Below, piece after piece: positions 1 through 53,889 of a stretch of DNA of 53,889 nt. The DNA comes from Planktothrix serta PCC 8927 (GTDB lineage: Bacteria; Cyanobacteriota; Cyanobacteriia; Cyanobacteriales; Microcoleaceae): positions 318,411 through 372,299 of the forward strand of contig NZ_LR734878.1 in NCBI RefSeq assembly GCF_900010725.2, written 5' to 3'. Made by a program: the position numbers and the translations under genes. The notes beneath the pieces are model-generated. The model was given only the letters and a program-made list of their open reading frames with translations, was not told the DNA's origin and did not search any database. The first letter of the stretch is position 1, and each line of letters begins with the position of its first letter.

Positions 1-70
1 TAGGCTGGTCAGCTATCTAAAGTTGGAGGCATGAAGCCCCGTCACAAAGAGAGCGGGGTGCTGACATGAA
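1..70 (+). mobile_element. Orphan right end of an IS200/IS605-type (TnpB) element
   Basis: About 70 bases at the window edge carry a CCCCG...CGGGG hairpin (about 37-57) followed by GTGCTGACAT. This resembles the 3' end of cyanobacterial IS605-type tnpB elements, where the tnpB 3' end and right end also form the 3' part of the omega RNA. A TAG at 1-3 could be the stop of the tnpB lying outside the window. I see the hairpin directly; the family assignment is from memory of such ends. Confidence 0.5.
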
Positions 71-926
71 TTTAACAAAAACGGATATTTTCTAACCGGA
101 GCCAGACTCTATTATAGCAGTTTCAATTTCTTTGTTCATTTTGGAATTGAGGGACAAGAAGATCAAGCAGAATTAGGGTTTGTCTCCTTCATGTGGAAAA
201 TGAATTGAATCCGTCCATAATTAAAATCAATTCTTGAAGCTTAAGGGCGAAAATGGCGATCGCTATTTTCCAGAAGATAAAGCGCGATCGCTATTTCAAA
301 TCAAACTCATAAAACGGCTAAACAGGAATTGAAATATGTTGCAAATCGTAATATTATACCCTAATCAACCATCACCCTAATATTTTTAAGAAAAAGTGTA
401 AGGGCGAGTCGAAGCTCAGATTGATGGGAACTCCGATCTTATATAGTTTCGCCCCTACTTACAAACCCGCTACCACATCTTCCAACAGGGATGCTACCGG
501 ATTGAGTCTAAATCAGGCTCCTCTGAGTCACTCAAACGGATTGATTAACCTAGAAAACCCGAATTGAGGCGCGTAGGATACATCTCTCTGCTACTGTGAA
601 CCCATTATCGCTATAGGACTCTGGATTTGAAAATCGATAAAGTTAACAAGTTTGAACCGTAAAAATACTGATCCATACTGATTCGATGATTTAATCCCTT
701 AACATACATACTTTGTGCATTTTGTCAATATATATAAGTAGCGATTTTGGGAACAAAAAGCTGAAAATAGACCCAAAATTGTAGCCAATATTTTCGGAAT
801 TATGCTTGATTCCTGTTTACAAAAGTTTTCACAACTGTTAATTACTTGTGATTTTCGTCACACAATCTAGAGAGAAGATCAAGTGGAATTGAATAAGAGG
901 TATAAAAGTTTTGGGAGTATAAAACT
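71..926. other. Long gene-free region upstream of the 63-aa gene
   Basis: No convincing coding frame is visible on either strand. It contains two HIP1-related GCGATCGC stretches near 250-290 and a degenerate AGGGGCGA/TCGCCCCTAC inverted repeat around 400-460. The last 200 bases are AT-rich and should hold the promoter of the gene at 927, but I could not fix a -35/-10 pair with confidence. An undetected small RNA is possible. Confidence 0.4.
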
Positions 927-1118
927 ATGTTTATCAATCTTTCTTGGAGAAGACCTGTTGCTCATCCCCGTCTGGAAAAACCCACCGTAGAAGCTCCGAT
1001 TCTGACCCAGACTCAAAGCAAAAGCCTAGCAAAAAAAGGACAATTAGTGGCGCGTTGGGTAAAAGATGAAAATTCTCGGCTTTTTTGTCAATGGGTGAAT
1101 GAGGAATTCCATCTATAA
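927..1118 (+). CDS. Small conserved cyanobacterial protein of unknown function
   Basis: A 63-residue protein. The first half is basic and proline-containing; the second half carries LVARWVKDENSRLFCQW, which resembles a short conserved block I associate with small cyanobacterial proteins. There is no signal peptide or membrane segment. The ATG follows a purine-rich stretch (TTTTGGGAGTATAAAACT). A strong inverted repeat follows directly, as expected for a separate transcription unit. An open frame on the opposite strand of almost the same extent lacks any recognisable content, so this strand is preferred. Function is unknown. Confidence 0.6.
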   Translation: MFINLSWRRPVAHPRLEKPTVEAPILTQTQSKSLAKKGQLVARWVKDENSRLFCQWVNEEFHL

Positions 1119-1151
1119 AAATATTCAACAATTTATGCAAGTGCAAAGTAC

Positions 1152-1185
1152 AAACCGATCAGGACACTCATCTCCTGATCGGTTT
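1152..1185. terminator. Bidirectional terminator between convergent genes
   Basis: A perfect inverted repeat with 13-base arms (AAACCGATCAGGA / TCCTGATCGGTTT) and an 8-base loop, followed by a T-rich run. It lies between the convergent 63-aa gene and dnaJ and could stop transcription from both sides. Confidence 0.8.
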
Positions 1186-1193
1186 CAACGTTT

Positions 1194-2207
1194 TTATAGC
1201 TTTATATCTTTTAAGCTACTGCGAGGATTAAACGTGCGACTGGCGCGAATTTTTTCATAATATTCTCGTTCATTAGAACTGAGTTCTTTAGGGGGCACCA
1301 CCACAATTTTGACTAATTGATCGGTGCGACCTCCTGCTTTGGGTTTTGGCCAGCCTTTCCCCCGCAACCGTAACGACTGTCCTGAACGAATACCGGGCGG
1401 AATATTCATCGTCACCATACCATCGGGTGTGGGCACTTCAATCGATGTCCCTAAAACCAATTCATCGGGGGTTACAGGTAGTTCACAGACGAGATTTTCC
1501 CCGTCAAATTGAAAGAAAGGATGGGGTTGAATTTCCACTTTCAGATATAAATTCCCCCGTTGTTGGCTGTAGGGATCAAGTTGACCTTGACCTCGAACTC
1601 GAATTCGGCTTCCGGGTTTGACTCCGGCTGGAATCGTGACTTCTCCCGTTGCATAGCGTTTTTGAGTCCCATGAAACGCTTCACTGAGGGTGAGGGTAAT
1701 GATGGCTTCTGTGTCAGCGACGGTAGAGGGATTGCGAGAATTAAATCCAGAGGAAAAATCATTATTGTAGGGACTGCCACCGAATCCCGATGGCCCTCCA
1801 GTCTGGGGACGATAGGAATAACTGCGACTGCTACTACTTCCGGGTCTAGCTCCGGCGGCACCCCGACCTAAAAGCGCGTTAATAAATTCATCAAAACTGT
1901 TAAATTCAGTAAAATCAAACCCGCTAACGTCGGCATTAGACCCGGCACCACCGGGCCAACCTGTACTTCCGGCTTGGTTCCAATATTGACCAAATTGGTC
2001 GTATTTGCGGCGTTTATCGGGGTCGGATAACACCTCATAGGCTTCGTTGACTTCTTTAAAACGCGCCTCAGCTTGTTTATTCCCCGGATTCATGTCCGGG
2101 TGATATTTTCGGGCTAGTTTCCGGTAGGCTTTTTTAATATCATCGGCCGTTGCGGTTTTGTCTAGTCCTAAAATGGTGTAGTAGTCTTTATAGTCAGTCG
2201 CAGGCAT
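1194..2207 (-). CDS. dnaJ: DnaJ/CbpA-type J-domain co-chaperone (type II, no zinc finger)
   Basis: A 337-residue Hsp40 co-chaperone that would stimulate the DnaK ATPase and deliver unfolded clients in the cytoplasm. The J domain is at residues 6-75 with the HPD motif in [10 protein letters not shown], followed by a Gly/Ser/Phe-rich linker (about 85-160) and the two beta-barrel C-terminal client-binding domains. The CxxCxGxG zinc repeats of type I DnaJ are absent, so it is the CbpA-like class. The frame stays open 60 codons further upstream, but that extension looks noncoding; the ATG at 2207 follows GAGGAGAGGGGACGA, an excellent ribosome binding site, and gives the usual N-terminus. It is divergent from ccsB. 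Confidence 0.93.
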
Positions 2208-2456
2208 TCGTCCCCTCTCCTCAATGAGCGTGATCCCTAGGCCACTCGTTTTGTGACAGTATGCTTCTTTGTATAGGGTATCAAAGTTAAAAACAGGATT
2301 GGGTTCGGTTGTTGCTGATCTGGCGATCGCAATGTCCGAACTCCTATAAATTGACATCTCCAGGGAAACTTCATCCAGGATGGTCACCGAATGGGTAGGA
2401 TCAGTAAATAGAGTTAAAAAACTCGGTAATTAATACCGTTATCAGGAGAACCGTTT

Positions 2457-3488
2457 ATGAATCTGGTTTTACTCCAGAATGGATTAGATAATATTTCTTT
2501 TGCCATTTTGTTTACCACTCTATTGTTGTATTGGGTGGGGGCTGCATTTCCCAATATTCCTTATTTATCGGTATTAGGAACCGCAGGAATGGCGATCGCT
2601 AATCTCTGTATTGCCGCATTATTAGGAGCCAGATGGATTGAGGCGGGTTACTTTCCGATTAGTAATTTATATGAATCCCTGTTTTTCCTAACTTGGGGCA
2701 TTACTACAATTCATCTAATTGCTGAACAAATGAGTCGTAGCCGCTTAGTTGGGGTTGTCACCTCTCCGGTAGCAATGGGAATTGTCGCATTTGCCGCCTT
2801 AAAATTACCGCCTCAAATGCGGGTTGCTGAACCTCTAGTCCCGGCGTTAAAGTCTAATTGGTTGATGATGCACGTCAGCGTCATGATGTTGAGTTATGCA
2901 ACCTTAATGGTGGGTTCTCTGTTAGCGATTACCTTCTTAATTTTGACACGAGGGCAGGAAGTAGAATTGAGTGGTAGTTCTCTGGGAACTCGGATTTCTC
3001 GAAATCATCAAAAACCCGTTACTGATTTAATCAATTATTCTCAAGAAACCGTTGCGGAGTCTAGCCCCAAAGGGTTCATAACCAATGGTAATGGCACAAC
3101 AGCCGTGTTAGAGTTTGTCAAAACCACAGACAATCTTCAATCTGCTACACTCCTTTCCCCCCAGCGATTAACTTTAGTGGAAACTATTGACAATATCAGT
3201 TATCGGATTATTGGATTAGGATTTCCGCTTTTAACCATTGGTATTATTGCCGGGGCAGTTTGGGCAAATGAAGCTTGGGGTTCCTATTGGAGTTGGGACC
3301 CTAAAGAAACTTGGGCATTAATTACTTGGTTAGTTTTCGCAGCCTATTTACACGCCCGAATTACTCGCGGTTGGCAAGGTCGAAAACCTGCTATTTTAGC
3401 GACGACAGGATTCGTTGTGGTTTGGGTGTGCTATTTAGGAGTTAATCTATTAGGAAAAGGATTACATTCCTACGGTTGGTTTTTCTAA
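2457..3488 (+). CDS. ccsB: Cytochrome c biogenesis protein CcsB (CcsA/Ycf5 family)
   Basis: A 343-residue polytopic membrane protein of the System II cytochrome c maturation pathway, which carries haem across the thylakoid or plasma membrane and attaches it to apocytochromes c. The diagnostic tryptophan-rich WWD signature is seen as [13 protein letters not shown] near residues 275-287, with conserved histidines in HMHV-like and HSYGWFF contexts. A hydrophilic insertion of about 70 residues (about 165-240) separates the helices. It matches the family that TIGRFAM calls CcsB and chloroplast workers call CcsA/Ycf5. A KGK-domain gene follows 51 bases downstream and is probably co-transcribed. Confidence 0.93.
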
Positions 3489-3539
3489 ATGAATTTGAGG
3501 GTATTCCCTCGTGCAGCAGACAATTTACAGGACATAAAC

Positions 3540-3896
3540 ATGAGCGATTCCAGCTATATTCTCAGTGATGATGATGTGATTAATACCAGTGAAAGTGCAT
3601 TGATGTTTCAATGTACATTTAAAGCCAGTGAGTTCTTGTCGATTATGGAATCTAAATTAGAGGAGGAGAATTTATTTAAAGAAGGGATCGAGTGTCAACT
3701 TTTGCGTCCGGGTCAATCTTGGCAAACTGGAAAGTTTCGGATTTGTTTAGAATTTTGCCCCGATGAAGCCGAAGTAGAATCAAAAGGAGGCGTTCCCACT
3801 TCTGAATATACTTCTCCCACGGTTCCCTCTGACTCTAATTCTGATCTTCCACCTTTTATTAACCGACCCACAAAGAGTGTGGGAATGTGGAGTTAA
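3540..3896 (+). CDS. KGK-domain protein
   Basis: A 118-residue soluble acidic protein. The central segment GIECQLLRPGQSWQTGK followed by FRICLEFCPDE matches my recollection of the cyanobacterial KGK domain (PF08872), whose role is unknown. An in-frame ATG directly after the ccsB stop would add 17 residues, but the internal ATG at 3540 is preceded by an AGGA-type site and gives the usual MSDxxxxLSDDDV beginning. The C-terminal 35 residues are Ser/Pro-rich and probably disordered. It shares the strand and probably the transcript of ccsB, though the functional link is not known. Confidence 0.7.
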   Translation: MSDSSYILSDDDVINTSESALMFQCTFKASEFLSIMESKLEEENLFKEGIECQLLRPGQSWQTGKFRICLEFCPDEAEVESKGGVPTSEYTSPTVPSDSNSDLPPFINRPTKSVGMWS

Positions 3897-3927
3897 TCAT
3901 TAGTCGGAAATTCAACAAATTTTATTA

Positions 3928-3981
3928 ATGTTCAAAGTTCAAAGTTCAAAGGATTGAATTTTGAATTTTGAACATTTTTTT
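3928..3981 (+). terminator. Inverted repeat with T-run after the ccsB unit
   Basis: ATGTTCAAAGTTCAAAGTTCAA pairs, with two mismatches, with TTGAATTTTGAATTTTGAACAT across a short GGA-containing loop, and a run of Ts follows directly. The arms are themselves built of a TTCAAAG heptamer, so the hairpin probably derives from a repeat array. Confidence 0.6.
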
Positions 3982-4043
3982 AGGAAGTTCAGAAAAGAAA
4001 GTTGATATAATGATTAGATAATTGCTCAAAATAGTGATTAAGT

Positions 4044-4463
4044 GTGTGTATTGAGGAACGTCTCAGGTTAGATGCTCAATCGATTCGAGAACAATATCTC
4101 AACAAAAGGGTTCGTAAAGGCAATGTTGCCGTGATAGAGGTACATCTTATAAATGGCATATCTTTTGGGGTGGGAGCAACTTCTCGAACAAAAAGCCCCA
4201 TTCCTAAACCTAAACCTAAATCAGAGGGAGGTCAATTTGATCCCATTATTCATGAGGGTTATTTGAGGGATCACGATGCTGAATATAAAGCCCTTTCAGC
4301 AGTAGCCGATACCTTGGAAATGTTTGATAATGATCAAGTTGAAGGCAAACTATATTTATACACAGAAAGAATTCCCTGTAGAAGTTGTTGGGGCGTGATT
4401 GATCAATTTAAGGAGAAGTTTCCCCAGATTGAAATTGAAACATTGTGGGACTTTCCGAATTAA
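4044..4463 (+). CDS. Free-standing polymorphic-toxin deaminase domain
   Basis: A 139-residue protein that looks like only the C-terminal toxin module of a polymorphic toxin: a cytidine-deaminase-fold domain of the BURPS668_1122/Toxin-deaminase type (PF14424). Residues 25-50 (GNVAVIEVHLING...ATSR) match the N-terminal beta hairpin; D78-A79-E80 followed by YKAL is the DxE form of the zinc/proton-shuttle motif; PCRSC at 111-115 gives the paired zinc cysteines; VIDQFKEKFPQIEI matches the C-terminus. No RHS, WXG or signal sequence precedes it. A stop codon lies three codons upstream, and the start is a GTG without a clear ribosome site, so it may be a decayed remnant or an orphan cassette. A probable immunity gene follows 38 bases downstream. 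Confidence 0.75.
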   Translation: MCIEERLRLDAQSIREQYLNKRVRKGNVAVIEVHLINGISFGVGATSRTKSPIPKPKPKSEGGQFDPIIHEGYLRDHDAEYKALSAVADTLEMFDNDQVEGKLYLYTERIPCRSCWGVIDQFKEKFPQIEIETLWDFPN

Positions 4464-4501
4464 TCTTAATCTATACTGAATCTAACGAGGAAAAATAAAC
4501 C

Positions 4502-5212
4502 ATGACACAACTATCTTATCAGCATCCAGAGTTTAAACAATCTAAAACTACAAAAATTCCTGATGTTTTGCAAAATGCTATTAATGAAGTGTGGCAAAAA
4601 CAGTATAAAGAACTGGATGAAGAAAATGCCGATCCCAATAATAATTTAGAAACTGACGTTCAGAAAATTCTGACTGTTTTAGACAGTGATGAAGATCTTT
4701 TAGGTTATTGTCGTTATATTTGGATGGGAATTATTTTAGGTTTTGCCACTAAGCCTACAGTCACAGCTTACTTACCCAACGATCTCAGACCTTCATTAAT
4801 TTTGAAAATAATTAAAGGATTTTTTTTTAGAGAACAAGCCAAACAATTATCTCACAAATTCAACTCTGTTATTCCTGAAAATTTAGAATATTCTCAAACA
4901 ATTTCACAGCTTTGTGAGCAGTTATTTCCTCATAAATTTGAAGGATCACAGGCACTTGATGAAGCCTTAGATGTGTTTTGGAATCTACTCAGATTGATGG
5001 ATTATAATCTAGCAGAGGAAGCCCTTTTAGAAAGTTTAGATGATTGTTTTGACGGCTATGCAATTTTTCCCGGTTCACAACACAGACGAGATTTATTTAA
5101 CTGGTGGCTTTTAGATGTAGTTCCGGCGACATGGTGTTTAAAATTACCTAAAAAAATCTACACTATCAAGGGATTAAAAAAGTTTACCTCAGATCAATTT
5201 TTTGAAATCTAA
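4502..5212 (+). CDS. Putative immunity protein for the upstream deaminase
   Basis: A 236-residue soluble, helix-rich acidic protein with no family I can name. The ATG follows AACGAGGAAAAATAAACC, a fair ribosome site. Residues 150-215 contain a conserved-looking block (LDEALDVFWNLLRLMDYN ... LFNWWLLDVVPATW). Its position directly behind an orphan deaminase toxin domain on the same strand is the standard place for an immunity gene, and that is the only ground for the call. The last codons and stop (QFFEI) lie in the first copy of a 59-base tandem duplication, so the present C-terminus may not be the ancestral one. Confidence 0.5.
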   Translation: MTQLSYQHPEFKQSKTTKIPDVLQNAINEVWQKQYKELDEENADPNNNLETDVQKILTVLDSDEDLLGYCRYIWMGIILGFATKPTVTAYLPNDLRPSLILKIIKGFFFREQAKQLSHKFNSVIPENLEYSQTISQLCEQLFPHKFEGSQALDEALDVFWNLLRLMDYNLAEEALLESLDDCFDGYAIFPGSQHRRDLFNWWLLDVVPATWCLKLPKKIYTIKGLKKFTSDQFFEI

Positions 5213-5308
5213 AATAGTAGTAAGCCCTTCAGGGCTTAGAGGCGTGAACAGATCAATTTTTTGAAATCTAAAATAGTAGTAAGCCCTTCAGGGCTTAGAG
5301 GCGTGAAC
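5191..5308. repeat. 59-bp tandem duplication overlapping a stop codon
   Basis: Two identical 59-base units (5191-5249 and 5250-5308). Each begins with the last codons of the upstream gene and contains the palindrome TAAGCCCTTCAGGGCTTA and the start of a GAGGCGTGAACGCCTC hairpin, which is complete only in the second copy. The palindrome recurs at 39441-39488. The perfect identity suggests a recent duplication. Confidence 0.9.
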
Positions 5309-5485
5309 GCCTCACTACAAGATGTTTATAACGGTATGCGATCGCTAAAATCCTAATAAAACCACAGGTCATAATATTAGGATTTTGAATAGTATTTTTC
5401 AATCCTTTACAAATTTATTAATTAATAATCATTGATTTGGCTAAACGACTTTGAGAAGTTTCTGAAGCCACAATATTTAGATTAC

Positions 5486-6427
5486 TCAGGTTATAATTAA
5501 AAGGATTAAAATAAACAATCCAATTCCTCCTAATAAAATTACACCAGCCACAATAATAATTAACTTACGAATTTCTTTTTCCTGTTTCTGTTTTAACTTA
5601 GCTTCCTGTTGCTGACGTTTGAGTTCGGCTTTCTGTTGACGTTGTAATTCAGATTCTTGCTGACGTGTTAACTTAACTTCGCGTTTTTGTTGTAATTCTT
5701 CCTGTTTCTGACGTTTGAGTTCATCTTTTTGTTGGTGTTTGAGTTCAGTTTTCTGTCGGCGTTTGAGTTTGGCTTCCTGTTGATGCTGTAATTCAATGTG
5801 GTGATTTTGAATTAATTCCTCATACTGTTCATTTAAGCGAAGGCGATAAGTTTGCAAATTATCAAAAATCGAATTAATATTAATTTCAGATTGAACATTT
5901 AAAGGATTAGCAGAGGTTAAATTAAGAGATTGTTCAAACTGCATTAAAGCGTCAATTAACCGACTCCAATCATATTTTTCTATAAATTCTGTACTATCGT
6001 TCTCATCTGTCCAGTTCTTTAATTCAATTAAAATAATATCGACTAAATAGCGGAGAGCATTTTTAATCACGGGATATTGTTGAGAATCAAAGTAATATTC
6101 TAGTAACTCAACAAAATTCAATAACAACCCGCTATCAATAGCAATCTGATTCATCAAATCTAGGCGTTTAGCATATAGAATTTTCTCTTTTTTTACAGTA
6201 TCTTGATTAGCAGCCAATAAAGGCAAATGATCAATTCCAGAAAAAATCGAATGATTTCTTTTTTCGTCGTTAATTTTAGTGTTTATAGTTTTTAACTCTG
6301 GTTTAATCTCTTGTATAAATTGCAAAAAATTAGAAGAATCAAGTTCAGAACTGCCAAGAGATAACTGTATTTTTTCTACAATATTGATTAGCTGATTTTT
6401 TAAGCTTAAGACTTTGGCAACATCCAT
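5486..6427 (-). CDS. Tail-anchored coiled-coil protein, unknown function
   Basis: A 313-residue protein of unknown family. Residues 1-200 are alpha-helical and leucine-rich. About 205-290 is a long highly charged coiled coil built from repeated KRQQ, LKRQQ and ELKRQ units. A single hydrophobic segment at 292-312 (starting LIIIVAGVILLGG) ends the protein, so it should be C-terminally anchored with the bulk in the cytoplasm. The ATG is preceded by AGGAGGTATAATA, a consensus ribosome site. It is the downstream-most of three minus-strand genes after the PIN pair, separated by 92 bases, and could be part of that unit. A structural or scaffold role is possible but unproven. Confidence 0.65.
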   Translation of the reverse strand: MDVAKVLSLKNQLINIVEKIQLSLGSSELDSSNFLQFIQEIKPELKTINTKINDEKRNHSIFSGIDHLPLLAANQDTVKKEKILYAKRLDLMNQIAIDSGLLLNFVELLEYYFDSQQYPVIKNALRYLVDIILIELKNWTDENDSTEFIEKYDWSRLIDALMQFEQSLNLTSANPLNVQSEININSIFDNLQTYRLRLNEQYEELIQNHHIELQHQQEAKLKRRQKTELKHQQKDELKRQKQEELQQKREVKLTRQQESELQRQQKAELKRQQQEAKLKQKQEKEIRKLIIIVAGVILLGGIGLFILILLIIT

Positions 6428-6519
6428 TATTATACCTCCTGGCTAGTCGGATTAATTCTTATAGAACTGTAATCTAACATATTATTGAAGTTAAAGACAA
6501 GTGAGTCTGGATGCTGGCA

Positions 6520-7008
6520 TTAACTTAATTCACCGTTAGTTAGAATATTAGGCCACTCATAAATAGATATTCCATGATTAGGAAATCGAGATAAATCTTT
6601 TAAGTCAGTCGTGACAATAATCACTTGTTCAAAAAAATCTTTTTGTCCAATAGCTTGAGCAACCAGAATAGCATCTCCATCTAAACTCTTTGGATGCGAT
6701 CCACCTTTTCCTTGCTTCCGTATTTCTGCCCACAATTGAGCAGCTTTTAACATGGTTTTTCGCTCTAAAGGTATTAGGAGATTCTGTAACAAATCTAAGC
6801 GGTCAATGCTTTTATTGAGGTTTTCTAAAAGTAGATTTCGACGAAGTTCATAATCTATTATTTCTGGAATTCGCAACTCAAAATCATTCTGATTGAGATA
6901 TTCCAACCATTCTCTAATTTCTACATGATACTCACGTTTTTCGTGCTTATATTTAGGATGAACTATAGTTCCTAAAGGCCCAGAATCTAATAGTATAACT
7001 TTACTCAT
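6520..7008 (-). CDS. PIN-domain protein (VapC-like nuclease)
   Basis: A 162-residue PIN-fold protein, expected to be a metal-dependent RNase. The acidic active-site set is visible: D8 in LLDSG, E54 in IPEIIDYE, D110/D112 in SLDGDAI and D135 in IVTTDLKDL. Length and layout match VapC-type toxins, although this subgroup (helical insert between residues 55 and 90) is not the shortest classical VapC. The start lies 8 bases after the stop of the phycobiliprotein-like gene, so the two are one operon with the partner first, the usual order for an antitoxin-toxin pair. The target RNA cannot be read from sequence. Confidence 0.85.
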   Translation of the reverse strand: MSKVILLDSGPLGTIVHPKYKHEKREYHVEIREWLEYLNQNDFELRIPEIIDYELRRNLLLENLNKSIDRLDLLQNLLIPLERKTMLKAAQLWAEIRKQGKGGSHPKSLDGDAILVAQAIGQKDFFEQVIIVTTDLKDLSRFPNHGISIYEWPNILTNGELS

Positions 7009-7016
7009 TCAATTTT

Positions 7017-7751
7017 TTATAAAGATAAGGAATTAGATTTTAGAGCCTGTTCTACTAAAGGATATACTTCTTGATCATAGCCCGATTCATCTCTTGTCCA
7101 TTCCGCAAAGATATTAATTAAATCATCTAAAGATCCTTTTTTATTAGCAACTTTTGATAGATGATTTGAGGAAGTGGTTTCAATCTTAGATACTTCTGTT
7201 GTATTTTCCAGTGATAGTTGAGCATCTGAAAAAGTTTCTCGGTTTTCATTACTAGACAATTTTGTAATAAAATAATCGAGATAAAATGCTATTTCTTGAC
7301 TGGCTTGAGTCCCCAGTTCATTACTTACAAAACTAATAGTAACTTTTTTCAGGAGTTGAATAGCATTAATAGTTTGATCAATAGACAGATTAATAGATTT
7401 GTAGGTTTCCTCTCTCAGACCGTTGAGAACCCGATCATCTAAAATAGAAGTATCACCTTCTAGCATTGCATACATAGAATAACGCAAAAAATACTCTAAA
7501 TCGTGCTGAAAAGCTTCGATTCTCTGAATTCTATACTGATTATCCTCACTAGGGATAGTATTTTCAGACAAAGAATAATCTCTCAAAACTTCATTGATAA
7601 TTTGATCTGCGTTTTTAGCAATAAATCCAGCAACATGAACTCTCAGGCTGTTTGTATGAAGGTCATCTTCGATCTTTTCAATAGCCCACTTATCAATATA
7701 CGTTCCTTGGCTTTCAGCTTCCCTAATAATTTCTTTAATATTTTCTATCAT
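7017..7751 (-). CDS. Phycobiliprotein-like protein without bilin cysteine, antitoxin-like tail
   Basis: A 244-residue protein. Residues 1-165 align with allophycocyanin alpha-type subunits: FLRYSMYAMLEGDTSILDD and RVLNGLREETYKSI (about 88-120) are close to the ApcA signature, and SQEIAFYLDYF (151-161) matches the ApcA C-terminus. The chromophore-attachment cysteine of CxRDxDYxLRY is replaced: F81-Q82-H83-D84, so no thioether bilin bond at that site is possible. After a Ser/Thr/Glu-rich linker (165-205), residues 207-240 read LDDLINIFAEWTRDESGYDQ and PLVEQALKSN; I recall similar DESGYD tails in small proteins beside cyanobacterial PIN genes. It is the first gene of an operon with a PIN nuclease 8 bases downstream. 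I infer a PIN-neutralising role, not a light-harvesting one. Confidence 0.75.
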   Translation of the reverse strand: MIENIKEIIREAESQGTYIDKWAIEKIEDDLHTNSLRVHVAGFIAKNADQIINEVLRDYSLSENTIPSEDNQYRIQRIEAFQHDLEYFLRYSMYAMLEGDTSILDDRVLNGLREETYKSINLSIDQTINAIQLLKKVTISFVSNELGTQASQEIAFYLDYFITKLSSNENRETFSDAQLSLENTTEVSKIETTSSNHLSKVANKKGSLDDLINIFAEWTRDESGYDQEVYPLVEQALKSNSLSL

Positions 7752-7814
7752 TGTATTTTCCCCAATAGGTGTTTTTGATAGAACTAGCTATTGCATTATA
7801 ACAAAATCAAAGGC

Positions 7815-7848
7815 TTACTGTAGAGAACCTAACCTTTCTCTACAGTAA
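7815..7848 (-). terminator. Hairpin after sqdB
   Basis: A perfect inverted repeat, TTACTGTAGAGAA / TTCTCTACAGTAA, with an 8-base loop, lies just downstream of the sqdB stop and upstream of the PIN operon on the same strand. The T-run is weak, so termination is likely but not certain. Confidence 0.6.
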
Positions 7849-7861
7849 ACATGATCCTAAA

Positions 7862-9061
<1,200 letters not shown>

Positions 9062-9077
9062 TTATCAGGAAAGGGGA

Positions 9078-9668
9078 TCAAATTTTTACCTCGTCCGCAA
9101 AACTTCTCCAGCGCACGAATTCAAATGGCCCCGCTAAGGCTCCCCACAGTTGTTCATCGGTTTCGGGGTCGTGTCCCCGGTCGTGACTAATAAAATGGTG
9201 TTCATCAATTTCAAATTCACTCGCCAGATAGCTGACTTTTCCTTTGCGTTCCACCATACATCCTTTACCCGGTTCGACTTCACCTTTAAAACTATGTCCT
9301 GTCCAATGGGTAATAAAAGAACATTTTTCTGTTTTTTTCAAACGCTCTTTTGTTAACCCTTGAAGTCTTTCCGGTTCACGGGATGCGCCATAAAATTCCT
9401 GTTCGTTTTCGATCACATAATTCTCGATTTCAATATGATTTTCTACCGGAACTAATTTCAACACCCGCACCCGATAGGGTTGTTTTAAGTTAATATCATA
9501 GGCCTGTTCCAAATACAAGCTCACCCCATCTAATAATGTTACAGGCAAAGGACGCATACAAACCCGAATATGGGCAAAAAAAGGCGGGTTTTCAAAGGCT
9601 TGCGCTTGGTTGCTGAAGTCCGCCGCCATTAATTTCCCTAATGAGACAATATCAGTGGAATGGGTCAT
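9078..9668 (-). CDS. cpcT: CpcT/CpeT-family phycobilin lyase
   Basis: A 196-residue protein of the T-type bilin lyase family. CpcT attaches phycocyanobilin to the second cysteine (Cys-153/155) of phycocyanin beta; CpeT paralogues act on phycoerythrin. The family is recognisable from FFAHIRVCMRPLP, LYLEQAYDINLKQPYRVRVL, the FYGA segment and GCMVERKGKVSYLASEF, consistent with the calycin-like beta barrel, and the length is normal. The gene starts at an ATG 91 bases downstream of the esterase-like gene on the same strand and precedes sqdB. CpcT against CpeT specificity is not settled by sequence reading alone; CpcT is the default where no phycoerythrin genes are seen. Confidence 0.88.
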   Translation of the reverse strand: MTHSTDIVSLGKLMAADFSNQAQAFENPPFFAHIRVCMRPLPVTLLDGVSLYLEQAYDINLKQPYRVRVLKLVPVENHIEIENYVIENEQEFYGASREPERLQGLTKERLKKTEKCSFITHWTGHSFKGEVEPGKGCMVERKGKVSYLASEFEIDEHHFISHDRGHDPETDEQLWGALAGPFEFVRWRSFADEVKI

Positions 9669-9759
9669 GATTAATCAACGGTTATCAATTTCGTTTTTTA
9701 GGATACAACGGAATCAGGAATCAGGAAAGAAAATTTAGAAAGTGTTGCATATCCTCGGT

Positions 9760-10896
9760 TTAATGTCCGACTCTCAAACTCAATAATAAAAACTCAGTGG
9801 TATTTTTATCATCCTCACTCATTAATACTAAACTTTGACTTCCATCGGGTAAACGAGATCCTAATGTCATTCCGCTTAACTGTTGTAAAGGAATTCCTAA
9901 ATCTTGTAAATCAAGTAATAATTTTTTCCGCACAGGTTGTACTTTGATTCCGTTTCCTTTTAAACTCTTAATGCGGGAAGTATCCGTTGCATCTCCGGTG
10001 AATAATTGATAAATTTTACCCGTATTTTCTGATTGTTCTAAACTCAGTAAGGTTCCCCCTTGACCTGCGGTAATATCAACTAATTTTTGAGAGGTTTCAT
10101 CTAAAAGGTATAACATTTCTGAAACCAAAAAAGAGGCTCGATCTGCTATTACATAATGCAATAATCTTAATTTAGTGGCATTTTCTGGATCTCGATCTTG
10201 AATTAACGGTTTTTCGGTGACTGTAAATAACCGAAACGGATCTCGACCATCGGGACTAAAGCCATCGGGAGAAATTGTTAACGCTTTAAAACCAAATTTG
10301 GGTTCGACTCCTTGAGTTTGTTCGGATTCATTAAATTTGGGAACATAAAAGGAGGAAAGGGGAACGGTATTTTTTAATTGTCCTGTTTTTAAATCGTATT
10401 CAGCAATGAAGGGAGGAGTGTTAACATTTTCTAAATTTTCCGCAGCAATAAAGACTGAATGACGCGGAGAAAATGCAATACTTTCAGGATAAACTTGATT
10501 GGCTAATAGCGGTTGCTCTTGTTTGTCCTTGAGAACCGTTAATCCCTCTAGGGTAATATCTTTTAAATTAATAGATTCCGAAGTCTCTAAGTTAAAGTTA
10601 AGGGTGTAAAATTTTGCTGGAGACTCTGCTATTGCTACATCGGATAACCCATAAAATTGAATTCCGCCATCCGTTGAGGTTCCATACCCCGGAACTTGAT
10701 AAGTTAGAGATGACAACTGACTAACAGGTTGATCTTCTGATAAAATTGGTTTTGAGAGTTCATATTTCCCTAAAAAATTTAAGGATAAATCAACAAACAT
10801 TCGATCTTCTGCGGACACTTGCGGAATAGAACAAGCGGTTAAAAACACAAGACTACAGAATAAAATAGTCAGACCTCTAAAAAAGCGATATTGCAT
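9760..10896 (-). CDS. Esterase-like phytase-family lipoprotein
   Basis: A 378-residue protein of the esterase-like activity of phytase family (PF13449), a predicted beta-propeller. The N-terminus MQYRFFRGLTILFCSLVFLT is a signal peptide ending in a lipobox (LTAC), so the mature protein should be an acylated lipoprotein beginning with Cys. Matching features are STDGGIQFYGLSDVA near residue 75, the repeated blade segments with ESIAFSPRHSVFIAAEN, and DGFSPDGRDPFRL. The frame is open 44 codons further upstream, but only the ATG at 10896 puts the signal peptide at the front. The substrate is unknown. Confidence 0.8.
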   Translation of the reverse strand: MQYRFFRGLTILFCSLVFLTACSIPQVSAEDRMFVDLSLNFLGKYELSKPILSEDQPVSQLSSLTYQVPGYGTSTDGGIQFYGLSDVAIAESPAKFYTLNFNLETSESINLKDITLEGLTVLKDKQEQPLLANQVYPESIAFSPRHSVFIAAENLENVNTPPFIAEYDLKTGQLKNTVPLSSFYVPKFNESEQTQGVEPKFGFKALTISPDGFSPDGRDPFRLFTVTEKPLIQDRDPENATKLRLLHYVIADRASFLVSEMLYLLDETSQKLVDITAGQGGTLLSLEQSENTGKIYQLFTGDATDTSRIKSLKGNGIKVQPVRKKLLLDLQDLGIPLQQLSGMTLGSRLPDGSQSLVLMSEDDKNTTEFLLLSLRVGH

Positions 10897-11117
10897 TCGC
10901 AACTCTAGGCGATCGCATCTTTTCCAAACTCTCAACTTTCTCGGCTCCTTAATGCTTATCCTATCATTATCCCATATTAATCCCCTATTTCTGCACCGAT
11001 TTTTAGCCTTTCTAGGCAAATTTGACAACGAAAGACTGATCGGACTATTTACAAAAGGTTGAAAATTGTTATAAAATGAATCTATTATATTTTAAATCCT
11101 ACACTGTTGATTTTATG

Positions 11118-12440
11118 ATGAATCGAAAAAAACTTACTATTCAGACGATAAACTCTATTTTAATAGCTGTTTTTACAATTTTATATGGTTTAGGAAGTAC
11201 CGGAGTTGCGATCGCGGAAAAGAAAAAAGAAACTGAACCCGAAAAACCCCTACTTGATGATTTTTCCCCTAACCCTTTATTCAGTAAAGAACCCGATCCT
11301 TTACTTCCTTCTCCTCCCCCAGAAGGTCAAGTTTTAGGTCAAAGTCAACAAGAAATATTAGAACCGGAATTAGTCAAACTGAATGCAGAAGCAACCGCAT
11401 TATTAGCCGCCCAAAATATTCCAGGTGCGTTTGAATTATGGAATCGAGAGTTAAGAATTCGTCGTTATTTTGGATTATCTCAAGAAATTGCTGCTTTAAA
11501 TCGAGTCGGCTTAATTGCTTGGAATAATAGTCAACGACTCTATATAAAATTTATCACTGAACGTTTGGATCAAATATTAAAAAAACTGCAAACTGAAAAG
11601 AATAACAGTTTAGAATTATGGCAATCTTTGGGATTAACTTTTAAGAATGTTCGGGCTAAAAATCAGGCTTTAATCGTTTATCAAACTTTATTAGAAACGG
11701 CTAACAAAAGTCAAGATATTTTAGCCGAGGAACAATATTTTAATGAAATTGCTCAAATTTATATGAATTGGTTAGATTATCCCAACGCCGCAGAAACCTA
11801 TGAGAATCTGTTAGAATTACAGCAGGAAATCCGCACAATACGAGGGGATGCGCTACCACCTCAACCCCAACCTGCTACCCCGGAAAATCCCAACCCAACA
11901 CCGCCAGCGAGTGAAGTGCGATCGCTGCAACAATTAGCGTTTATTTATGAACAAATTGGAGAATATTTAAAGGCGATTTCTGTTAGAGAAAGATTAGCCG
12001 GATATTATGCAAATCAACCTAATTTATTTCCCATTCCCGAAATTAAATTAGCCATTGGGGGGAATTATGAAAAATTAGGACAGTTTGAGCAAGCTGGATT
12101 AACCTATCAAGAAGCCTACAGTATTGCAACTTCTATTCAACAGTTTGATAACGCCAGTGAAGCATTAGGAAGACTCGGTAAACTCTATCGATCTCAAGAT
12201 CAAATTAAAACCGCTTTAGATATTTATCAAGCTCAAGTTTTAGTCAATCAACAGACTAATAATTATTATGGCATGATGACTGCTTATGATCAAATTGGAG
12301 ATATTTATTTATCTCAAAAAGCTTATCAATCTGCGATCGCAGCCTTCCAACAAGGATTAGGATTAGCACAACAGTTAAAATATCGAGAGGATTATTTTGT
12401 TAAAAAAATTGATATTGTTAATCGTCAAATGAATCGGTGA
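11118..12440 (+). CDS. Exported TPR-repeat protein
   Basis: A protein of about 440 residues. An N-terminal hydrophobic stretch after MNRKK (ILIAVFTILYGLGSTGVAIA) looks like a signal peptide ending in AIA. A Pro/Glu-rich linker follows (about 35-75), then TPR-type helical hairpins to the end, e.g. LWQSLGLTFKNVRAKNQALI, YMNWLDYPNAAETYENLLEL and YLSQKAYQSAIAAFQQG. A second Pro-rich linker near 245-265 splits the TPR region. Starts at 11076, 11115 and 11118 are all possible; I chose the one giving a normal signal peptide. It is probably a periplasmic interaction scaffold. It is divergent from the esterase-like lipoprotein gene. Confidence 0.7.
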   Translation: MNRKKLTIQTINSILIAVFTILYGLGSTGVAIAEKKKETEPEKPLLDDFSPNPLFSKEPDPLLPSPPPEGQVLGQSQQEILEPELVKLNAEATALLAAQNIPGAFELWNRELRIRRYFGLSQEIAALNRVGLIAWNNSQRLYIKFITERLDQILKKLQTEKNNSLELWQSLGLTFKNVRAKNQALIVYQTLLETANKSQDILAEEQYFNEIAQIYMNWLDYPNAAETYENLLELQQEIRTIRGDALPPQPQPATPENPNPTPPASEVRSLQQLAFIYEQIGEYLKAISVRERLAGYYANQPNLFPIPEIKLAIGGNYEKLGQFEQAGLTYQEAYSIATSIQQFDNASEALGRLGKLYRSQDQIKTALDIYQAQVLVNQQTNNYYGMMTAYDQIGDIYLSQKAYQSAIAAFQQGLGLAQQLKYREDYFVKKIDIVNRQMNR

Positions 12441-12565
12441 ATTTTAGTAGAATTTGGCATCAGGTACACCCAATACTGTTTACACTTGAATAAAAACTCC
12501 TCTCCCCCTTCTCTTCTGTTCCCTATTGCCAATTCCCCTATCCTATAATTAAATCAATCTAGCTC

Positions 12566-15500
12566 ATGGGTGAGAACGTGGGAATTCTCGATTTAGTTAG
12601 TCAACGCAATGTACGTCTGTTAACAACCTTTGTGGCAATTGTAGCTGGGGGTGTTGCTTGTCCTCTGATTCCCGCTTTACAAGGAATTGGCCTACTGCAA
12701 TGCGTTAGTGACATTGGTACAGGACTTGCTGGGAACCTATTTGCAGGTGATCTCGGAGCTATTGTCAACAGTCTGGGACAAGAGGATATTCTCTCTAACA
12801 ACGACCTCACCAAAGCCGTCGGATTAGCTGTTGGGTTATTATTAGAGTCCGTCGCCACCTCTGAACAATATCGCAGTTTCCAGAAACCTTTAAAAAAATT
12901 AGCCAAAGCCGCGCCGAAAAAGTGGCTGGAATTGGCAGAAGCCAACCGCAATGGCGAAATTAATATTATTGATCCGATTCAAGAGGAAGAATTAGTTAAC
13001 CTTTTTTCTCAAACCCATAATGACTTTTTTAACCAACAGCCTTTAACTCCCGCAGACTGGGAAAGTCTATTAAAAGATTGGTTATGTCCTGAAGTCGGAA
13101 TCACCTTACCAGAGGAGGTCATCACCGGAGTTGCCCAAATCTTAGCCGAGAAATTCCCTAAAGCCTTACGCGAAGTCTTAAAACAAGATGCTGAACAGGG
13201 GGGGAAAGCCTTTGGGGGGTTAATGTTATCCCTATTGGGGCAAATTTTAGCCACCTTGCGAGATCAGCCCCAACAAACAGCTAATTTAGAACCGATTCAA
13301 GCGGGTTTAGCGGAGATTAAAAACTTACAGAAGGATCATACAGAACAGTTTAAACAGTTGGGAACTGAGATGGAATCGGGGTTTGATGCCGTCTTACAAC
13401 AGTTGGGAATAACTCAGGCACAAATTCAAGGGTTAACACAAACCGTAGAACAGGGTTTTGAGAGGATTATCGGCTTCTTGGAGCGAGACCAATCGAAAAT
13501 TCAAGCGATTTCCTTTAGTCTAAATACCACACCCCCGGCGGTGAACTATTGGCAAGGGCGAGAACGAGATTTAGCGATTGTTAACGGTTGGTTAGACGAT
13601 GAAAATAATAAACTAGGTGTGATTGTGGCGATCGCTGGGATGGGAAAATCAACCCTGGCGGCAAAAGTCTTTAACGATAGAACCGATTTTGTTGATAAAT
13701 TGTGGCTAGATTTAGGGCAACGTCCCCTATTTTCGATTGTCGCCCAGGGGATTTTAACTCAGTTGGGAAAACTGTCTCCAGACCAGTTAAAAGAAATTGA
13801 AGAAACTCGTTTAACCGAGGTTTTAATCCATTGTCTGCAACAACAACGGTTTTTACTGGTCTTAGATAATCTGGAATCCGTGCTTCAGGATGAAGGTTAT
13901 CAGAATTTTTTGCAACACTGGCTAGGGAAATGTCATCAGACAGAAATTCTGGTGACGACCCAAGTTGTGCCGAATTTGGTACAGGATAAACCCACAGAAT
14001 TAGCCCTACAGGGACTTTCAGCAACGGAAGGAAGACAATTACTTCAAAATTTAGACATTGGAGGGACAGAGGCGGAATTGGAGGCTTTTGTGGCTAAGGT
14101 GAATGGCCATCCTCTGACCTTGCGACTGGTGGCGGGGTTACTGAATGGGGAAATCGGCGAAGGGGCGACTATTGGGGATTTAGCTGCGTTAGGAATAGCC
14201 GATATTGGGGAGTTGATGGGGCGGTTACAGGGATTCCACCGTGAGGAGGCGGTGCAGTTGGTGGCCGTGTTGGATGCCAGTTTTAACCGTTTGTCGGAGA
14301 AGTTACAACGGGTGTTGTTGTCTTTAGTGGTGTTGCGTTGGGGGTTTGATGCGGTGACGGCGACGGCTATTTCTGGGGAAACGGTGACGGAGAAGGAATT
14401 GCGGGAGTTAGGGAAACGGGGATTTTTGGCGTCGGAAACCAGGGGAATTTATACATTTCTGCCCTTGATTTTGGAGTATCTCAAGTATCGGGTGGGGGAT
14501 TTAAGGGGAACGCATCAGAAGGCAATTCAATTTTATCAAAGTCGGTTTAAATCCCGTGACCAGTGGCGGACGGTGGAGGATGTGCGGGAATATTTGGAGG
14601 TGTTTTATCATTGGTGCGAGTTGGGGGAATATGAAACGGCGTTTGATGTAATTCAGGATGAAAGTTATAGCGATAATTGCATTGCTAACTTCCTCAACTT
14701 ACGCGGTAACAACCAACTCCTGGCTGAACTCTATCAGGAATTGGTCGAACATCTCACCGATAAGCAAGACTGGCAATATATGGCCTCTTTAACTTCGTTA
14801 GGCAATGCTTACAATTATCTAGGACGCTACGAAGAAGCCATATCCTTTTACCAGCAATCACTAGAAATTGCACGAAAGATTGGGAATAGACAGGGGGAAG
14901 CTTCTTCTTTAAACGGTTTAGGCAATGCTTACAATTCACTAGGACGCTACGAAGAAGCGATATCCTATCACCAGCAATCTCTGGAAATTTGCCGAGAGAT
15001 TGGAAATAGAGGAGGGGTAGCTGCTTCTTTATACAATTTAGGCAATGCTTACAATTCACTAGGACGCTACGAAGAAGCGATATCCTATTGCCAGCAATCT
15101 CTGGAAATTTACCAAGAGATTGGGAATAGACGGGGGGTAGCTGGTTCTTTACTCGGTTTAGGCAATGCTTACAATTCACTAGGACGCTACGAAGAAGCGA
15201 TATCCTATTGCCAGCAATCTCTGGAAATTTACCGAGAGATTGGGAATAGAGGGGGGGTAGCTATTTCTTTAAACAATTTAGGCACTGCTTACGATTCCCT
15301 AGTACGCTACGAAGAAGCGATATCCTATCACCAGCAATCTCTGGAAATTTACCGAGAGATTGGGAATAGAGGGGGGGTAGCTGATTCTTTAAACGGTTTA
15401 GGAAAAGTCTATGATGGTTTAGAAGACTATCAACAAGCTCTTTCTTTGTATCATGATGCCTTGACTATTGCAACAGAAATCAAAAGTCCTCAATACCAAG

Positions 15501-15745
15501 CCGAAATCTGGTTTAACTTTGGTAAAACCCTAACTAAACTTAACCGCATTCCCGACGCCATAGGTGCGTACCGTAATGCTCGCCAATTCTATCAACAAAT
15601 GCAACTCGATCACAAAATCCAAGAATGCGATCGCGCCCTTGAGCAACTCGAAACCCCACCCATTCCGCCATCCCCGACCCGGTGGCAAAAAATTCGTCGC
15701 TGGTTTAGTCAAATCAAGCAATTTTTCCGCCAGTTATTCTCCTAG
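12566..15745 (+). CDS. STAND/NB-ARC-type NTPase with C-terminal TPR repeats
   Basis: A 1059-residue signalling NTPase. Residues 1-230 are helical with hydrophobic stretches (FVAIVAGGVACPLIPALQG near 21-39, which may insert in the membrane); 235-310 is a predicted coiled coil. The NTPase core begins WQGRERDL (about 325), with Walker A AGMGKST near 355, a Walker B-like LLVLDN near 430 and the helical-domain HPLTLRLVAGLL near 512. Residues 740-960 are TPR units, five of them almost identical at DNA level. The tail after about 1030 is Pro/Arg-rich with aromatic residues. Such tripartite proteins act as pathogen or stress sensors with an N-terminal effector; antiphage defence is a reasonable but unproven role. 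A GTG four codons in is an alternative start. Confidence 0.85.
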   Translation: MGENVGILDLVSQRNVRLLTTFVAIVAGGVACPLIPALQGIGLLQCVSDIGTGLAGNLFAGDLGAIVNSLGQEDILSNNDLTKAVGLAVGLLLESVATSEQYRSFQKPLKKLAKAAPKKWLELAEANRNGEINIIDPIQEEELVNLFSQTHNDFFNQQPLTPADWESLLKDWLCPEVGITLPEEVITGVAQILAEKFPKALREVLKQDAEQGGKAFGGLMLSLLGQILATLRDQPQQTANLEPIQAGLAEIKNLQKDHTEQFKQLGTEMESGFDAVLQQLGITQAQIQGLTQTVEQGFERIIGFLERDQSKIQAISFSLNTTPPAVNYWQGRERDLAIVNGWLDDENNKLGVIVAIAGMGKSTLAAKVFNDRTDFVDKLWLDLGQRPLFSIVAQGILTQLGKLSPDQLKEIEETRLTEVLIHCLQQQRFLLVLDNLESVLQDEGYQNFLQHWLGKCHQTEILVTTQVVPNLVQDKPTELALQGLSATEGRQLLQNLDIGGTEAELEAFVAKVNGHPLTLRLVAGLLNGEIGEGATIGDLAALGIADIGELMGRLQGFHREEAVQLVAVLDASFNRLSEKLQRVLLSLVVLRWGFDAVTATAISGETVTEKELRELGKRGFLASETRGIYTFLPLILEYLKYRVGDLRGTHQKAIQFYQSRFKSRDQWRTVEDVREYLEVFYHWCELGEYETAFDVIQDESYSDNCIANFLNLRGNNQLLAELYQELVEHLTDKQDWQYMASLTSLGNAYNYLGRYEEAISFYQQSLEIARKIGNRQGEASSLNGLGNAYNSLGRYEEAISYHQQSLEICREIGNRGGVAASLYNLGNAYNSLGRYEEAISYCQQSLEIYQEIGNRRGVAGSLLGLGNAYNSLGRYEEAISYCQQSLEIYREIGNRGGVAISLNNLGTAYDSLVRYEEAISYHQQSLEIYREIGNRGGVADSLNGLGKVYDGLEDYQQALSLYHDALTIATEIKSPQYQAEIWFNFGKTLTKLNRIPDAIGAYRNARQFYQQMQLDHKIQECDRALEQLETPPIPPSPTRWQKIRRWFSQIKQFFRQLFS
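14798..15397 (+). repeat. Five 120-bp coding repeats (TPR units)
   Basis: Five tandem 120-base units inside the STAND NTPase gene, each encoding one 40-residue TPR module beginning LGNAYNSLGRYEEAIS. Units 2-5 differ at few bases, mostly at codons for variable positions between helices and in the C-terminal part of each unit. This points to recent amplification or gene conversion and to length variation between strains. Confidence 0.92.
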
Positions 15746-15809
15746 TTTTAACCCCATATTTCGGTTAACATCAACCCCCAAATTTAATCTATGTTTTAAG
15801 GAAAATAAA

Positions 15810-16013
15810 ATGGACTCACCGACTCAACGAAACATGATCATAACTTACACAAAAGTTAATCAAAAACAACAAAAAAACGACTTCACCTATTGGCAAAAAC
15901 AACCCTATTTAGAACGCCTTGCAGCCCTAGAACAAATTCGTCAAGACTATCATCAATGGAAATATCATGCTGAACCAAGACTTCAAAGAATTTATAGAAT
16001 TATTAAACAATAA
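15810..16013 (+). CDS. Small antitoxin-like protein (orphan)
   Basis: A 67-residue protein. FTYWQKQPYLERLAALEQIR and the ending EPRLQRIYRIIKQ match, as far as I recall, small bacterial proteins normally encoded just upstream of a nucleotidyltransferase-type toxin and treated as its antitoxin. The ATG at 15810 follows TTTTAAGGAAAATAAA, a good ribosome site. No nucleotidyltransferase follows; instead a palindromic MITE-like element begins two bases after the stop. It therefore looks like half of a toxin-antitoxin locus whose partner has been lost. The overlapping longer frame beginning at 15564 is not real coding sequence. Confidence 0.6.
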   Translation: MDSPTQRNMIITYTKVNQKQQKNDFTYWQKQPYLERLAALEQIRQDYHQWKYHAEPRLQRIYRIIKQ

Positions 16014-16014
16014 T

Positions 16015-16132
16015 GATCCCCCCTAACCCCCCTTGAAAAGGGGGGGACAAGATTCAAAGTCCCCCTTTTTAAGGGGGATTTAGGGGGATCTAATCTTGAA
16101 GGTAATCAGGGATTTTTGGCGGTCGTTGACAC
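16015..16132. repeat. MITE-like palindromic element, copy A (left half truncated)
   Basis: GATCCCCCCTAACCCCCCTT pairs with the later AAGGGGGATTTAGGGGGATC, with a second CCCCCTTTTT/AAGGGGG stem inside. A right flank runs to GTTGACAC at 16125-16132. It shares its core and right end with the elements at 22948-23062 and 41473-41658. The left terminal repeat seen in the last copy is absent here. Its right end lies eight bases before the start codon of the DUF4926 gene. Confidence 0.8.
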
Positions 16133-16140
16133 AATTGATA

Positions 16141-16458
16141 ATGAAAAAACAATATCCTCTATTTTCCCAAGTCGCCCTAACAGAAGATTTACCCGAATAT
16201 CACCTCAAACAAGGAGATATTGCCACTATTGTTGAGTATTATCCAATGGATAATCAAGAAGATGGGTATAGTTTAGAAGGGTTTGATGTCCCGCATATTA
16301 CCATTGAAGTTGCCACCTCCCAAATTATTCCAGTTAGTCAGTATTCGAGGGAAGAAGCAATTTTAGACAAGTTACATCAGCTATCCCAAACCAGACAGCA
16401 ACAACTTGAAGAATACCTAGAATTTCTATTACATAAAGAAAAAGAGGATCAAGGTTAA
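16141..16458 (+). CDS. DUF4926-type protein with DUF2281-like tail
   Basis: A 105-residue protein. Residues 8-65 (QVALTEDLPEYHLKQGDIAT, IVEYYP, ITIEV) match the DUF4926 beta-barrel family, commonly found beside DUF6883 in putative toxin-antitoxin pairs. Residues 75-105 (LDKLHQLSQTRQQQLEEYL and EFLLHKEKED) look like the C-terminal part of DUF2281/VapB-type small proteins, so the gene may be a natural fusion. The ATG at 16141 has no good ribosome site because a repeat element ends directly in front of it; a longer frame from 16096 would read through that repeat. No DUF6883 partner follows. Confidence 0.65.
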   Translation: MKKQYPLFSQVALTEDLPEYHLKQGDIATIVEYYPMDNQEDGYSLEGFDVPHITIEVATSQIIPVSQYSREEAILDKLHQLSQTRQQQLEEYLEFLLHKEKEDQG

Positions 16459-16522
16459 GAAATTCCTAAAAAAAGCAGATATTGTTATAGCTTTTCAATT
16501 ATAATTGATTACAGACTTATTT

Positions 16523-16690
16523 CTTTGTGTCCTTGTGTCTTGGTGGTAATAATAATCCCAACCACAAAGACACAAAGGTTTTTAAGTTCCTTGACTTAAC
16601 CAAGCGATCGCAATAACCTCATCGGCGAATCACTATCCTGTTGTTTTCCCCGTTGTACTTCTGCTCTTCGTGTCTTTGTGGTTCCCTCAA
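16523..16690. repeat. Dispersed CTTTGTGTCTTTGTGG repeats
   Basis: A copy at 16523-16548 (CTTTGTGTCCTTGTGTC...) faces an inverted copy at 16561-16577 (ACCACAAAGACACAAAG), and a third copy (CGTGTCTTTGTGGTTCCC) near 16668-16685 abuts the stop codon of the GNAT gene. The first two could form a hairpin that ends transcription of the DUF4926 gene. The rest of the gap holds one HIP1-like site and nothing coding. Confidence 0.6.
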
Positions 16691-17331
16691 ATTAAAGCAA
16701 TATCATCCTGAATATCCTCAACCCAATTAAAAATAGGATCATTAGAATCACGGTGATAGACTTCTATATATAACTCTCGAATTAACTGTTTAACAACGGT
16801 TTTTTCGAGCTTTTCTGAATTTGTATCAGAAATCAGCATTAATATCATTTCTGTAGTTTTAGTTCCATCTAAAGCAGGTAAAATATAAATAATATCTTGT
16901 AATATTTTTGCACCCAACCTTTGATAAAATTGAACTCTGCGCTGCTTTAATTCTCGATTTTCGCCAAAATGAGGATGTTCAACTTCTAAAATCAACGATT
17001 TAGACTCTCTTTTCTCTAAATCTATTAGATATTTTAAAAATTGAGAGCCGATTTTAATATTCCTTAAATGGGGAACTGTTGCTAAATAAGCTAATAGAAT
17101 AAAATCAGAACTGGGAAGGGGATATAAAATTGACATTAGGGCAAATTCTTGTTGATAATAACCGCCCCATAATTGAGCTTTTTGAGATTGAATTGCTTCC
17201 CGTATCCAATTGACCGGGACTCTTTCTGGAGACGGAAATGTTTGTTCATAAAGTGCGATCGCAACTTCAAAATCAGGGTGATCAAGATGCTGAATTTGCT
17301 TAAATTCAATTTGAGAATGAGTTGGGGACAT
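16687..17331 (-). CDS. GNAT-family N-acetyltransferase
   Basis: A 214-residue protein with a GNAT fold. The acetyl-CoA binding motif A is seen as YLATVPHLRNIKIGSQFLKY (about 83-102), where RNIKIG fills the R/Q-x-x-G-x-G/A position imperfectly (final Ser). Motif B-like RRVQFYQRLGAKIL follows near 132-145. The N-terminus (IALYEQTFPSPERVP) resembles a subgroup of uncharacterised bacterial acetyltransferases. The substrate is unknown. The gene is divergent from rtcB, and its stop codon sits at the edge of a dispersed repeat. Confidence 0.8.
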   Translation of the reverse strand: MSPTHSQIEFKQIQHLDHPDFEVAIALYEQTFPSPERVPVNWIREAIQSQKAQLWGGYYQQEFALMSILYPLPSSDFILLAYLATVPHLRNIKIGSQFLKYLIDLEKRESKSLILEVEHPHFGENRELKQRRVQFYQRLGAKILQDIIYILPALDGTKTTEMILMLISDTNSEKLEKTVVKQLIRELYIEVYHRDSNDPIFNWVEDIQDDIALI

Positions 17332-17356
17332 AGGATATTTAGGTTTAACTTAATTA

Positions 17357-17417
17357 GGGGGCGGGTTTATAAAAGTTATTGGTGGGAAACAAAAATTATT
17401 ACAGAACCCGCCCCTAC
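17357..17417. repeat. GGGGCGGGTT...AACCCGCCCC inverted repeat, copy 1
   Basis: A 61-base element with inverted ends and an AT-rich middle. Related copies occur at 18821-18881, 18935-18994 and 25723-25782. A separate perfect hairpin, AACTAGAAAC CCG GTTTCTAGTT, lies at 17441-17463. Together they fill most of the gap between the GNAT and rtcB genes. Confidence 0.75.
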
Positions 17418-17499
17418 AATCTGATTCATCTTGTAACCCAAACTAGAAACCCGGTTTCTAGTTCACTCAACTTAACCCTATCATAAATCTGCACACCTC

Positions 17500-17528
17500 T
17501 TGACAATGTAGTATAAATGTAATATTAT
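17500..17528 (+). promoter_or_regulatory. Predicted sigma-70 promoter of rtcB
   Basis: TTGACA at 17500-17505 and TATTAT at 17523-17528 with 17-base spacing, about 40 bases before the rtcB start. A second TTGACA begins at 17528, giving two similar TTGACA(A/T)... segments in tandem. Based on consensus only. Confidence 0.45.
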
Positions 17529-17566
17529 TGACATAGATGTATATTTAGAACCCCTATAAAACCTTT

Positions 17567-18748
17567 ATGCCTTACGAAACTTTAAATCTTTCTACCCCTA
17601 AACCAGTCCTATCTTGGGCGAATCACGATTTAGGTTCAGCAGAAACCAAAATGGCGAAAAACGTCGCTTCTTTGCCCTTTGTGTTTAAACACGTTGCTTT
17701 AATGCCCGATGTTCATTTAGGAAAAGGGGCATTAGTTGGTTCTGTAATTGCGACAAAAGAAGCCATTATTCCGGCGGCTGTGGGGGTTGATGTGGGTTGT
17801 GGGATGTGTGCGCTCAAATTACCGTTTACTACCGAACAAGTAGAGGGAAAACTCAAAAAAATTCGCCAAGAAATTGAAGCCGCTATTCCAGTGGGATTTA
17901 ATGACAATAAACATATTGAAAAAGCCGTCACCAACTGGCAAGGATGGCAAGAATTTAAAGACCTGCATTCTAAGGTTCAAAACTTAGAATCAAAAGCAAT
18001 TAAACAAATGGGTTCTTTAGGAGGCGGTAATCATTTTATTGAACTGTGTTTAGATGAAGAAAACAACGTTTGGTTAATGTTACATTCCGGTTCTCGACAT
18101 ATTGGCAATATGTTAGCCCAGAACCATATTGATACCGCAAAAAACCTAGCAAAATTAGCAGAACTTAAACTTCCTGACCCTGATTTAGCTTATTTTGTAT
18201 CAGGAACTCCCGAATTTGCAGCCTATTGGAATGATTTACAATGGGCGCAACATTACGCTCGATTTAATCGAGATATTATGATGGCACGGTTTAAACGAAT
18301 TGTGGAAACAGCCGTTGCGGGAGGTAAACCCACGAAAGCTTTATTAGAGGTAAATTGTCATCATAATTATTCTGAAAAAGAACTGCATTTTGGCGAGGAA
18401 GTTTATGTCACTCGCAAAGGTGCTGTCCGCGCAACAGAACAAGATTATGGGATTATTCCGGGTTCAATGGGGGCAAAATCTTTTATTGTTAAAGGCAAGG
18501 GAAATCATGATAGTTACTGTAGCTGTTCGCACGGGGCGGGGCGGTTAATGTCTCGAACTAAAGCTAAAAAAACCTTTACTTTAGATGATTTAGTTCAACA
18601 AACCCAAGGGGTTGAATGTCGCAAGGATACAGGCGTGATTGATGAAATTCCGGGTGCTTATAAATCCATTGATGAAGTCATGAAACAACAATCCGATTTA
18701 GTTGAAGTTGTGGCGACTTTGAAACAAATTCTCTGTGTCAAAGGCTAA
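17567..18748 (+). CDS. rtcB: RtcB RNA-splicing ligase
   Basis: A 393-residue RtcB of the shorter bacterial type. RtcB joins 2',3'-cyclic phosphate (or 3'-phosphate) RNA ends to 5'-OH ends using GTP and Mn2+, acting in RNA repair. The signature motifs are present: GVDVGCGM (metal-binding Asp/Cys near residue 76), MGSLGGGNHFIEL (about 145), MLHSGSRHIGN (about 171), LEVNCHHNY (about 263) and CSCSHGAGRLMSR (about 322), whose histidine is the guanylylation site. Translation starts at the ATG after an AACC-rich leader. No archease or RNA cyclase (rtcA) gene is adjacent, so it stands alone. Confidence 0.95.
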   Translation: MPYETLNLSTPKPVLSWANHDLGSAETKMAKNVASLPFVFKHVALMPDVHLGKGALVGSVIATKEAIIPAAVGVDVGCGMCALKLPFTTEQVEGKLKKIRQEIEAAIPVGFNDNKHIEKAVTNWQGWQEFKDLHSKVQNLESKAIKQMGSLGGGNHFIELCLDEENNVWLMLHSGSRHIGNMLAQNHIDTAKNLAKLAELKLPDPDLAYFVSGTPEFAAYWNDLQWAQHYARFNRDIMMARFKRIVETAVAGGKPTKALLEVNCHHNYSEKELHFGEEVYVTRKGAVRATEQDYGIIPGSMGAKSFIVKGKGNHDSYCSCSHGAGRLMSRTKAKKTFTLDDLVQQTQGVECRKDTGVIDEIPGAYKSIDEVMKQQSDLVEVVATLKQILCVKG

Positions 18749-18820
18749 AAATTCCGTAGGGGCTTGTGCCCCTTCTCGCCCTCTACTTAATAGTAAAAAG
18801 GCGATCGCATTGAAGAGAAG

Positions 18821-18994
18821 AGGGGCGGGTTTAGTCAGATTATTGCTCAGAATTGAAGATAATTACAGAACCCGCCCCTACATTTTGTTGTGGAAAAAAT
18901 CCGCTCGCATTTGAGCAATAATCAACAATTAAACCGTAGGGGCGGGTTCCGAGACGAGCTTTAATGATCAGTAATTATCTCCCTAAACCCGCCC
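18821..18994. repeat. Two GGGGCGGGTT/AACCCGCCCC repeat copies
   Basis: Copies at 18821-18881 and 18935-18994 lie back to back between rtcB and the DUF3598 gene, each with inverted ends and a related AT-rich centre (ATTATTGCTCAGAATTGAAG in the first). A fragment CGTAGGGGCTTGTGCCCCTTCTC at about 18755-18777 is a third partial hairpin. Together they occupy nearly the entire convergent gap and may act as its terminator. Confidence 0.75.
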
Positions 18995-19002
18995 TTTCTT
19001 CT

Positions 19003-19848
19003 CTAGGATTGTTTTTGTTCTGTAACTAAGGTTAAATTAACCCATTCTCCTTTGTGATTATATTGACGAATTAAACGCTGTCTAAGATTCGGTTTAATTA
19101 ACCAACCCGCTTCAAAAAAGAAGGGTTTCCCTAACTCTACTTTCTCAGGAATTGTGGCGGAAGCCCCATCGGGTAATAATATTACTTTAACGGGGTTTTT
19201 CCCTTGATCAAAATAAAGAATAGAGCCATCAATTCTTGCTTTTGAGGATATTTTAGTTTCCTGAACTCCAAAAGTTATATTTTGCTGAAGTTGATGATCA
19301 TTATCTAATTGTAACTGCATTCGAGTTGAATAAGATTCAGGAGAACGTAAATCAGGATAAATAGTAATTGCTTCTCCTTGCCATTCTCCTAATAATGCCT
19401 CAAGCGTAAAAGCAGGATATTCAACGATATCAGTTCCCTGACGTTTTTCTCGAATTAATGTTAAACTTTCTAACAGACCATCGGTGTTGAATAGTTCTAC
19501 TAAACGTAACCGCCGATTTTCATAAATAAACCCGAATTCTGCGCCAGATTGTGAAACGGGAGACAGTTGAATTGTTCCTTGAGAAAAGGCCCCATTCTCA
19601 AAAAATAAAAGATCTCGTCCCAGAGATTGATATTCTCGGACTAATTCTTTAACTTCCGGTGGAGCAGTAGGATCAGAATTAGGATAAAATCGTTTGAGGG
19701 TCAGCCGTGCTGTTTGATTGTCATTCAAACTTTCTAGGGTGAGATGACTGGGAATATCAGTAATTATTTCTCCTTGGGGTGATAACTGAGCAAAAGACCC
19801 TTGCCATTCTCCGAGGTTTTTTAGAAAATTTTGCCATTGACTGTTCAT
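19003..19848 (-). CDS. DUF3598-family protein
   Basis: A 281-residue protein of the cyanobacterial/plastid DUF3598 family (PF12204), predicted as a double calycin-like beta barrel. Recognisable parts are the N-terminal WQNFLKNLGEWQGSFAQLSP, the midpoint LEALLGEWQGEAITIYPDL that starts the second half, and the C-terminal ending with GWLIKPNLRQRLIRQYNHKG. The duplicated GEWQG motif supports an internal repeat. No signal peptide is present. The molecular role is unknown; relatives are found near bilin and pigment functions, but nothing here fixes a ligand. It is divergent from the SAM-adenosyltransferase gene. Confidence 0.85.
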   Translation of the reverse strand: MNSQWQNFLKNLGEWQGSFAQLSPQGEIITDIPSHLTLESLNDNQTARLTLKRFYPNSDPTAPPEVKELVREYQSLGRDLLFFENGAFSQGTIQLSPVSQSGAEFGFIYENRRLRLVELFNTDGLLESLTLIREKRQGTDIVEYPAFTLEALLGEWQGEAITIYPDLRSPESYSTRMQLQLDNDHQLQQNITFGVQETKISSKARIDGSILYFDQGKNPVKVILLPDGASATIPEKVELGKPFFFEAGWLIKPNLRQRLIRQYNHKGEWVNLTLVTEQKQS

Positions 19849-19878
19849 TTTGAATCCGATTATTTAATAACATTGATA

Positions 19879-20823
19879 ATGAATCAGGATAATAAAATCA
19901 TAACGCTTTTAACAGACTTTGGTTTAAAAGATGTTTATGTGGGTGTGATCAAAGGGGTGATTCATCAAATTAACCCTGAGATTAATATCATTGACTTAAC
20001 CCATGATATTCTGCCTCAAAATATTGCGGCGGGACGATTTTGTTTGATGAATGCTTATTCCTATTTCCCTGAAAAAACGGTTCATATTGCTGTTGTTGAT
20101 CCTGGGGTAGGAACTCAACGAAGGGCGATCGCTATTCAATTTAAAAATAGCTATTTAGTCGGGCCAGATAACGGGTTGTTAACGGGACTATTAGAACCCT
20201 TTTTAACTTCTAAAATTGATATTAACTCTAATCATTTAGAATCTCCTGAAATTATTGCGATTGAATTAAATAATCCTCAATATTGGCGAACTGCTCAACC
20301 GAGTACAACCTTTCACGGTCGAGATATTTTTGCCTCAGTTGGTGCTCATTTAGCCTCTGGCGTTCCCCTAGAACAGTTGGGAACCCCTATTGACCCCAAA
20401 ACCTTAATGAAACTGTCGTTACCGTCCTATCGGTTCACCGATTTGGGTATAGAGGGATCGATTCAATATATTGATGGGTTTGGGAATTTAGTCACCAATA
20501 TTCCTGGGGAAGCCGTTGCTGATAAAAATTGGTATCTGGTGATCAGTAAAGGACAGAAAAAACCCAAGAATAAAAAGCATAAACAGAAAAAAACCAAGAA
20601 GAATTCCAAACAAAAATTGAAGCCAAAACAGCAAAAATTTTCGAGTTTATCCTGTTTAATTCCGAGGGGTCAAACCTATGGAGATGTTGCATTGGGTCAA
20701 TTGGTGGCGTTAGTTGGTTCTCATGATTGGGTAGAAATAGCACTGAATGGGGGAAATGCTCAACAACAATTAAACATAGATTGGGGAGCAAAAATACAAG
20801 TAATGATCCGTAATCAGTCCTAG
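19879..20823 (+). CDS. SAM hydroxide adenosyltransferase (DUF62/SAM_adeno_trans)
   Basis: A 314-residue enzyme of the family that splits S-adenosylmethionine to adenosine and methionine with hydroxide; fluorinase and chlorinase are relatives. Seen are LLTDFGLKDVYVGVIKGVI (residues 10-28), VDPGVGTQRRAIAI (about 77), GPDNGLL (about 97), FHGRDIFA (about 146) and DGFGNLVTN (about 199). The halogenase-specific loop is not evident. A Lys/Gln-rich insertion of about 30 residues (around 225-255) separates the last strands and is unusual. The ATG at 19879 gives the normal N-terminus; a frame starting at 19831 would overlap the divergent gene. Confidence 0.9.
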   Translation: MNQDNKIITLLTDFGLKDVYVGVIKGVIHQINPEINIIDLTHDILPQNIAAGRFCLMNAYSYFPEKTVHIAVVDPGVGTQRRAIAIQFKNSYLVGPDNGLLTGLLEPFLTSKIDINSNHLESPEIIAIELNNPQYWRTAQPSTTFHGRDIFASVGAHLASGVPLEQLGTPIDPKTLMKLSLPSYRFTDLGIEGSIQYIDGFGNLVTNIPGEAVADKNWYLVISKGQKKPKNKKHKQKKTKKNSKQKLKPKQQKFSSLSCLIPRGQTYGDVALGQLVALVGSHDWVEIALNGGNAQQQLNIDWGAKIQVMIRNQS

Positions 20824-20892
20824 GAGCGGCGTTAACTAGCCCCTACCAGTAATCTGTCAGATCATCTAACTCAAGACTCAAACCTGCTCAAT

Positions 20893-20926
20893 GATTAGGG
20901 ATTAGGGATTACGGATTAGGGATTGG
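20893..20926. repeat. GATTAGG heptamer array
   Basis: Four to five imperfect copies of GATTAGG(GATT) in tandem, between the SAM-adenosyltransferase and YkvA genes. It belongs to the class of short tandem heptamers common in filamentous cyanobacteria. Confidence 0.75.
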
Positions 20927-21022
20927 TGAAACATCCCTACAAAAATACTGGGTTTTCTACACTTCTGGATCGCCGTTAGATTTGTCATTGTATAAATAAG
21001 TAGACAACATTAGGGCTGTGAA

Positions 21023-21328
21023 ATGAAAAATCTTATTCAATCCTTTTATAACTGGTATCGCGTCACCCTGCGGAATACAAAATATCGCTGGGTTGTGATT
21101 TTAGGAAGCTTAATTTACTTAGTGAGTCCCCTTGATATTTCTCCTGACTTTCTGCCGATTGTCGGATGGTTAGATGATGGCGTAATTGCAACTATTTTAG
21201 TTACTGAAGTATCGCAATTACTGATTGAAGGTTTAAACCGTCGCAAACAAGCTAATAAAGCAACAGAAGTTAATGAAGTCGAGTCTGTCAGTCGTGATCA
21301 AACAGTTGTGGATGTTTCCTTCAGCTAG
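21023..21328 (+). CDS. YkvA/DUF1232 small membrane protein
   Basis: A 101-residue protein with the DUF1232 signature: YLVSPLDISPDFLPIVGWLD followed by DGVIATIL at residues 38-65, flanked by a basic N-terminus and a charged C-terminal tail. One or two hydrophobic helices suggest membrane association. The function of the family is unknown. It is the last gene before a strong terminator, with its own likely promoter in the 200-base gap upstream. Confidence 0.88.
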   Translation: MKNLIQSFYNWYRVTLRNTKYRWVVILGSLIYLVSPLDISPDFLPIVGWLDDGVIATILVTEVSQLLIEGLNRRKQANKATEVNEVESVSRDQTVVDVSFS

Positions 21329-21354
21329 ATCATTGTTGTTCAGAACTTAAACTA

Positions 21355-21397
21355 AAAGGGAGTAGAGATCAATTTGAGATTGATCTCTACTCCCTTT
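21355..21397 (+). terminator. Strong intrinsic terminator after the YkvA gene
   Basis: A perfect 19-base-pair stem (AAAGGGAGTAGAGATCAAT / ATTGATCTCTACTCCCTTT) with a 5-base loop, followed by CTTAATAT. It is the longest perfect stem in the window. Confidence 0.85.
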
Positions 21398-21722
21398 CTT
21401 AATATCACCACAAGAATAGATTGACAAAAATATGAATATTTTAAAACTGAGGACTAGGTGAGCATCCCTATCAAAAACTATTGTGCCATGAAGATGTGGC
21501 AAGAAGTTTTCAAAGCAAGAATCAGTGTCTTAAAAAGCTGCAACCACGAGCTAGTGATTTTACGCAAGTAAAGCAAAGTTAAGCATTGTTAAATTTTTCT
21601 GTGATCCGCAAATCTTCTCTCTAAATCATGGTAAATTTTCCGACAACGAAAGCACTAGGGTGATTGTCTAAACTATATTGGGCGATCGCATACCAATTTT
21701 ATACCAGGGAATAAACTAAATT
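21398..21722. other. Gene-free stretch before the first MscS gene
   Basis: About 325 bases without a supportable coding frame. A HIP1 site (GGGCGATCGCAT) lies near 21680, about 40 bases before the start codon of the channel gene. No clear promoter hexamers or hairpins. Confidence 0.4.
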
Positions 21723-22847
21723 ATGGAACAATTTTTAAATACCCTAAAAAACATCAATATTGATGTTTCAGGTGTCCCCATCGGCAAAATTATTCTAGTG
21801 ATTCTGATCCTGACAATCACGCAGGTATTCAGACGGTTTTTGATCGAAGCAATTATTAAACGGGTTGAATATTTAACTCGAAAAACCGAGAGTACACTGG
21901 ATGATGAATTAATTGCCATTCTCAAACCCGCCTTAAGTTGGCTGATTTTGATTGGGGGATTGTGGCTAATAAAGGAAATTGTGGCGGTCAACATTGGGCC
22001 ACAATTGAGCGAAGCAATTACTAAAGTTCTCAACTTAATTGTTTTTTTCATCGTTGCTTATGTGATTTATCGCAGTGCTTCGATTTTCGGACAGCTAATT
22101 GCTAACGTCGTGTTGCGGACTGAAACCGAACTCGATGAGTTACTCAGACCCTTGATGCCGAAGATTTTTCAATCGACAGCCATTATCGTCATCGCAATTA
22201 AAGTCAGTGAGATATTTTTAGGACAATCCGCAGCGGCACTGGTGGGTTTATTAGGGGGTGCTGGGATTACGTTAGGTTTGCTGTTGAAAGATATTGTTTA
22301 TGACTGGTTTTGTACCGTTATCATCTATTCTGATGGTCTTTATCGAGAAGGAGATTGGGTTTCAGTCTCAGGATTACAGGGTTTTGTGCAGATCATGAGT
22401 ATAGGATTTAGAACTACAACTCTCCATGTTTATCAATGGGGTTCAATTGTAAAAATGCCTAACTCTAAAATGATTACAGGAATTGTAGAAAATTGGTCAC
22501 AAAATCCAGGTGAGGAATTAAAATGGGGCATTAGTTTAACGCTGAAAATTGATAGTATTTCAGCCAAGCAAACCGCTAGAATCTGTGATGCAATTCGAGA
22601 AATGCCCCCATCTATTCCGGGCTTATCTAAAGAGATGATTGTTCGGTTTAGTAAGATTGAAAATAATGCCCGTGTGATTAACATCGTTGCTTTTGTTAAT
22701 GATGACAATCTCTACTTTGATGCGGAGAAAAATTTGAACCTAGCCATATTAGAACTCCTAGAACAAGAGGGCATCGATTTCTTGTATGTCGATCTCCGAA
22801 CCGACCCAGAACACTATAAACAAAGTCAGAAAGCAGCCAACAATTAA
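21723..22847 (+). CDS. MscS-family mechanosensitive channel, shorter form
   Basis: A 374-residue membrane protein. Hydrophobic helices occupy about 20-40, 75-95, 103-125 and 145-190. The pore-lining glycine/alanine-rich helix reads ALVGLLGGAGITLGLLLKDI (about 175-195), followed by the beta domain with YREGDWVSVSGLQGFVQIMS and the motif FRTTTLHVYQWGSIVKMPNS. The cytoplasmic alpha/beta domain runs to the end. Such channels open under membrane tension to release solutes after hypo-osmotic shock. It stands alone, separated from egtD by 365 bases, and is unrelated in detail to the longer MscS protein at 25830. Confidence 0.88.
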   Translation: MEQFLNTLKNINIDVSGVPIGKIILVILILTITQVFRRFLIEAIIKRVEYLTRKTESTLDDELIAILKPALSWLILIGGLWLIKEIVAVNIGPQLSEAITKVLNLIVFFIVAYVIYRSASIFGQLIANVVLRTETELDELLRPLMPKIFQSTAIIVIAIKVSEIFLGQSAAALVGLLGGAGITLGLLLKDIVYDWFCTVIIYSDGLYREGDWVSVSGLQGFVQIMSIGFRTTTLHVYQWGSIVKMPNSKMITGIVENWSQNPGEELKWGISLTLKIDSISAKQTARICDAIREMPPSIPGLSKEMIVRFSKIENNARVINIVAFVNDDNLYFDAEKNLNLAILELLEQEGIDFLYVDLRTDPEHYKQSQKAANN

Positions 22848-22947
22848 ATCTAGCCTTCCGATTTAATCGGGGTCAAAATTTATGATTTAAAGAGAATTAG
22901 TAAGAGGGAAGGGTGATAATATTTTGATCTTTATCTTGAGTCTTAGA

Positions 22948-23062
22948 GCCCCCCTAACCCCTTTTAAGAAGGGTAGAACAGGATTTTAAATTCCCCTTAA
23001 AACAGGGAATTCAGGAGGATCGAATCTCATATTTAATCAGGAATTTTGGGCTTAAATTAACA
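22948..23062. repeat. MITE-like palindromic element, copy B (degenerate)
   Basis: GAGCCCCCCTAACCCC...AGGAGGATCGAATCTC and the right flank ATTTAATCAGGAATTTTGGG...TTAACAC match copies A and C with many substitutions, so it is an older copy. The surrounding 365-base gap (22848-23212) contains no gene. A GTGCTTAA/TTAAGCAC hairpin at 23073-23095 follows and may terminate or regulate. Confidence 0.65.
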
Positions 23063-23212
23063 CAAATATATCGTGCTTAAACTTGACTTAAGCACTACAC
23101 AAATTTGGCTGATTCTTTTGCTTTTTTTAATGTAAAGTTTTTAAAAGTAAATCTTGACGATTGATTTGAAGTATGGAATTATGTTGATATAAAATTAAAA
23201 AAAGGGAACGTG

Positions 23213-24217
23213 ATGTTAACAACTTGTTTGCAAAGTATTGATAAATCTAATCAACATCTAAATCGGGAGGGTGAAGATGTTATTCAAGGATTAACTAACG
23301 AATTTAAGTATTTACCCCCCAAATATTTTTACGACGATCACGGATCAAATTTATTTGAACAAATTTGTGAGTTACCCGAATATTACCCGACTCGAACAGA
23401 AGCCTTGATTTTGAGCCAATATGCCGATGAAATTGCTCAAATTACAGGCGGTTGTGAACTGGTAGAATTAGGGAGTGGCAGTTCTACAAAAACACTATTT
23501 CTGTTAGATGCTTATCAAAAAATTGCCAATCGATCTCAATATATTCCCATTGATGTAAGCGGTGGCATACTTAACTCTACCGTTGTCAAACTACAACAAA
23601 AATATCCGACTTTCTCAATTCAAGGATTAATTGGAACCTACGAACAAGCGTTAATTAAGCTAGAATCAACCCCGGCATCATCACGGATGATTTTTTTCTT
23701 AGGGAGTTCTATGGGCAATTTTAATCCCAGAGACTGTGATCTTTTCTTAAGTCAAATTGCCAAAACATTACAACCCGGTGATTACTTCCTATTGGGAATT
23801 GATTTACAAAAACCCAAAGAAATATTAGAGCCAGCTTATAACGATAGTCAGGGCGTTACGGGAGCTTTTAATCTTAATATGCTCTCCCATTTGAATTGGC
23901 GTTTTCAAGGCAATTTTGACCTGAATTTATTCACCCATCAAGCGATTTACAATCAAGAAGATCATCAAATCGAGATGTATCTGAATTGCCAAAAGAGTCA
24001 TTGGGTATCCCTAGACAGTTTAGATTTAAAAGTTTCTTTTGCTAAGGGAGAATCTATTTTAACTGAAATTTCTCGCAAATTTGATTTAGCATCTCTGCAA
24101 AAACAACTAGAGTACAAGCACCTCAAAACCGTAAAAGTTTGGACAGATCCTAAAAACTGGTTTGGGTTAATACTTTGTCAAGCTGGAAACGATTTTGTTG
24201 ATAAAATTGAAGAATAA
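23213..24217 (+). CDS. egtD: L-histidine N-alpha-methyltransferase EgtD
   Basis: A 334-residue SAM-dependent methyltransferase that trimethylates histidine to hercynine, the first step of ergothioneine synthesis. Family landmarks are LPPKYFYDDHGSNLFEQICE (residues 33-52), LPEYYPTRTEALIL (about 54), the SAM-binding LVELGSGSSTKTLFLLDA (about 85), FFLGSSMGNF (about 158) and the C-terminal KVWTDPKNWFGL. The length agrees with characterised EgtD. ATG at 23213 is chosen over the GTG one codon earlier; AAAGGGAA precedes it. The sulfoxide synthase gene follows 49 bases downstream in the same transcription unit. Confidence 0.93.
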   Translation: MLTTCLQSIDKSNQHLNREGEDVIQGLTNEFKYLPPKYFYDDHGSNLFEQICELPEYYPTRTEALILSQYADEIAQITGGCELVELGSGSSTKTLFLLDAYQKIANRSQYIPIDVSGGILNSTVVKLQQKYPTFSIQGLIGTYEQALIKLESTPASSRMIFFLGSSMGNFNPRDCDLFLSQIAKTLQPGDYFLLGIDLQKPKEILEPAYNDSQGVTGAFNLNMLSHLNWRFQGNFDLNLFTHQAIYNQEDHQIEMYLNCQKSHWVSLDSLDLKVSFAKGESILTEISRKFDLASLQKQLEYKHLKTVKVWTDPKNWFGLILCQAGNDFVDKIEE

Positions 24218-24266
24218 AGCCCAATTTTTGGATTTTATTTTGAGAAAACATTCATCATCATTACCC

Positions 24267-25655
24267 ATGAACACCCTTGTATCTAATTGTCCGCCCAAAC
24301 TAGATTGTTGCGATCGCCAAACTCTCCTCAACTATTTTCAGGAGGCTTGGCAACTCGAAGATATTCTCCTGAAAAGTTTAGTCGGAGAAGACACATTTTA
24401 TCTGAATCCTGACCCTTTGAGAAATCCGCTTATTTTTTATCTCGGACATTCGGCGGCTTTCTACATCAATAAATTAGTTCGGGTGGGATTATTAGAAAAA
24501 TCTCTGAATCAGGACTATGAAATTCTGTTTGGAGTTGGAGTTGATCCCGAAACACCCACAGAATTGAATCAAGCGATCGCTCATCTCCAATGGCCAGACC
24601 TTACTTCCGCTTGGCAATATCGAGAACAAGTCTTAGAAATACTAACAGAATTCATTGAAAAAACGCCGATTACTTTGCCAATTCTTCCCGATCATCCCCT
24701 GTGGGCGTTAATCATGGGAATTGAACATCAGCGCATTCATATCGAAACATCTTCGATGTTATTTCGCCAGCTTCCCCTAGAGCGAGTTAAACGACCTTCA
24801 GAGTGGAAATATGCCCCTTCTAAAGCTTATATTCCAGAGAATGAAATGCTCAAAGTTGCAGGCGGAATTGCAAAACTTGGCAAAGCTTTTGATGATTCAA
24901 CCTATGGTTGGGATATCGATTATGGCTCACGCACCGTTGAAGTTGCACCTTTTTTAGCCAGTAAATATCTCATTACTAATAGCGAATTTTTGGATTTTGT
25001 TAAGGCGGGTGGCTACGAAAATCAAGAATATTGGGATAAAAAATCTTGGCAATGGAAAACTGAAAATAATATCCAACATCCCAAATTTTGGCGCTTAGAA
25101 AAGGGCAGTTATAAATATCGCGCCCAGTTTGATGAAATGGATTTACCGTTAGATTGGCCAGTAGAAGTCAATTACTACGAAGCAATGGCTTATTGTCGTT
25201 GGAAAGGTGAGGGAACTCGGTTAATGAATGAAGCCGAGTACAATGTCGCCACTTACGGTAATGGTTTAGGAGAAGATGTAGACCATTACAATCTCAATTT
25301 CAAATTTGGTTCACCGAGTCCCGTCGGAATGTTAGAAACCGCCAAAAGTTACTCTGGACTCTATGATTTACGGGGGAATGTTTGGGAATGGTTGAGTGAT
25401 CATTTAAACCCCCTTTCAGGATATGAACCCCATTTTCTTTATGAAGACAATTCTGCCATCTTTTTTGATACTCAACATCAAATGATGTTAGGAGGATGTT
25501 GGATTACAAACGGTACAGAAGCGTTGAAATATTATCGCAATTGGTTTCGGCCCAATTTCTATCAACACGCTGGTTTTCGGATCGTTCAAGATATTGATAA
25601 CAGGGAACAGGGAACAGGGAACAGGGAACAGGCAGGAAAAGAGTTCTCTATTTAG
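24267..25655 (+). CDS. egtB: Ergothioneine sulfoxide synthase, OvoA-type (EgtB function)
   Basis: A 462-residue non-haem iron enzyme that should join hercynine to a thiol donor with oxygen. The iron ligands are visible as LGHSAAFY (about 60) and EHQRIHIETS (about 151-160), inside a DinB-like domain; residues 195-450 are an FGE-sulfatase (SUMF1)-type fold with LRGNVWEW. The whole sequence (DPLRNPLIFYLGHS, NPLI.., LDWPVEVNYYEAMAYCRWK) is closer to OvoA than to mycobacterial EgtB as I recall them, but the OvoA methyltransferase domain is absent. Linkage to egtD implies ergothioneine rather than ovothiol. The frame overlaps egtD from 24195; ATG 24267 gives the expected N-terminus. The last ~15 residues are encoded by a heptamer array. 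Confidence 0.85.
   Translation: MNTLVSNCPPKLDCCDRQTLLNYFQEAWQLEDILLKSLVGEDTFYLNPDPLRNPLIFYLGHSAAFYINKLVRVGLLEKSLNQDYEILFGVGVDPETPTELNQAIAHLQWPDLTSAWQYREQVLEILTEFIEKTPITLPILPDHPLWALIMGIEHQRIHIETSSMLFRQLPLERVKRPSEWKYAPSKAYIPENEMLKVAGGIAKLGKAFDDSTYGWDIDYGSRTVEVAPFLASKYLITNSEFLDFVKAGGYENQEYWDKKSWQWKTENNIQHPKFWRLEKGSYKYRAQFDEMDLPLDWPVEVNYYEAMAYCRWKGEGTRLMNEAEYNVATYGNGLGEDVDHYNLNFKFGSPSPVGMLETAKSYSGLYDLRGNVWEWLSDHLNPLSGYEPHFLYEDNSAIFFDTQHQMMLGGCWITNGTEALKYYRNWFRPNFYQHAGFRIVQDIDNREQGTGNREQAGKEFSI
25599..25632 (+). repeat. AACAGGG heptamer array inside the egtB 3' end
   Basis: Nearly five tandem copies of AACAGGG within the reading frame, encoding NREQGTGNREQ before the stop at 25655. The same heptamer forms arrays at 30725-30743, 36541-36570, 41397-41438 and 51164-51198. 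Confidence 0.9.
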
Positions 25656-25722
25656 ATTTTAGCATCAGTCTATGTCCTAACACCCTAGATGCGACTGCTA
25701 TAGCTAATACAGTTATCGGTTT

Positions 25723-25782
25723 GTAGGGGCGGGTTCATCAAAATTTTAGTTGGTTAACAAAGATCTGACTGAACCCGCCCTT
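25723..25782. repeat. GTAGGGGCGGGTT...AACCCGCCC repeat, copy 4
   Basis: An inverted repeat with ends GTAGGGGCGGGTT and GAACCCGCCCTTAC around an AT-rich centre. Just upstream (about 25693) GACTGCTATAGC resembles the ends of the elements at 30801 and 51641. It fills the gap between egtB and the second MscS gene. Confidence 0.75.
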
Positions 25783-25829
25783 ACCAGTAATCAGTAATCT
25801 TACCCTTAATTATTGACTCTAACAATGAA

Positions 25830-27416
25830 ATGAGCAACCTATTAATTATCTTGGCTGAAGTTAGCCTAGTGATCATTATTTTTCTAGTTTTGATTGGGTT
25901 AGTTAGAAATTCATCCCAACTCTTAATTAAATTTTCTATCTTTAAAAGCGAAGATCCTCGAATCAAAACCCTGCGTCGTAATATCACAAGATTTTTGGTA
26001 TTAGTTGGCTTACTCTTGTGTATTTTGATTGTCGGGGTGAATGGTTTTTTGCTATATCAAGGTAAAAATATTCAACAATATACATTCAATTTAATTAGCC
26101 GTATTCCCCCAGGATTTTGGGTTACCCTCGGAATCGGTATTGGTCAAAGTATTGGTGCTGTTGTTGTAGCAGTAATCGCTCTAAAACTACTGAAATATTG
26201 GCTAAAAATAGCCAGCACTCGCGCCAAAAACATCGAAACAAGCACCGCCGACGATGAAAGTATTGATGCTTTCTTTACCGCCCTTTATCAAAGAATCAGA
26301 GGCGGAATTTGGCTGTGGGTAATTATTTGCTGTACCCAATTTCTCAAATTACCCGCCATCGTTTCCGAATATCTCTATATTGCACTCCGAATTTATCTGA
26401 TTATAGCAGTTGGATTACTGATTCTCAAAGCCGTCGCTGCCATTGTCGATACCCTCGATGTTCTTACTCTCAAATATTCCAACTCCGATAACCTATTGCG
26501 ATTTTATGCTCGTCTCCAACACCTGATTCCGTTATTAAAACGGTGTCTGGAATTTGTTATTTATGTCTGCATCGCCACATTAGTAACACAACAGATCCAA
26601 TTAATCGCCCAACTCTCCACTTTTGGTCTAAGAATTATTAAAATTATTGCCATAGTCTTCTTAAGTCAAGTATTATTTGAAGTTATCCACTTGCTCGTAG
26701 AAGAAGTAGTATTTAAAGAGCAGAATTTGACGGACATCCAAAGAAGTAGACGCTTAACTCTAATTCCCTTATTTAAGAGTTTATTGCAATACTTAGTGTA
26801 TTTCACCGTTGGAATTTTTATCCTTTATACCCTCGATATTAATCCTACTCCCATATTAGCAGGTGCGGGGATTGTTGGTATTGCTATCGGTTTAGGAGCT
26901 CAGACCCTAATTAACGATATCGTCAGTGGTTTTTTTATTCTGTTTGAAAACTACTATTTAGTGGGGGATTATGTTGAGTTGAGGAAAGCCGAAGAAACCA
27001 AAGTAGAAGGGATTGTTGAAGCCATCGAACTCAGAACAACTCGTATCCGCCATCCCAATGGTCAATTACAAATTATTCGCAATGGTGATATGAGTTCCAT
27101 TACTAATTATTCCAAACAATATGTTTTTGCAGTAGTAGACGTTAGCATCCCTTATGATTCTAATTTAGTTGATATCTATCAAGTTATTCAGGACATAGGA
27201 CAGGAGTTAAAAGCTAATTCTACAGATATTCTGGAACCTACAAAAATTGATGGGGTAGAAAGTCTGAGCGAATCCAACTTATTGCTAAGGACATTAACTA
27301 AAGTGAAACCCGGAAAACATCTTCAGATTCAGCGAATTTTACGAAAGACATTTATGGATACCTTGTTACAGGAAAAAATTCTACTTCCGGCTAATAATGA
27401 AACTAGCGAGGATTAA
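25830..27416 (+). CDS. MscS-family mechanosensitive channel, longer form
   Basis: A 528-residue membrane protein with about six hydrophobic helices: around 5-25, 55-75, 95-120, 155-200, 235-290 and 320-345. The pore helix is ILAGAGIVGIAIGLGAQTLI (about 339-358), followed by NDIVSGFFILFENYYLVGDY, a nearly canonical MscS beta-domain entry, and RTTRIRHPNGQLQIIRNGDM. The C-terminal cytoplasmic domain follows. Extra N-terminal helices place it with larger MscS relatives. It follows the ergothioneine operon by about 170 repeat-filled bases, so it probably has its own promoter. It is convergent with the betaine transporter operon. Confidence 0.92.
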   Translation: MSNLLIILAEVSLVIIIFLVLIGLVRNSSQLLIKFSIFKSEDPRIKTLRRNITRFLVLVGLLLCILIVGVNGFLLYQGKNIQQYTFNLISRIPPGFWVTLGIGIGQSIGAVVVAVIALKLLKYWLKIASTRAKNIETSTADDESIDAFFTALYQRIRGGIWLWVIICCTQFLKLPAIVSEYLYIALRIYLIIAVGLLILKAVAAIVDTLDVLTLKYSNSDNLLRFYARLQHLIPLLKRCLEFVIYVCIATLVTQQIQLIAQLSTFGLRIIKIIAIVFLSQVLFEVIHLLVEEVVFKEQNLTDIQRSRRLTLIPLFKSLLQYLVYFTVGIFILYTLDINPTPILAGAGIVGIAIGLGAQTLINDIVSGFFILFENYYLVGDYVELRKAEETKVEGIVEAIELRTTRIRHPNGQLQIIRNGDMSSITNYSKQYVFAVVDVSIPYDSNLVDIYQVIQDIGQELKANSTDILEPTKIDGVESLSESNLLLRTLTKVKPGKHLQIQRILRKTFMDTLLQEKILLPANNETSED

Positions 27417-27454
27417 TTTTGCGTTTTCTAAAAATATATAGAACAGGGAATAGC

Positions 27455-29395
27455 TTAACTATTTGCTTTGCCAATTGCTTGAGTAATTCGATCCAGTAAG
27501 ATTGCTAACAAAACAATTCCTAATCCCCCCACAGCCGCCATCCCCACATCCAAACGCCCCACTCCTTGTAATACAGTTAAACCCAGTCCGGGTACTGCAA
27601 TCATCGAAGCAATTACCGACATTCCCAAAGCAAATAATACTGTTTGATTAACTCCTGCTAGAATTGTTGGTATAGCCAGAGGAATTTGCACTTCCCAAAG
27701 GATTTGTCTAGGCGTTGAACCAAAAGCATAAGCCGCTTCCACTACCTCCGTTGAGACTTGTCGAATCCCCAAATTTGTAAACCGAATTAAAGGAGGAAGG
27801 GCATAAATAATTGTAGCAATTACCCCCGGCACTTCTCCAATTCCAAATAGCATCACCACAGGAACAAGATAGACAAACGTGGGCAGGGTTTGCATGGCAT
27901 CAAGCAGGGGTCTAAATACTTGCTCAAAGCGATCGCTCCGCGCACAAGCCACACCCAAGGGAATCCCGATAATGATACAGAATATAACCGCCGTAATCAC
28001 TAGAGCCAGGGAAACCATCGCAGCTTCCCACAGCCCAACAAAACCAATCAATGTTAGCGCCAGTAGGCTGTAAATTCCTACCCCTTGTCCGGCAATTTTC
28101 CAGGTCATCAAACTAATTAAAAGTAGAGAAATCAGAGGGGGAATTGTCAGCAATAAACCGCGAATTTCTGTGAGTACCCAACTGATAGGAATACGAAGAG
28201 ATTGGAAAAAGGGACGAAAGTGATCGACAAGGAAATTAATCGTGGCTGTAATCCACTTATCCAGAGGAATAGTGTAAAGCTCAAAAGGATTTAATAAGAT
28301 ATTCAGTCTTTTTAAACGTTGGCTGTTAATATTGTTCTCTACACTTGAGGGTTGTTTCCCTAGCTGATTGCTAGTCTGATTAATTTGGGCTAACCAACCC
28401 TCAAACAGGTCTTGATTTTGCTTAACCCATTCTTCCGCATGACGACGAATATCTTGGGGTTTATCTTCACCGTTTTTGATCCGATAGCTTTCCCGAATCA
28501 TATCTTTATAAGGAATTTTAACCAGTTCCAAAAAATGTTTAGCCGATGGATTTTTGGCTAAAAATTTCTGATTGGCAATCACTCGATATTTACCTTGAAC
28601 CATCCCCAGATTTTTCCCATTTACAGATGTATCTTTGGCGGTAAGATTTTTAATATTAGAGGCAGTAAAAGGAACTTCTAACCAAATAACATCTTGACCG
28701 ACCTTCAGCACCTGACCCAGCCAGAAAGGACTATAAACATAAGAAAAAAACGGTTCTCCTTGTTTATAACGAGTTAAAGCATCAGCAATTAAGGCGGTAT
28801 AATTTCCCTGATTAATTTCAACAGTATCCCGCAGTTTGTAAGCATCAAAATGATGCTCCATTTCTAACTCACAACTCCAACCGGGATCGCAACCGACTAG
28901 ATCAGCTTTGCCATCTCCATCGCTATCAAATAACTGGGCAATTTTGGGATCTTGAAATTGTTGTAAGTTAGTAATTCCATATTTATCGGCCGTCTTTTTA
29001 TCAATTTGATAGCCCTGCATAAGAGGAAAAAGTAGACCAACTTTCTCCAACTTTTTTGCACCGCCAGCATTTTTATAAAATTCATTATGTCCAGGTTCTC
29101 CAAAGACTGGAGCAATATCCAAATCACCATTAGCGACGGCCGTATAGAGGGCTGGATATGCTACCCCTACCAGTGGTGCTGTTTTGTAACCCAGTCTCTC
29201 CAACCCCATATTAATAATCTCAGTTTGAAATCGATCCTCAATCCAATCACTCGTTCCTAAACGAACAATAACTCCCTTTCCGGGTAGAGCCGAGTCAGTA
29301 GTTGCTTGGGCGCGGAAGCAAAAAGTAATTAAACCGATCAGCACTATTGTTGTCAGAACTAACAAGATTGATTTTTTCAGGTGTTGTTTGATCAT
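27455..29395 (-). CDS. Fused glycine betaine binding protein-permease (ProX-ProW)
   Basis: A 646-residue protein. The signal-anchor LLVLTTIVLIGLITFCFRAQ opens the protein, followed by a substrate-binding domain of the OpuAC/ProX type (about 40-335; GVAYPALYTAVANGDLDIAP, WSCELEMEHHF, SYVYSPFWLGQVL). After a linker, six or so membrane helices (about 390-640) form the permease with the EAA loop VEAAYAFGSTPRQILWEVQI. It should import betaine-type compatible solutes with the ATPase ProV encoded 86 bases upstream. Binding protein before permease is the reverse of Lactococcus OpuABC. The gap to proV contains GAATTACGAAT-type repeats, so operon translation is not coupled. Confidence 0.92.
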   Translation of the reverse strand: MIKQHLKKSILLVLTTIVLIGLITFCFRAQATTDSALPGKGVIVRLGTSDWIEDRFQTEIINMGLERLGYKTAPLVGVAYPALYTAVANGDLDIAPVFGEPGHNEFYKNAGGAKKLEKVGLLFPLMQGYQIDKKTADKYGITNLQQFQDPKIAQLFDSDGDGKADLVGCDPGWSCELEMEHHFDAYKLRDTVEINQGNYTALIADALTRYKQGEPFFSYVYSPFWLGQVLKVGQDVIWLEVPFTASNIKNLTAKDTSVNGKNLGMVQGKYRVIANQKFLAKNPSAKHFLELVKIPYKDMIRESYRIKNGEDKPQDIRRHAEEWVKQNQDLFEGWLAQINQTSNQLGKQPSSVENNINSQRLKRLNILLNPFELYTIPLDKWITATINFLVDHFRPFFQSLRIPISWVLTEIRGLLLTIPPLISLLLISLMTWKIAGQGVGIYSLLALTLIGFVGLWEAAMVSLALVITAVIFCIIIGIPLGVACARSDRFEQVFRPLLDAMQTLPTFVYLVPVVMLFGIGEVPGVIATIIYALPPLIRFTNLGIRQVSTEVVEAAYAFGSTPRQILWEVQIPLAIPTILAGVNQTVLFALGMSVIASMIAVPGLGLTVLQGVGRLDVGMAAVGGLGIVLLAILLDRITQAIGKANS

Positions 29396-29401
29396 CTTTA
29401 T

Positions 29402-29434
29402 GAATTACGAATTGCGAATTACGAATTACGAATG
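29402..29434. repeat. GAATTAC heptamer array
   Basis: Four imperfect tandem copies of GAATTAC(G) directly upstream of the proX-proW start codon, in the short gap after proV. The array occupies the usual ribosome-site distance range and could affect expression. Confidence 0.75.
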
Positions 29435-29435
29435 T

Positions 29436-29498
29436 GGATAATATTTTTGGCTGTTTCATATCAGTTGTAAATTATTACAATCTATTGAGGACTGCTAT
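29436..29498. repeat. Direct repeat flanking proV, downstream copy
   Basis: A 63-base sequence that matches 30741-30803 at 56 of 63 positions by hand alignment, with a 33-base identical core starting TGGCTGTTTCATATCAG. Both copies have the same orientation and enclose proV. This copy supplies the last codons and stop (NSSPQ, TAG) of proV. Confidence 0.85.
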
Positions 29499-30684
29499 TA
29501 AACTTGCTAATCCTATTGAGAACGTCAGCCTGTTCTAAAACTCCTTTAAACTTTCCGGTTTCATCAACCACAACTAAGCTTTTTTCCTGGCGATAAAGAT
29601 GAAAAATATCCTCCAAAGGAACGGTTGCTTTCACCTGAGAAAAGTTGGTTTGCATCAATTTAGTAATATCTTTAACTTCTTGCTGAATCGCCTGATCAAG
29701 CTGTTGGGAATTGACAAAACCAACAGGTTCTCCGTGAGCATTAATTACATAGATTTGCTGAAGGTTTTGGCTTTGTATTTGTTTGAGTGCTACTGGCTCC
29801 AAATCTTCACCTAAAATTAAACAAATCGTTGGACGGGCAATTGTTCCCGCTTTCAGGATTTGGCCGCGATTGACATCTTGAGTAAAGCCACAGATATAAT
29901 CATTTGTCGGTTGATTTAACAGTTCTTCTGGAGTCCCCAGTTGAACAATTACCCCATCTTTCATCACCGCAATCCGATCGCCCAGTTTGAGTGCTTCGGG
30001 AGTGTCGTGGCTAATAAACACAATCGTTTTGTTTAACTGTTTTTGGAGTCTTAATAATTCATCCTGCATTTCCCTTCGAGTTAACGGATCGAGAGCACTG
30101 AAAGGTTCATCCATCAGCAAAATTTCAGCATCCGTTGCCAAAGCACGAGCCAGTCCCACCCGTTGCTGCATCCCCCCACTGAGAGCAGAAGGCAGATAAT
30201 CCGCCCATTGAGCCAGTCCAACCACCTCCAAGGTTTCCAACGCTTTTATCCGACGTTTGGCTTTACTTATTCCTCGTAATTTCAGCCCGTATTCTACATT
30301 ATCGCCAACGGTTCTATGAGGAAATAAGCCAAAATGCTGAAACACCATTGACACTTTTGTCAAGCGAATTTGACGAATTTGTTTTTCATCCAGATGGGCA
30401 ATATCCTGATCATCAATATAAATGTGTCCACTGGTTGGGGTGATCAAACGATTAATGCAACGAAGCAGAGTAGATTTACCCGATCCTGACAATCCCATGA
30501 TCACAAAAATCTCACCCGAATTGATGGTAAAAGACACATCTGCAATGCCGAGCACCTGACCTGTGGCTTGCAAAATAGCATCTCGATCGGCTCCGGTGCG
30601 AAACAAATTCAGTGCAGTATGACACTTATCTCCATAAATCTTTATAAGATGTTCGATGCGGATTTTGGCTTTAGGATTACTCAT
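29482..30684 (-). CDS. proV: Glycine betaine ABC transporter ATPase with CBS domains (ProV/OpuAA)
   Basis: A 400-residue ATPase. Walker A is GLSGSGKSTLL (about 64-74), the ABC signature LSGGMQQRVGLARAL (about 163-177) and Walker B ILLMDEPFSALDP (about 183-195), with H-loop FISHDTPEAL. Residues 275-395 form a tandem CBS domain, which in OpuA-type transporters senses ionic strength or nucleotides. It starts at the ATG at 30684 and leads the operon with proX-proW. The C-terminal few residues are encoded by a dispersed repeat, so the native tail may have been replaced. Confidence 0.95.
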   Translation of the reverse strand: MSNPKAKIRIEHLIKIYGDKCHTALNLFRTGADRDAILQATGQVLGIADVSFTINSGEIFVIMGLSGSGKSTLLRCINRLITPTSGHIYIDDQDIAHLDEKQIRQIRLTKVSMVFQHFGLFPHRTVGDNVEYGLKLRGISKAKRRIKALETLEVVGLAQWADYLPSALSGGMQQRVGLARALATDAEILLMDEPFSALDPLTRREMQDELLRLQKQLNKTIVFISHDTPEALKLGDRIAVMKDGVIVQLGTPEELLNQPTNDYICGFTQDVNRGQILKAGTIARPTICLILGEDLEPVALKQIQSQNLQQIYVINAHGEPVGFVNSQQLDQAIQQEVKDITKLMQTNFSQVKATVPLEDIFHLYRQEKSLVVVDETGKFKGVLEQADVLNRISKFNSSPQ

Positions 30685-30740
30685 GCTTTACACCATTTCT
30701 CTCGATGGTATAGCGCTACGCGCTAGGGAACAGGGAACAG

Positions 30741-30803
30741 GGATAATACTTCTGGCTGTTTCATATCAGTTGTAAATTATTACAACCTACTTGGGATTGC
30801 TAT
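30741..30803. repeat. Direct repeat flanking proV, upstream copy
   Basis: Same orientation as 29436-29498, 1305 bases away, 56 of 63 positions shared. Its end overlaps the terminal TATAGCAA of the following MITE-like element. A partial relative (TTACAACCTATTTAGGACTG) ends the element at 51641-51770. Confidence 0.85.
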
Positions 30804-30939
30804 AGCAAGTCTAAATGATTTGTGATCAAAACCTGTAGGGGTGGCGTCCCTCCCAACCCTCTTGGTGCCTGGGTTGGAAGGGACGCCACCCCTACCTTCA
30901 AATATTATAATCCCCCTCTCGAAGGCGCGAATTGCTATA
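30801..30939. repeat. MITE-like element with TATAGCAA/TTGCTATA ends
   Basis: About 139 bases with perfect 8-base terminal inverted repeats (TATAGCAA, TTGCTATA). The centre is a long palindrome, GTAGGGGTGGCGTCCCTCCC... to ...GGGACGCCACCCCTAC (30835-30895). A related element with the same plan is at 51641-51770. Confidence 0.75.
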
Positions 30940-31000
30940 TCTTAATAAAAGAGATAAACAATGATATTATCTAAACCCATAATAAAAACCCTATACAATC

Positions 31001-31495
31001 ATGAGACCCAATCCTATCCCCCCAGAACCCGGTCAAGAATCCGTTTGGGATTATCCTCGTCCCGCTTGTTTAGAAGATACAAATAAACATCTGAAGGTAA
31101 TTTGTAAGGGGATTATTTTAGCCGAAACCAATAGAGGGAAAAGAGTTTTAGAAACCAGTCATCCTCCGAACTATTATTTTCCCGCAGAAGACATTAAATT
31201 AGAACATCTAATTGCAACACCCAAAAAAGGGTTATGTGAATGGAAAGGGCGATATCAATATTACGATATCAGCATCGGTGATCAATATATAAATCATGCG
31301 GCTTGGCGCTATTTTGAACCGACCCCCGGTTTTGAGTCAATTCAAGAATATTACGGTTTTATTGCGAATTTAATGGATGCTTGCTATGTTAACGATGAGC
31401 TAGTAACCCCTCAATCTGGGGACTTTTATGGGGGATGGATTACGGCGGATATTGTTGGGCCGTTTAAAGGTGGCGTTGGTACATGGGGATGGTAA
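31001..31495 (+). CDS. DUF427-domain protein
   Basis: A 164-residue soluble protein of the DUF427 family (PF04248), a beta-tent-like fold of unknown activity. Family features are VWDYPRPACLEDTNKHLKVI at the N-terminus, VLETSHPPNYYFPAEDI (about 48-64), CEWKGRYQYYDI and AAWRYFEPTPGF. A C-terminal ~35-residue addition ending FYGGWITADIVGPFKGGVGT plus WGW is common in cyanobacterial members. The start follows a poor ribosome site. No neighbour suggests a role. Confidence 0.9.
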   Translation: MRPNPIPPEPGQESVWDYPRPACLEDTNKHLKVICKGIILAETNRGKRVLETSHPPNYYFPAEDIKLEHLIATPKKGLCEWKGRYQYYDISIGDQYINHAAWRYFEPTPGFESIQEYYGFIANLMDACYVNDELVTPQSGDFYGGWITADIVGPFKGGVGTWGW

Positions 31496-31583
31496 GTCAT
31501 GAAAATTGAATTAATCAAAATAACACGCCATTCCTGATCAGTTTTTTGCTCAACTCAAAGATCAGTTCTAAAATCGATCAAAC

Positions 31584-31599
31584 TCTATCTTTAGATAGA
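31584..31599. promoter_or_regulatory. Palindrome shared with the dps upstream region
   Basis: TCTATCT TT AGATAGA, a perfect 7+7 palindrome 64 bases before the start of the XRE gene. The identical 16 bases occur at 49555-49570 upstream of dps. A transcription factor operator is plausible; the adjacent XRE protein is a candidate binder. Confidence 0.45.
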
Positions 31600-31662
31600 T
31601 GCGAAACTAAATATAACATCTGGTATAGTTCTGCTAATTATAAATGATTTCTAGCTTGCGTT

Positions 31663-31920
31663 ATGAATGCTACAGATCAACAAGGAGTAGCACAATTAAT
31701 TCGTGAGACTCGTCAGTGTCTGAATTTATCTCAAGTTCAATTTGCCTTAAAATTAGGTGTATCTTTTCAAAGTGTTAATCGCTGGGAAAATGGGCGAACT
31801 AAACCTTTACCTTTAGCCTTAAACCAGATTAAGCAATTACTCTATCAGATGAGCACTTCGCCAGAGCCAACCCTGCGACAACGGAGTCGGGATCTTCTTA
31901 CCCAATATTTTTCCGACTAA
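31663..31920 (+). CDS. Small XRE-family helix-turn-helix regulator
   Basis: An 85-residue DNA-binding protein. Residues 8-62 form an HTH_3-type domain: RETRQCLNLSQVQFALKLGV then SFQSVNRWENGRTKPLPLAL, with the recognition helix SFQSVNRWENG. The short C-terminal tail has no other domain. The gene lies 24 bases upstream of a large hybrid kinase on the same strand, so the two are probably co-transcribed. A perfect palindrome, shared with the dps upstream region, sits 64 bases before the start and may be its operator. Target genes are unknown. Confidence 0.88.
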   Translation: MNATDQQGVAQLIRETRQCLNLSQVQFALKLGVSFQSVNRWENGRTKPLPLALNQIKQLLYQMSTSPEPTLRQRSRDLLTQYFSD

Positions 31921-31944
31921 GGAGCAAAATGGGGGAAAATCGGC

Positions 31945-34900
31945 GTGAACACTAACCTCTCAAAAGATCTGTTCAGTGGGCCGGGAGAAATCCATCAGTT
32001 AATCTGTACCCAGGATTGGTCACAAACCCTTCTCGGCCCTCGATCACTATGGCCTCAGAGTTTACGAACAGCCCTCAGTCTGATTTTAAACTCTCCTAAT
32101 CCCCTGTTTATCTGGTGGGGAAAAGAATACGCCAATCTCTACAATGATGCCTATCGGCCGATTTTAGGAACTCACAAACATCCCCAATTTCTGGGACAAT
32201 CTGCCGCAGACTGTTGGGCTGAGGTCTGGGATGTTGTGGGAGAGTTAGCTGCCAGTGTGCTGCATCAAGGTCAGTCAACCTCCTCTGAAAACGTGATGCT
32301 GGTGATACAGCGTTCTGGGTATGCCGAAGAAACCTATTTCACCTTTTCCTATAGCCCGATTGTGGATGAGAGTGGGGGGGTAGGAGGAATCTTTGGTGCG
32401 GTGACGGAAACCACTCAAGAAATGATTAGGGAACGGCGACTGCAAACCCTGCGTAAAATTGCTACCCACACCACAAAGACGGAGAGCAGTAAACGGGCTT
32501 GCGAGTGTCTAACTGAGGCGATCGCCTCTGATTTGATGGATATTCCTTTCGCTTTATTGTATTGTCTAAATGAGAAAAAACAAGCTATTCTCGCCGGAAC
32601 CACAGGAATAAAAGCGAGTACCTCACAACCCCTATCTCAGATTGATTTAACCCAAAGTTCTGATCCTTGGCAGTTAACGACCGTCAACCGGACAAGAAAA
32701 GGAATACTTCTGGAAAACTTAAGCAGCAGCTTTGAGAACTTACCGACGGGTGTTTGGGATGAACCTCCCGACTCGGCTATGGTCATGCCTTTAGTTGAAT
32801 TGGGTCAATCCCAATTAGCGGGGTTTTTAATTCTAGGGATTAGTCCCCGACGGGCTTTTGATGATTCCTATCGGGGGTTTTTTGAGTTAATTGCCCATCA
32901 TGTCGCAACAGTGATGGCTAATGTTCAAGCCGACAAAATTCAAACCCAACAGATTCAAGCCAGAATAGAAAACTGTTCCTCCCTAGCATTCCCTCAGACT
33001 CAAGAAGGTTTAATATACTGCACAGAGATTGTCGAACGAAAACAAGCTGAAGAAACCTTGCGACAAAGTGAAGAACGGTTTCGAGCGGCTCAAGAACTCT
33101 CCTTAGATGCCTTTACCATTTTGCAGAGTGTACGAAATTCAAGCGGTGAAATTATTGACTTTGAGTGGACTTATGTAAACCCAAAAGCGGCTCAACTTTT
33201 GCAACAGACCGTTGAAGGGTTAATGGGTCAGCGACTCCTAGAAGTGCTTCCAGGTAATAAAACTAATAGTGACTTATTTGAACGTTATGTGCGAGTTGTA
33301 GAAACTGGAGAACCCCACGATATTGAATTGTGTTACCAATCAGAAGGAATTGTGGGTTGGTTTCGGAATATGGCTGTTAAAATTGGCGATGGTATTGCGA
33401 TTTCATTTAGCGAGATTAGCGATCGCAAATTAGCTGAAAAAGCCCTACGTCAAAGTGAAGAACGATTGCGAGTTGCCCTAAAAAGTGCGCCAATTACTTT
33501 ATTTAATCAGGATCAAAGCTTACGCTACACTTGGGTTTATAATCCGGTTCTGAATCAATCCGTTGAAACAATTCTCGGTAACAGTGATTTTGATTTACTC
33601 CCGAAGGAAGCCGCAACCCGACTCACTCACCTCAAACGCCAGGTTTTAGACACAGGTATCGGAACACGGGAAGAAGTTTTGCTGGTGGTAAAGGGACAGA
33701 AATACTATTTTGATTTAACCATCGAACCCTTACGCAATAGTGAGGATGAACTGATTGGGGTGACTTGTGCGGCGGTTGATATTTCCGACTACAAACAGGT
33801 GAAATTTGCACTGCGTCAAAGTGACACCATTCTGAATACGTTTTTAAGCAGTTCTCCCATCGGTCTAGCGGTATTTGATCGGAATTTGCGTTATCTCTAC
33901 GCCAACGAAACTCTCGCAGCAATGAACGGACTGCCTTTAAAAGAACATATCGGTCGCAGGCTGGGGGAAGTTGTGCCTCACATTAGGGCTGAGTTTGCAC
34001 CTCTACTGGAACAAGTTATAGAAACTCGTCAACCCCTATTAAACCGTGAATTTAGGGGTCAAATTTATCCCGGTGACGAAATCCACCATTATTTAGCCAA
34101 TCATTTTCCGGTTTGTTTATCCGATGGTGAAGTTTTGGGGGTGGGGGTAACGGTCATGGATATTACAGAGTTGAAACGAGCAGAAGCCGCGTTGCGAGAA
34201 AGTGAAGCCACAGCGAGTGCCCGGGCTGAGGAATTAAAAACCTTTATGGAAACGGTTCCGGCTGCTGTTTGGATTGCCCATGACCCCCAATGTCATCGGA
34301 TGACGGCAAACCTGGCCGCCCATGAATTGGTACAGTTACCCTCGGAAGGGATTGTTACGGCTACGCCCGCCGATGGGCGGTATCCGTTTGCGTTCAAGAT
34401 TCAACATCAGGGTCGGGATATTCCCCTGGAAGATTTACCGATGCAGAAGGCTGGACGAACTGGAGAGAATATTGAAGCGGAATTTGAGTTTGTATTTGAA
34501 AACGGGGAAGTCCGATTTATTTATGGTCGGGCGGTTCCCTTGCGCGGAGAAGTCGGGGAAATTCGGGGGGTAATTGGTGCTTTTCTGGATGTGAGCGATC
34601 GCAAACGAGCCGAACAGGAACGAGAACAACTGTTAATCCGTGAACGGGCGGCGCGGGAAGAAGCAGAAGGGGCTAACCGCATCAAGGATGAATTTCTGGC
34701 GATTCTATCCCATGAGTTGCGATCGCCATTGAATCCGATTCTCGGCTGGACAAAGCTGTTACAAACTCGCAAATTTGATTCCCAAGCAACAGCCCATGCT
34801 TTAGAAACCATTGAACGCAATGCTAAATTACAAACCCAACTGATCGAGGATTTATTAGATATTTCTCGAATTTTACGCGGAAAAATGGTGTTACATCAGG

Positions 34901-35847
34901 AACCCGTCAATTTAATCACCACCATAGAATCAGCCTTAGAAACTGTGAAGTTAGCCGCAGAAGCCAAGGGAATTCAGGTGCAATTTGAAGTGATTGAACA
35001 GCAGGGAATCGGAACCGTTGCACCCTTGGAAGTCTGGAGTCATTTCTTGCCGAAATCTTCTTTTACAAAACATAATATCTATGTTTTGGGAGATAAAACT
35101 CGGTTGCAACAGGTGATATGGAATCTGTTATCCAATGCGATTAAATTTACCCCATCTGGGGGCTTTGTCAATATTCGGTTAGAGTCAAAACAGGGTCAGG
35201 CTTATCTTCAAGTCAAAGATACTGGCATTGGGATTAATCCTCAGTTTTTACCCTATGTCTTTGACTATTTTCGTCAACAGGATGGTACAACCACGCGCAA
35301 ATTTGGCGGTTTGGGACTGGGGTTAGCCATTGTTCGCCATCTAACCGAATTACATGGGGGAACAGTCAGCGCTGAGAGTTTAGGGGAAGGGTGCGGTGCT
35401 GTGTTTGTGGTCAAATTGCCGTTAATGGAATATGAGATAGAAGCACCTCAAGCTCAGAAACCGAAAATTGAGGGGATCGATTTAACCGGATTACGAGTTT
35501 TAGCCGTTGATGATGAACCGGATATCCGAGATTTAATCGAATTTATATTAGAAAAAGCCGGAGCGGAAGTGAGGGCGATAGGCTCGGCGCGAGAAGCACT
35601 GAATTTGATCAAAGAGTTTTCACCGGATGTGTTAGTGTCAGATATTGGGATGCCTGATATGGATGGTTATATGTTGATCACGGAAGTGAGAAAAACCTCA
35701 GCTATTCCCGCGATCGCATTAACAGCTTATGCCGGAGAAACGAACAACTCCTTAGCTCTAGCCGCCGGATTTCAAATTCACCTCGCGAAACCAGTTGAAC
35801 CCGATGAATTAGTGGTTTGTATTGCTGCTTTAACAAAATGCAGATGA
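31945..35847 (+). CDS. Multi-PAS/GAF hybrid sensor histidine kinase
   Basis: A 1300-residue cytoplasmic hybrid kinase without clear membrane helices. In order: a PAS-like domain (about 30-165; FIWWGKEYANLYND), a GAF domain (about 175-325), three to four PAS domains (about 370-870, each preceded by LRQSEERF-type linkers), HisKA with the phospho-accepting His in LSHELRSPLNPILG (about 920), HATPase_c (LLSNAIKFTPSGG near 1063; GLGLGLAIVRHL), and a C-terminal receiver (VLAVDDEPDIRD near 1185; phospho-Asp in VSDIGMPDMDG near 1235; Lys in HLAKPVEP). GTG at 31945 is the start; the ATG 16 bases earlier is out of frame. Probably an operon with the XRE regulator. Signal unknown. Confidence 0.92.
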   Translation: MNTNLSKDLFSGPGEIHQLICTQDWSQTLLGPRSLWPQSLRTALSLILNSPNPLFIWWGKEYANLYNDAYRPILGTHKHPQFLGQSAADCWAEVWDVVGELAASVLHQGQSTSSENVMLVIQRSGYAEETYFTFSYSPIVDESGGVGGIFGAVTETTQEMIRERRLQTLRKIATHTTKTESSKRACECLTEAIASDLMDIPFALLYCLNEKKQAILAGTTGIKASTSQPLSQIDLTQSSDPWQLTTVNRTRKGILLENLSSSFENLPTGVWDEPPDSAMVMPLVELGQSQLAGFLILGISPRRAFDDSYRGFFELIAHHVATVMANVQADKIQTQQIQARIENCSSLAFPQTQEGLIYCTEIVERKQAEETLRQSEERFRAAQELSLDAFTILQSVRNSSGEIIDFEWTYVNPKAAQLLQQTVEGLMGQRLLEVLPGNKTNSDLFERYVRVVETGEPHDIELCYQSEGIVGWFRNMAVKIGDGIAISFSEISDRKLAEKALRQSEERLRVALKSAPITLFNQDQSLRYTWVYNPVLNQSVETILGNSDFDLLPKEAATRLTHLKRQVLDTGIGTREEVLLVVKGQKYYFDLTIEPLRNSEDELIGVTCAAVDISDYKQVKFALRQSDTILNTFLSSSPIGLAVFDRNLRYLYANETLAAMNGLPLKEHIGRRLGEVVPHIRAEFAPLLEQVIETRQPLLNREFRGQIYPGDEIHHYLANHFPVCLSDGEVLGVGVTVMDITELKRAEAALRESEATASARAEELKTFMETVPAAVWIAHDPQCHRMTANLAAHELVQLPSEGIVTATPADGRYPFAFKIQHQGRDIPLEDLPMQKAGRTGENIEAEFEFVFENGEVRFIYGRAVPLRGEVGEIRGVIGAFLDVSDRKRAEQEREQLLIRERAAREEAEGANRIKDEFLAILSHELRSPLNPILGWTKLLQTRKFDSQATAHALETIERNAKLQTQLIEDLLDISRILRGKMVLHQEPVNLITTIESALETVKLAAEAKGIQVQFEVIEQQGIGTVAPLEVWSHFLPKSSFTKHNIYVLGDKTRLQQVIWNLLSNAIKFTPSGGFVNIRLESKQGQAYLQVKDTGIGINPQFLPYVFDYFRQQDGTTTRKFGGLGLGLAIVRHLTELHGGTVSAESLGEGCGAVFVVKLPLMEYEIEAPQAQKPKIEGIDLTGLRVLAVDDEPDIRDLIEFILEKAGAEVRAIGSAREALNLIKEFSPDVLVSDIGMPDMDGYMLITEVRKTSAIPAIALTAYAGETNNSLALAAGFQIHLAKPVEPDELVVCIAALTKCR

Positions 35848-35894
35848 TTATTCCCCGATCTAATATCAGTTTATAAACTGAGTTCTAAAAAGAA

Positions 35895-35922
35895 AAAGTG
35901 CTGTCATATTTAACAACACTTC
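35895..35922 (+). terminator. Weak hairpin after the hybrid kinase
   Basis: AAGTGCTGT...ACAACACTT forms an imperfect stem followed by CTGTTTATAG, between the convergent kinase and exported-protein genes. Plausible but weak. Confidence 0.35.
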
Positions 35923-35989
35923 TGTTTATAGCAATCGAACTTTATGAAATTCTCAGAAAGTTAATACCGTTGGGGAACTTTGAAAAAAA

Positions 35990-36346
35990 TTAGGGTGTAA
36001 AAATATCACGGATCTTATCCATGCCTTCTGTAATCTTTTCTTCTACATCAGTAGAATTTTGAGTATTACCAGGATTTTTCATTTTTTCTTTATCCGCATC
36101 CCCTTGAACTACATTAAGGCCTTCATTCGTTTTAGCTTGCACATCTTTTAAGGAAGGAGGGCCACCCCGTAAGACTTGTTCAGAATCTTTTTGAATTTGT
36201 TTAAGGGCATCTTCTCCTTTAGACGGACTACTGACTGCGGCTAAACTCGGAATAGCATATCCAATCCAGAGAAAAGCACACAATAAAGCCACCATTAAAA
36301 AGCGTAAAGGGCGTAAATTAGAAACATTTATTGAGGGAAATTTCAT
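35990..36346 (-). CDS. Small exported protein of unknown function
   Basis: A 118-residue protein. The N-terminus has basic residues, then LRFLMVALLCAFLWIGYAIP and a predicted signal peptidase site after SLAA, so the mature ~80-residue part is exported. The mature part is hydrophilic, Asp/Lys/Asn-rich (GPPSLKDVQAKTNEGLNVVQ, GDADKEKMKNP), and resembles low-complexity cyanobacterial stress proteins, though I cannot name a family. It starts at an ATG after GGAGAATTTTA. It opens a run of small stress-type genes extending to about 39391. Confidence 0.65.
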   Translation of the reverse strand: MKFPSINVSNLRPLRFLMVALLCAFLWIGYAIPSLAAVSSPSKGEDALKQIQKDSEQVLRGGPPSLKDVQAKTNEGLNVVQGDADKEKMKNPGNTQNSTDVEEKITEGMDKIRDIFTP

Positions 36347-36654
36347 TAAAATTCTCCATTTATTTATGACTATCTTTATTATTCTAGTAATCAGATAATT
36401 TTAGCTCTATCCCAGGGAATAAATTAGGATAAATCTTAAGAAATAGATTTTTAAACCTAGAAAAAATAAGTTATATAAAATCCTTAAATGTTGGCTATAA
36501 ATACTTGAGCGGGTGGCTATTACCTATTTTCTTTTCCCCTGTTCCCTGTTCCCTGTTCCCTATTCCCTCCTATAATATCATAAAAAAATCCCAGCTTTTG
36601 AGCTAGGATTTTTTTAAAAAGTTAGCAGTCAAGTCAGATTAATCTAGTATCTCT
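36347..36654. other. Gap with heptamer array and terminator
   Basis: About 308 bases between two minus-strand genes. Contents: an AT-rich stretch upstream of the exported-protein gene, a GTTCCCT heptamer array (36541-36570), and a terminator hairpin (36582-36615). No coding frame. Confidence 0.6.
36582..36615 (-). terminator. Intrinsic terminator, A-rich/T-rich stem
   Basis: AAAAAAATCC...AGCTTTTGAGCT...GGATTTTTTT forms a long stem with a small loop. It lies directly downstream of the minus-strand gene at 36655-37005 and would yield a U-run in its transcript. Confidence 0.75.
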
Positions 36655-37005
36655 CTAAATTACACCCTGTCCTTTTCCTAAGCCTCCTTCTACTTCCTTC
36701 ACTTCATGTAGAGTTTGAGCACGACGGGCATCATCAGCTTCTTCTTCTTCTTTTAAATCTCCGGGGACATTGACATACATTTCCGGTTCAACGGCGTAGT
36801 TATTTAATAACCCTTCTCGATCCATTGTATATCCCGAAGTTGTATCTAAATTTCCTTCTTCATGTTCAGGAATTTGTTTGAAATTCTCCTGTTCTCGGTC
36901 AATACGAGCCCCAACTTCCGCCGGAACAATTCCCCGGTCATAAGTTGGATTAGCTTCTGCTTCTTCATGACTAATATGAGGAGTTTTCTTTTCTTCTTTA
37001 GACAT
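36655..37005 (-). CDS. Hydrophilic cyanobacterial protein of unknown function
   Basis: A 116-residue protein with no membrane segment or cysteines, rich in Glu, Asp and Gly and probably largely disordered. Recognisable segments are AEANPTYDRGIVPAEVGARI and LDTTSGYTMDREGLLNNYAV; the C-terminus is Gly-rich (VEGGLGKGQGVI). I recall similar proteins in cyanobacteria but no assigned role. The frame is open 16 codons upstream, but ATG 37005 gives the natural start MSKEEKK, with GAGGTCAAAAT-type spacing. The Psb35-like gene lies 113 bases upstream on the same strand. Confidence 0.6.
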   Translation of the reverse strand: MSKEEKKTPHISHEEAEANPTYDRGIVPAEVGARIDREQENFKQIPEHEEGNLDTTSGYTMDREGLLNNYAVEPEMYVNVPGDLKEEEEADDARRAQTLHEVKEVEGGLGKGQGVI

Positions 37006-37118
37006 TATTTTGACCTCAAAAACTTTATTGAACTGATTTAAAAAACAACTCAAGATTTAGAATTGGTTTGAAACTAAAAATTTTACGGATTCTGAAACCC
37101 CCCAAAAATTCTATTTTC

Positions 37119-37310
37119 CTATTGGTCGGTATCCACGTCAGGAACAAAGTCAGGGCGTTCTTTATCCTTCCAACCAATAGGACGTTTAGAGTTGTACCAA
37201 GCCACAGAACCAATTGTTGTAGCAGCTAGAAACCCTAGAATTAATACCAAGGTTGCTGACATTGGAAAATGGGGTGTATTTGTTCCCACTTCCATTATAA
37301 ATTGTGTCAT
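37119..37310 (-). CDS. Psb35-like small membrane protein
   Basis: A 63-residue protein with one transmembrane helix (about 18-38, SATLVLILGFLAATTIGSVA) followed by the conserved WYNSKRPIGWKDKERPDFVP. It matches my memory of the small cyanobacterial proteins now called photosystem II assembly factor Psb35 (Synechocystis Ssl2148), which bind the CP47/high-light-inducible protein module. The ribosome site AAGGAGGTTAAA before the ATG at 37310 is close to perfect, supporting high expression. The assignment rests on the GW.DKERPDFVPDV tail and should be confirmed; an unrelated thylakoid protein is the alternative. Confidence 0.6.
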   Translation of the reverse strand: MTQFIMEVGTNTPHFPMSATLVLILGFLAATTIGSVAWYNSKRPIGWKDKERPDFVPDVDTDQ

Positions 37311-37663
37311 TTTAACCTCCTTACGTCAGAATGTGATGAACTTAGTATCTATTGTTATTGGGTTAAATACATCCCCCTTTATATTGATTTGAACCAAAAG
37401 ACTTTATTCCTTCAGATAGAGACAAATAGTTCAAGGAAGTAAAAACAGAGGAGACAGTCAACTATCAATCGATCTCAACAGCTAGTTATGAGAATAGTGG
37501 CTGATTAATATAGCCTCAAAAATACGGGTATTGCGATATCCAGAGTGTAGAAAACTTTACCGACAAAACCCAAAATATCTTCTTATAATATAAAATAAGA
37601 TCAGCGATAGACAACTCTATAAAAAGTGGCTGAAGACATTTAATAATTGTGGAGGGTATTCCC
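37311..37663. other. Divergent promoter region
   Basis: About 353 AT-rich bases between the Psb35-like gene and the apolipoprotein-like gene. GGAGGG at 37651-37656 is the ribosome site of the latter. I see no further gene or strong hairpin. Confidence 0.4.
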
Positions 37664-38434
37664 ATGTCAGATCCAATTCAAGATAAATTATCATCTGATT
37701 TACAACAAGCACAATCTGAAGGTAAATTGCGGGCTGAACGAATTCGAGAAATTGTCAAATCTGCTGTTTCAGAAGTCGGCTCAGAATTTAAAGAGGGTTC
37801 TCAAGATATCCGAGGTTTAGTTAAAGAGGTGGTGGGAACTGTTTTAGAAACAGTCAAAGGAAAAGGAGAGGAAATTCAAGAAAATGTTACGGCTTCTATT
37901 GAGGGAGTTATTGACGGTATTAGCCAAAAAAAACGTCAGTCCATTGCTAAAACTCAGGCGGAAGTCAAACAACTTGAAGATCAACTCGGTCAACAGGAAC
38001 AAGAGTTACAAGATAATATTGATTTAGCCTTGGATGATATTCAGGAAGTGGGAACCGATAAGTCAGAACAAATTAAATCAGCCATTGAGTCAGCCGTTAA
38101 AACAATTAAAGATAGCGAGGAAGTGGCTTTAATGCAAAAACGTTATGCTCAACTCAAAACTCAATTGGCGATTGTTAACGCTAACTTAGCCGGACGATAT
38201 GGACACCGTTACGAAGAAGTTAAAAACCATTTAGATGAGGCAAAATCTTGGTATGAAAAAGCCAAGGATGAACCCGAAATCTATAGCGGTAAAATTGATG
38301 AAAAACGCCAACAATTTGAAGCTAAATTAGGCGAAACGGGAACGGCGATCGCTCGCAAAGAAAAACAAATCAAACAGCGTTTACAAGATCTGTTAAAATC
38401 TCTTTCGGAAACCTTTTCCCATCATAAATCTTAA
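37664..38434 (+). CDS. Long amphipathic-helix (apolipoprotein/LEA-like) protein
   Basis: A 256-residue protein almost wholly predicted as charged amphipathic helix, with no cysteines and no membrane segments. Repeated 11-residue-like patterns (VGSEFKEGSQDIRGLVKEVV, VLETVKGKGEEIQENVTASI) resemble apolipoprotein A/E and LEA-type proteins; the middle (96-130) is a coiled coil. A role in membrane or protein protection under stress is inferred. The ATG at 37664 is chosen over 37649 because GGAGGG sits 7 bases before it. A hairpin follows the stop, shared with the convergent Pmp3-like gene. Confidence 0.65.
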   Translation: MSDPIQDKLSSDLQQAQSEGKLRAERIREIVKSAVSEVGSEFKEGSQDIRGLVKEVVGTVLETVKGKGEEIQENVTASIEGVIDGISQKKRQSIAKTQAEVKQLEDQLGQQEQELQDNIDLALDDIQEVGTDKSEQIKSAIESAVKTIKDSEEVALMQKRYAQLKTQLAIVNANLAGRYGHRYEEVKNHLDEAKSWYEKAKDEPEIYSGKIDEKRQQFEAKLGETGTAIARKEKQIKQRLQDLLKSLSETFSHHKS

Positions 38435-38447
38435 ACTCATAAAAAAT

Positions 38448-38475
38448 AACCTGGTTTGATTGGAAAACCAGGTTT
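38448..38475. terminator. Bidirectional terminator
   Basis: AACCTGGTTT/AAACCAGGTT with a 7-base loop between convergent genes (apolipoprotein-like and Pmp3-like), flanked by A-rich sequence on one side and T/A-rich on the other. Confidence 0.7.
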
Positions 38476-38552
38476 AAATGGGAAATAGAAAACCACAGGC
38501 AAACTCTTGAAAACGGGACTAAAATAACAACGACAAAGCCAGAGAAAATAAA

Positions 38553-38762
38553 TTAAGTATTGTAGGTTCTTTCTACTTCTGCTTCTGCTTCTCCTTCCCG
38601 TTCGGCTTGCTTGGCAATCACCCAAACGGCATGAATTGATCCCGGTAGCCAACCTAAGAGAGTGAGCACAATATTAAATAACAGTGCTGAACTAAAACCC
38701 ACCGCCATATAAACTCCCAAAGGAGGCAAAAGAATTCCTAAGATAACTTGTAATAATCTCAT
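38553..38762 (-). CDS. Pmp3/YqaE-family small membrane proteolipid
   Basis: A 69-residue protein with two transmembrane helices (about 3-23 and 27-47): LLQVILGILLPPLGVYMAVG and FNIVLTLLGWLPGSIHAVWV, the Pmp3/YqaE signature (PLGV.., LGWLPG.IHA). Members stabilise membrane potential under salt or cold stress in yeast and plants. The Glu-rich C-terminal tail (AEREGEAEAEVER) is an extension. ATG 38762 is used; a TTG seven codons earlier would add residues unlike the family. Confidence 0.88.
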   Translation of the reverse strand: MRLLQVILGILLPPLGVYMAVGFSSALLFNIVLTLLGWLPGSIHAVWVIAKQAEREGEAEAEVERTYNT

Positions 38763-39004
38763 CAGAATTGGTTTCCATAGCAACTACCTTATGCTTCCAT
38801 TGTTAAGGGAAACCCCTAAATCTTCATCTCTCTAAAGGACGATTCAGTTATTGATCTGCTTGCAATAATCTCTAAGTATAAAGTAGATTATAATTCCGAG
38901 AAAATCTGGGAAAAATCTATCTATCTATAGAGGTCTGAAAGCGATCATTTTAACTAAGATTTAAACTAAAACTTGTTAAATTTGAAAAAAATTGAGGAAA
39001 AATC

Positions 39005-39391
39005 ATGATGGCATCGTTATTGACTTTATTAGCAACGGGTCTGAGTTTATTGGTGGTTGATCTTGTTGTTCCAGGGGTAAATTTAGCCACATTTCCCTCG
39101 GCTTTAATTGCGGCGGCGGCTCTGGGCGGGGTGAATGCTTTTGTTAAACCTGTTTTATCAACCTTATCTCTTCCCCTGAATTTTTTAAGTTTGGGTGCTT
39201 TTTCGTTTATTGTGAATGGTTTGTGTTTCTGGTTGGCTTCCGTTTTAGTCCCTGGGTTTCAGGTACAGGGTATCCTCGGCTTTATTTTAGGCCCAGTGAT
39301 TTTATCCGCCATTAATGCTTTCTTGAATAGTTATTTTGTGGAAAAATACCCCCAACAATTTAATGCTCAAGAGCCCCTGACCAAATCTTAA
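39005..39391 (+). CDS. Phage-holin-4_2/YvlD-family membrane protein
   Basis: A 128-residue protein with four hydrophobic helices. LVVDLVVPGVNLATFPSALI, then ALGGVNAFVKPVLSTLSLPL and GLCFWLASVLVPGFQVQG match the Phage_holin_4_2 (PF04020)/YvlD family, which is chromosomal and linked to envelope stress in other bacteria despite its name. Tandem ATGs at 39005 and 39008; GAGGAAAAATC precedes. It closes the run of small stress-type genes and is convergent with aspS. Confidence 0.88.
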   Translation: MMASLLTLLATGLSLLVVDLVVPGVNLATFPSALIAAAALGGVNAFVKPVLSTLSLPLNFLSLGAFSFIVNGLCFWLASVLVPGFQVQGILGFILGPVILSAINAFLNSYFVEKYPQQFNAQEPLTKS

Positions 39392-39440
39392 ATTTCTAGG
39401 AAACGAGTTAGGATTTCAACCTTGGAATCAACTTAATAAT

Positions 39441-39488
39441 AAGCCCTGAAGGGCTTACTACAAAATCGTAGTAAGCCCTTCAGGGCTT
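39441..39488. repeat. Inverted pair of AAGCCCTGAAGGGCTT palindromes
   Basis: Two 21-base arms (AAGCCCTGAAGGGCTTACTAC and its exact complement) with a 6-base spacer; each arm is itself nearly palindromic. The same motif forms part of the duplication at 5191-5308. Lying between convergent genes, it may also terminate transcription. Confidence 0.85.
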
Positions 39489-39504
39489 TCTGATTTGACA
39501 AGGC

Positions 39505-41295
39505 TTATTTATCGGTTTTGGGTTTGTAAGTCGAAGCAACGTAGAGTTCTTTTAATTGTTTTTGGTCTACGCCAGAGGGTGCATTTGTTAATAAACAACC
39601 CGCTTGCTGGGTTTTTGGAAATGCAATCACATCTCGAATTGATTCCTCTCCCGATAATAACATTACTAATCGATCTAAACCGTAGGCAATACCGCCATGG
39701 GGAGGAGTTCCGTATTCAAAAGCTTCTAATAAAAAGCCGAATTTACTGTAAGCTTCCTCGATTGTTAATCCAATGGTAGAAAATACTTTTTCTTGAATCT
39801 CCCGTTTATAAATCCGTAGACTTCCGCCGCCTATTTCATACCCGTTTAACACCAAATCATAAGCTTGCGCTCTGGCGTTGGGTAAATCATTAATATCATC
39901 GAGATAGGGGGAAGTGAAGGGGTGATGTAAGGCTTCTAAACGTTTTTCTTCTTCATTCCATTCAAACATCGGGAACTCAACAATCCACAGGAGATTAATT
40001 TTGCTTAAATCAATCAGTTCTAATTCTTTTCCTAGGAATAGACGCAAACGGTCTAAGGTTTTATTAACCGTTGGAATATCTCCCGCCCCAAATAATAGCA
40101 AATCTCCGGGTTTAGCATTGGTGCGGGTGAGAATTTCCTGTTTTTGTTCGTTGCTTAAATTATCTTTAATCGCGCCAATGGTATCAATACCATCTTCCCG
40201 TACCCGAATAAACGCTAACCCTTTTGCTCCGGCTTCACAAGCTTCTTTAAAGATATCTCCACCGGGTTTAATTCGCATATTAGAAATGGCTTCATTTCCC
40301 CCAGGAATCGGTAAAATTTTAACAATTCCTCCTGATGCAACAGCCCCAGAAAATACCTTAAATCCGCAATCTTTAACAATATCTGAAACATCTACTAACT
40401 CTAAGCCAAAGCGGGTATCAGGTTTATCACTCCCATAGCGATCCAGGGCTTCTTTATAGCTTAAACGAGGGAAAGGAAGGGGAATTTCAATGTCTTTAAC
40501 GGTTTTAAAAATATGGGCAACTAAGGCTTCATTTAACGCCAGAATTCCTTCCTGGGTCATGAAGCTCATTTCCATATCTAATTGGGTAAATTCCGGTTGG
40601 CGATCGGCGCGTAAATCTTCATCTCGGAAACACCGAGCAATTTGATAATAGCGATCAAATCCCGATACCATTAATAATTGTTTGAACAGTTGGGGAGATT
40701 GGGGTAAGGCAAACCATTCCCCAGGATTGACTCGACTGGGTACTAAATAATCCCGCGCACCTTCGGGAGTTGAACGGGTGAGAATCGGGGTTTCAACTTC
40801 AATAAAATTCTCTTGATCTTCTAAAAAGCGCCGCATGGCTTTGACGACTTCATGGCGCAATTGTAAGTTGCGAGTCATGCGTTCCCGACGTAAATCTAAA
40901 TAGCGATATTTTAGGCGTAAATCTTCCCGAACGGTTTCCGTTTCTGAGGCGGAAATTTGGAAAGGTAATTGTTTTCCCAGTCCATTCAGGAGTTCGATTT
41001 GGGTGGCGTAAATTTCTATTTCCCCGGTGGCTAATTTGGGGTTGAGGGACTCTGGAGGACGTTGGGAAACTCGGCCGGTGATTTTAACAACATATTCATT
41101 CCGCAGACCTTCGGCGGTGTTGTAGGAGTCGGGGGTGCGTTCTGGATCGCTAACGATTTGAACAATTCCGGTGCGATCGCGCAAGTCCAAAAATATCACT
41201 CCACCATGATCGCGGCGTCGATCGACCCATCCGCAAAGGGTAACAGTTTCGCCAATATCGGTTGATCGTAGATTGCCGCAGTAGTGGGTTCGCAT
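39505..41295 (-). CDS. aspS: Aspartyl-tRNA synthetase
   Basis: A 596-residue class II synthetase charging tRNA-Asp (or tRNA-Asp/Asn if non-discriminating). N-terminal anticodon-binding OB fold with [20 protein letters not shown] (about 22-41); class II motif 1 around [20 protein letters not shown]-like sequence, motif 2 with [20 protein letters not shown], the bacterial-type GAD insertion (about 285-415), and motif 3 [13 protein letters not shown] near 560. The length is normal for bacterial AspRS. It is monocistronic here, with a repeat pair at its 3' end and a 400-base repeat-rich gap upstream. Confidence 0.97.
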
Positions 41296-41396
41296 GACTC
41301 TTAATGACGGTAAGACTAAGGTTTAAATTAAATCAGGGCAACTTATCAGTATAGGTCAAAGACTGTCACCCGTCATCAGTAAGTTGTTTTAGAGTA

Positions 41397-41438
41397 GGGA
41401 ACAGGGAACAGGGAACAGGGAACAGGGAACAGGGAATT
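41397..41438. repeat. GGGAACA heptamer array
   Basis: Five exact tandem GGGAACA units plus one imperfect unit. The longest copy of this heptamer family in the window together with the one at 51164-51198. Confidence 0.92.
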
Positions 41439-41472
41439 GGGGAGGGTAGGGGCTTGTGTCCCTCCTCCATTG

Positions 41473-41658
41473 GTGTCAACTTTAAGGCTAAAAGTAGGTT
41501 GAAAAACCAAAAGTTCGTTGATTTTTTTAAGTGTCCTAGATCCCCCCTAACCCCCCTTGAAAAGGGGGGAACAGGAGATTAAAGTCCCCCTTTTTAAGGG
41601 GGATTTAGGGGGATCTAATCTGGACTATAATTCAGAGGTTTTCGGCTTAAGTTGACAC
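41473..41658. repeat. MITE-like element, complete copy C
   Basis: About 186 bases bounded by perfect 10-base terminal inverted repeats, GTGTCAACTT and AAGTTGACAC. The core palindrome GATCCCCCCTAACCCCCCTT ... TTTAGGGGGATC spans 41539-41615. Copies A (16015) and B (22948) share the core and right flank. No coding capacity. A transposase able to mobilise it was not seen in the window. Confidence 0.8.
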
Positions 41659-41701
41659 TCCTTATGTCCCTCCTCGCCCGTCAACAGCCAACAGTCAACA
41701 G

Positions 41702-42853
41702 TCAACAACTTTCTTCTGGATTTACGGGTAAATAAACGGTGAATAGACTACCCTGACCGATTTGGGATTGAACTTGAATGGTGCCTCTGTGAGCTTCTAC
41801 AATTCGGGAAACCAAGTGTAATCCTAAACCACTGCCAGAGCGTTTATTATTGCCTTGGCGGAAGCGTTCAAAGATGATGGCTTGATCTTCGGGAGACATC
41901 CCAATTCCACTATCTTCGACTTCTAAAATTACCCCTTTCTCGGATTGATTGTTCGGATCAAGGAGAGCCTCGATTCGATGTAAACGAATTTCTACTGCAC
42001 CCATATCTGTAAATTTAATCGCATTTCCGACTAAATTCGTAACAACTCGTCGGATTTCTAAGGGATCGCCAATAATAATCGGTGAATCCGCCAGACAATC
42101 CTTAGCGGGGTTAAACTTAATCGATAATTCTTTATCTTGACTTAGAGGAGTGAGTTCTTGGAGCACCTCTTGAATTAATTTACCGAAATCAAAAGAGGAA
42201 AAGGTTAAGGTTTTACGGCCCGCTTCATATCGATAAACCTCCAGTAAAGTATTCACCATTTGTAATAGGTTTTGGTTACTGTTAATCATCGATGTGATGG
42301 CTGCCTGCATCGTGGGAGGGATATCTCCTAATACTCCTTGCAAAAATAGATTTAACATCCGATCTGCCGCCACTAGAGGAGTTCGTAAATCATGGGTCAA
42401 ACGAGACACAAAATCCTCCCTTTGGCGAGACATTGCCATCTGTTGATCAATGCTATGTTTAAGTCGAAGTAGCGATCGCACCCGTGCCAGGAGTTCATCA
42501 ACTTCAACAGGCTTGCGAATAAAGTCATCCGCACCAGCATCTAATCCCTCGACCACACTGGAATGATCGTGCGCCGTAATTAGCAAAATTGGAATAAAGG
42601 GAAGATGGGGATTTGTCCGAATTCGTCGAGTGACTTCGTAACCATCAATCCCCGGCATCATCACATCCAATAAGACTAAATCAGGAGGGTCGGTTTCAAT
42701 AGCAGCCAAAGCTGAACTTCCATCGGACTTACAGGCAACTTCGTATCCTTCTTCCGCCAAAATTGCTTCAATCAAAAATAGGTTATCAGGAGAATCATCA
42801 ACAGCCAGAATCCGATCATTAGATTTTGAAGGGGGGGCAAGATCAAGGGGCAT
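41702..42853 (-). CDS. Receiver-histidine kinase (REC-HisKA-HATPase)
   Basis: A 383-residue cytoplasmic protein with the receiver first: ILAVDDSPDNLFLIEAIL (about 14-31), phospho-Asp in LVLLDVMMPGIDG (about 63), Lys in FIRKPVEVDEL. Then HisKA with the phospho-accepting His in SRLTHDLRTPLVAAD (about 154) and HATPase_c with LVGNAIKFTD, VEDSGIGMSPEDQ and GSGLGLHLVSRI. No sensor domain: input must come from an upstream kinase via the receiver. It is divergent from a NarL-type regulator across a 128-base promoter region, a likely functional pairing. Its stop codon falls at the edge of a GTCAACA repeat array. Confidence 0.93.
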   Translation of the reverse strand: MPLDLAPPSKSNDRILAVDDSPDNLFLIEAILAEEGYEVACKSDGSSALAAIETDPPDLVLLDVMMPGIDGYEVTRRIRTNPHLPFIPILLITAHDHSSVVEGLDAGADDFIRKPVEVDELLARVRSLLRLKHSIDQQMAMSRQREDFVSRLTHDLRTPLVAADRMLNLFLQGVLGDIPPTMQAAITSMINSNQNLLQMVNTLLEVYRYEAGRKTLTFSSFDFGKLIQEVLQELTPLSQDKELSIKFNPAKDCLADSPIIIGDPLEIRRVVTNLVGNAIKFTDMGAVEIRLHRIEALLDPNNQSEKGVILEVEDSGIGMSPEDQAIIFERFRQGNNKRSGSGLGLHLVSRIVEAHRGTIQVQSQIGQGSLFTVYLPVNPEESC

Positions 42854-42981
42854 GATTTTGAGAAAAGTGTTTTTTAAGCCAAGTGAGTGAGAAGATGAGT
42901 CTTGTCGATCGCATTTCTTGTTGATTTTAACAAAAAATTTGCCAATAATAAAGGCAAAGAGATATCTAAGGAAAATTGATC

Positions 42982-43701
42982 ATGAGTGAAATTCGTGTTG
43001 TCCTTGTAGAAGACCATGATTTGACACGGGTAGGGTTGCGAACTGCCCTACAACAGGAAACTAATATTAAGGTTGTTGGGGAGGCAGCTAATGGAAAGAG
43101 TGGTTTAGAAATTCTCAAACAAACTCAGCCGGATATTGCCATTATTGATATTGGTTTACCGGATATGGATGGGATTGAATTAACTCAAAAATTCAAACAA
43201 TATATTGCTGGGGGTGGTGTCCGGGAAACAAAAGTTTTGATTCTGACCATGCACGATAATGATGATGCTGTGATTGGTGCTTTTGCAGCAGGTGCAGATT
43301 CTTATAGTGTCAAGGATGTTAGTATTGATAAACTCAAGGATGCGATCAATACAACCTATGAAGGAAATTCTTGGATTGATCCGGTAATTGCCCGGACTGT
43401 TTTGAAACAAGCGAAGAAAAAACAACCGGATATTCCGGCTCCTTCTGATCAGAAAACGGTAATGATCAATGCGGTAGAACCTGAATATCAAGAATTTCTG
43501 CAATCTTGTCCTTTAACCGAACGGGAATTAGAGGTTTTAGAGTTAATTGTTGCCGGACGAAGTAACGCTGAAATTGCTGAAAAACTTTATATTACTGTGG
43601 GAACTGTTAAAACTCATGTTCGCAGTATTTTGAATAAGCTCTGTGCCGATGATCGTACTCAAGCTGCGGTTCGAGCTTTGCGTTCAGGTTGGATTGAGTA
43701 G
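42982..43701 (+). CDS. NarL/LuxR-family response regulator
   Basis: A 239-residue regulator. Receiver: VVLVEDHDLTRVGLR with acidic pair E/D, phospho-Asp in IAIIDIGLPDMDGIEL (about 54), Thr in LTMHD and Lys in YSVKDV. DNA-binding domain: LTERELEVLELIVAGRSNAE and LYITVGTVKTHVRSILNKL (about 174-225), the GerE/LuxR HTH. ATG 42982 follows AAGGAAAATTG. Divergent neighbour of the REC-kinase at 41702, which may phosphorylate it. The following 820 bases are gene-free. Confidence 0.93.
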   Translation: MSEIRVVLVEDHDLTRVGLRTALQQETNIKVVGEAANGKSGLEILKQTQPDIAIIDIGLPDMDGIELTQKFKQYIAGGGVRETKVLILTMHDNDDAVIGAFAAGADSYSVKDVSIDKLKDAINTTYEGNSWIDPVIARTVLKQAKKKQPDIPAPSDQKTVMINAVEPEYQEFLQSCPLTERELEVLELIVAGRSNAEIAEKLYITVGTVKTHVRSILNKLCADDRTQAAVRALRSGWIE

Positions 43702-44524
43702 ATTTTTCTGCGTTAGTTAGAGTTAGAATGAGGGGTTTTTAAAATAGTTTTAATTTTAAAACCAATTAAGATATTAAAAATCACCCTTTATTCTAACTTT
43801 ATTTCAGTTTAATATAATTTATTGTGTTGTTAAACTTTTCTGAAATAATAAAATATATTTATGAATTCAATGGGCGAGTTAATTGCAAAAAAATTAGGAT
43901 TTATTCGGTTTTCAAATTAATTTGATAAAATCTATAACATCAGGCATTAAAAATATTAATTTAATCTAATAAATTTATCTTTTATGCGTCTTATAAATAG
44001 GAAATTAATATGTTAAAAATCCCATTAAACCCTAAGTTAATGAGATCGGCAAAAATAATATTAGAAATGCCAAGTTTGATACAAATATTTTTATTTTTTA
44101 CTCGATTAATTAATTTTGTTCAAAACATAAATTTACCATTTTCATCCTTAAATTTTTTATGATTTACCCAAGAGTATTTAAAGCATTGATTTTAATTAAT
44201 GCCCAAATAATGCTATCAGTTTGTTTGAATTATATCCTCAAAAAATCTTTTTATAATTGGACATAAAACTCCAATCTTAACAATTTTTATCCGTTGAGGG
44301 TATAAAAGCACTATTTCCATCCTTTGTTCAGAATTTGAAAAAGCTTTCATTGCTTAAAGTTTCTGAAAATAGGACAAAAGTGAACTGAACAATCAGAGCT
44401 TAAATCTTGGGCTTTGATTGAATTGAGTGATCATCCACAATATAAACGATCCTGCCTCCTAGCTGCCTCTACCACAAGGTACATTTAATCGCAGGAAGTG
44501 AATAGTTGACAACGTTTAGGGGGG
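43702..44524. other. Very AT-rich 820-base gap
   Basis: No convincing gene. The only candidate is a 50-codon frame at 44010-44162 on the plus strand (MLKIPLNPKLM start, AGGAAATTAAT before the ATG), with no recognisable content. The region may mark deletion scars from the transposon fragment that follows. A small RNA cannot be excluded. Confidence 0.4.
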
Positions 44525-44539
44525 TTATGTTATAGTATC

Positions 44540-45071
44540 TAGTAAAATAGCTAGAGTCCGTGAAGACTTTCTACACAAGCTATCTCGCAAAATAGCATAC
44601 GAAAACCAAGTTATTTGTGTAGAAGATTTGGCAGTTAAGAATATGGTTAAAAATCCCAACTTGGCAAAAGCTATTAGTGACCAAGGATGGGGGATGTTTC
44701 TAACCCTGCTTAAATACAAAGCTGAGAGATTTGGTCATACTTATCAAGAAATTGGTCGTTTCTTCCCATCTTCTCAACTTTGTAGTGAAACTCTACTACC
44801 AATCCCAATATTGCAGCATGGTTATGATTCATTGGGTGTAAGGTTTGTAGATTGTCCACACTGCCAGAAACAGCATGATAGAGACATCAATGCTGCTATA
44901 AATATTAAAAATGAAGGTTTGCGACTGTTGGCGTTAGGAACTAGCGCTGCTGCCCTTGGAGGGGATGTAAGACCAAAGTCTTCAGGACGTAAAAAATCCA
45001 TGAAGTCCGAGGCAGTCCCCATTGAATTGGGAAGCCCACACCCTATCTGTACTCAGATGGGTGTTGGGTAG
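44540..45071 (+). pseudogene. tnpB remnant (IS200/IS605 family), 5' truncated
   Basis: The frame is open from about 44525 and encodes the C-terminal part of a TnpB: KIARVREDFLHKLSRKIAYE, then VICVEDLAVKNMVKN with the RuvC-II glutamate, and HDRDINAAINI with the RuvC-III aspartate. The N-terminal half with the RuvC-I aspartate is absent. The first zinc-finger pair is damaged: LCSE is followed by TLLPIPIL instead of a second cysteine. The 3' end holds a CCCACACC...GGGTGTTGGG hairpin and GTTCAC, a typical right end. Nuclease activity is not expected. Confidence 0.85.
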
Positions 45072-45168
45072 TTCACTAAGTATCTCCAGACTCAAAATAA
45101 AGTTCCTAAATTTAACGAGAACCAAGGAATCAAGGATAAAATCAAGAAAATCATCAAAATAACGAGAA

Positions 45169-45197
45169 AACCTGATCATATTGATCAAGTTTTTTTC
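45169..45197 (+). terminator. Intrinsic terminator before the orphan receiver gene
   Basis: AACCTGATCA TAT TGATCAAGTT (one mismatch) followed by seven Ts. It would stop transcription leaving the tnpB remnant. Confidence 0.75.
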
Positions 45198-45336
45198 GTT
45201 TAGTTTGTTAATCTTTTAAAAACAAAAAGTCTCGATTTACATCGTAAGACAGATAGCAGGGATTGTGGTTTTCGTTTACGATAGGTAAAACGATGAAGTT
45301 AAATTGATAAACTCATGTCTTTACAAGTTTGATTTT

Positions 45337-45786
45337 ATGTGTAGCAGGTCAAATTTTAATTACTGGCAATCCAAGTCCATTCTAGTGGTTGATGATTCTC
45401 TTGATATTTTGTTCTTAGTAGAAGCGGTTTTACAGGGAGCGGGCTATAGCGTTAGATGTGCTGAGAATGGCTACATTGCTTTAGATCAGGTAAAAGAATC
45501 TCCTCCCGATGTCATGGTTGTAGATTTGATGATGCCCGGTTTAAGTGGCTATGATGTGATTCACAGAATTCGCCAAAATAGCGACTTACCTTTTATTCCT
45601 ATTTTAATGATGACAGCTTGTAGTTTTTTTGAAGTTAGACAGGAATCAAAAGGGGAAGCAAATGGCGTAATTTACAAACCGATTGATATTGATGAACTTC
45701 TAAATCAAGTGAGTTTTATGCTCCAACTTCAACAAAAAAAGACTGAACATCAACTGAGTTCGACATTCAGGGAAAAATCAGCGTAA
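45337..45786 (+). CDS. Single-domain response regulator
   Basis: A 149-residue receiver with short unstructured ends. ILVVDDSLDILFLVEAVL gives the acidic pair, VMVVDLMMPGLSGYDVIHR the phospho-Asp (about residue 69), LMMTAC the switch threonine and VIYKPIDIDELL the lysine. No output domain. The ATG at 45337 is used because it gives a typical CheY-like length; a TTG 11 codons earlier is possible. It ends 32 bases from the convergent stop of a large hybrid kinase and may receive phosphate from its HPt domain. Confidence 0.88.
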   Translation: MCSRSNFNYWQSKSILVVDDSLDILFLVEAVLQGAGYSVRCAENGYIALDQVKESPPDVMVVDLMMPGLSGYDVIHRIRQNSDLPFIPILMMTACSFFEVRQESKGEANGVIYKPIDIDELLNQVSFMLQLQQKKTEHQLSSTFREKSA

Positions 45787-45818
45787 GGGATGGAATTTGA
45801 TCAATTTTAGGTCGATTT

Positions 45819-48746
45819 TCAGGAAAGTTCCTCTTGAACAAAAACTTGAACTCGGCTCAAATGCTGTTGTAATTTCTTGACTAATTCTGTTGTACCTTCT
45901 ATATTTTGTTGAAGAGCGAGATCTTCAAGTTGTTTAGCGATTTCAGGTATTTCTAAGATTCCCGCCGTTGCACTTGATCCCTTCAAGGCATGAGCTTGTT
46001 GTTTGATGCTCGTAAAATCTTGATTGATAATCGCTTGCTCCAAGGTCTGAATTCGCAATTGAGCTTGTTCTATGAATAAATAGAGTAGTCTTTGTTGAAG
46101 TTGAAGATTTCCTTTGAATAAACGATTTAGACGTTCTAAATTGACAGGAATTTCAGCGATTGTTAAGGTGCTCATAGGACTTGATTCTAAGGTAGAGGTG
46201 TCAGGTACAAAAGCAGGTTGTAGATCGGCCGAATTCACCGAATGTAGAAAGGAAGGTTTAGAATTAGGGGCTGAGAGTCGAGAATAACTCCAGCGCTGCA
46301 ATATTTTTCCGAGAGCATTCAATTCTACGGGTTTACTCACATAATCATCCATTCCGGCTTCTATACAACGTTCTCGATCTGAAGACATAGCACTTGCTGT
46401 GAGGGCGATGACGATCGGTTGTCGCTGGCTAATTTCAGGATGCTGACGTAAGCGTTGAGTTGCTTGATAGCCATCTAAAATTGGCATTTGACAGTCCATG
46501 AGAATGATATCGTAATTATTATAGGTTAATCGCTCTAAAACGGTTTGTCCATTATTAACTAAATCAGCCTCATAACCCAAAAGTTTGAGTTGGCTCAAAA
46601 TCACTTTTTGATTGATGGGATCATCTTCGGCGAGCAGGATTTTTAGGGGATGAGCTTGGGGGTTAAAGTGGTGTTCTCTGGTATGAAAAGTTTCTAGGCG
46701 ATGAGTTTGGTGTTGCCATTGATGTAAACGAGTTAAAATAGCGGGAGATTTAAGATTTAGAGTAACCACTAAGCTTTGTAAAAAACGTAAGGGCGCAACG
46801 GGTTTTAATAGGTAACTATAATCCCCTAAATTAATCACTTGTTCGGCGCGATCGCGTTGATTAATTTTACTCATTAAAATCATTTTTGTCGGGGTTTCTC
46901 CCTGATAGTCATGTAAAGCCCGAACTAATTTAACGCCCTCTCGATTTAATAAGGGTAAATCAATTAAAATTACCTGATAAGGATGACCCTGTTGGATAGA
47001 AGTTTTCCAAACCGTTAAAGCCGTATTACCATCCTCAACTTCATCTACCTCAATTCCCCAACTTTGAGCAAAGGAACAAACAGATTGACGAACTAAAGGA
47101 TTGCTATCAACCACTAATAATTTCACCTGTTCCAACTCTGGAACTCGGTTTGAAATCAAGGTTTCAGCTTTAGAAAATTCTACGTTAAACCAGAAGTTAG
47201 AACCTTCACCTAAACAACTCTCAAACCCTATTTCTCCCCCCATCATCTCAACCAAATGTCGGCAGATCGAAAGTCCTAAACCCGTTCCTCCATATTGACG
47301 ATTGGTAGTAGAACTAGCCGGGGAAAAGGGTTTAAAAATCTGAGACTGGAATTCCGTAGAAATGCCAATTCCGGTATCTTTGACCGAGAACTTAACTTTA
47401 ATTGTATCAGCATAGTCCGCTAATATTTTAATTGTTAAAATAATGTTACCCATTTCGGTAAATTTAATCGCATTACTAATAAAATTCAGGAGAATTTGAT
47501 GTAGGCGTAGGGGATCTCCCTTTAGCTTTCGGGGTAAAGGGTTATCAATTAAGACAATGAGTTCTAAGTTTTTTTCTTCGGCTTTTATCGTTAATAAATC
47601 CAGGACAGTTTCAATACAGCTATCTAAATCAAAATCAACCGTTTCTAAACGCGCTTCTCCGGCTTCAAGTTTAGAAAAATCTAAAATTTCATTAATCACG
47701 GTCAATAAATGTTGAGCGCTGCAATAAATTGTTGAAGTATAGTCTCGTTGTTGGGAGGTGAGTTGAGTTTCTAAGAGTAATTCAACCATTCCCAAAACCC
47801 CGTTCATCGGGGTGCGAATTTCATGACTCATTTGGGCGAGAAAGTGGGATTGATATTCCGCCGATTGTAGTGCTGCTTCTCGCTGTTCAATCAGTTGACT
47901 AATGGGTGTTGTGACTAAAATAATCCCCCCGATTTCACCGGGTTTTTTATACCAAGGTTGCATCGCCCAACTTTGCAGAATTTTAGTTCCATCCTGCCGT
48001 TCCCAAATATCTTCTAATTCGGAAATGGTTTCACCCTGGAGCACTTGTTGATAAGCCGTTTTCCACTCGGATTTTAAATCAGGAAACAGATCATAATGGC
48101 TTTTTCCTAAAATCAATTGACCTTCTAAGTTATATTGAGAAAGCCAAGCTTGAGAATAGGCTAAATAGCGCATTTGAGAATCAAAAATAGCAATTGCTGT
48201 GGGCAGCTGGGAAATGAGTTGCCTAATGGAAATAGCCCCATTTTCCCAAAGGGAGTTGGGATCTTCTGCATAACCATTGAGCAGTAAACCAATAATTTTA
48301 CCTTGGGGGTTTAACCAAGGATTAATATTCCAATAAATTAATTCTTCCTGTCCGTTATAAGTAGGAAGCAACTGTTGTAACTGAATCGATTTTTGGGTCG
48401 TTAAAACATAGTTATAAAGTATTGCTACTTCTTCCTGTATAGAGGGAGGAACACATAACGCTAAGTAATTTTTACCCCAAACTTCATGACGTTGCCATCC
48501 ATAACGTTTTGCCGCGCTAGAATTCCATTCTTGAATTCGGTAATCTAGGGATAAACCTATGACCATACAGTCAATTTGTTCTACCATTGACTGTAATTCA
48601 GTGAAGTTCGTTTTCCAGCCCAAGGCTAATTGTCTTTGTTGCCAAGCCCATCCGAAAGCAACTAAGACTAAACTGGTTAAAATGAAGTATAAAATCACAA
48701 CTGTAGGCTCAAGAATGAATAAAAAAGGGAAAACGGGGGCTAACAT
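45819..48746 (-). CDS. Membrane-anchored hybrid histidine kinase with two receivers and HPt
   Basis: A 975-residue multistep phosphorelay kinase. N-terminal hydrophobic segments (about 5-35, [20 protein letters not shown]) anchor it. Two PAS domains (about 50-165 and 185-290) precede HisKA with His in [18 protein letters not shown] (about 308) and HATPase_c ([24 protein letters not shown]). The first receiver ([10 protein letters not shown]..., Asp in VILIDLPLL) lacks one of the acidic pair and may be degenerate; the second is canonical ([27 protein letters not shown]). A C-terminal HPt domain carries [19 protein letters not shown] 48746 is chosen over a TTG three codons earlier. The partner may be the convergent single receiver. 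Confidence 0.93.
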
Positions 48747-49143
48747 ACAGTTCAAGTCTATCGACTTGATTTTGACCCAAGTTTCTACACTTTAGCTGAA
48801 TCTATTGTATAACTGTCAGTCTAATTTTATTAGATTTACAGAAAAAAAGAAAAGAGTGTCTGCGAATCTAAAAAATACCTTAGCACAACTCAACAGGTTT
48901 GGGATGTAATGAGTGTAACACTCCTGAATCAGCAAAAACCGGGCAGAGGAAAATAGATTAGGATTAGGTTAGACTCATCAATAACCCTAACAAAGCAGAA
49001 TTGTATTAAATCAATAGAACCAATAGAACTGTGTCGAAAGTAACTTGAATATTATACGAAAAATGTCTAGGTAACTCGCTCAGTTACCTAGACAAAACAT
49101 CATCTTTCAGTGTTCAACTGCTCAACAATTGAAAACTTATTCA
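48747..49143. other. Gap with CsbD terminator
   Basis: About 397 bases between the hybrid kinase start and the csbD-type stop. It should contain the kinase promoter near 48780-48840. A strong hairpin lies at 49065-49093. No gene is visible. Confidence 0.45.
49065..49093 (-). terminator. Intrinsic terminator of the CsbD gene
   Basis: GTCTAGGTAAC/GTTACCTAGAC, 11-base perfect arms with a 7-base loop. Read on the minus strand it is followed by ATTTTTCG, so it suits the CsbD gene ending at 49144. Confidence 0.8.
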
Positions 49144-49332
49144 TTAATGTTTATCGATCTCTTTTTTTACCCCATCTTTAGTATCTTCAACGGCGTGCTT
49201 TGTAGAAGCTTCAGCTTGCTTCATTTTTCCTTCGGCTTGATCTTTAGGATCGCCCGTAATATTTCCTGCCGCTTCTTGGACTTTTCCTTCAACGTTTTTG
49301 AGGGTAGCTTTTCCTTTTTGTTCAGCGCTCAT
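49144..49332 (-). CDS. CsbD-family stress protein
   Basis: A 62-residue hydrophilic protein with the CsbD pattern: MSAEQKGKATLKNVEGKVQE, AAGNITGDPKDQAEGKMKQA, then a Lys/Asp-rich tail. CsbD-like proteins are small, abundant, disordered or helical stress proteins of unknown mechanism. The ATG is preceded by GGAGATCAATAATT. It is divergent from dps across a 366-base gap, so the two stress genes could share regulation. Confidence 0.9.
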   Translation of the reverse strand: MSAEQKGKATLKNVEGKVQEAAGNITGDPKDQAEGKMKQAEASTKHAVEDTKDGVKKEIDKH

Positions 49333-49698
49333 AATTATTGATCTCCAAAAAATTAAATGGCTTAACTGTCTTCAGAATAAATTCAATATTCAAAACAGCA
49401 TTTATCAACTTTTCATACTGTAATAAATTTTTCTAAATTCTTCCATCTATCTTCCGACGGATTAGCCAGTTTAAGATGAATTAACCCTGTTTTGTAGAGT
49501 TTGTTGGGATCGGTTATTCTCCTGGAATTATTGAGAATTAACTTATTTCTGAAGTCTATCTTTAGATAGATTTCAGAAAAATTTGAGGAGATAAAACCCT
49601 TAAACTCCTAGAGTTATCTCACAAGATAGATGTTTAAAATAAACAAAACTTGTTTGAATAGAAAAGACATTTACGGATTAAACAGGCGGTTTAATATT
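49333..49698. other. Divergent CsbD-dps promoter region
   Basis: An AT-rich gap of 366 bases. The notable content is the palindrome TCTATCTTTAGATAGA at 49555-49570, 129 bases before the dps start, extended to near-perfect GAA...TTC ends. No coding frame is supported; the longer frame into dps from 49630 is not needed. Confidence 0.5.
49555..49570. promoter_or_regulatory. Palindrome upstream of dps, identical to that at 31584
   Basis: TCTATCT TT AGATAGA with flanks that extend the symmetry (GAAG...  ...TTTC). The same 16 bases precede the XRE gene at 31663. A shared operator for a stress regulator is the simplest reading. Confidence 0.45.
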
Positions 49699-50244
49699 AT
49701 GCCCAATTTGAATATAGGTTTAACCGAAGATCAACTCCAAGGCGTTATCGAGTTATTAAATGCAGATGTAGCCGATCTATATTTGCTGTTGATCAAAACT
49801 AAAAAATACCATTGGGATGTGGTTGGGCCTCAATTTCGTACCCTACATCAACTCTGGGAAGAACATTATGAAGCCTTAACCGAAAGTATAGATGCAACGG
49901 CGGAACGAGTTCGGATGTTAGGCGGTTATCCCGTGGGTACGGCGGAAGGATTTTTAAAACTAGCCTCGATTCAAGAACACGCAGGCGACCTTCCAAGTAC
50001 AACAGAAATGGTTAAACGATTAGTGAATGATCATGAGCAAATTATTCGCAATCTTCGTGAACAAATTGATCAATGTGCGGAAGAATTTCGGGATGCGGGA
50101 ACAGCCGATTTCTTAACCGGATTAATGGAGCAACATGAACAAATGGCATGGATGTTACGTTCCTTTATAGAAGGGGATTCTGTAGAATCCGATGGTAGAC
50201 GAGTTAATGCGGGTAAAAAAGGAGTGGCGGCGAGTGTAATGTAA
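49699..50244 (+). CDS. dps: Dps-family ferritin-like DNA protection protein
   Basis: A 181-residue Dps. Family residues are YLLLIKTKKYHWDVVGPQFR and LHQLWEEHYEALTESIDATA, where His and the Asp/Glu pair make the intersubunit ferroxidase site (H around 35, D around 62, E around 66), and MLGGYPVGTAEGFL. Dps dodecamers oxidise and store iron with peroxide. The ATG at 49699 gives the normal start MPNLNIGL; AGGCGG lies 12 bases before. The C-terminal tail (VNAGKKGVAAS) is basic. It has a candidate operator upstream and a rhomboid gene 96 bases downstream. Confidence 0.93.
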   Translation: MPNLNIGLTEDQLQGVIELLNADVADLYLLLIKTKKYHWDVVGPQFRTLHQLWEEHYEALTESIDATAERVRMLGGYPVGTAEGFLKLASIQEHAGDLPSTTEMVKRLVNDHEQIIRNLREQIDQCAEEFRDAGTADFLTGLMEQHEQMAWMLRSFIEGDSVESDGRRVNAGKKGVAASVM

Positions 50245-50260
50245 ATACGTTTAATTCAAA

Positions 50261-50304
50261 GTTAACAGTTGACAGTTGATTGTTGACTGTTGACTGTTGA
50301 TTGT
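50261..50304. repeat. TGTTGAC-type heptamer array
   Basis: Tandem variants of GTTGACAGTTGA and TGTTGACTGTTGAC between dps and the rhomboid gene. Related to the GTCAACA array at about 41687-41708. Confidence 0.75.
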
Positions 50305-50340
50305 TTTTCTCCCTATTCCCTTCAGATTAGGAAAAGATCA

Positions 50341-51069
50341 ATGGTTCCTTTAAAAGATGAAAATCCGATTCAAATCACACCAATTGTCACTTATATATTA
50401 ATTATTATTAATGTATTGGTTTTTTTCTACGAGTTAAGTTTAACTCAAACTCAATTGGAGCAATTTTTTCAGTTATATGCAGTAATTCCGAATCAACTTA
50501 CAGCCACTTTTGAGGGGGTGGCGGTGGGTCAATCCGTACCGGAACCTTTGACTTTAATTTCCTCTCAATTTCTTCATGCAGGATTTATGCACCTTGGTTT
50601 TAATCTGTTATTTTTATGGGTTTTTGGCAATAATATTGAGCAGCAATTAGGACATATTAAATTTTTAATCTTTTATCTTCTCTGTGGAGCTTTAGCGGTT
50701 TTGACTCAATGGTTTTTCTCTCCTCAATCTTCCATTCCTTCTTTAGGAGCAAGTGGAGCCATTGCTGGGGTGATGGGAGCTTATATTCTCAAGTTTCCCC
50801 AAGCGAAAATTTTAACCTTAATACCATTAGGATTCTTTTTCTATACGATTCGAGTTCCCGCTATTTTCTTCCTAGGATTCTGGTTTTTTCAACAAGCTTT
50901 TAATGGATTTATTTCGTTAGGTGTTCCTGCTAATGTAGGAATGCAGGAAGGCGGTGTCGCCTATTGGGCACACGCTGGCGGATTTATTTTCGGTGCAATT
51001 CTGGGCCCCTTATTAGGCTTATATTCCCGTCCTTCCCCGACTAGAAAATTTGATCAATATTGGCAATAA
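50341..51069 (+). CDS. Rhomboid-family intramembrane serine protease
   Basis: A 242-residue polytopic protein. Six hydrophobic helices; HLGFNLLFLWVFGNNIE gives the conserved His/Asn of the oxyanion region (about residues 85-100), GASGAIAGVMGAY the nucleophilic Ser (GxSG, about 140) and YWAHAGGFIFGAILG the catalytic His (about 215). Full catalytic set, so it should be active within the membrane; substrates unknown. The ATG at 50341 is used; the frame extends upstream only into a repeat array. A large loop (about 40-80) between helices 1 and 2 is typical. Confidence 0.92.
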   Translation: MVPLKDENPIQITPIVTYILIIINVLVFFYELSLTQTQLEQFFQLYAVIPNQLTATFEGVAVGQSVPEPLTLISSQFLHAGFMHLGFNLLFLWVFGNNIEQQLGHIKFLIFYLLCGALAVLTQWFFSPQSSIPSLGASGAIAGVMGAYILKFPQAKILTLIPLGFFFYTIRVPAIFFLGFWFFQQAFNGFISLGVPANVGMQEGGVAYWAHAGGFIFGAILGPLLGLYSRPSPTRKFDQYWQ

Positions 51070-51163
51070 TTTGATGATATAGCGATGATATAGCAGTCGC
51101 GCCTGGGGTGTTAAAACATAGAGTGATGCTAAAATCTAAACTTTTGTCCCTCTTTTTCTGCGG

Positions 51164-51198
51164 TGTTCCCTGTTCCCTGTTCCCTGTTCCCTGTTCCC
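51164..51198. repeat. TGTTCCC heptamer array
   Basis: Five exact tandem TGTTCCC units, ending three bases before the stop codon of the minus-strand TMEM14 gene. Complement of the GGGAACA family. Confidence 0.92.
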
Positions 51199-51200
51199 TG

Positions 51201-51524
51201 CTATAACACAGTTTGTAGTTGATATCCCATCATAGCAACGGCTATAAAACCCGCAATAATCATTAATCCAGATGGCATAAATTTACCCGTTTTGAGTAAA
51301 CGAGAAATAAAGGTAATAATCAGAAAAACCGACATAACAATCGAGAAGATTAATCCCCAACTTATCCCTTGAATTTGGATAATCCCGCCTAAAATTAGTA
51401 AAATTCCCGTCGAACAACCTGCAAATAGAGAAATCTTACTTTTGGCTTTAGTATAACCTATAATCCCACCGACAATAGCTAATAAGCCGTAGGCGATCGC
51501 AGCAATTATTCCTAAATTCATCAT
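51201..51524 (-). CDS. TMEM14-family small membrane protein
   Basis: A 107-residue protein with four transmembrane helices, matching TMEM14/Tmemb_14 (PF03647): IIAAIAYGLLAIVGGIIGYT, AKSKISLFAGCSTGILLILG and TGKFMPSGLMIIAG. Plant relatives (FAX1) export fatty acids from plastids, so lipid traffic is possible here. Two tandem ATGs (51524, 51521). The TGTTCCC array touches its 3' end. Confidence 0.88.
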   Translation of the reverse strand: MMNLGIIAAIAYGLLAIVGGIIGYTKAKSKISLFAGCSTGILLILGGIIQIQGISWGLIFSIVMSVFLIITFISRLLKTGKFMPSGLMIIAGFIAVAMMGYQLQTVL

Positions 51525-51869
51525 TACTCCTTTTGATCAAACAATTACAAACTTCTTTTATACAACCTTATGGGATAGATAGATTAACAATTGTTCTAAA
51601 TTGTATCAAAAATTAAAATTTAAAGTTGTAAAAATTTATATATAGCAATCCGTGTAGGATTTGTGAAAAAGTTTTGTAGGGGTGATGTCCCTCCAAACCC
51701 TCTTTGCGCCTGGGTTTGGAAGGACATTACCCCTACGATAAAATATTACAACCTATTTAGGACTGCTATAGAGTGATTTCTTCAGGAAAATTGGGTAACT
51801 TCGGCGAAACTTAGTTATTGAATTCGTCAAATTTTGGTAAAATGGAAAGTCAATAGTTAACTTATTCCT
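51525..51869. other. Gap with MITE-like element before the DUF815 gene
   Basis: About 345 bases. The middle holds the MITE-like element at 51641-51770; the last 100 bases should carry the promoter of the DUF815 gene. No gene. Confidence 0.6.
51641..51770. repeat. MITE-like element with TATAGCAA ends, second copy
   Basis: About 130 bases; left end TATAGCAA, right end CTGCTATA (one mismatch). The central palindrome GTAGGGGTGATGTCCCTCCA ... GGACATTACCCCTAC is at 51676-51736. Same design as 30801-30939. Confidence 0.75.
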
Positions 51870-53189
51870 ATGTCTTCTCTCAATAGCTCAATTAGTTCGC
51901 AAGTTAGGTTCTTACAGCGTCAGGTCGCAACTTTACTGTTATATCAAGATATTTTCAATGATGAAATTGGGCAAGAATTTTTGAATCTTTTAGAAACATT
52001 TCATCAGAGTGAAGCTAGTATTTTAAATTGTTTAAAAGCTTATGGAACTTGGTTTAAAGTCCAAGCTAAACATCGACAAAGTTGGCAAGAACATTTAATC
52101 ACCCAAATTTTACGCGCGGATAATCCCTTTACTCAGCAAGCCCAACAAATCCCATTTCAACAATTGTCCCCGGTGTTAGTTGAGGCAGCAAAACAGGATT
52201 TAAAAATCCTCCAAACGCTCTATCAATGTAATGGTGAAAAAGTAGGATCTTGGCTGCGAACAGTAGCGCAGTTATCGGAAAATCCGATTATTTGGCAACC
52301 CCAAGTAAAGCCCTTAGGAAAAATTGAAGAATTGCCCTTACGAAGTCAGTTAGTAACCTTAGAAAATTGGTCAGAAGCCCTCGAAAGTTTAGCCGATCAT
52401 TATCACAAATTTGGCATTGGTTTATTTGCTGCTGCTGAGGCATTTCGGTGGCACAAAAGCCAGTTAGTTAAAATTGATTATCCTGATCCCGTGCATTTAA
52501 GCCAGTTAGTTGGATATGAAACCCAACGAGATATTTTATTAAAAAATACAGAAATCTTATTAGCAGGATATCCAGCTTTAAATGTTTTATTATATGGGAG
52601 TCGGGGAACGGGTAAATCTTCTTTAATTAAAGCGTTACTGCATCAATATAGCGATCGGAGTTTACGCTTAATTGAGGTGGCAAAATCCCATTTAAACGAC
52701 TTACCTTTGGTGGTGGAACAGTTGCGAGGTGTGCCTCAAAAATTTATTATTTTTGTTGATGATTTATCCTTTGAAGAAGATGACGATGCTTTTAAAGCGT
52801 TGAAAGTAGTATTAGAAGGAAATTTAACAGCACGTCCTCAAAATGTAGTCGTTTATGCAACTTCTAATCGTCGTCATTTAATCCGAGAATATTTTGAAGA
52901 TCGACCTTCACCGAAAGATCAAGATGAGGTTCATGTTTGGGATACGGTACAGGAAAAATTATCCTTTAGCGATCGCTTTGGTTTAACATTAACCTTTGAA
53001 CCTGCGGATCAAAATACTTATCTGAATATGGTTCAACATTTAGCCAGTCAAGCCGGAATTGATCTCAGTCCTGAAGATTTGCAGTTTCGGGCTTTACAAT
53101 GGGCTACTCGCCATAATGGACGTTCAGGACGGACAGCGCGGCAATTTATTGACTTTTTAGCGGCGGAATTAGTAGTTTTTAGAAAATAG
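51870..53189 (+). CDS. DUF815-family AAA+ ATPase
   Basis: A 439-residue P-loop ATPase. Residues 1-190 are a helical N-terminal region; the ATPase core starts at LVGYETQRDILLKNTEILLA (about 211-230), with Walker A YGSRGTGKSSLIKALL (about 242-257), Walker B KFIIFVDDLSFEEDD (about 290-304), sensor 1 VVVYATSNRRHLIREYF and an arginine-rich DRFGLTLTFEPAD segment. It belongs to DUF815, a family without an established function. The ATG start at 51870 has a weak ribosome site. A tnpB copy ends 39 bases downstream on the opposite strand. Confidence 0.92.
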   Translation: MSSLNSSISSQVRFLQRQVATLLLYQDIFNDEIGQEFLNLLETFHQSEASILNCLKAYGTWFKVQAKHRQSWQEHLITQILRADNPFTQQAQQIPFQQLSPVLVEAAKQDLKILQTLYQCNGEKVGSWLRTVAQLSENPIIWQPQVKPLGKIEELPLRSQLVTLENWSEALESLADHYHKFGIGLFAAAEAFRWHKSQLVKIDYPDPVHLSQLVGYETQRDILLKNTEILLAGYPALNVLLYGSRGTGKSSLIKALLHQYSDRSLRLIEVAKSHLNDLPLVVEQLRGVPQKFIIFVDDLSFEEDDDAFKALKVVLEGNLTARPQNVVVYATSNRRHLIREYFEDRPSPKDQDEVHVWDTVQEKLSFSDRFGLTLTFEPADQNTYLNMVQHLASQAGIDLSPEDLQFRALQWATRHNGRSGRTARQFIDFLAAELVVFRK

Positions 53190-53203
53190 AATGGAAAAAA
53201 TTG

Positions 53204-53223
53204 ACAGATAGTGTCATTTTGAC
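53204..53223. repeat. Inverted repeat at the tnpB right end
   Basis: A short palindrome, GTGTCA TTT TGACAC, lies between the DUF815 stop and the tnpB stop. It may be the subterminal hairpin recognised at the right end of the IS200/IS605-type element, or the 3' hairpin of its omega RNA. Confidence 0.5.
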
Positions 53224-53227
53224 ACTC

Positions 53228-53889
53228 TCAGGTCTGAAGACACTGAGATTCTAACTTCAACCTGGATACTTGCTCGACCAGGGTTTCCCCAAGCAGAATA
53301 GAGGTTTCCAGTCCATTAGCGTTACTTTGGGGATGCCCTCCCCTAGTTTGTTTACCAAGATTAAGAATATTAATTGCAGCATTTGTATCTCTATGCAACT
53401 CACATCCACAGTTACAAACATGGGTGCGAGTTGATAGAGATTTTTTCACTATTACCCCACAATTAGAACATTTCTGTGAAGTGTAATGGGGTGCAACCGG
53501 AATTGCTAATTTATCGAATTTAGCTGCAAAATATTCTATCCATTTTCTGAACAAATACCAACTAGCATCGCTAATTGATTTAGCCAAACAATGGTTTTTA
53601 ACCAAATTTCTCACACTTAAATCTTCGTAGGCTACTAAGTCGTTTGACTTGCATACGTTACGCGCAATTCTCTTGGCGTGTTCAATCCGTTGTCTACTTA
53701 CTTTTAAGTGTTTTCTACTGTAAACCTTTCTAGCTTTCCGTCTCCCCGATGAACCCTTAACCTTTTTATAGATTTGTTTCTGAGATTTTTTAATGGATTG
53801 TTCAGCTTTTCTCAAAAACTTAGGATTAACTTCTTGATATCCATTGGAGTCTGTGTAAAACGACTCAATACCAACATCAAGTCCTATTT
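53228..53889 (-). CDS. tnpB: TnpB RNA-guided nuclease, IS200/IS605 family (5' end outside the window)
   Basis: At least 220 residues; the frame continues past the window edge, so the N-terminus is missing here only because of the cut. Visible: IGLDVGIESFYTDSNG at the very edge with the RuvC-I Asp; LVAYEDLSVRNLVKN with the RuvC-II Glu; a zinc finger of CSNCG and CNCGC; HRDTNAAINILNLG with the RuvC-III Asp. All catalytic residues are therefore intact. TnpB cleaves DNA guided by an omega RNA derived from its 3' end. No tnpA transposase is in the window. The C-terminus (about 30 residues after GG-HPQS) is variable in the family. Confidence 0.92.
   Translation of the reverse strand, partial: IGLDVGIESFYTDSNGYQEVNPKFLRKAEQSIKKSQKQIYKKVKGSSGRRKARKVYSRKHLKVSRQRIEHAKRIARNVCKSNDLVAYEDLSVRNLVKNHCLAKSISDASWYLFRKWIEYFAAKFDKLAIPVAPHYTSQKCSNCGVIVKKSLSTRTHVCNCGCELHRDTNAAINILNLGKQTRGGHPQSNANGLETSILLGETLVEQVSRLKLESQCLQT

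What the first reader, a model, noticed from the sequence alone, without database searches (positions are those of the whole stretch)
6520..7751. A bilin-less phycobiliprotein paired with a PIN nuclease
Seen: an allophycocyanin-alpha-like domain (FLRYSMYAMLEGD, RVLNGLREETYKS) with the attachment cysteine replaced by Phe81, followed by a linker and a DESGYD-containing tail; a PIN gene with D8, E54, D110/D112, D135 begins 8 bases later. Known: PIN toxins are usually preceded by a small antitoxin that inserts a C-terminal tail into the nuclease. Inference: a globin-fold phycobiliprotein relative has become the body of an antitoxin or light/redox/bilin sensor controlling an RNase. A non-covalent bilin is possible since Asp84 is kept.
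Basis: partly seen in the sequence, partly recalled or inferred. Interest (0 to 1): 0.82.

Follow-up and report, generated by a model that had tools for sequence, protein, structure and literature searches.

The report
Light-harvesting protein turned toxin antidote
A cyanobacterium seems to have joined a retired light-harvesting (phycobilisome) protein, which has lost its pigment anchor, to the antidote tail of an RNA-cutting toxin gene next door, and similar joins probably arose at least twice more in other cyanobacteria, hinting that the cell may tie a growth brake to the state of its light antenna.

Summary
Window 7017-7751(-) encodes a 244-aa protein: an allophycocyanin-beta-type body (PF00502, E 5.7e-33), a linker and a 38-aa tail; a PIN-fold protein starts 8 bases downstream. 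The body is beta-, not alpha-type; the bilin cysteine is Phe81, the pocket Arg is His83, Asp84 is kept. A profile of eight tails found upstream of related PIN genes elsewhere hits this tail at 4e-13, so the pair is most likely a VapBC-like toxin-antitoxin unit with a phycobiliprotein body in place of a DNA-binding domain. The exact fusion was seen in no other genome searched; two of nine sister Planktothrix genomes show an empty site. The principle recurs: CpcA-derived bodies carry another antitoxin tail before another PIN family (13 places, 11 of 243 genomes, including a second locus here), and CpeB-like bodies do so in two named genomes. AU tests reject shared origins for the three unions tested. 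One body keeps the full bilin site. Against: three newly found places of the tail lack a PIN neighbour. Inferred: neutralisation. Speculative: the body couples the toxin to phycobilisome degradation. Nothing was tested at the bench.

The parts
7017..7751 (-). 244-aa putative antitoxin (P0001): phycobiliprotein body + linker + antitoxin tail
7254..7751 (-). allophycocyanin-beta-like body, residues 1-166 (Phe81 at 7509-7511, His83, Asp84 at 7500-7502, Asn71 kept)
   Evidence: PF00502 E 5.7e-33; apcB best NCBIfam; trees; AF2 ten-residue block means 74-96 except two blocks at 57 and 58; Foldseek best hits are AP beta chains
7134..7253 (-). linker, residues 167-206, low confidence in the model
   Evidence: AF2 pLDDT under 50 at 183-205
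7020..7133 (-). PIN-antitoxin-type tail, residues 207-244, two predicted short helices (208-220, 226-238) at low confidence
   Evidence: profile of 8 tails beside PIN relatives, P0001 left out: 4.4e-13 among window ORFs; helices
6520..7008 (-). 162-aa PIN-fold putative RNase toxin (P0002); D8, E54, D110, D112 invariant in the family
7795..7824 (-). promoter-like site upstream of the antitoxin gene (TCTACA-18-TATAAT, 10 of 12)
   Evidence: 7 such sites found in the region, mean 6.0 in shuffles, so weak
6469..7763 (.). segment absent at the same site in sister genome G179, where the flanks are contiguous

Best explanation
The pair is a VapBC-like toxin-antitoxin cassette. The C-terminal tail of P0001 binds and silences the PIN ribonuclease P0002 (inferred from homology and position). 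The N-terminal body is a retired allophycocyanin-beta-type subunit that stands where a DNA-binding or other antitoxin body is usual (shown by sequence, tree and fold). My leading idea for the body's job, held at about 0.35 and not shown, is that it makes antitoxin stability or location depend on the phycobilisome: it may still associate with phycobilisome subunits or be recognised by the machinery that degrades them (NblA-ClpC). Loss of the antenna would then free the RNase and slow growth. The confidence given is for the first part, a PIN antitoxin with a phycobiliprotein body; it was lowered from 0.82 to 0.78 after a recheck showed that the newly found places of the tail have no PIN neighbour.
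For: Tail homology to ORFs upstream of PIN relatives; the three nearest PIN relatives (51-52% identity) all carry this tail type on other bodies (L019-L021). PIN fold. Gene order antitoxin-toxin, 8-base gap. Empty site in G179 and G239. Other phycobiliprotein-bodied antitoxins beside PIN genes, AU tests p 0.0037, 0.00014, 0.00045 against shared origins. CpcA-type body under purifying selection in the genus (dN/dS 0.17-0.35, 10 pairs). For the coupling idea: NblA guides ClpC to phycobilisomes (PMC7760959, passages; PMC4103541, passages); cyanobacterial VapB10 is degraded by ClpXP2 (PMC3834315, passages).
Against: No toxicity, binding or neutralisation test exists. The exact fusion is known from one genome only, so selection on it cannot be measured. 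The reverse search with the tail (176 genomes, 10 places) added only three places not already known from the PIN side, and none of the three has a PIN ORF beside it: two are tandem in one genome, the second followed by a 158-aa ORF that looks Uma2-like by eye, and one is a short broken frame; so the tail may serve other nucleases too. A profile of the 93 other-type tails does not detect P0001's tail. In the second locus of this genome the PIN ORF is shortened (95 aa against 136-142 aa), one other relative has a split PIN, L321 has 85 aa, and 16 of 52 ORFs with the second tail had no PIN ORF in the position window, tandem first copies among them. The body kept only 38 of 65 AP-beta/ApcF-invariant positions, so binding to phycobilisome partners is doubtful.
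Confidence: 0.78

Rival explanations
1. The phycobiliprotein body is an inert spare part: a stable helical fold that dimerises or solubilises the antitoxin, with no link to light harvesting. Bodies are swapped at random onto the tail.
For: Bodies upstream of the two PIN families vary widely in length and sequence; named by Pfam above cut-off only for PF00502 and Methylase_S (PF01420 in L346); weak, below cut-off, HicB-like (L019) and PhdYeFM (L112); 5 of the 9 scanned had no match at E<=0.01. In 7 of 8 phycobiliprotein bodies at least one bilin-site residue is gone.
Against: Three separate captures of phycobiliproteins is many for a random choice, though these proteins are abundant and have many gene copies. 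The CpcA-type body is under purifying selection, which a scaffold would also show.
Confidence: 0.42
2. The body is a light, redox or bilin sensor controlling the RNase.
For: Asp84 and Asn71 kept in P0001. The Lyngbya body L317 keeps Cys, Arg and Asp of the bilin site, so for that relative it is open.
Against: In P0001 Cys81 is Phe and Arg83 is His. Only 1 of 8 aligned antitoxin bodies keeps all three pocket residues.
Confidence: 0.07
3. No toxin-antitoxin function: a decaying phycobiliprotein gene fused by chance to an antitoxin remnant, or two unrelated neighbours.
For: The exact fusion was seen in one genome only; long terminal branch and odd composition of the body; the three new places of the tail have no PIN neighbour.
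Against: Both ORFs are intact, the PIN acidic residues are present, the tail is in frame at the right end, the PIN fold is predicted well, and analogous fusions recur.
Confidence: 0.12

Closest known systems
VapBC type II toxin-antitoxin systems (PIN toxin), including cyanobacterial vapBC10 of Synechocystis
   Same: PIN-fold protein with invariant acidic residues, putative antitoxin gene just upstream with a C-terminal tail; nearest solved folds include VapC proteins
   Different: The antitoxin body is a phycobiliprotein fold; PMC3834315 (abstract passage) defines VapBC by a DNA-binding antitoxin, and no DNA-binding domain was found above cut-off here
PIN pairs with other or unnamed antitoxins in cyanobacteria, e.g. 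PIN with COG5559/DUF2281 or 'hypothetical' partners in Synechocystis (PMC4963859, table seen in passages)
   Same: Antitoxin-toxin order; the second PIN family here also has short partners with a common tail
   Different: A link of our short partners to DUF2281 was not shown: two scanned (L179, L197) matched no Pfam family. Some members carry a phycobiliprotein body instead
Allophycocyanin beta / ApcF
   Same: Fold, 41-44% identity to 11 ApcB rows, Asn71 and Asp84 kept
   Different: No bilin Cys or Arg; extra linker and antitoxin tail; gene beside a PIN gene

Membership tests
VapBC toxin-antitoxin | toxin with PIN fold | tested here: met
   AF2 pLDDT 88.5 and VapC hits; 15 of 22 relatives match PF01850 at E<=1; P0002 alone does not
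VapBC toxin-antitoxin | conserved acidic active-site residues | tested here: met
   D8, E54, D110, D112 invariant in 22 sequences
VapBC toxin-antitoxin | antitoxin with a DNA-binding domain | tested here: not met
   PF00502 is the only Pfam match above cut-off in P0001; one weak winged-helix hit (MCM_C, E 0.14, below cut-off). Called VapBC-like, not filed as VapBC
VapBC toxin-antitoxin | C-terminal tail that occupies the toxin | tested here: inconclusive
   tail homologous to tails beside PIN relatives; contact not modelled
VapBC toxin-antitoxin | toxin arrests growth, antitoxin rescues | not testable with these tools
   needs an expression test
Phycobiliprotein (PF00502) | profile match over the whole domain | tested here: met
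   5.7e-33, residues 8-165, profile 2-155 of 155
Phycobiliprotein (PF00502) | covalent bilin site (Cys, Arg, Asp) | tested here: not met
   Phe81, His83, Asp84
Phycobiliprotein (PF00502) | assembly with a partner subunit into trimers | not testable with these tools
   no complex modelling; interface residues not mapped on coordinates

The most novel reading that the evidence does not exclude
Phycobiliprotein-bodied antitoxins are baits. Planktothrix phage PaV-LD (HQ683709 ORF022L) and Microcystis phages (PMC9229316, passages) carry nblA. An antitoxin wearing a phycobiliprotein body could be destroyed by the same NblA-ClpC route, freeing the PIN RNase and aborting infection: an integrated-decoy toxin-antitoxin system, assembled at least three times. 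In unstressed life the same trigger would be nitrogen starvation. The same tail on restriction-specificity (Methylase_S) bodies would then guard restriction systems.
Probability: 0.2. Interest if true: 0.95.

Novelty: new variant of a known kind. Interest (0 to 1): 0.77.

Why it matters
Antitoxin bodies are commonly DNA-binding domains. Finding abundant photosynthetic proteins reused as antitoxin bodies, apparently three times and with different tails and PIN families, suggests that the tail is a portable neutralising tag and that the body may choose what the toxin watches. If the body reports on the phycobilisome, it would link a light antenna to RNA-based growth arrest and make the long debate on what chromosomal toxin-antitoxin loci are for testable in a laboratory cyanobacterium.

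Tried and rejected
Rejected: alpha-type body for P0001 (trees 55, 99). Rejected: single origin of the phycobiliprotein antitoxins (three unions, AU tests; long branches are in play). Not separable: ApcB against ApcF as the source of the P0001 body (AU p 0.40; later tree 98/85 with ApcB). Not borne out: names given by eye to other bodies (ribbon-helix-helix, DUF2281, an ATPase): L143, L179, L197, L102 and L114 matched no Pfam family at E<=0.01. Led nowhere: a scan of genome contigs with P0001 (57 pattern matches, none a relative); P0001 in phages (no match) and plasmids (5 records, none covering 80% of it); P0003 in plasmids (no match); PADLOC (one weak hit for P0001, E 0.0061, none for the four others); Rfam over 6000-8200 (none); a class-wide profile search for CpcA-type fusions (291 genomes; in the rows listed only G000 reaches the tail, the others end at position 170 or before; list cut). 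PIN relatives do occur on 4 plasmid records (42-45% identity); their neighbours were not read. Not tested: whether the alpha-beta interface is specially conserved (no coordinates in the script box). Ten paper searches were made; those aimed at toxin-antitoxin together with phycobiliproteins or cyanobacteria or at PF00502 and antitoxin fusions showed no report of a phycobiliprotein antitoxin in the listings; only the held open-access library was searched, and only listings, abstracts and the passages cited were seen.

Full report
What is there. The window carries, on the minus strand, a 244-aa ORF (7017-7751) and a 162-aa ORF (6520-7008), 8 bases apart. The first has PF00502 over residues 8-165 (E 5.7e-33) and ranks apcB (118 bits) above apcA (58.8) in NCBIfam. 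Of 65 columns invariant in 11 ApcB and 4 ApcF rows, 38 are kept; Cys81 is Phe, Arg83 is His, Asp84 and Asn71 are kept. In allophycocyanin Asn71 of the beta subunit is the methylated residue whose side chain touches the chromophore (PMC4414346, passages). The AF2 model has a body with ten-residue block means of 74-96 apart from two at 57 and 58, a linker under 50, and two short tail helices at low confidence. Foldseek puts allophycocyanin beta chains first, with target-normalised TM about 0.7, query-normalised 0.48 and rmsd about 9 A.

The PIN protein. P0002 alone finds no Pfam or NCBIfam family. Relatives exist in 130 of 291 genomes of the order at E<=0.001. In an alignment of 22 sequences (chosen from the 110 loci held), D8, E54, D110 and D112 are invariant; 15 of 22 match PF01850 at E<=1, best 6.3e-6; the profile finds PDB chains only weakly (1y82, E 0.011); the model (pLDDT 88.5) matches VapC structures.

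The tail, from the PIN side. 110 loci with a PIN relative (30, 80) gave 112 PIN ORFs; 6 under 120 aa were dropped, 4 had no ORF in the position window, and 102 upstream ORFs remained, P0001 among them (recounted). Eight others carry the tail type '..DEWMxDESGYDEExxP..'. A profile of these eight, P0001 left out, hits P0001 at 4.4e-13 among window ORFs, the next ORF at 0.16; a profile of all 101 other tails hits it at 2.6e-6; a profile of the 93 other-type tails does not hit it. Among the 102, only P0001 passes a phycobiliprotein profile (4.8e-35, next 0.19).

The tail, from the tail side. A search with the tail in 176 genomes gave 10 places in 9 genomes. Seven have a PIN ORF directly downstream, but these are the own pair and six loci already known from the PIN side (two of them with a weakly matching other-type tail), so they are not independent. 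The three new places have none: L305 and L309 are tandem in one genome, the second followed three bases later by a 158-aa ORF that looks Uma2-like by eye, and L306 is a short broken frame. The tail may thus serve more than PIN proteins.

Recurrence of this pair. With the whole P0001 as query, no other genome of 388 (order, E<=1e-20), 338 (class, E<=1e-33) or 10 (genus, E<=1e-33) shows body plus tail; the other matches listed fit canonical ApcB-like genes (the order list was cut after its best rows, and in the two large searches about 7-8 candidates per genome were scored). At the same site, of nine sister genomes, G179 has the flanks contiguous and G239 16 bases apart; G269 has another ORF pair there, G126 and G109 show that other pair beside sqdB, and the other four were not resolved or differ. 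So the pair behaves like a cassette gained here or lost elsewhere. The genus is Planktothrix: G109's match has the same coordinates as P. rubescens PCC 7821, LR882958.1.

A second and third case. The own genome holds another PF00502 gene (P0003, 206 aa, 62 bits) with a different tail, followed with 4-base overlap by a PIN-like ORF of only 95 aa. Relatives with body and tail occur at 13 places in 11 of 243 genomes, the own one counted. Ten loci were read: 9 have a PIN ORF of 136-142 aa overlapping by 4 bases, 1 has it split in two. The partner PIN P0005 passes the PF01850 cut-off (33.8 bits). A named-genome scan gave 44 loci with 52 ORFs bearing this tail, 36 of them with a PIN ORF within -60 to +120 bases and 16 without, tandem first copies among them. 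Ten of the 44 loci carry phycobiliprotein bodies: L310-L316 and L318 repeat, by identical printed proteins, genomes already seen; L317 (Lyngbya sp. HA4199-MV5, PF00502 1.1e-40) and L321 (Pseudanabaena sp. SR411, 3.5e-25; its PIN ORF is 85 aa) are beta-type.

Independent origins. In a 63-row tree P0001 sits inside ApcB+ApcF (100/91) and the CpcA-type bodies with CpcA (100/99); holding them together is rejected (AU p 0.0037). In a 70-row tree P0001 groups with ApcB (98/85), the two beta-type bodies with two CpeB rows (100/91), and two further unions are rejected (p 0.00014 and 0.00045). The tool warns of long branches and odd composition for P0001 and P0003. Within Planktothrix the CpcA-type body has dN/dS 0.17-0.35 in 10 pairs and the PIN 0.04-0.22 in 6 pairs; the tail has too few changes to judge.

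Bilin site. Of 8 aligned antitoxin bodies, Cys is kept in 3, Arg in 1, Asp in 5; all three only in L317. The alignment is gappy just before the site.

How it may work. Shown: architecture, homologies, gene order; supported: independent capture. Inferred: the tail silences the PIN RNase. Open: the job of the body. The coupling idea rests on published facts, not on data here: NblA binds phycobiliproteins and ClpC (PMC7760959 and PMC4103541, passages); phage PaV-LD of Planktothrix carries nblA (HQ683709 ORF022L), and its transfer into Synechocystis is said to degrade phycobilisomes (PMC4103541, passage), while the same paper says there was no direct evidence that the NblA of phage Ma-LMM01 degrades host phycobiliproteins; antitoxin VapB10 is cut by ClpXP2, not Lon (PMC3834315, passages). 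An inert scaffold explains the data about as well.

Literature. The Synechocystis toxin-antitoxin catalogue PMC4963859 and the survey PMC2701414 hold 0 occurrences of 'phycobili' in their main texts (passages seen). The searches listed in Tried and rejected showed no report of such an antitoxin; that is limited to the held open-access library.

Noticed in passing
L346, L349, L350, L352 (ORF from 1510): 548-554 aa proteins that end in the second antitoxin tail and precede a PIN ORF; L346 has a type I restriction specificity domain (PF01420, 1e-12), the others look alike by eye.
   Followed up: partly
L012:1480-2384: Second phycobiliprotein-bodied antitoxin in the same genome; its PIN-like ORF is 95 aa against 136-142 aa in nine relatives.
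   Followed up: yes
L317:2965-3576: Antitoxin-tailed CpeB-like protein that keeps Cys, Arg and Asp of the bilin site: a possible pigmented antitoxin.
   Followed up: partly
L305:1393-2163: The first tail type, here inside a 96-aa ORF, followed by a 158-aa ORF that looks like a Uma2-type nuclease by eye, not a PIN.
   Followed up: no
L331, L337, L338, L339: 307-327 aa proteins in records titled as non-cyanobacteria, with the second tail; 2 of 4 have a PIN ORF right behind; L331 has no Pfam match at E<=0.01.
   Followed up: no
L114:759-1667: 302-aa ORF ending in an antitoxin-like tail before a PIN ORF; no Pfam match at E<=0.01.
   Followed up: partly
L011, L013, L016 (G000): 160-168 aa divergent PF00502 proteins; no PIN-like neighbour was noticed by eye in their loci.
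   Followed up: no
L262, L263, L265 beside sqdB: A different two-ORF pair (142 aa plus 157-167 aa) next to sqdB, where the window has the toxin-antitoxin pair: a site of turnover.
   Followed up: no
window 5486-6427: 313-aa protein with glutamine/lysine-rich repeats and a hydrophobic C-terminus next to the insertion site; several partial matches between sisters suggest the repeats vary.
   Followed up: no
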